Assembly: GCA_016223105.1 (NCBI GenBank)
Contig: JACRPR010000045.1
Coordinates: forward strand, 1 to 32,043
DNA: 32,043 nucleotides
Direction of reading: 5' to 3'
From: Chloroflexota bacterium
Lineage (GTDB): Bacteria > Chloroflexota > Anaerolineae > UBA4142
The notes beneath the pieces were generated by a model. The model searched no databases. It was not told the origin of the DNA and saw only the letters and a program-made list of their open reading frames with translations. The position numbers were made by a program, and so were the translations under genes. Positions 1 to 32,043 of this stretch are shown piece after piece. Each line of letters begins with the position of its first letter. Positions within the stretch are counted from its first letter, which is position 1.

Positions 1-516
1 CCGCAACCGCCGGGACATCCGGTCGAATTTTTTGGCAAGATCGAACAATTGCCGGCGAGCGGCTTGGTCGGCGATTGGATCGTTACCGGGCGCACGGTTC
101 ATGTTAGCGCGCAAACGCGGATTCAGAATCCTGAAAAAGCCAAAGTCGGCGCGTTCGTGCACGTTAAAGGGATCGCGCTCGCCGATGGCACGGTGAACGC
201 GACGCACATCGAAGTTCGCAACGATGCGCCACCGCCGATTGTGCGCTACATCAAGTTCTACGGCATCATCCAAAGTTTGCCGGCATCGGGCTTGATCGGC
301 GATTGGACGATCAATGGGTTGACGGTTCACGTTACGAATACAACCGTGATTAATCAATCCCAGGGCGCGCCCGCAGTTGGCAAGCCGGTCGAAGTCAAAG
401 GCATTCTCAACACCGACGGCACGGTGAACGCGCTCAAGATCGAAATCAAGCGCGCACCCAGCACAACCAGCGCGCCGTTCGGCAAAGCCGGCGCAGTTTC
501 ACAATCGAGTCAATAA
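1..516 (+). CDS. DUF5666-like repeat protein, 5' end outside window
   Basis: Frame 1 is open from base 1 (PQPPGHPVEFFGKIEQLPASGLVGDW...). At least two tandem repeats of the form 'G.I..LPASGL.GDW.I.G.TVHV...VG..V.VKG...DGTVNA..IE'. Confidence 0.7.
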   Translation, partial: PQPPGHPVEFFGKIEQLPASGLVGDWIVTGRTVHVSAQTRIQNPEKAKVGAFVHVKGIALADGTVNATHIEVRNDAPPPIVRYIKFYGIIQSLPASGLIGDWTINGLTVHVTNTTVINQSQGAPAVGKPVEVKGILNTDGTVNALKIEIKRAPSTTSAPFGKAGAVSQSSQ

Positions 517-552
517 CGCCCAACCCGCGCCGATTAAATCGCGCATTGAGCA

Positions 553-615
553 AACGCGGGCAAGGCACGGAGATTTCACCTCCGCGCCCTTGCCCGCGTT
601 CATCTGTTTTTTTTG
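553..615 (+). terminator. Rho-independent terminator
   Basis: aacgcgggcaagg ... ccttgcccgcgtt, 13-bp perfect stem, followed by catctgtttttttt. Confidence 0.8.
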
Positions 616-633
616 CAAGCGTACAAATCCTTT

Positions 634-695
634 GTCACCCTGAGCGAAGCGAAGGGTCGCGCGCGCGCGCACTGCTTCGCTTCGCTCAGCATGAC
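634..695. repeat. REP-like palindromic element (GAGCGAAGCGAAG family)
   Basis: gtcaccctgagcgaagcgaaggg ... gcttcgcttcgctcagcatgac inverted arms. Confidence 0.75.
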
Positions 696-729
696 ATGCT
701 GAACCGTCGCCTGTTTTTTTCGATCACCG

Positions 730-1866
730 ATGATCCAAACTTCCAAACGCGAAATCGAGCCGCGCATTCGCGGCACCCGCGCCGGGCATATCGCGCAAGA
801 GTTGTTTACCAACAGCGCGCATTTTCCGATCGCGATTATTTTTTTCGAACTCTTGCGCGAAGGCGCGCGCGAGTACATCACCAAACCGGATCTCTACGCG
901 TTGCTCATCGCCGCGACCGCGCAAGCGTACATCATCGGGCGCAGATATTTCGCCCAGCGCGCGCGCCCGATGTGGGGCAACCTGATCGCGCCGACGATTT
1001 ATACCTTGATCGAAGTCGCGTTTGAAGGCGTCGCGTTTTTTACCGCGCCGCATCACCTGGCATATTGGGGTTTTGCGTTACTGATTGACATCCTGCAAGA
1101 AATTCAATTGCACCTGCGCGGCGCGTTTCGCAACGCATTGATCCTGATTGAAAACCTGGCGCGCACGAGCATTTTGCTTTTGATGTATTGGCTGTACGAA
1201 GCACTCACACATCCCGAAAAAGCCGCGCCTGAAATTTTTTTTACGGACGACAGTCACGTTTTTCTGACACTCGCGATTGTTTTTACCGGCATCGTGATCG
1301 GAATCGCGAATGTGCTGACGCACACCTATCAAACGACTTTGCGCGAAACCGCCGAACAATTGCGCGTGTACTCGGAATGGGTCTTTGGACGCGCGCTGTT
1401 GAGCGCGGCAGTCAACGATCCGAACGTGCTAACGCTCAAGCCGCGCGAGCGCACGATTTTATTTATGGACATTCGCGGCTTTACGCGGTGGAGCGATCAA
1501 CAATCGCCGGAAAATGTGGTCGCGATGCTCAACCGGTATTTTGAAACCGCCGAGCAAGTGTGGTCGCGCGTTGCCGCGAGCAAAGTCAAATTGACTGCAG
1601 ACGAAGTGATGATCGTGTTCGCGACACCGGCGCAAGCCGCGACTGCCGCGCTCGAATTGCGCGCGGCAATCGCGACGATTCTTGCGCCGTTCGGATTGAA
1701 TGTCGGGATCGGCATTCACACCGGCTTGCTCGCGGAAGGATTGATCGGCAGTCGCACGTTGAAAGGTTACGATGTGATCGGCGATACGGTGAACATCGCG
1801 AAACGCATTTGCGATGTCGCGCGTGGCGGCGAGATTTTGTTATCGCGCGAAACTCGCCACAAATAA
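730..1866 (+). CDS. Membrane-anchored class III adenylate/guanylate cyclase
   Basis: N-terminal hydrophobic segments, then ILFMDIRGFTRWSD, ADEVMIVFATP, GIGIHTG and YDVIGDTVNIAKRI motifs. Confidence 0.85.
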   Translation: MIQTSKREIEPRIRGTRAGHIAQELFTNSAHFPIAIIFFELLREGAREYITKPDLYALLIAATAQAYIIGRRYFAQRARPMWGNLIAPTIYTLIEVAFEGVAFFTAPHHLAYWGFALLIDILQEIQLHLRGAFRNALILIENLARTSILLLMYWLYEALTHPEKAAPEIFFTDDSHVFLTLAIVFTGIVIGIANVLTHTYQTTLRETAEQLRVYSEWVFGRALLSAAVNDPNVLTLKPRERTILFMDIRGFTRWSDQQSPENVVAMLNRYFETAEQVWSRVAASKVKLTADEVMIVFATPAQAATAALELRAAIATILAPFGLNVGIGIHTGLLAEGLIGSRTLKGYDVIGDTVNIAKRICDVARGGEILLSRETRHK

Positions 1867-1884
1867 ATTTACGTGAGGTTGAAA

Positions 1885-2535
1885 ATGTTTAAGCCCAGTT
1901 GGATTGCGCTTACGCTTGCGAGTGGTGTGTTGGGAATTGCTCTGATGGCATTGCAACTAACGTCCGCGCCATCCGCACGCGCGCAAGGTCCCGCGCCGAT
2001 TTATTTACCGCACATCGGCGTCAATTGTCCCAAGTTGTTGATCCAGGATCCGGGTTTTGAAGCCGGCACGCCGAACGCATCCTGGGCAGTTTCCAGCACG
2101 TTATCGTCCGCGATCATTGACTCGACCTCCACGATTCCATCGCCGAATCCGACGAACACCGGTTTGTGGAAAGCGTGGCTGGGTGGCAATGATTCTGTGT
2201 CCGAAAGCATTTGGCAAACGATCACCGTGCCGGCGAACACGACGAGTTTGCAAGTTTCGTTCTGGCGGCGCGTAACAACGCAAGAGCCGAATCCGCTCAT
2301 CAACGATTCGCTCGCGGTGTTGCTTCGCAACACGTCCGGCGTACCCCTGGAAGCCGCGCTGTACACCTTGTTCGATGGCGATGCTGGCTCGACCTGGGTG
2401 CAACACACCGTCAGCGCGATCGGGAATTATGCCGGGCAAACGATTCACCTCGCGTTTCTCGCGCAGACCGACACGACCGATGCCACGAATTTTTTCATTG
2501 ACGATGTGATGGTTTTTGCCGGGTGTGCGCCGTAA
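1885..2535 (+). CDS. Secreted protein with predicted beta-sandwich/carbohydrate-binding-like domain
   Basis: Signal peptide MFKPSWIALTLASGVLGIALMALQLTSAPSARAQ; 'DPGFEAGTPNASW...FFIDDVMV' pattern typical of jelly-roll modules. Confidence 0.6.
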   Translation: MFKPSWIALTLASGVLGIALMALQLTSAPSARAQGPAPIYLPHIGVNCPKLLIQDPGFEAGTPNASWAVSSTLSSAIIDSTSTIPSPNPTNTGLWKAWLGGNDSVSESIWQTITVPANTTSLQVSFWRRVTTQEPNPLINDSLAVLLRNTSGVPLEAALYTLFDGDAGSTWVQHTVSAIGNYAGQTIHLAFLAQTDTTDATNFFIDDVMVFAGCAP

Positions 2536-2569
2536 GTCGGACAAATTTCCAAATTTGTCCAACAAATCA

Positions 2570-2600
2570 AACGGGCGAGGAAAAAATTCCTCGCCCGTTT
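2570..2600. terminator. Bidirectional terminator between convergent units
   Basis: aacgggcgaggaaaaaattcctcgcccgtttt, 11-bp perfect stem between a + gene and rpsI (-). Confidence 0.8.
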
Positions 2601-2653
2601 TCGTTTCCACAATTCGCGCCATCCCGGAATTTGGAGCAAATCCAAATTCGCGT

Positions 2654-3046
2654 TTAGCGTTTGGTGTATTGCTTCGCCTTGCGCGCGCGTTTCAAACCTG
2701 GTTTCTTGCGTTCCTTTTCGCGCGCATCGCGCGTCAGCAACCCGGCTTTACGCAAAACGCCTTTGAAGCCGGCATCCGCCGCGAGGAGCGCGCGCGCCAC
2801 GCCCAATGAAACCGCATCGGCTTGCCCGGCAACGCCGCCGCCTTTGACCAGAACGGACACCGCAAAGCGCGCTTCGTTTTCCGTCGCGCGCAAGGGCGCG
2901 CCGACGAGCGCGACAAAATTTTCCGGGAAATACTTGTCCATCGGTTTTTCGTTGACTGTGAATGTGCCGCTTCCCGCGAACAAACGCACGCGCGCGACTG
3001 CGGATTTGCGCCGCCCCACACCTTCATAATATTTGCCGGTTGTCAT
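2654..3046 (-). CDS. rpsI: 30S ribosomal protein S9
   Basis: YYEGVGRRKSAVARVRL...; C-terminus RKKPGLKRARKAKQYTKR. Confidence 0.97.
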   Translation of the reverse strand: MTTGKYYEGVGRRKSAVARVRLFAGSGTFTVNEKPMDKYFPENFVALVGAPLRATENEARFAVSVLVKGGGVAGQADAVSLGVARALLAADAGFKGVLRKAGLLTRDAREKERKKPGLKRARKAKQYTKR

Positions 3047-3049
3047 TTG

Positions 3050-3478
3050 CTAAACCTCCAACGTTTTCGGCTTGTGCGCCAAGTGCGGATGCGTTGCGCC
3101 CGCATACACTTTGAGTTTTTTAAAGATCACGCGACCGAGCCGACCTTTCGGCAACATACCCCACACCGCGGCTTTGAGCACACGATCGGGATGCCGTTTC
3201 AATTGATCGCTCAAAACGGTTTTCTTCATTCCGCCCGGGTAACCCGAGTGATGATAATAAAATTTCTCGACCAGCTTTTTGCCGGTAACGCGCACCTTGC
3301 CCGCGTTCAACACAACGACGAAATCTCCGCAATCGAGATGCGGCGTGTAAATCGTTTTGTGTTTGCCTTTGAGAATTTTTGCAATGCCCGAGGCAAGCCG
3401 ACCGAGCGTTTTGCCCTCGGCACTGACGACGTACCATTCCCGCTTGATATCAGCGGGCTTGGTGTTGAATGTTTTCAT
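3050..3478 (-). CDS. rplM: 50S ribosomal protein L13
   Basis: [30 protein letters not shown]...; start chosen at MKTFNTK. Confidence 0.96.
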
Positions 3479-3517
3479 CCTTCGCTCCAACGCCCACAAG
3501 GGGCTAGACTACAATTA

Positions 3518-4258
3518 TCAATCATACCGGACTGCGACCAAACACAATCCGTGAGGTGGAACGGTTTGACCCGCGCGACGTTGTTTTTCTAACACCGCGC
3601 GAAATTCCGCGCGGCTCAACGCGCCCTTGCCAACCAGGATCAGCGTGCCGACGATGCGGCGCACCATTCGATACAGAAACGCGTTCGCTTTTAGTTCGAT
3701 GTGGATCAATGCGCCATCGCGTTTGACTTCCGCGCGCAACATTTTGCGAACCGCGCTATGCGTATCGCCGCGTGGCGGCGTGCCGAACGCGCCGAAATCT
3801 TTTTCGCCGTTCAACTCCTGCGCCGCGTCATTCATCGCGCTGGCATCGAGCGGCTCCGCGATCAACAGTGCGTACCGTTGCGCGAGCGGTGATCGAATCG
3901 CCGCGTTCAAAATCGTGTACCGATACACGCGACTGGTCGCGCGATACCGCGCGGAAAAATCGGCGGCGACCTGGTTCAGGGATCGAATCGCGATATCGTT
4001 TGGTAAAACTGCGTTGAGCGCGCGTTGCAAAATTTCGAGCGGACGATCCCACGTTGTATCGAAATGCGCGCCCTGCCCGATTGCGTGAACGCCGGTGTCC
4101 GTGCGCCCTGCGCCGATCACGCGAATTTTCGCGCCGGTGATCTTGTGTAGCGCGCGTTCGAGTTCGCCTTGCACGGTGCGCCCGCGTCTTTGAATCTGGA
4201 AACCGGCGAACTCGGTTCCGTCATATTCAACAATTGCGAGAACGCGGTATATGTTCAT
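3518..4258 (-). CDS. truA: tRNA pseudouridine(38-40) synthase
   Basis: EYDGTEFAGFQIQ..RTVQGELE and GAGRTDTGVHA motifs. Confidence 0.96.
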   Translation of the reverse strand: MNIYRVLAIVEYDGTEFAGFQIQRRGRTVQGELERALHKITGAKIRVIGAGRTDTGVHAIGQGAHFDTTWDRPLEILQRALNAVLPNDIAIRSLNQVAADFSARYRATSRVYRYTILNAAIRSPLAQRYALLIAEPLDASAMNDAAQELNGEKDFGAFGTPPRGDTHSAVRKMLRAEVKRDGALIHIELKANAFLYRMVRRIVGTLILVGKGALSRAEFRAVLEKQRRAGQTVPPHGLCLVAVRYD

Positions 4259-4259
4259 T

Positions 4260-4328
4260 GTTGGATAGTTGGATAGTTGAATAGTGCGTTAGTTGGATCA
4301 GCACTATCAAACTATCCAACTATTCAAC
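4260..4328. repeat. TAGT-N4 octamer hairpin, rplQ/truA spacer
   Basis: gttggatagttggatagttgaatagtgc (4260-4287) against gcactatcaaactatccaactattcaac (4301-4328); 28-bp stem with about 3 mismatches. Confidence 0.85.
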
Positions 4329-4339
4329 GATGCAACTAA

Positions 4340-4702
4340 CTACGCTTCGCGATCAACCAATTCCATAATCACCACCGGCGCGGCATCGCCGAGACGCGGA
4401 CCCACTTTGTAGAGTCGCGTGTATCCGCCGGGACGTTCCTTGTAACGCGGACCGAGTGTCTTGAACAATTTTTCGGTAACGTCTTTATCCAGAATCGTGC
4501 GCGAGGCGAGGCGGCGTTGATGCGCGCCATCGTTTTTCGCGAGCGTGATCAATTTTTCCGCGTCGCCGCGCACGGCTTTGGCTTTCGCTTCAGTCGTTTC
4601 GATCCGCTCGTGGCGAAAAAATTCGGTAATTAATGAGCGGAACAACGCCTTGCGCTGGCTCGTGCTCCGACCCAGTTGGCGTCCTACTACTCGATGACGC
4701 AT
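4340..4702 (-). CDS. rplQ: 50S ribosomal protein L17
   Basis: MRHRVVGRQLGRSTSQRKALFRSLITEFFRHERIETT. Confidence 0.97.
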   Translation of the reverse strand: MRHRVVGRQLGRSTSQRKALFRSLITEFFRHERIETTEAKAKAVRGDAEKLITLAKNDGAHQRRLASRTILDKDVTEKLFKTLGPRYKERPGGYTRLYKVGPRLGDAAPVVIMELVDREA

Positions 4703-4704
4703 GT

Positions 4705-5595
4705 CTAATCTCCCTCACTCGAATCGGAGCCGGAGCCCTGCCCGGACTCGTCGCCCTCTTCGCCGGCGGCAAGCATATCCGATGCGGGCTGAATCGCTTC
4801 CAGATACCCTTTGACCTGCAAACGCTCCACCAATTCGTCCAATGATTTCTGTCCAAAGTTGCGGATGGCAAGAATTTCGTCTTTGCCTTTTTTCATCCGC
4901 TCCAACACTTCGCCGACTTTGGTGATGCCGGCGCGTTTCAAACAGTTGTACGCGCGCACCGACAATTCCAGGTCTTCGATGGGCATATCGTACACGCGAC
5001 TGGGAATTTCGGATTCGGGCGCGGCTTCGATTTCCGGTTCTGCGCCAAACCCGGCGACGAGATTGAACAAGCGCAGTAAATTGCGCGCGGCTTCGCTCAA
5101 CGCTTCGCGCGGCGTGATCGATCCGTCGGTCGAAACTTCCATCACCAGGTTATCGTAATTCGTCATTTGACCGACGCGCGCCGGCTCGACGCGAAAATTT
5201 GCCTTTTTCACCGGGCTAAAGGTCGCATCAATCGGAATTTCATCAATCGGCAATTTGCCGCGTCCTTCCGCCGGCGAATAACCCTTGCCGCGCGAGACGA
5301 CCAGGTCAAGATCAATCGAGGCATCGTCCGAATCGAGCGTGAGCAAATGCACATCGGAATTGATCAGCTCGACGTGCGCGGGCAACGCGATATCGCCCGC
5401 GGTCACTGAACCGCGCCCGCGCGCTTCGAGATGCAACCGCGCGGCTTGTTCGGCGTCGTGCATTTTGAAACGCAATTGTTTGACGTTCAAAATCAATTGC
5501 ATCATATCTTCTTTGGCGTGCGGGATCGGCGTGAATTCATGATGCACGTCTTCTACCTTGATCGAAGTAACCGCCGCGCCTTGAAGTGCCGACAT
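4705..5595 (-). CDS. rpoA: RNA polymerase alpha subunit, N-terminal segment missing in this sequence
   Basis: [18 protein letters not shown]... through the alpha-CTD ...[16 protein letters not shown]. Lacks the upstream [20 protein letters not shown] block. Confidence 0.95.
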   Translation of the reverse strand: [296 protein letters not shown]

Positions 5596-5607
5596 CCAAA
5601 CCCCAAA

Positions 5608-6243
5608 CTATCGGCTATAGTACTCGACGATCAGTTGTTCTTTGAGCGGCGTGTCAATTTGTTGGCGCGATGGCAGGTTCATTACCGAGCCCGCCAGATT
5701 CTGCGCGTCGAGGGACAACCATTCGGTGATCGAGCGGCGCGCGAGTTCTTTGCCGAGCGATTGAAAGTAAGTGCTTTTGCGCGCGTCTTCCGTAACCGTC
5801 ACCGCGTCGCCGGCTTTGAGCAGGACGGATGGCACCGTCATTTTTTTGCCGTTCACCAAAAAGTGTCCGTGCATCACGAGTTGGCGCGCTTGACGCCGAC
5901 TCACCGCAAAGCCGAGCCGGTAGACGACATTGTCGAGGCGGCTTTCGAGCGCCTGCAACAACGCGACGCCGGTCACACCGGTCGTTTTGGTCGCATCCGC
6001 GAAATAGCGGCGGAATTGACGTTCCATCACGCCATAGATGCGACGCGCTTTTTGTTTTTCGCGCAGTTGGGTCGCGTAATCGCTCGCCTTGCGGCGCATC
6101 CCGCCGGTCGGTCCGTGTTGACCGGGTGCGTACGCGCGTTTTTCAATCGCGCATTTGGGCGTATAGCACCGATTGCCTTTGAGATAAAGTTTACTGCCTT
6201 CGCGGCGGCAGAGAACGCAAACAGATCCAATATATCGAGACAT
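5608..6243 (-). CDS. rpsD: 30S ribosomal protein S4 (Zn-binding type)
   Basis: MSRYIGSVCVLCRREGSKLYLKG..C..C; start at 6243 rather than the long ORF start. Confidence 0.96.
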   Translation of the reverse strand: MSRYIGSVCVLCRREGSKLYLKGNRCYTPKCAIEKRAYAPGQHGPTGGMRRKASDYATQLREKQKARRIYGVMERQFRRYFADATKTTGVTGVALLQALESRLDNVVYRLGFAVSRRQARQLVMHGHFLVNGKKMTVPSVLLKAGDAVTVTEDARKSTYFQSLGKELARRSITEWLSLDAQNLAGSVMNLPSRQQIDTPLKEQLIVEYYSR

Positions 6244-6258
6244 ACAATCCTCTTTAAC

Positions 6259-6285
6259 GTAGGGCAAATTTATAAATTTGCCTAC
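6259..6285. repeat. GCAAATTTATAAATTTGC palindrome, rpsK/rpsD spacer
   Basis: gtagggcaaatttataaatttgcctac. Confidence 0.7.
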
Positions 6286-6716
6286 ACGCGACGTTTCTTG
6301 GGCGGACGACAACCGTTGTGCGGAATCGGCGTCTTGTCGGTGATCGAACGAACGCGAATACCGGATTGCTGAAGCGCGCGAATCGCGGCTTCGCGACCGG
6401 GTCCCGGTCCCTCGACTTGCACTTCGACTTCGCGCATGCCGGCATCCATCGCGACGCGCGCGGTATTTTGCGCGGCGATCTGCGCGGCGTACGGCGTGCT
6501 TTTGCGCGAGCCCTTGAAGCCGCTCGAGCCGGCACTGCCCCACGCGACCGCGTTGCCTTGCGGATCGGTGAAGGTAACAATCGTGTTGTTGAACGATGCG
6601 TGAATGCACACGCGACCGAACGGAACCGATCGGCGTTCGCGTTTTCCGCCGCGTCGCGCAACCGGACGTTTGCCGGCTGGAGCGGGCGCGCTTGTGGTTG
6701 TCTTTTCTTCCGCCAT
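6282..6716 (-). CDS. rpsK: 30S ribosomal protein S11
   Basis: [41 protein letters not shown]... Confidence 0.97.
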
Positions 6717-6728
6717 ATTTCTCCTTGG

Positions 6729-6806
6729 CTGGAAGTTGGAAGTTGGAGGTTGGGGATTAGACAAAGCGTCCAACATCCAATTTCCAATTTCCAACATCCA
6801 AAATCC
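6729..6806. repeat. TGGA-N3 heptamer hairpin, rpsM/rpsK spacer
   Basis: tggaagt-tggaagt-tggaggt-tgg ... ccaacat-ccaattt-ccaattt-ccaacat-cc. Confidence 0.8.
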
Positions 6807-7189
6807 TACTTCTTCGCTTTACTGCGCTTGCGCCCGGCAACGGTTTTCTTCACACCGCGTTTGGTGCGCGCGTTCGTGCGCGTGCGTTGACCATGCACCG
6901 GCAAATTCCGGCGATGGCGCAATCCGCGAAACGTTCCAATTTCTTGCATGCGTTTGATGTTCATCGCGATCTCGCGGCGCAAATCGCCTTCGACTTTATA
7001 ATCGCGATCAATGATCGTGCGAATCCGCGCGACTTCGGCTTCGGATAAATCCTTGATCCGGATGCCGGGCGCGATTTGCGCTTTGGTCATCACTTCATTC
7101 GCGCGCATCGGTCCCAGTCCAAAAATGTAGCGTAGAGCAATCTCGACGCGTTTTTGTCGCGGCAGGTCAACCCCAGCAATACGAGCCAT
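6806..7189 (-). CDS. rpsM: 30S ribosomal protein S13
   Basis: [26 protein letters not shown]...; [26 protein letters not shown]. Confidence 0.97.
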
Positions 7190-7202
7190 TATTCCTCCGA
7201 GA

Positions 7203-7300
7203 TGGAGATTGGAGTTTGGAGATTAGAGATTGGAAATTGAACGATTCATCCAATATCCAATTTCCGCGCAAAGCGTCCAACATCCAATTTCCCAAATCTA
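7203..7300. repeat. TGGA-N3 heptamer hairpin, rpmJ/rpsM spacer
   Basis: tggagattggagtttggagattagagattggaaattg ... ccaatatccaatttcc...ccaacatccaatttccc. Shares caaagcgtccaacatccaatttcc with the 6729-6806 element. Confidence 0.8.
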
Positions 7301-7411
7301 TCCCTGTTTCTGTTTGTGTTTCGGATTAGAGCAAATGATCCGCAAAATGCCGCGTCGTCGAATGATTTTGCATTTTTCGCAACGCACTCGGACCGATGGT
7401 TTCACTTTCAT
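7298..7411 (-). CDS. rpmJ: 50S ribosomal protein L36 (37 aa, absent from supplied ORF track)
   Basis: Reverse strand reads [37 protein letters not shown], with C-X2-C...C...H zinc ligands. Confidence 0.95.
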
Positions 7412-7433
7412 GCCTGTCTCCCATTCCTCGACT

Positions 7434-7501
7434 GTCATTCTGAGCGAAGCGAAGAATCACCCGCTATTGCGCGCCAGACCCTTCGCTTCGCTCAAGGTGA
7501 C
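7434..7501. repeat. REP-like palindromic element, map/rpmJ spacer
   Basis: gtcattctgagcgaagcgaagaatc ... cccttcgcttcgctcaaggtgac. Confidence 0.8.
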
Positions 7502-7504
7502 GTT

Positions 7505-8260
7505 CTACGAATCCAGTCTCGTCAAAATTTCCGGTTCACCCTCGGTGATCGCGACCGTGTGTTCAAAATGCGCCGAGAGCCGTCCGTCTTTGGTAACAAC
7601 CGTCCACTTGTCGCGCAGAACGCGCGTTTCCCATTTGCCTTCATTGATCATCGGCTCAATCGCCAGCGTCATTCCTGGTTTGAGCAAAGGTCCGCGCTTG
7701 CCTTGCCGATAATTTGGAATCTGCGGCTCTTCGTGCATCGTGCGTCCGACGCCGTGCCCGACGTACTCGCGCACAATCGAATAGCCGCGCGCTTCGGCGT
7801 AATCTTGCACTGCGGCAGAAATATCTTCGAGATACCTGCCGGCGCGCGATTGTGAAATTGCCGCCCACAACGCGCCTTCCGTAACCTGGATCAATCTCTG
7901 CGCGCCCGCCGAAATTTTCCCGACCGGGTACGTCATCGCGCTATCGCCCACAAATCCGTTGAGCGTCGCGCCGACATCAATCGAAATAATGTCGCCTTCT
8001 TGCAGGATGCGTTTCTTGTTCGGAATTCCGTGCACGACTTCATTATTGATCGAAGCGCAAATGGATGCCGGAAAACCGCGATACCCTTTGAAGGTAGGAT
8101 ACGCTTTGCGTTTGGTAACGAACCCGTGAATGAACTGATCGAGCTCGGCGGTCGAAACGCCGGGTTTTACTTGCCCGCGTAATGCGTCGAGCGCTTGGGC
8201 GACAATCAACCCGGCGGCGCGCATCTGCGCGAGTTCGTTCTTGGATTTAATGACGATCAC
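7505..8260 (-). CDS. map: Type I methionine aminopeptidase
   Basis: VHGIPNKK, DIISIDVGATLNGFVGDSAMTYPVG, YVGHGVGRTMHEEPQIPNY, LAIEPM. Confidence 0.97.
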   Translation of the reverse strand: MIVIKSKNELAQMRAAGLIVAQALDALRGQVKPGVSTAELDQFIHGFVTKRKAYPTFKGYRGFPASICASINNEVVHGIPNKKRILQEGDIISIDVGATLNGFVGDSAMTYPVGKISAGAQRLIQVTEGALWAAISQSRAGRYLEDISAAVQDYAEARGYSIVREYVGHGVGRTMHEEPQIPNYRQGKRGPLLKPGMTLAIEPMINEGKWETRVLRDKWTVVTKDGRLSAHFEHTVAITEGEPEILTRLDS

Positions 8261-8919
8261 AACATTTCCACAATCTTGACTATCGCCGCCTGAACCTGCT
8301 CAATGTTTTGCTCGCCATCCGCTTCGCGGAGCAAGCCCGCTTGGCGATAGTACTCGATCAACGGCGCGGTTTGCGAGTGATACACTTGAAGCCGGCGCGT
8401 TACCGTTTCCGGTTTGTCGTCGTTGCGCTGTTCGAGTGCAGTCCCGTCCTTGTCACACTTGCCGGTCTGCTTGGGCGGATTCGACAACAGATTATACACC
8501 GAACCGTCCGCCGGACAAAACCAGCGCGCCGAGAGTCGCTGAATCAACAATTCATCGCGCACATTCACGAGCAAGGTCGCGCCGATTTTTTTACCTTCGC
8601 GCGCGAACGCCGCATCAAGGGCTTGGGCTTGCGCCTCCGTCCGCGGGAACCCATCGAACACGACGCCATTGACGCAATCGGGACGCGCGATCCGCTCCAT
8701 CACCATTTGGATCGTTACATCGTCCGGCACCAGTTCGCCTTTTTCCATATACTTTTCAGCGAGTTTACCGAGCGGCGTTTGCTTGGCGCGATTCTCGCGG
8801 AACAAATCGCCGGACGAAACGTGCACGAGTCCGAAGTGTTCGCGCAAAATTTCCGCTTGTGTGCCTTTGCCCGCGCCCGGCGCGCCGAGCAGAATGATGT
8901 ACCTGGGTGCGTCGCTCAT
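8257..8919 (-). CDS. adk: Adenylate kinase
   Basis: YIILLGAPGAGKGTQAE, DGFPRT, LID region; start MSDAPRYI at 8919. Confidence 0.96.
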   Translation of the reverse strand: MSDAPRYIILLGAPGAGKGTQAEILREHFGLVHVSSGDLFRENRAKQTPLGKLAEKYMEKGELVPDDVTIQMVMERIARPDCVNGVVFDGFPRTEAQAQALDAAFAREGKKIGATLLVNVRDELLIQRLSARWFCPADGSVYNLLSNPPKQTGKCDKDGTALEQRNDDKPETVTRRLQVYHSQTAPLIEYYRQAGLLREADGEQNIEQVQAAIVKIVEML

Positions 8920-8943
8920 CGAAACCTCCGCGTTGAGGCGCGA

Positions 8944-9032
8944 GTGGACGTTGGATGGTTGAAGTTGGATGTTGGAAGGCAGATGCCCAGATTCCAAATT
9001 CCAACCTCCAATGTCCAACTTCCAATCTCTAT
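8944..9032. repeat. TGGA-N3 heptamer hairpin, secY/adk spacer
   Basis: tggacgttggatggttgaagttggatgttggaagg ... ccaaattccaacctccaatgtccaacttccaatctc. Confidence 0.8.
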
Positions 9033-10324
9033 TTGATAAAGCCTTCGTAATGGCGCATCACCAATTGCGCTTGCAATTGTTTCATCGTGTCCAACACCAC
9101 GCCGACGACGATCAGCAAACCAGTGCTGGTGATCAATAATGTATTTTGCTCCGTTACATCGCGCACGAGAAACGGCATAATCGCGACGATGCCGAGAAAC
9201 AAGGCGCCGACGAGCGTGATGCGTTGTAGCACGCCGTTCAAATACTCTTCGGTCTTTTTGCCCGGGCGAATCCCAGGAATGAATCCGCCTTGTTGTTGCA
9301 ATGATTCCGGCAAATTTTGTTGGCGGAAAATGACATCCGTGTAAAAGTACGTAAAGCCGACGACCATCAAAAAGTACACGATCCAATAGACCGGGCTGTT
9401 TTGATTGAACGCGTTCACCACCACATACGCGGCGTCGCGAATCCAGGAAATGCTCGACGCGGTAAAGTAACCGGCGATGACGCCCGGAAAGATCAGAATC
9501 GAAATCGCAAAAATGAGCGGAATCATTCCCGACGAATTGATCTTGAGCGGAATGTATGTGCTTTGTCCGCCGTACACTTTGGTGCCGCGCACGCGCTTTG
9601 CATATTGCACCGGGATTCGCCGATGACCTTCGTTGATGTAAATGATTCCGACAATCGTAATGACCGTGAGAATGGTAAAGAAAACCAACGACAAGGTATT
9701 CGATGCCGCCATTTGTCCGATCTGTTGTGGCACGCCGGCGACGATGCCGCCAAAGATGATGATCGAAACACCGCTTCCAATACCTTGATTGGTAATCAGT
9801 TCGCCGAGCCAAACCGCGAAAATCGTGCCAGCGGTCATCGTCAAAATGATCGCAAGCGTGGGCATAACGGCTTCGGGAGTCGTGAACCCAAAATTCGTCA
9901 ACACCGGCGGATTCGTTTGCGTCAACACAATGGCTTGACCGAACGCGTTCAATGCCGCGAGCGGCACGGCGAGCAAGTGCGTGTACCGATTGATTTGCGC
10001 GCGTCCCGCGTCGCCGCCTTCTTTCGACAGGCGTTCGAGTTGCGGAACGATCCCGACCGCCAACTGCATAATAATTTGCGCGGTGATGTACGGGTACACG
10101 CCCATCGCGACGACAGAAAAGTTTGAGAGCGCGCCGCCGGAAAATAGATCGAGCAGACCCAACACCGAGTTGTTACGGAAAAAAGTTTCCAGCGCCGCCG
10201 CATCAATGCCCGGCACCGGAATATGCGCCGCGATGCGATAGATCACCAGGATCATCAGCGTAAACAAAATCTTGTTCCGCAGATCGGGCAAGCGCATTGC
10301 ATTTCGTACGGCTTCTAACATCAT
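9029..10324 (-). CDS. secY: Protein translocase subunit SecY
   Basis: [21 protein letters not shown]...; multiple TM segments; [11 protein letters not shown]. Confidence 0.97.
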
Positions 10325-10788
10325 CTTCTCCGTAAGGCAAATTGGCAAATTTGCTCCGCGGTTCCACCCGCCGCCGCGATTTTTTCTTTCGCGCTGTCGG
10401 AGAACGCGTGCGCCTTGACGGTGAGCGACTTGGTCAGCTCGCCGCGCCCCAACACTTTGATGCGCGCCGTCTCACTCACCAAACCGCGCGCCGCCAATTC
10501 ATCGGGCGTTACCTGACTGCCCGCGTCGAATTTCGCGTTGAGCGTGTCGAGATTGATCGGTGCGTATTCGACGCGATGGATATTCGTAAAACCGCGCGTG
10601 TGCGGCAAACGCCGCACGAGGGGCAACTGCCCGCCTTCAAAGTACGGCTTGATGCCCGCGCCCGTGCGCGCGCCCTGACCTTTGGTGCCGCGTCCGGCAG
10701 TCTTGCCTTGCCCGGCGGAAATGCCGCGCCCCACACGGCGACGGCGATGTTTCGATCCTTCGGCTGGTCTCAAATCGTGTAGTTTCAT
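10321..10788 (-). CDS. rplO: 50S ribosomal protein L15
   Basis: [41 protein letters not shown]; start at 10788. Confidence 0.96.
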
Positions 10789-10790
10789 CG

Positions 10791-10982
10791 TTATCCAACT
10801 TCTTCGCATTTCACGAGATGGCGTACCGTAAAAACCATTCCGCGAATTTGCGGATTGTCCACTTGCTCGATCACCTGACCCAATTTGTGAAATCCCAGCG
10901 CGGCAATCGTCGCCTTTTGATTTTTCTTGTAACCGATCGCACTCTTGACCCAAGTGATTTTTAATTTACGCTGGTTTGACAT
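10791..10982 (-). CDS. rpmD: 50S ribosomal protein L30
   Basis: [51 protein letters not shown]. Confidence 0.95.
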
Positions 10983-11601
10983 TTTGCGCCTTTCGCCACG
11001 GCGGCAAGAACTGATCCACCGGTTTGTTGCGCCGCTTGGCTTCCAACTCGACATCGGTCAACTCGTGGAGCGCCTGCACGGTCGCGCGCACAACATTCAA
11101 GCGGTTCGAACTGCCAAGCGACTTGGTCAACACATCGCGCACGCCGGCACATTCCATCACCGCGCGCACACCGCCCGCGGCGATAACGCCGGTGCCGGGA
11201 GTCGCCGGTTTAAGCATCACTTGCGATGCGCCGTAATGGGTTGTGATCGGATGCGGAATCGTGGTGCCCGCGAGCGGAACCGGGCGCATATCTTTGCGCG
11301 CGCGTTCGGTGCCTTTGCGAATCGCTTCGGGCACTTCGCGCGCCTTGCCGATGCCGATGCCAACACTGCCCTTGTTATCGCCGCAAACGACGACGATGCG
11401 GAAACCGAAATGGCGACCGCCCTTGACGACTTTGGAGACGCGGCTAATATGGACGACGCGTTCGTCGAACGAAGGACCTTCTTCTTCGCGCGATTGACGA
11501 TCACCGCGCGGGCGATTGCCGCCGGGACGATTGCCCCCCGGGCGATTGCCGCCGGGTCCGCGCTGTTGACCACCCTGACCACCTGAACGTTGTTGTGGCA
11601 T
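10966..11601 (-). CDS. rpsE: 30S ribosomal protein S5 with GGNRP-repeat N-terminal extension
   Basis: N-terminal [20 protein letters not shown]; core [14 protein letters not shown]...[15 protein letters not shown]. Confidence 0.95.
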
Positions 11602-11612
11602 ACTTTACTCCA

Positions 11613-11657
11613 ACTTACCAATTACTCTGCAAAGTGGTAATTAGTAAATAGTAATTA
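11613..11657. repeat. GTAATTA heptamer palindrome, rplR/rpsE spacer
   Basis: cttaccaattactctgcaaagtggtaattagtaaatagtaattaa. Confidence 0.7.
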
Positions 11658-12020
11658 AAATTCTAAACCGCCTTCGCGCGCGCCATCGGCGAGCGATTTG
11701 ACGCGACCGTGATACTGAAACCCGCCGCGATCAAACACGACTTGCTTCAGCCCTTTTTCGCCGGCGCGTTGCGCGAGCAACTTGCCAACCGCTTTGGCTT
11801 CGTCGCGTTTTTTCAATTCCTTCGCCTTGACGCGCACATCGGTATCGAGCGTGGACGCCGCGACGAGCGTATGTCCAATCGAGTCGTCAATGAGTTGCGC
11901 GAAAATGTGGCGCGCGCTCCGAAACACATTCAAGCGCGGGCGCGCAGTGGTGCCCAGCACTTTGGCGCGCACGCGGCGTTGGCGGCGCAATCGGCGAACC
12001 TGAGTTTTCAACGTCTTCAT
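11655..12020 (-). CDS. rplR: 50S ribosomal protein L18
   Basis: [53 protein letters not shown]. Confidence 0.96.
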
Positions 12021-12032
12021 CTGTACAACCCC

Positions 12033-12581
12033 TTACTTGGCTCCGGCTTTACCCGCTTTACCGGCTTTGCGCCGAACGCGTTCGCCGGCATAATGAATGC
12101 CCTTACCCTTGTACGGTTCGGGCGGACGAAGCGTACGAATCTTTGCCGCGAATTCGCCGACCACTTGCTTGTCCGCGCCTTCCACGCTCAAAATTCGTTG
12201 AGTCTTGTCCACGATAAATGTAATTCCGGCGGGCGGCTCGATGGTCACCGTGTGCGACAAGCCCAATGCCAAGACCAAATTTTTGCCTTGCACTTCGGCG
12301 CGATAGCCCACACCTTCGATTTCCAAACCGCGTTTAAATCCATCGGTTACACCAACAATCATATTGTGAATCAACGCGCGCGTTAATCCGTGCAACGCAT
12401 CGTACGTCGGTTCCGCGGGCGGCGTAACGATCACATGACCATTCTCGACGGCGATTTTCAAACCGGGATTGAATGATTGCGTCAATTCGCCTTTCGGTCC
12501 CTTGACATTGACTGACGCGCCGTCAACTTGAACCTTGACATCTTTGGGAATTATGACTGGTTTATTTCCAACTCGCGACAT
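12033..12581 (-). CDS. rplF: 50S ribosomal protein L6
   Basis: MSRVGNKPVIIPKDV...; RPPEPYKGKGIHYAGERVRRKAGK. Confidence 0.97.
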   Translation of the reverse strand: MSRVGNKPVIIPKDVKVQVDGASVNVKGPKGELTQSFNPGLKIAVENGHVIVTPPAEPTYDALHGLTRALIHNMIVGVTDGFKRGLEIEGVGYRAEVQGKNLVLALGLSHTVTIEPPAGITFIVDKTQRILSVEGADKQVVGEFAAKIRTLRPPEPYKGKGIHYAGERVRRKAGKAGKAGAK

Positions 12582-12590
12582 CACACCCTC

Positions 12591-12660
12591 CAATTGCGAA
12601 TTAGGAATTGCGAATTAATCCATGCGTGTTCGCAATCTGCAATTCGCGTTTCGCAATTTA
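12591..12660. repeat. GCGAATT heptamer hairpin, rplF/rpsH spacer
   Basis: caattgcgaattaggaattgcgaattaatcc ... cgcaatctgcaattcgcgtttcgcaattta. Confidence 0.75.
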
Positions 12661-13053
12661 CCAAACGTAACACAAAATTTCGCCGCCCAGACCCATGCGT
12701 TTGGCGCGCACGCCGGTCATTACGCCGCGCGTGGTCGAAATAATCGCGACGCCGAGACCATGCCGCACCCACGGCACTTCCAATCTACCGGTGTACACGC
12801 GGCGACCGGGTTTCGAAATCCGTTTGACGCCGCTCAGAATCGGTTTCTTTTGCGCGTCGTAACGCAACCACACGCGCAATTGCGCTTGCGGTTTGTCTTT
12901 CGTGATTTCGAGTTTTTCGACGTACCCTTCGTCCTTTAGAATTTTCGCGATCGCGACGCGCATTTTTGATGCGGGCATCGCGACTTGCAGATGCCGAATC
13001 GCCGCGGCGTTACTTAATCGGGCGAGCATATCAGCAATGGGATCGTTTACCAT
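12658..13053 (-). CDS. rpsH: 30S ribosomal protein S8
   Basis: MVNDPIADMLARLSNA...; GLGVAIISTTRGVMTGVRAKRMGLGGEILCYVW. Confidence 0.96.
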   Translation of the reverse strand: MVNDPIADMLARLSNAAAIRHLQVAMPASKMRVAIAKILKDEGYVEKLEITKDKPQAQLRVWLRYDAQKKPILSGVKRISKPGRRVYTGRLEVPWVRHGLGVAIISTTRGVMTGVRAKRMGLGGEILCYVW

Positions 13054-13127
13054 CAGTCCCTGCTCCTTGCGCAACAGCATTTGAATATTACTCGCGTCAC
13101 GCGGGGCGTGATCACGAGAAACAACGG

Positions 13128-13310
13128 CTACCAACTAGATTTCACCACACCGGGAATGTGCCCTTCGAGCGCTTCACGCCGGAAGCAAATGCGGCACAGT
13201 TTGAATCGGCGGATGTAACCCCGCGGGCGCCCACACATTTGACAGCGATTCCGCACGCGTTCGGCGTACTTGCGATGCAATTCTCGATTAACCATGGATT
13301 TCTTTGCCAC
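13128..13310 (-). CDS. rpsN: 30S ribosomal protein S14, type Z
   Basis: 60 aa; [38 protein letters not shown]. Confidence 0.96.
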
Positions 13311-13322
13311 ACATTCCTCCGA

Positions 13323-13988
13323 TTACTGCGTCCGGAACGGCATGCCCATCAATTGCAGGAGCCGTCGCGCGTGGTCGTCGTTTTTCGCGGACGTTACGAT
13401 GCAGATTTCCATGCCGCGCACTTTGTCAATCGTATCGTAATCAATTTCCGGAAAAATCAACTGCTCACGTAAACCCAGCGTGTAATTGCCGCGCCCGTCA
13501 AACGCTTCGCGTGGGACGCCGCGAAAATCGCGCGTGCGCGGAAGCGCGATATTCATCAAGCGATCCAGGAAATAGTACATATTGTCGCCGCGCAAAGTCG
13601 CCTTGACGCCGATGGGCATACCCTCGCGCAGTTTGAATGTCGCGATCGATTTTTTCGCTTTGGTCACCAATGGCTTTTGCCCGGCAATGATCGTCATATC
13701 CTTGACCGCGCTATCCAGCACTTGGGCATTGCCCACCGCTTCACCGACGCCGATGTTGACAATCACTTTTTGAACGCGTGGCGCTTCCATCACATTGCGA
13801 AATTGGAATTCGCGCATCAAGGTCGGAAGCACTTGCTCGCGATAAAACGCTTTCAAGCGCGGCGGCAGAGCGGATTTAGCTCGCGCGCCGGCGGTGCCTT
13901 TTCCTGATTTGGCATCGGTGGCTTGGGGCTTACCCTTTTGTTCTTTTTCTTTTTTTGCTTCTGGCTTGCCCTGTTCTGGCTTTGCCAT
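13323..13988 (-). CDS. rplE: 50S ribosomal protein L5 with Lys/Glu-rich N-terminal extension
   Basis: [22 protein letters not shown]... followed by the L5 core [40 protein letters not shown]. Confidence 0.95.
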
Positions 13989-14001
13989 CTTGTCCTCACC
14001 T

Positions 14002-14060
14002 TTAGAGATTAGTGACTAGAGATTAGAGATTGCGAAAATATTCTAATCTCTAATCTCTAA
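14002..14060. repeat. TTAGAGA heptamer hairpin, rplX/rplE spacer
   Basis: ttagagattagtgactagagattagagattgcgaaaatattctaatctctaatctctaa. Confidence 0.85.
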
Positions 14061-14371
14061 TTTACTTCACCGCATTTTTTGCAGACGCGCGATTTCGCGC
14101 CATCCTCAAATGTTTTAACACCCATCCGCGCGGGTTTGCTACAATGCTTGCACACCACCAGAACATTCGAAATGTCAATCGGGCTTTCGCGCTCGATGAT
14201 GCCGACCTGAGTGCGGACGTTGCCGGTGCGGCGTTGATGTTTTTTGACCAGATGAATTCCGGCGACCAACACACGATCGTCTTTCGGCAGGACGGCATGC
14301 ACTTCACCGCGCTTGCCTTTGTCATTTCCAGAAATCACCTGAACCGTATCGCCTTTGCGAATCTTGTTCAT
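14057..14371 (-). CDS. rplX: 50S ribosomal protein L24
   Basis: [45 protein letters not shown]. Confidence 0.96.
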
Positions 14372-14391
14372 TCAATCACTCCAAATAATCG

Positions 14392-14470
14392 GTCATTGCG
14401 CGGAGCGGGATTTGCGACGAAGCAATCTCCGCCCACTTGGTGGGGATTTCTTCGCTCAGCTCGCAATGAC
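14392..14470. repeat. REP-like palindromic element, rplN/rplX spacer
   Basis: gtcattgcgcggagcgg...gaagcaatctccgcccacttggtggggatttcttcgctcagctcgcaatgac. Confidence 0.75.
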
Positions 14471-14471
14471 A

Positions 14472-14785
14472 TCAAAGTACTTCCGGCGCGAGCGAAACGA
14501 TTTTCATATAGCCCTTGTCGCGCAGTTCACGCGCGACGGGACCGAAACAAAGCGGATGTATGAACCATCTTTGCGCCGGCTCTCTTTCGTCGTGCGAACG
14601 ATCACCGCGCGCACGACCGTGCCTTTTTTGACCTGGCTGGTTGGAATTGCGGATTTGACCGCCGCCACAATAATGTCGCCCACCGCGCCAAATTTGCGAT
14701 GCGATCCGCCCATCACGCGAATGCACATAATTTCGCGCGCGCCGGTGTTATCGGCGACTTTGAGTCGCGTGGTTGCCTGAATCAT
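14472..14785 (-). CDS. rplN: 50S ribosomal protein L14, frameshifted with internal deletion
   Basis: One frame reads [18 protein letters not shown]...[10 protein letters not shown]; a second frame supplies [24 protein letters not shown]. Span is 314 nt (not divisible by 3), against about 369 nt for a typical L14. Confidence 0.93.
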
Positions 14786-15189
14786 TCATCACCTCCGGGC
14801 GTTTCCGCTTCATCTTCACCGGAGAGTTTCGCAAGCCGCGCCGCGGCGCGACGTTCTTCTTCCGCGCGTTGCACGACGCGCTCCGCGTCTTCTTTCGCGC
14901 GCAGGGATTCCAATTCGACATCCACCGCTTTTTCGACGATGATCCCGCGTTGCATAATTTCAGCGACGCGCCAGCGTTTCGAACGGGAGAGCGGGCGCGA
15001 TTCGACAATCTTGACCAGGTCGCCGAGTTTAGCGAGCGGCTCTTCGTTGTGCGCTTTGAAGCGACGCGCTTGCATCACGACTTTGCCGTAGAGCGGATGA
15101 CGGTGGCGTTCTTCGATTTGCACGACGACCGTCTTTGCCATCTTGTCGCTAATCACTCTGCCCGTCATTACTTTGCGTCGTTCTCTCAT
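14782..15189 (-). CDS. rpsQ: 30S ribosomal protein S17 with acidic C-terminal extension
   Basis: [34 protein letters not shown]...; extra [33 protein letters not shown]. Confidence 0.94.
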
Positions 15190-15392
15190 TTGGGCTGTGC
15201 CTCCTGCCGCGCTCGTTCGCGCAAAATCGTTTGGACGCGCGCGATATCGCGGCGGACTTGCTTTACACGATTAAAATTCGCGACTTGACCCGCCGCGCGT
15301 TGGAATCGCAGGTTGAACATTTCGTGTTGCAAATCGTCCACCTGTTTTTTAAGCGCGGCGTTATCCATTCCGCGAAGTTGACCAGCGTCCAT
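15186..15392 (-). CDS. rpmC: 50S ribosomal protein L29
   Basis: [51 protein letters not shown]. Confidence 0.94.
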
Positions 15393-15766
15393 TACTTCGC
15401 CTCCGGTTTCGTAATAAATTGCGTTTTGATCGGCAGTTTGTAAGCGGCGAGGCGCATCGCCGCGCGCGCGACATCTTCTTTCACGCCGGCGATTTCAAAA
15501 ATCACGCGACCCGGTTTGATGACCGCAACCCAGTGATCGGGCGCGCCCTTGCCGCCACCCATACGCGTTTCCGCGCCCTTGATCGTAACCGAGTGATCCG
15601 GGAATACGCGAATCCACACCTTGCCGCCGCGTTTGACATAGCGTACCACCGCGCGATCTTCCGCAAGTTGATCGGTGTACGTCTTTTTATCCGCCGAATG
15701 CCATTTGGAACGCCAATCTTTGATAATACCCAGTCGAAAACCGTATGGATGAATTTTGCGTCCCAT
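15392..15766 (-). CDS. rplP: Chimeric ORF: S3 N-terminus joined to the C-terminal part of 50S ribosomal protein L16
   Basis: Residues [40 protein letters not shown] match the S3 start; then [20 protein letters not shown]... is L16. Confidence 0.92.
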
Positions 15767-15777
15767 TATGACTCCTT
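15647..15777. repeat. Copy 1 of exact 131-bp direct repeat (S3 5' end)
   Basis: Identical to 16252-16382 by direct reading. Confidence 0.95.
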
Positions 15778-16371
15778 TCCGATTTTGCCGTAGGTCGTCG
15801 TCGCTTCCGTGCGCGCGAAATCAATATCCGCGCGCAAGGTGTTGAGCGGCACGCGCCCTTCTTTAATCATTTCGCGTCGCGCCATTTCGGAACCGGCAAG
15901 TCGCCCGCCGGCGGTGATCTTGATGCCGAGCGCGCCGCCGCGCATCGCGCGGGTGATCGCTTGCTTCATCGCGCGTTTGTGCGAAATCCGTTTCTCGATT
16001 TGTTGCGCGATGCTCTCGCCGATCAGGAACGCGTCCGCTTCCGGCTTGGCAACCTCGAGCACTTCGAGTTTGATTTTCTTTTGCGTCAGGTCTTCCAATT
16101 TTTTTCGCAGGACGTTGACGCTCGCGCCCTTGCGTCCAATAATAATTCCTGGTTTCGCGGTGTGCACGAAAATCGTAACTTGTTTTGGAAAACGCTCGAT
16201 CCGCACATCCGCGATGCCGGCGTGTCCGACATCTTTGCGTATGATCGCGCGCACCGCGCGATCTTCCGCAAGTTGATCGGTGTACGTCTTTTTATCCGCC
16301 GAATGCCATTTGGAACGCCAATCTTTGATAATACCCAGTCGAAAACCGTATGGATGAATTTTGCGTCCCAT
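15766..16371 (-). CDS. rpsC: 30S ribosomal protein S3, C-terminally truncated in this sequence
   Basis: [13 protein letters not shown]...; KH domain [13 protein letters not shown]; ends ...[16 protein letters not shown] without the expected VKVWIYKGE tail. Confidence 0.94.
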
Positions 16372-16382
16372 TATGACTCCTT
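16252..16382. repeat. Copy 2 of exact 131-bp direct repeat (S3 5' end, native context)
   Basis: Contains the S3 start codon and Shine-Dalgarno (aaggagtcataATG on -). Confidence 0.95.
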
Positions 16383-16730
16383 CGTCTCGCGTTCTGCCAC
16401 GCCGACGGTGATGTGCGCGCCGCGTTTCAAAATCGGTTTGTAGCGCCCGCGCGCGCCGGCTTTCATCCGCTTGAGCGTGGGACCTTCGTCCGCGCGAATC
16501 GTGCTGATGAATAAATCGTCGCGCGTCAAACCATAGTTTTGGGTCGCGTTCGCGGCGGCGGAGTTGATCGCTTTGACGACGACGCGCGCGGCTTCCTTCG
16601 GCGTCATTTTCAAAATCCCGATCGCGTCTTCCACACCTTTGCCGCGCACCAAATCAATGACGAGGCGCGCTTTGCGCGGTGACATTCGAATATACTTTTC
16701 GATCGCGAACACTTCATTATACACAGCCAT
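16371..16730 (-). CDS. rplV: 50S ribosomal protein L22
   Basis: EKYIRMSPRKARLVIDLVRGKGVEDAIGIL...; LKRMKAGARGRYKPILKRGAHITVGV. Confidence 0.96.
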   Translation of the reverse strand: MAVYNEVFAIEKYIRMSPRKARLVIDLVRGKGVEDAIGILKMTPKEAARVVVKAINSAAANATQNYGLTRDDLFISTIRADEGPTLKRMKAGARGRYKPILKRGAHITVGVAERETKES

Positions 16731-16757
16731 TCTTCTACTCCCTGTCCACGTTCACAC

Positions 16758-16805
16758 TGTGGGGCGGGCTTTCAGCCCGCATTTGCGGCTTGAAAAGCCG
16801 CGCCA
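16758..16805. repeat. Double GC-rich hairpin, rpsS/rplV spacer
   Basis: gtggggcgggctttcagcccgcatttgcggcttgaaaagccgcgccac: two adjacent stem-loops. Confidence 0.7.
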
Positions 16806-17102
16806 CTATGCAGTTTTCGCGGCGGCGGCTTCGGCGGCTTTTTCTTTGGTCGAGTGACCGCGGAAATGGCGCGTCGGCGCAAATTCGCCGAGCCGATGCC
16901 CGACCATATTTTCGGTGACGTATATCGGAACGTGCCGACGACCATCATGCACCGCGATGGTGTGTCCGACCATTTGCGGAAAGACCACCGACGCGCGCGA
17001 CCAGGTTTTGAGCACACGCTTTTCGCCGACCTTGTTCATCTGCTCGATGCGTTGCAATAATTTCGCTTGAACGAATGGACCTTTTTTTAGTGAGCGACTC
17101 AT
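16806..17102 (-). CDS. rpsS: 30S ribosomal protein S19
   Basis: [16 protein letters not shown]...; [46 protein letters not shown]. Confidence 0.97.
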
Positions 17103-17111
17103 TCTTCCTCC

Positions 17112-17204
17112 GAGATTGGACGCGAAGCGTGGAATTTGGAGGTTGGAATCTGGCGTCTGCCTTCCAACTTCTAACCTCAAACATCCAACTTCTAACCAAA
17201 CTAT
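17112..17204. repeat. TGGA-N3 heptamer hairpin, rplB/rpsS spacer
   Basis: tggaatttggaggttggaatc ... ccttccaacttctaacctcaaacatccaacttctaacc. Confidence 0.75.
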
Positions 17205-17937
17205 TTCGAACCACGCCGGCGAACAATAAAACGATCGGTGTATTTGCGGCGACGCGTCTTGTAACCGAGCGCGGGCTTGCCCCATTTCGTTTTTGGTCCG
17301 GGCATACCCACACCGACCTTGCCTTCACGATTGTGTTCCATTCGGGATTGCCGATTTGTCCAATCGTCGCCATGCACTCGATGCTGACGTAGCGCGTTTC
17401 GCCGGAGGGCAAACGCACTTGCGCGTACTTGCCTTCCTTCGCCATCAATTGCGCCGAGCCGCCCGCCGAGCGAACCATTTGTCCGCCCTTGCCTTTTTGT
17501 AATTCGATGTTGTGAATTTGCGTGCCGACCGGAATGTTGATAATCGGCAGTGTATTCCCAGGTTTAATTTCCGCGGTCGGTCCCGACAAAACTTTATCGC
17601 CAACCATCAAGCCGACCGGCGCGAGGATGTAACGCTTCTCGCCGTCTGCGTAAAACAATAGCGCAAGGCGCGCGGTGCGATTCGGATCGTACTCGATGGC
17701 GACGACTTTCGCGGGGATGCCGAATTTCTCGCGACGAAAATCCACGATGCGTAATTTGGGACGATTGCCGCCGCCGCGATGGCGCACGGTAACGCGCCCC
17801 TGGTTGTTGCGACCGGATTGGCGTTGGCGCGACACGAGCAAAGATTTTTCCGGCTCGTGCTTGGTAATTTCCTCGAAGGTCGGCGTCGTCATATTGCGAC
17901 GACCCGCCGACGTTGGCTTGTAAATTTTGATACCCAT
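17201..17937 (-). CDS. rplB: 50S ribosomal protein L2, frameshifted with internal deletion
   Basis: One frame [25 protein letters not shown]...[14 protein letters not shown]; a second frame [41 protein letters not shown]. Span is 737 nt (not divisible by 3). Confidence 0.94.
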
Positions 17938-17985
17938 TAAGATTCCTCACTGCGTTCGGAATGACAACGAAATGGCAACGGAGAA

Positions 17986-18276
17986 TTACACACCCTCGAA
18001 CAATTCGATGCGCTGGTCGCCCGGAATTCGCACAATCGCTTTTTTCCATTGCGCCTTGTAAATCACGCGGCGACCATGATGGCGGCGTTTGCGCGACATT
18101 CGCATCACGTTTACGCTCATCACCTTGATATTCGGAAACGCGGTTTCGACCGCCGCGGCAATTTCCGATTTGTTCGCGCGCAAATCCACTTCAAACGCGT
18201 ATTGGCGATAATCGTCCTTGAGCCGATTTGTTTTTTCCGTCGTCAACGGACGTTTCAAAATTTCATACAGATGCAT
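17986..18276 (-). CDS. rplW: 50S ribosomal protein L23
   Basis: MHLYEILKRPLTTEKTNRLKDDYRQYAFEVDLRANKSEIAAAVE. Confidence 0.95.
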   Translation of the reverse strand: MHLYEILKRPLTTEKTNRLKDDYRQYAFEVDLRANKSEIAAAVETAFPNIKVMSVNVMRMSRKRRHHGRRVIYKAQWKKAIVRIPGDQRIELFEGV

Positions 18277-18290
18277 TGCTTAACCCCGTC

Positions 18291-18390
18291 AGTGCGATAG
18301 TACGTTAGTGCAATAGTGCATTAGTTTTTTGTTTATCCGCGCACTCGCGGTCAACTAGAGCACTATCTCACTATTGCACTATTGAACTAT
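18291..18390. repeat. TAGT-N4 octamer hairpin, rplD/rplW spacer
   Basis: agt-gcga-tagt-acgt-tagt-gcaa-tagt-gcat-tagt ... actatctcactattgcactattgaactat; overlaps the rplD stop. Confidence 0.8.
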
Positions 18391-19010
18391 TTCCCCAGAT
18401 ACCCTTCAATCGCCTTGACCGCGCTGAGCGGCATCACGAGATAATTGTAATTCAGCAAATCGCGCACGTTCAAATAGGTCGCGCGCAATGTTTTCACATC
18501 GGGCAAATTGTCCGCGGATTTTTGCACGGATACATTCGTTTCGGACAAAACGATGAGCGCGGATGAATCAATCGCGAGTCCGATCAAAATGTCTTCCATA
18601 TCGCGCGTTTTGGGCGCGGACATTTTCAAATCATCCACGATGCGAATTTGATTTTCGGCGGCTTTGGCGGAGAGCGCAGAGCGCAACGCGCCGCGGCGCA
18701 TTTGGCGCGGCATTTTTTGTTCGTACGAACGCGGCGTCGGTCCGAACACAATGCCGCCGTGCCGCCACTGCGGCGAACGGGTCGAGCCCTGACGCGCGCG
18801 ACCGGTGCCTTTTTGTTTCCACGGTTTCGTTCCGCCGCCCGCGACCTCGCCGCGCGTCTTGGTGGACGACGTGCCCTGGCGCGCGTTCGCGAGTTGGCGC
18901 ACCATCGCTTGATGCATCAACGCGTTATTCAGTTCGACCGCGAAAATCTCATCGCGCAGTTCCGTCGTCCCAATCTGTTGTCCACTCTGATTATACAAAG
19001 CCACTTGCAT
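18387..19010 (-). CDS. rplD: 50S ribosomal protein L4
   Basis: RQGTSSTKTRGEVAGGGTKPWKQKGTGRARQGSTRSPQWRHGGIVFGPTPRSY. Confidence 0.96.
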   Translation of the reverse strand: MQVALYNQSGQQIGTTELRDEIFAVELNNALMHQAMVRQLANARQGTSSTKTRGEVAGGGTKPWKQKGTGRARQGSTRSPQWRHGGIVFGPTPRSYEQKMPRQMRRGALRSALSAKAAENQIRIVDDLKMSAPKTRDMEDILIGLAIDSSALIVLSETNVSVQKSADNLPDVKTLRATYLNVRDLLNYNYLVMPLSAVKAIEGYLGK

Positions 19011-19021
19011 CGCAATACTCC

Positions 19022-19134
19022 GTTAGTTGGTTAGTTGGTTAGTTGCTTTGTTGTCTAGTTGATTAGTTGCCAGTTGGCAAACGATTCGACTATCTCGCAT
19101 TCAACTATGCAACTATTTAACTATCCAACTATTT
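19022..19134. repeat. TAGT-N4 octamer hairpin, rplC/rplD spacer
   Basis: gttagttggttagttggttagttgctttgttgtctagttgattagttgcc ... caactatgcaactatttaactatccaactattt; overlaps the rplC stop. Confidence 0.8.
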
Positions 19135-19800
19135 GCCTTTTCCGGGTTGTTTCTTGAGCGCGGGACCGACTGGCGCTTTCTTTTCTTTGCGCGCTTTGCG
19201 AACGAACAGCACACCGCCATTCGAACCTGGCACTGCACCCTTGACCGCGAGCAAATTGCGTTCGGCATCCACTTGCGCGACCTCGATGTTCAACACGGTC
19301 GCGCGTTTGTTGCCCAATTGTCCCGCCATTCGCAAACCTTTCAACACGCGACCCGGGGTCGTTGTCGCGCCGCTCGCGCCGGGGCGACGCATTCGATCGG
19401 ATTGTCCGTGCGTTTTCTTGCCGCCCTTGAAATGATGGCGCTTGACGACGCCCGCGTGCCCCTTGCCTTTCGAGACCCCGCTCACATCCACCAGGTCGCC
19501 GACGGTGAACATGCCCACATTCAACTTGTCGCCGACATTGATGCCGTCCGTTTTCGTCGTGCGGACTTCGAGCAAATGTTTCAGCGGTGGCAAATTTTTC
19601 AAATGACCGCGCGCGGGCTTGGTCAAGTGCCGCGCTTCCGCAAACCCGAGTTGAAGCGCGGTATAACCGTCCGTGTCGGACTTTTTGATTTGCGTCACAA
19701 AGCAGGGACCCACTTCAAGAACCGTGACGGGAACGATTTCGCCCTTCGCGGTAAAAATCTGCGTCATCCCAACTTTACGACCAAGCAATCCTTCAGCCAT
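19129..19800 (-). CDS. rplC: 50S ribosomal protein L3
   Basis: GLLGRKVGMTQIFTAKGEIVPVTVLE...; GKGHAGVVKRHHFKGGKKTHGQSDRMRRPGASG. Confidence 0.97.
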   Translation of the reverse strand: MAEGLLGRKVGMTQIFTAKGEIVPVTVLEVGPCFVTQIKKSDTDGYTALQLGFAEARHLTKPARGHLKNLPPLKHLLEVRTTKTDGINVGDKLNVGMFTVGDLVDVSGVSKGKGHAGVVKRHHFKGGKKTHGQSDRMRRPGASGATTTPGRVLKGLRMAGQLGNKRATVLNIEVAQVDAERNLLAVKGAVPGSNGGVLFVRKARKEKKAPVGPALKKQPGKGK

Positions 19801-19801
19801 T

Positions 19802-19929
19802 GTTAGTCCTTTAGTGCGTTAGTGCGTTAGTGCGTTAGTTCGATAGTTCACTCGTGCATTAGTTATCAGCGCAATTATCCTCTAACTATTGCACTAGTGC
19901 ACTATCTCACTATTGCACTATTCAACTAA
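19802..19929. repeat. TAGT-N4 octamer hairpin, rpsJ/rplC spacer
   Basis: tagtcctttagtgcgttagtgcgttagtgcgttagttcgatagtt ... ctaactattgcactagtgcactatctcactattgcactattcaacta. Confidence 0.85.
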
Positions 19930-20234
19930 AGTTTGATTTCGATGTCCACGCCCGCGGGCAAATTCAGCCGCATCAACGTATCAATCGTTTTGGAACTGGG
20001 CTCGAGCACGTCAATCAAGCGTTTGTGCGTACGAATTTCAAACTGGTCGCGCGAGTCCTTGTCAATGTACGTCGCGCGTTGCACGGTGAATTTTTCGATG
20101 CGCGTTGGTAGTGGGATCGGTCCCACAACTGCCGCGCCGGTGCGCTCCGCGGTTTCGACGATTTGTTTCGCGGACTGGTCGAGTACGCGATGGTCGTACG
20201 CTTTGAGTTGAATGCGAATCTTTTGTCGAGCCAT
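19926..20234 (-). CDS. rpsJ: 30S ribosomal protein S10
   Basis: [41 protein letters not shown]. Confidence 0.97.
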
Positions 20235-20249
20235 TGTTTCCTCAAATTC

Positions 20250-20340
20250 AGTCGTTAGTCAACAGTCGTCAGTCAACAGTAAACTGTTCAGGGTTCACTG
20301 TTTGCTGTTGACTGTTGACTGCCGACGGTCTACTGTTTTA
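20250..20340. repeat. AGTNNNC heptamer hairpin, tuf/rpsJ spacer
   Basis: agtcaac-agtcgtc-agtcaac-agtaaac tgttcagggttcactgtttgctgttgactgttgactg. Confidence 0.8.
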
Positions 20341-21552
20341 TCCAGTCACTTTGGTAATAACACCCGAACCGACCGTGCGCCCGCCTTCGCGGATCGCAAA
20401 GCGTTCGCCCTTGTCCAACGCGACCGGCGTAATCAATTTCACTTTCACCGACACATTATCGCCGGGCATAACCATTTCGACGCCTTCGGGCAGAGCCACA
20501 TCACCGGTCACGTCAAGCGTGCGGATGTAGAATTGCGGACGATAGCCGTTGAAGAACGGAGTGTGGCGACCGCCTTCTTCTTTCTTCAACACGTACACTT
20601 CGCCATCGAATTGCGTCAACGGTTTGATCGAACCGGGCGCGGCGAGCACCATACCGCGTTCGACATCATCGCGCTCGATGCCGCGCAAGAGACAACCCAC
20701 ATTGTCGCCCGCTTGACCCGAGTCGAGCAATTTGCGGAACATTTCGACGCCGGTCACAACCGTCGAGCGAGTGTCCTTCAAGCCGACAATTTCAACCGTG
20801 TCGCCAACTTTGACCAGACCGCGTTCGATGCGACCCGTGACAACCGTGCCGCGACCTTTGATGCCGAACACATCTTCGATGGGCATCAAGAACGGCTTGT
20901 CCACTTCGCGCGTCGGCGTTGGGACGTACGCATCCACCACGCGCATCAATTCCAAAATGGATGCGTAATCGGGATGATTCGGATCTTTTGAATCGCACGT
21001 CAACGCTTTGAGCGCGGAGCCGCGCACAATCGGCGTCTTGTCGCCGGGGAATTGGTACGACGAAAGCAAATCGCGGAGTTCGAGTTCCACGAGGTCAAGC
21101 AGTTCGGGGTCGTCCATCACGTCCACCTTGTTCAGGAAGACGACAATCGCGGGCACTTCAACTTGGCGCGCGAGGAGAATATGTTCGCGCGTCTGCGGCA
21201 TCGGACCATCGGGCGCGGAGACAACGAGGATCGCACCGTCCATTTGCGCCGCGCCGGTGATCATGTTTTTAACATAGTCGGCGTGACCTGGGCAGTCAAT
21301 ATGGGCATAGTGGCGGTTATCGGTTTGATATTCGACGTGCGAAATCGCAATCGTCAAAATTTTCGTATCGTCGCGGCGACCTTGTTTTTCGGATGCCTTC
21401 GCCACTTCGTCGTACGAGATGTAACTCGCCTGCCCCTTGAGCGACATTACTTTGGTGAGCGCGGCGGTCAATGTGGTTTTGCCATGATCAACGTGACCAA
21501 TCGTGCCGACGTTGACATGCGGTTTTGTGCGTTCAAATTTTTGCTTTGCCAT
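20338..21552 (-). CDS. tuf: Elongation factor Tu, with expanded switch I
   Basis: [32 protein letters not shown]...; [39 protein letters not shown]; continuous ORF. Confidence 0.97.
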
Positions 21553-21568
21553 TTTGACTCCTCTTAAA

Positions 21569-21658
21569 CTTGAGGTTGGAAATTGGAAGTTGGACATTGG
21601 AAATTGGAGCGTCCAACCTCGAATTTCAAACTTCCAACTTCCAATCTCTAATTTCTAT
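21569..21658. repeat. TGGA-N3 heptamer hairpin, fusA/tuf spacer
   Basis: tgaggttggaaattggaagttggacattggaaattgga gcg tccaacctcgaatttcaaacttccaacttccaatctctaatttcta. Confidence 0.85.
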
Positions 21659-23647
21659 TTTTTCCCGATCACCTGCTCCGCCAAATTCGCGGGCAGTTGA
21701 TCATAGTGATCGAATTCCATCGTAAATGTGCCGCGCCCCTGGGTTGCCGAGCGCAAATCGGTCGCGTATCCAAACATTGTCGCCAGCGGCACGAACGCGT
21801 GAATCGCCGTTACGCCGCCGGTGCGCGCTTCCATTCCTTCAACATGCGCGCGGCGCGCGGAGAGATCACCAATCGCATCGCCCATAAAATTTTCTGGAAT
21901 CACGACTTCCACTTTCATAATCGGCTCGAGCAAAACCGGGTTGGCTTTATGCACGCCGGCTTTCAACGCCATCGAGCCCGCGATCTTGAACGCCATTTCA
22001 GACGAGTCAACTTCGTGATACGATCCGTCCACCATGCGTGCGCGAATGTCCACGAGCGGATAGCCCGCGATCACGCCGCTATCGAGCGATTCGCGAATAC
22101 CTTTTTCAACCGCGTTGTGGTATTCTTTCGGAATCACTCCGCCGCGCAATTCATTCTCGAATTCAAAGCCCTTGCCTTTTTCGAGCGGTTCGAGTTCGAG
22201 CCAAACGTGACCGAATTGTCCGCGCCCGCCGGTCTGTCGCACAAAGCGACCTTCCGCGCGCACGGGGCGCGTGATCGTTTCACGATACGCGACCCGAAAT
22301 GATCGTTTGCCCGGTTTCTTCATCCGTGCGAACGCGGAACGTCGGGTCTTCTTCGGAGAGCCGGCGCAATGCCTCGCCCATTTTTTCTTGATCCGCTTTG
22401 GTGCGCGGTTCAATCGCGACCGAGATCACTTGTTCGGGGAACTTGATCGCTTCGAGCAGAATGGGTGCGCTGGGATCGCACAACGTATCGCCGGTAAATG
22501 TATTCTTGGGTCCGATGATCGCGGCAATGTCGCCCGCGAGCACTTCTTCGACTTCTTCGCGCGAATTCGCGTGCATTCGCACCAAACGTCCGATGCGTTC
22601 GCGTTGCCCGCGCGTCGTGTTCATCAAGCCCTGTCCGGTCGCGACCTTGCCCGAATAAACGCGAATGTAAGCAAGGCGTCCGACGTACGGATCGGTTACG
22701 ATTTTGAAGGCGAGCGCAGAAGTTGCCGCGTTCTCATCGGCGTCGCGACGTTCTTCTTTTTCCACATCGTCCGGCGCGACGCCGCGCACCGCGGGAATAT
22801 CCATCGGCGACGGCAAATAATCTATGACCGCGTCGAGTACGGCTTGCACGCCCTTGTTGCGTAACGCCGCGCCGCTCAACACCGGCACAAGTTTGCCGGC
22901 AATCGTCGCGCGCCGTAATGCCGCGCGTAATTCCACTTCGGAAATTTCTTCGCCTTCGAGATATTTGGTCGTCAGTCCCTCGTCCGTCTCCGCGATCACT
23001 TCGATCATCGCCGAACGTTGATGCGCCGCGTCCGCTTGCAATTCCGCACGAATTGGGCGCGTCTCGGGCGGCGCGTCAATATCATCGCCGTACACGATTT
23101 CGACCTGGCTCATCAGATCGACGAATCCAACATACGCGGCTTCCGCACCGAGCGGCATTTGGATCACGACCGGGCGCGCGCCCAATCGATCCACGATCAT
23201 TTCAATCGTGCGCTGAAAATTCGCGCCCGTGCGATCCATCTTGTTGATGAATGCCAGGCGCGGCACGCCGAAGCGATCCGCTTGTCGCCACACCGTTTCG
23301 GATTGCGGTTGCACACCGGCGACCGCGTCGAACACGACAATGCCGCCATCCAACACGCGCAAAGAGCGTTGCACTTCGGCGGTGAAATCAATGTGCCCGG
23401 GTGTATCAATCAAATTGATTTGACATTCGCGCCATTCGCACGTTGTCGCCGCCGCGGTAATCGTAATGCCGCGCTCACGCTCCTGCACCATCCAATCCAT
23501 TACCGCCGTGCCGTCGTGCACTTCGCCGATCTTGTAGGTTTTGCCGGTGAAATATAAAATCCGCTCACTGACGGTTGTCTTGCCCGCGTCAATGTGCGCG
23601 ATCACGCCGATATTTCGAATTCGTTCGAGAGGGACTGTTCTTGCCAT
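21655..23647 (-). CDS. fusA: Elongation factor G, frameshifted with internal deletion
   Basis: 5' frame [25 protein letters not shown]...[13 protein letters not shown]; 3' frame [36 protein letters not shown]...EQVIGKK*. Span is 1993 nt (not divisible by 3). Confidence 0.95.
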
Positions 23648-23673
23648 TGTTTTAGAGAAAAAGAGAGCGAGAT

Positions 23674-23732
23674 ATTAGAAATTGGATGATGGAATCCATT
23701 CTAACTTCCAACATCCACACTCCAACTTCCCG
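23674..23732. repeat. TGGA-N3 heptamer hairpin, rpsG/fusA spacer
   Basis: tattagaaattggatgatggaatccattctaacttccaacatccacactccaacttcc. Confidence 0.65.
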
Positions 23733-23734
23733 AC

Positions 23735-24205
23735 TTAGAATCTATAGTGCGCGAACGCGCGATTGCTTTCTGCCATTTTATGGACCTCCTCTTTCTTCTT
23801 GATTGAGGAGCCCTGGTTCGCGGCGGCGTCCAACAACTCGCCCGCCAATTTATCCTTGAAGGTCTTGCCGCCGCGCGCGCGCGCAAACTGAATAATCCAG
23901 CGCATCGCCAACGCGGTGCGACGCGTCGTTGACACTTCCACCGGCACTTGCAAGGTCGCGCCACCGACGCGACGCGGCTTTACTTCGATGCTCGGTCCCG
24001 CGTTACGAAGCGCGGATTCAAATACCTCGATCGGATTCTTTTTTGTTTTTTCCGCCATAATATCGAACGCGCCATACACCAAGCGTTCGGCGACCGTCTT
24101 TTTGCCGCGTTCCATAATTCGATTGATGAACGACTGCACAATCACGTTCTTGAATTTCGAATCGGGCGGCGTCGCGATATGTTTAACCTGTCCTCGTCTG
24201 GGCAT
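23735..24205 (-). CDS. rpsG: 30S ribosomal protein S7
   Basis: VQSFINRIMERGKKTVAERLVYGAFDIM...; VGGATLQVPVEVSTTRRTALAMRWII. Confidence 0.97.
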   Translation of the reverse strand: MPRRGQVKHIATPPDSKFKNVIVQSFINRIMERGKKTVAERLVYGAFDIMAEKTKKNPIEVFESALRNAGPSIEVKPRRVGGATLQVPVEVSTTRRTALAMRWIIQFARARGGKTFKDKLAGELLDAAANQGSSIKKKEEVHKMAESNRAFAHYRF

Positions 24206-24224
24206 TCTAGTTACCTCGTTAAAT

Positions 24225-24308
24225 AGTTGGTTAGTTGGTTAGTTGGCTAGTTGTATAGTTGGAGCGCTTTCCAACTATGCAACTATCGAACTATTAAACT
24301 AACTAACT
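24225..24308. repeat. TAGT-N4 octamer hairpin, rpsL/rpsG spacer
   Basis: 39-nt arms 24225-24263 and 24270-24308 with 6-nt loop gcgctt; the right arm encodes the rpsL stop. Confidence 0.85.
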
Positions 24309-24734
24309 AACTGGTGCGGCTTCTTTCGGCGCTTTGGTGCCATACTTGCTTCGCGCTTTGCGCCGCTTGTCCACGCCGGTCGTATCGAACGCGCCGCGCA
24401 CGATATGATAGCGCACGCCGGGCAAATCTTTCACGCGACCGCCGCGAATCAAAACAACCGAGTGCTCTTGCAATTGATGCCCTTCACCCGGAATATACGC
24501 GGTTACTTCGATTCCATTTGTAAGCCGGACGCGCGCAATTTTCCGCAAAGCCGAGTTCGGTTTCTTCGGTGTCATTGTGCGGACGACTGTGCAGACCCCG
24601 CGCTTGAGCGGCGAGCCCTTGCCCCGGTTCAAGCGATTTCGCAAAGTGTTCAAATTAAAGCGCAGAGCCGGCGCTTTAGTCTTTTTGCTTTGTTGTTTGC
24701 GTCCCTTGCGAACCAATTGATTGATCGTTGGCAC
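24303..24734 (-). CDS. rpsL: 30S ribosomal protein S12
   Basis: [24 protein letters not shown]...[67 protein letters not shown]. Confidence 0.98.
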
Positions 24735-24748
24735 TCTTCCTCCAGATC

Positions 24749-24776
24749 GTACGGCAAATTTACAAATTTGGCGTAC
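24749..24776. repeat. GCAAATTTACAAATTTGGC palindrome at the rpsL leader end
   Basis: gtacggcaaatttacaaatttggcgtac. Confidence 0.65.
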
Positions 24777-24792
24777 CGTTTAGAGAACAAAA

Positions 24793-24868
24793 CACCCTTC
24801 CCCGCTAATTCTGGGCGCAAATTTAGCGTGGGCTCGTAGCACCACGCCAAGTCTGCTCGGGAAGGGTG
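24793..24868 (-). ncRNA. Candidate structured leader element of the str operon
   Basis: 10-bp perfect closing stem cacccttccc (24793-24802) with gggaagggtg (24859-24868), enclosing GC-rich substructure, in the rpsL 5' UTR. Confidence 0.5.
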
Positions 24869-25081
24869 ATAAAATCCTTCCGTCCATCGTGCGGACGATA
24901 TGGGTCTGGTCGTTCAATCGCGTTTCCACGTTTTTTGTCGCGGACAACGATTTTGCGAAAACTTTCAACACTCTCTCAATGATTCGTGAGAATGTGAGAC
25001 CCCATCAACGTGAATCGCTGTTTGCAGATGGACTTGGCACGCGTGCTACGCCAAGCCAATCACGACTCACCACAAGGCGCA

Positions 25082-25109
25082 AATATACTCTTTTTTTTTC
25101 AATTGTCAA
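25082..25109 (-). promoter_or_regulatory. Sigma70-type promoter for the ribosomal super-operon
   Basis: Minus strand TTGACA (25109-25104), 16-nt spacer, TATATT (25087-25082). Confidence 0.7.
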
Positions 25110-25133
25110 GTTTGATAAAACGCGCCTAAACTT

Positions 25134-25162
25134 TTGCGAGAATCACAACGTTGTGCTATAAT
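25134..25162 (+). promoter_or_regulatory. Promoter for the tRNA-Ser pair
   Basis: TTGCGA, 17-nt spacer, TATAAT, about 10 nt upstream of the tRNA. Confidence 0.6.
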
Positions 25163-25172
25163 GCGCGCCGTT

Positions 25173-25261
25173 GGAGAGGTCGCATAGCTCGGTCTAGTGC
25201 GCGCGACTCGAAATCGCGTGTGGGCGCAAGTCCACCGGGGGTTCAAATCCCTCCCTCTCCG
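25173..25261 (+). tRNA. tRNA-Ser (CGA)
   Basis: ggagagg/cctctcc acceptor, anticodon loop CTCGAAA, long variable arm, ggttcaaatcc T-loop. Confidence 0.9.
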
Positions 25262-25268
25262 CTCGTTT

Positions 25269-25347
25269 AGTTGGATAGTGCAATAGTTCAATAGTTTAAT
25301 AGTTGTGCGCCAACTATCAAACTATTGAACTATCTAACTATCGCACT
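25269..25347. repeat. TAGT-N4 octamer hairpin between the two tRNA-Ser genes
   Basis: 37-nt arms 25269-25305 and 25311-25347 with 5-nt loop tgcgc. Confidence 0.85.
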
Positions 25348-25352
25348 CACTT

Positions 25353-25437
25353 GGAGAGGTCGCATAGTTGGCCTAGTGCGCACGCTTGGAAAGCGTGTAG
25401 GTGATGAGCCTCGCGGGTTCAAATCCCGCCCTCTCCG
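25353..25437 (+). tRNA. tRNA-Ser (GGA)
   Basis: ggagagg/cctctcc acceptor, anticodon loop TTGGAAA, long variable arm, gggttcaaatccc. Confidence 0.9.
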
Positions 25438-25444
25438 CTAGTTC

Positions 25445-25525
25445 ATTTCAGATTTCGGATTTTAGATTTCAGATTTAATGCGCCGTGAAGCAATCCGCAA
25501 TTTGATATCTGAAATCTGAAATTCA
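25445..25525. repeat. TCAGATT heptamer palindrome
   Basis: tttcagatttcggattttagatttcagattt ... aatttgatatctgaaatctgaaatt. Confidence 0.7.
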
Positions 25526-25529
25526 AAGA

Positions 25530-25558
25530 TTGACCGGGTGCGCGGACGGTGGTATAAT
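25530..25558 (+). promoter_or_regulatory. Sigma70 promoter of the T-box operon
   Basis: TTGACC, 17-nt spacer, TATAAT. Confidence 0.75.
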
Positions 25559-25564
25559 CGCGCC

Positions 25565-25868
25565 ACAATCGAATAGTAAAAACGTCGAGCCGGAGGAGTA
25601 GATTTTTCCGCGCTGAAAGAGAAGAAGAGTCGTCGGGTGGAAACTCTTCCCAGCAGAGAAAATCGAAGGTCGCCGGGGAGTTGGATCAATGAATCGCACA
25701 CGCGGTTAAGTTGATCCCGGCATACACCGTTATTGTATTGAGATGAAAATCAGAGTAATTGGTAAGTAGTAATTAGTAATTACCATTTACCATTTACTAT
25801 TTACTTGGTTTTCAATCAAGGTGGTACCGCGAATTCCCTTTGCCCTTGAGGTGAAGGGAGTTTTTTAT
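25565..25868 (+). promoter_or_regulatory. T-box riboswitch leader with terminator; candidate Val (GTC) specifier
   Basis: T-box core aaggtggtaccgcg at 25818-25831; terminator ccctttgcccttgaggtgaagggagtttttt; stem I gatttt/aaaatc flanked by AGTA and gaaGGTCg, with GTC at 25669-25671. Confidence 0.88.
25761..25804. repeat. GTAATTA/ATTTACC heptamer palindrome inside the T-box linker
   Basis: ggtaagtagtaattagtaattaccatttaccatttactatttac. Confidence 0.8.
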
Positions 25869-25938
25869 TTCGGATTTTCGATTGCGGATTTCGGATTTGA
25901 TGGATGTGTTTTTCATCCTTCATCCTTGAGTGATCAAA

Positions 25939-26478
25939 ATGACAACCTTGAAATTATTACTTGGCACGACCTGGCGCGGCGGCGTATTCGGCTTGATTGC
26001 TGGAACGTTGGGCGGCGCGACGTATGGCGCGATTTTTGCGAACGCGATTTTTCTGTTTCGGCTCGCGCAGGAATGGAGCACACTCGGCGCAGAGAATTTC
26101 ATTCCCGGCATTGCCGTCGTACTGATTCTCGCGTTCATCGGTTCGATTATGGGCGCGCTGTTCGGCGTGCCAACTGGTTTTATAGTTGGTTTGTTGAATG
26201 GTTTGTTAGTTGGAATCGTAACACGAGTTTTTTTCTTTCCACTGCGCGACGCGAAAACATTTCGTCGCGTGATCGCGATGGTGAGCGCGCTATTCACCGG
26301 CATCGCGTCCTGGTTTTGCTTTTTCGCGATCATTCTGTTCTACTCGAACCGGGACAAGGCGGATGTGCCAATGCTCGCGCTGATCGTTACCTTGCCCGCG
26401 CTGATTGCCGGTGTCGCGTCTGCGTTGATTAGTCGCGCGATCGCGGGATGGTATGAGAAATTGGATGTTGGAAGTTAG
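25939..26478 (+). CDS. Small multi-pass membrane protein (paralogue 1)
   Basis: MTTLKLLLGTTWRGGVFGLIAGTLGGATYGAIFAN...; four or more hydrophobic segments. Confidence 0.6.
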   Translation: MTTLKLLLGTTWRGGVFGLIAGTLGGATYGAIFANAIFLFRLAQEWSTLGAENFIPGIAVVLILAFIGSIMGALFGVPTGFIVGLLNGLLVGIVTRVFFFPLRDAKTFRRVIAMVSALFTGIASWFCFFAIILFYSNRDKADVPMLALIVTLPALIAGVASALISRAIAGWYEKLDVGS

Positions 26479-26513
26479 ATGCTGGACGTACGCGATAAAG
26501 CGGAGGCGACGCT

Positions 26514-27050
26514 ATGACAACGCGAAGATTGGTGTGGGGGATGACGTGGCAAGGCGGTCGTTGGGCCCTCTGGACAGCAATAATTGGAGGTGTCTCTAAC
26601 TTTGTTTTGGGTTCGATTGTTGCAAATATCTGGAACAGTTACAGTGCCCAATTTCCTCCCCTTATGCCCGATAGCAGTATTGCTTTTGCAATAATTTTTC
26701 TATTTTTTTCAACACCAATCTTTGCCCTGGGTATATACTTGTCCGGAATCTCAACTGGACTATTGAGTGGTCTCATTACAATCAAATACTTCTATCCTCC
26801 AGTTGATACACTATTGTATAAAAAGGTCATTTTGCTCGCAGGGATATTTTTCAACTTGATCGTGGGATTGACTATCTTGACGATAATTTTTGGGAGTGCC
26901 CTTACAAAAGAGGTGCCGGTCACAATTATCTTTCTTGTCATTCCGTCATGCATCAACGCAATATCCGGTTTGTTTATTACACTTCAACTTGGGCTGTGGT
27001 ACGAACGCGAATCCGCCAAAGGAATTTCACAAAATGTTTCATCCAACTGA
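26514..27050 (+). CDS. Small multi-pass membrane protein (paralogue 2)
   Basis: MTTRRLVWGMTWQGGRWALWTAIIGGVSNFVLGSIVAN... aligns with paralogue 1 N-terminus. Confidence 0.6.
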   Translation: MTTRRLVWGMTWQGGRWALWTAIIGGVSNFVLGSIVANIWNSYSAQFPPLMPDSSIAFAIIFLFFSTPIFALGIYLSGISTGLLSGLITIKYFYPPVDTLLYKKVILLAGIFFNLIVGLTILTIIFGSALTKEVPVTIIFLVIPSCINAISGLFITLQLGLWYERESAKGISQNVSSN

Positions 27051-27121
27051 AACACGCAAAACAAAATCACCAACCGTCACTGTTCCCAGCCCCGCGCCAA
27101 TTTCCGGCGTCGGCGCGGGGA

Positions 27122-27152
27122 CAATCTCTCAATCTCTCAATCTCTGAATCTC
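27122..27152. repeat. AATCTCTC octamer tandem repeat upstream of valS
   Basis: aatctctc x3 then aatctctg. Confidence 0.75.
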
Positions 27153-27175
27153 TACTCACGAGGAGTTATATCAAA

Positions 27176-29703
27176 ATGTCACACCAACCCGAAATGCCCA
27201 AAGCGTACGATCCCCGAACCGTCGAGCAACGGCTCTACGAGTGGTGGGAGGCGCGCGGCTATTTCAAACCCAGGATCGATCCCAGCAAAAAGCCGTTCGT
27301 GATTTCGATTCCGCCGCCGAACGTCACCGGCGAATTGCATCACGGACACGCCATGTTCGTCGCGTTCGAAGATTTGATGATTCGCTGGCATCGCATGCTC
27401 GGCGACCCAACGCTCTGGGTGCCGGGATCGGATCACGCCGGAATCGCGACACAAAACGTCGTCGAAAAAAATTTAGCAAAGCAAGGGATCGCGCGCCAAC
27501 ATCTCGGACGCGAAGAATTTGTGAAACGCGTATGGGAATGGAAAGCCGAGTACGGCGACATTATCAATATGCAAATTCGCCGGATGGGCGCGACGTGCGA
27601 TTGGACGCGCGAACGTTTTACGCTCGACGATGGTTTATCCCGCGCAGTGCGCGAAGCATTCGTGCGCTTGTACGAAAAAGGTTTGATCTATCGCGGACCG
27701 CGCCTCATCAATTGGTGTCCGCGTTGCGAAACCGCGATCAGCGATCTCGAAGTCGAGCACGAAGAAACGAATGCCAAGTTGTATTACGTGAAATATCGGC
27801 TCGATCCTTCGACTCCCGCTTCGACAAGCTCAGCGTCCGCTCAGGATGAATTTATCACAGTCGCGACAACGCGTCCCGAAACAATCCTGGGTGATACCGC
27901 AATCGCAGTGCATCCCAAAGATGATCGCTATAAAAAATTGATCGGGCGCATCGCGATTTTGCCCGCGCTCGGTCGCAGGATTCCGATTATCGCGGACGAA
28001 TCGGTTGCCATCGAGTTCGGCACCGGCGCGGTCAAGGTAACACCCCGATCAAGGGCGTGAAGAGCGGCGACATTCAAATCGTGCCAGAGCGATTCAACAA
28101 AATCTATTTCGATTGGATGAACAACATTCGCGATTGGTGTATCTCGCGCCAACTGTGGTGGGGACATCGCATCCCGGTGTGGTACTGCGCGAACGGACAT
28201 CAAACGTGCGCGCGGATCGATCCGACCGCGTGCGCGACGTGCGGCTCGACCAACATCACGCAAGACGAAGACGTGCTGGATACCTGGTTTTCGTCCGGGC
28301 TGTGGCCCTTTTCAACCCTGGGTTGGCCCCAAGCGACGCCTGACCTCGCGTACTTTTATCCGACGACCGTGCTTGAAACCGGGTATGACATTTTATTCTT
28401 CTGGGTCGCGCGCATGATTATGGACGGGTACGAATTCACCGGCAAGCGACCATTCGAAACGGTGTACTTGCACGGCTTGATGCGGCACAAGGACGGATCG
28501 AAGATCAGCAAATCGAATCCGCAACCGGGCGACAATCCGCTCGATGTGATCGCGGATTACAGCGCGGACGCGTTGCGCTTTACGATCATTACCTCGTCCG
28601 CGCCGGGCAACGACACGAAACTCGATCTGGAAAAAGTGGAGCACGCGCGCAACTTTGCAAATAAAATTTGGAATATGGCGCGCTTTATCACGAGCAATCT
28701 AAAACCGAATGAGCCAATTGTGCCAATTACCAATTACCAATTACTCAATCTCGCGGATCGTTGGATTCTTTCGCGACTCAATCGCGCGATTGCGGATGTG
28801 GACGCGGCGTATCGCAAATGGGATTTTGGCGAAGGCACACGCGCGATTCACGATTTTCTGTGGAGCGAGTTTGCGGATTGGTACATCGAAGCGTCGAAGG
28901 TCGCGCTCTATGGCAGTGATGCGAACGCGGCGCAACGCACGCGCGCGATTTTGCTGTACGCGCTCGATCAAGGTTTGCGCTTACTGCATCCGACGATGCC
29001 GTTCGTCACCGAAGAGACCTGGCAACAACTGCGCGCGTTTGGATTGCCCAGCCAGTACGACGCGCTGATCGTCGCGGAATATCCCAAGCCAATCAAAAAA
29101 TTTCTCGATCCGCGCGCAGAAAAAGATTTCGCGGTCGTGATGGAAATTGTGCGCGCGATTCGCAACGCACGCGCCGAGTTCAACGTCGAACCGGGCAAGC
29201 GCATTCCGGCGATCATTTCCGCCAGGCGCGCGCGCGATTTGCTCGCGTCGCAAAGCGAGATCATCGCGTCGCTCGCGCGGCTCGATGCCGCGCAATTCCA
29301 AGTCGTCCCGCGCGCGCAAAAACCGGCGCAAGCGCTCGCGCTCGTGGTCGGCAAAATCGAAATCTATTTACCGCTCGCTGGGATGATTGACCTCGAAAAA
29401 GAAAAGGCGCGGCTGGCGAAAGAAATCGCGAATGGGCGCGGCGCGATTGAGCGCGCGGAAAAACAACTCGCCAGCGATTTCAGCAAAAAAGCGCCGAAAG
29501 AAATCGTGGACAAGGTGCGCGAAACGCTCGCGGCGAATCAAGATCGCGTCGTGAAATTGGACGCGCAACTCGCGAGTGTGGAAGGCCGCGCGCCGGAGAA
29601 AACTGGGAACGCGAAAACCACGAAACCACGGAACACGAAAATCGCGAAAGGAACGAAATCCACGAAAAGAAGATCGGCGCAGAAGAAAAAATCGCGCAAA
29701 TGA
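27176..29703 (+). CDS. valS: Valyl-tRNA synthetase, frameshifted with internal deletion
   Basis: 5' part MSHQPEMPKAYDPRTVEQRLYEWW...PPPNVTGELHHGHAM...IEFGTGAVKVTP; 3' part in another frame IKGVKSGDIQIVPERFNKIYFDWMNNIRDWCISRQLWWGHRIPVWYC...DGSKISKS. Span is 2528 nt (not divisible by 3). Confidence 0.95.
27806..27849. repeat. REP-like palindromic element inside valS
   Basis: tccttcgactcccgcttcgacaagctcagcgtccgctcaggatga; encodes PSTPASTSSASAQD. Confidence 0.65.
28714..28745. repeat. CCAATTA heptamer tandem repeat inside valS
   Basis: ccaattgtgccaattaccaattaccaattac; encodes PIVPITNYQL. Confidence 0.7.
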
Positions 29704-29864
29704 TTTTGGCGGGGCGGGGTGTCATCCCGCCCCGCCCCATTCACCGGTGGACGTTTCCAATTTTTTGTGTAGAATAGTTTCCATCCGAAAAGCGTGGAGC
29801 GACCATTCGAGGTCGCCAAACGTTGCGGGCTGGAAAGCCCGCGCCACAGAGTTTGAGGATTCAA

Positions 29865-30581
29865 ATGAAAACTCGAATTTATTTTTTAATGGCGCTCACA
29901 CTGATCATTTCAAGTTTAATTGGTTGCGCGAGCGACGCGTCGCCGTACCCAAGCCCAAGTTCCGCGCCCGCATACCCGCCGCCGCAACAAGCCGCACCAC
30001 CGCCACGCACTACCGCGCCGGGCGCATCTACATTTTTCGACCAAGCCGTGCAGGCGCACCGCAACGGCAATCTCGATCAAGCCCTTGCCGCGTACACCAA
30101 AGCGCTTGAGATCGATCCCAAATATGCGGACGCGTACTATAATCGCGCGATTGTGTACGAAGACAAAGGCGACCCGGATCGCGCGTTGGCGGATTATGAT
30201 CAAGTGATCCAATTGGATCCCAAGAACGCGCGCGCGTATTTTAATCGCGCGATTTTATATCACGACCGCAACGAGTTGGATCGCGCGATTGCGGATTACA
30301 CACGCGCGTTCGACCTCGTGCCGGACATTCGCATCTATTTGAATCGCGGACTCGTTTATCTCGACAAGGCGAATTACGATGCCGCGCTCGGCGATTTTAA
30401 CAAGGCGTTGCAACTCGATCCGAATCTCGCGGGCGCGTATTACGGACGCGGGATGGTGTACTATCACAAAAAACTCAAACAACCCGCGCTCGAAGATTTT
30501 GAAAAATTTTTGCAACTCGATCCAAATTCGCCCGACCGCGCGGACGTTGAACAAAAAATTCGCGAGTTGAAGGGGCAATAG
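29865..30581 (+). CDS. TPR-repeat lipoprotein
   Basis: MKTRIYFLMALTLIISSLIGCAS lipobox; repeats such as AIVYEDKGDPDRALADYDQVIQLDPKNARAYFNRA. Confidence 0.85.
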   Translation: MKTRIYFLMALTLIISSLIGCASDASPYPSPSSAPAYPPPQQAAPPPRTTAPGASTFFDQAVQAHRNGNLDQALAAYTKALEIDPKYADAYYNRAIVYEDKGDPDRALADYDQVIQLDPKNARAYFNRAILYHDRNELDRAIADYTRAFDLVPDIRIYLNRGLVYLDKANYDAALGDFNKALQLDPNLAGAYYGRGMVYYHKKLKQPALEDFEKFLQLDPNSPDRADVEQKIRELKGQ

Positions 30582-31124
30582 ATGCGCGTCATTTCCGGCT
30601 CGGCAAAAGGACACCCGCTTAAACCGGCGGGCACGGCAACGCGACCGATCACGGATCGCGTCAAGGAAAATTTGTTCAACATCCTCGGCGCGGCGGTGCG
30701 CGACACGAACGTTTTGGATTTGTTCGCGGGCGCGGGAAGTGTCGGCATCGAAGCATTATCGCGCGGCGCGCGCGCGGCAACATTCGTCGAACTCGACCGC
30801 GACGCGTTGCGCGCGATTCGCGCGAATCTCGAAACGACACGACTCGCGGCACGCGCGACCATCGCACAACTCGACGTGTTCAAATTTATCCGGCACACGC
30901 AAGAGCAGTACGATTTGATCTACATCGCGCCGCCGCAGTATCGCGAATTGTGGGCGGAAACGCTCAAGACGCTCAACGGACGCGGCTTGCTCGCGGCAGA
31001 CGGAATCATCGTCGCGCAGATTCATCCAAAAGAGTACAAAGAAATTGCGCTGACCGAATTTGAATTGTTCGATCAGCGCAAGTATGGTTCGACAATGTTG
31101 TGTTTTTATCGGCGCGTACGGTAG
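30582..31124 (+). CDS. rsmD: 16S rRNA (guanine(966)-N(2))-methyltransferase RsmD family
   Basis: MRVISGSAKGHPLKPAG..TRPITDRVKENLFNIL; VLDLFAGAGSVGIEALSRGA. Confidence 0.88.
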   Translation: MRVISGSAKGHPLKPAGTATRPITDRVKENLFNILGAAVRDTNVLDLFAGAGSVGIEALSRGARAATFVELDRDALRAIRANLETTRLAARATIAQLDVFKFIRHTQEQYDLIYIAPPQYRELWAETLKTLNGRGLLAADGIIVAQIHPKEYKEIALTEFELFDQRKYGSTMLCFYRRVR

Positions 31125-31175
31125 GGGCGAAGCAAATTTCGCTTGAAGTTCAAGCGAAAAATGCTTTGCCCCTAC
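31121..31175. terminator. Palindrome between convergent rsmD and GGDEF gene
   Basis: gtaggggcgaagcaaatttcgcttgaagttcaagcgaaaaatgctttgcccctac, nested inverted repeats. Confidence 0.55.
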
Positions 31176-31192
31176 AAAATTAACCATCGCGT

Positions 31193-32041
31193 TCAACCGG
31201 CAACACGCACCTGATCACGCCCCTGCTCTTTCGCGCGATAGAGCGCGCGATCGGCAACATCTACTAAGGTCTCCGCGTCCGCGGCGTGATCGGGAAATGT
31301 CGCGATGCCCTGGCTCACCGTTGGTTTCGGAATCAATTTGCCCGCGCGATCGGTCAACGGCAGAGCGGCGAGCGTCTCGCGCACGCGCGCGGCAACCGCG
31401 CGCGCTTGCTCGGTCGTCGCGTCGGCTAACACGATGCCAAATTCCTCGCCACCCCAACGCCCCACCACATCCGTGCGTTTGATGTGCGTCTGAATCGCTT
31501 GCACAATCAAACGCAACACCTCGTCACCGACAACGTGTCCGTACGTGTCATTGTATTTTTTGAACAGATCAATGTCGAGCATTATCAAAGACACCGGCGT
31601 ATTGTCATTTTTGCCGCGTGCGACATAGCCCGCGACGCTTTGCAACAAATGGCTATGATTGTACACGCCGGTCAACGCATCACGCCGGGTTTGTTCTTCG
31701 ACTTGCGCGTGATGGCGCGCGTTATCCAACGCGATCGCGGCTTGCCCGGCGATGCTGTTCAACAACGCGACATCTTCCTCGTCGAACGCGTACGGCTTGT
31801 AACTCGCAACCGCGAGCAAGCCCAGCAATTCGTTGCCGATCATCATCGGCACACCAACCCAGGATTCGGAGGGCTTGTTCGTGCCGCCGATCAAACGCTT
31901 GATCGGCAGATTGTCCATCTCGGCGGTCAGATGGCGAATGACGACCGGCTTTTGATTCTTGATCACCAAACTGATCAAACCCATTCCGACCGGAATTTTC
32001 TTGGGCGGAAAACGCTGACTATCGTCAATCAAAATTCGCAC
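31193..32041 (-). CDS. GAF-GGDEF diguanylate cyclase, N-terminus outside window
   Basis: GAF-like segment, then DALTGVYNHSHL...MLDIDLFKKYNDTYGHVVGDEVLR...RWGGEEFGIVL. Confidence 0.88.
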   Translation of the reverse strand: MRILIDDSQRFPPKKIPVGMGLISLVIKNQKPVVIRHLTAEMDNLPIKRLIGGTNKPSESWVGVPMMIGNELLGLLAVASYKPYAFDEEDVALLNSIAGQAAIALDNARHHAQVEEQTRRDALTGVYNHSHLLQSVAGYVARGKNDNTPVSLIMLDIDLFKKYNDTYGHVVGDEVLRLIVQAIQTHIKRTDVVGRWGGEEFGIVLADATTEQARAVAARVRETLAALPLTDRAGKLIPKPTVSQGIATFPDHAADAETLVDVADRALYRAKEQGRDQVRVAG

Positions 32042-32043
32042 AT

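Follow-up and report, generated by a model that had tools for sequence, protein, structure and literature searches.

Genomic context of the rpsL leader

The window, by which we mean the whole 32,043-nt stretch of DNA that was analyzed, carries on its minus strand the gene for ribosomal protein S12 (rpsL; 24303–24734), the first gene downstream of a structured leader, followed in order by rpsG, fusA, tuf, rpsJ, and rplC. Translation of rpsL starts at a GTG codon at position 24734, preceded by GGAGGA. Upstream lies a sigma-70-type promoter, TTGACA-16-TATATT (25082–25109, minus strand; 11/12 matches), and the resulting 5′ UTR is ~340 nt long, so that both the promoter and the long UTR described in the initial annotation are present. 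A promoter-like sequence occupies the equivalent place in those relatives read far enough upstream, and in some relatives the gene order rpoC-rpsL can be recognized by eye. Together with the closest named relatives of RpsL, this gene order points to an origin of the DNA in Chloroflexota, probably in the class Anaerolineae. The leader as a whole folds more stably than expected (z = −4.1).

Several further elements surround it. Between the terminator-like element T described below and the ribosome-binding site, the palindrome CGGTACGCCAAATTTGTAAATTTGCCGTACG (24748–24781) is a dispersed repeat, which explains why the leader has further matches within its own genome. The rpsL-rpsG spacer (24206–24302) is an inverted repeat of AGTTAGTTGG-type units, and the spacers of relatives are also filled by similar low-complexity palindromes. 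On the opposite strand to the rpsL leader, a T-box leader (Rfam RF00230, 103 bits; 25576–25850, plus strand) lies upstream of the valyl-tRNA synthetase gene valS (26948–29703, plus strand), with ~1.1 kb between them. In both valS (synthetase halves) and fusA (21655–23647, minus strand; EF-G domains I–III and IV–V), an apparent frameshift divides the gene into two open frames, suggesting assembly or sequencing indels.

A conserved, covarying RNA upstream of rpsL

We compared the leader across 20 genomes of the order, 18 of which yielded rpsL (13 from the family of the window, termed f1, and 5 from a sister family, f2). The same kind of leader precedes rpsL in all 18, and each of them folds below its dinucleotide shuffles (z from −3.0 to −9.5). 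The conserved part is a multi-helix RNA of ~290 nt, composed of a 5′ domain (P1/P2), a branched domain (P3–P6), and a final stem, T. In the 5′ domain (25010–25070, minus strand), helix P1 (25070–25063 with 25017–25010) encloses the variable hairpin P2, which includes the upstream hairpin CTTGGCGTAGCACGCGTGCCAAG (25055–25033) noted in the initial annotation and found here as described; the apex of P2 is not conserved among relatives. P1 is 99% paired with 20 double-change cells in 17 leaders, counted, as for P5/P5′, P7, and T, with helix strands assigned by hand. The branched domain (24901–25004, minus strand; model R1, 68.2 bits) comprises the closing stem P3, the hairpin P4 (24996–24969), and the P6 core (24915–24952, minus strand), in which two helices flank a 3 × 4 internal loop with the invariant letters GUCC and GGARAC (GGA.AC). 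Across P3/P4/P5/P6, 15 pairs are changed on both sides compared to 7.7 in shuffles, and the P6 core alone is 99.1% paired in the 18 leaders with 44 double-change cells compared to 11.9 in shuffles (0 of 500 reach 44), the shuffle controls being uncorrected for the relatedness of the leaders. Controls with slid partners, which do correct for relatedness, also give far lower values, with the proviso that such controls are biased towards a structure drawn from the very sequences being tested. Helices P1, P4, and P6 and the outer T stem covary strongly; covariation is weaker in the hairpin P7 (24881–24897, minus strand), formed by CGTCC (24897–24893) and GGACG (24885–24881).

The covariation analysis across related rpsL leaders that the initial annotation had proposed as a check thus came out in favour of a conserved structure in 18 genomes. 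In addition, a model built from f1 leaders only recovers all five f2 leaders (E ~1e-5 to 1e-7; 99 kb searched). The element, a conserved, structured RNA that covaries and lies in the 5′ UTR of ribosomal-protein genes, is thus probably a ribosomal-protein leader (r-leader). When we searched more widely with model R2, strong E-values among 298 genomes of the class were confined to the leaders of the order, only the leader of the window itself was matched among 400 sampled genomes of the phylum, and 80 other rpsL loci of the class gave nothing credible; the strict filters of the whole-genome scans miss weak matches, and restriction to the order holds at that sensitivity. Weak matches outside the order (L161 and L239–L241) were rejected, being located in or next to long open frames with scores to be expected by chance in hundreds of genomes. 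Other members of the class have shorter rpsL leaders with different hairpins.

A strong promoter, a compact conserved fold, and a terminator-like end would also suit a free-standing small RNA of ~290 nt, transcribed as a unit of its own and situated upstream of rpsL by chance. We consider this quite improbable, as the element always lies immediately upstream of rpsL in the 18 genomes, no copy away from rpsL was found in its own genome or elsewhere in related genomes, and no known RNA family matches. Rfam holds rpsL-leader models, and a search of Rfam returned no match of the leader at the gathering cut-off and none at E ≤5. The literature searched, which was mostly non-subscription, likewise yielded no report on Chloroflexota leaders of such kind and no description of the covarying P3–P6 domain. 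Two other ideas were examined and dropped: A likeness to 16S rRNA h44/h45 seen by eye (CCGUC..GACGUAAAAGGUUUCCGC versus CCGUC..GUCGUAACAAGGUAGC) found no support, since a profile search, covariance models, and a descriptor scan all detected no resemblance of the leader to 16S rRNA, and attenuation by a leader peptide was set aside because the short open frame that begins with the P1 GTG is, judged by eye, not kept between relatives.

A terminator-like stem and its competing pairings

The T element (24793–24868, minus strand) is exactly the 76-nt structure of the initial annotation: Its arms CACCCTTCCC (24868–24859) and GGGAAGGGTG (24802–24793) form a perfect 10-bp stem (predicted pair probability 0.96–1.0) around a variable insert, and the element is strongly folded (z = −5.0). 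Immediately after it follows the U-rich tract TTTTGTTC (24785–24792, minus strand), a candidate termination point. Such a tract lies directly 3′ of T in 13/13 f1 leaders and in 0/5 f2 leaders. Stem lengths range from 7 to 12 bp in f1 and from 11 to 18 bp in f2, where the counterpart of T is a 17–18-bp hairpin without U-tract in four of the five leaders. The f2 leaders (L124–L128) also carry a second perfect hairpin, GCUACGAGGUU..AACCUCGUAGC, after the T counterpart, again without U-tract. The insert of T (38–69 nt) is large for a terminator, and a standard terminator pattern scan of the window did not report T. The seven inner pairs of its stem, CCCUUCC/GGAAGGG, barely vary, hinting that the sequence has a further role.

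Such a role is offered by P8, a candidate antiterminator (24860–24881, minus strand) in which GGAAGG (24881–24876) pairs with CCTTCC (24865–24860) of the T 5′ arm, to the exclusion of T. An upstream GGAAGG or GAAGG able to form P8 is present in 9/13 f1 leaders; it is missing in L118, L121, L115, and L120, and P8 was not identified in f2 leaders. When growing transcripts of six leaders were folded, P8 formed first and T once its 3′ arm was made. At full length, the predicted P8/T balance is close in some of them (0.69/0.21 in L114, 0.61/0.38 in L123, 0.35/0.57 in L122), and in the window T has a probability near 1 and P8 near 0, so a ligand would here have to act kinetically.

Given these features, one may ask whether T terminates at all. 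The leader could instead regulate without termination, with T and the long hairpins serving in RNA processing (e.g., cleavage by RNase III) or mRNA stability, or with a regulator that acts on translation. The 17–18-bp counterpart without U-tract in four of five f2 leaders and the patchy occurrence of P8 fit this possibility, as does the str operon of E. coli, which is regulated at translation by S7 (PMC10931766). The U-rich run directly after the stem in all 13 f1 members speaks against it, however, and so does the stretch between T and the rpsL start codon, which varies from 24 to 166 nt among f1 leaders and takes up lineage-specific repeats. With a spacer so variable and repeat-filled, direct occlusion of the ribosome-binding site is unlikely, which favours control at the T stem. 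We regard a non-terminating leader as a possible but less probable explanation than attenuation at T.

The initial annotation had located the regulatory switch elsewhere, in a long-range pairing for which the upstream hairpin would unfold, pair with the interior of T, and break it. The complementarity on which it was based is real: CGTAGCAC (25043–25050, minus strand; in the P2 apex) is the exact complement of GTGCTACG (24835–24842, minus strand; inside the T insert). Taken alone, an 8-bp match is ordinary and occurs in half of the shuffled leaders; the complementarity extends in register beyond what had been noticed (CGTAGCAC..GCCAAGTC with GACTTGGC..GTGCTACG), and the resulting duplex, at −40.6 kcal/mol compared to −24.1 ± 4.0 in shuffles (reached by 0 of 200), is far beyond chance in this genome. 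It is also, as had been claimed, mutually exclusive with T, since enforcing it, which is 6.2 kcal/mol less favourable than the free fold, removes the stem of 10 bp and lets GGAAGG pair with CCTTCC in P8. Against this stand the stability of the upstream hairpin, which is made first, and an ensemble probability of the long-range pairs of only ~3e-5. The comparison with relatives, which the initial annotation had named as a refuting condition, came out against the pairing. Across the 13 f1 leaders, true partners pair no better than swapped ones (mean duplex energy −21.6 versus −21.7 kcal/mol; longest exact match 5.6 versus 5.5 bases), the two segments sit in the variable P2 apex and the variable T insert, and none of the 12 f1 relatives conserves the pairing, which is therefore private to this genome. 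As a switch we rate it very improbable, even if a private replacement is conceivable in a leader that lacks a strand found in its relatives (P5′, see below). Hence, the proposal of a regulatory leader of the super-operon (str/S10) is well supported insofar as the leader is structured and attenuator-like (covariation in 18 genomes, U-tract in 13/13, and P8 in 9/13 f1 leaders), and falls for 25043–25050 with 24835–24842 as its conserved switch.

That missing strand belongs to a second exchange of partners. In 10/13 f1 leaders, two alternative partners are available to GGUUUCCGCAAA, namely GAAACC (P5) and UUUGCGGAAAC (P5′); the P5′ strand is absent from the leader of the window. Both helices show covariation from few events, with 2 double-change cells in P5 (reached in 0.018 of column shuffles) and 4 in P5′ (0.005). 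The conserved competing pairings are P8 versus T and, in relatives only, P5 versus P5′.

Proposed attenuation model and relation to known systems

Taken together, the evidence makes it probable that the leader is a new, order-restricted cis-regulatory r-leader of the rpsL super-operon, and that it belongs to the attenuator kind. In the mechanism we propose, the 5′ domain (P1/P2) and the branched domain (P3–P6) would fold first during transcription, after which P8 would hold the 5′ arm of the T stem as an antiterminator. The T 3′ arm would emerge ~60 nt later and could then displace P8, whereupon T and the U-rich tract would terminate transcription before rpsL. A regulator shifting the balance between P8 and T would bind to the conserved domains further upstream, and in particular to the P6 core and its GUCC/GGARAC loop. 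The most likely regulator would be a protein encoded in the operon, and an excess of it would then shut down these genes of the translation apparatus. The main difficulty for the attenuation reading is the missing U-tract in f2, which makes intrinsic termination unlikely in that family; the mechanism in f2 may therefore differ from that in f1. We also considered that P1–P6 might be a new recognition fold for a ribosomal protein without known autoregulation (e.g., S12), signalling to P8/T through the P5/P5′ exchange of GGUUUCCGCAAA, whose two alternative helices are both maintained in relatives by compensating changes; we hold this more specific version to be unlikely.

Attenuation ahead of rpsL has precedents. 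Attenuators in rpsL leaders have been predicted in Listeria, Xanthomonas, Pseudomonas, and Rickettsia (Naville and Gautheret 2010, PMC2965389), and no sequence or structure feature common to the rpsL leaders of different groups was reported (PMC2965389). The leader described here resembles them in having a terminator-like stem and a candidate antiterminator (P8, in 9/13 f1 leaders) upstream of rpsL and differs in shape and phylum. The rpsL motif of ‘Candidatus Pelagibacter ubique’, which consists of a bulged P1 and a three-stem junction and has been detected solely in Pelagibacter and in metagenomes of marine origin (Meyer et al. 2009, PMC2704228), is likewise a covarying RNA ahead of a long ribosomal-protein operon, located between rpoC and rpsL; here, in contrast, the 5′ and branched domains are combined with a terminator-like stem, in another phylum. 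In E. coli, S7 targets the rpsL-rpsG spacer and acts on translation (PMC10931766). Our leader shares with this system the str operon and the presumed feedback by an operon protein, whereas here the conserved RNA precedes rpsL, and the rpsL-rpsG spacer is a repeat. On this comparison, the leader is probably a new r-leader that would work like the rpsL attenuators, outside any described family compared.

How the str operon is controlled in bacteria other than E. coli has received little study; according to a recent review, no other phyla have been examined for uS7-mediated control (PMC10931766). With an rpsL leader that covaries, is confined to one order, and joins a defined core motif to a layout of terminator and antiterminator, such control becomes directly testable on one RNA of ~290 nt. 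The leader also presents a control RNA that swaps its end module between sister families, with the U-tract present in one and absent in the other, and keeps its core. Elsewhere in the class, in other families, the short rpsL leaders of L038, L048, L063, L132, and L137, as well as of L129–L131, L138, and L140, carry a strong hairpin of a common type (GAGGCCAYC..GRUGGCCUC or CCGAGGC..GCCUCGG), which perhaps represents another family of rpsL leaders.
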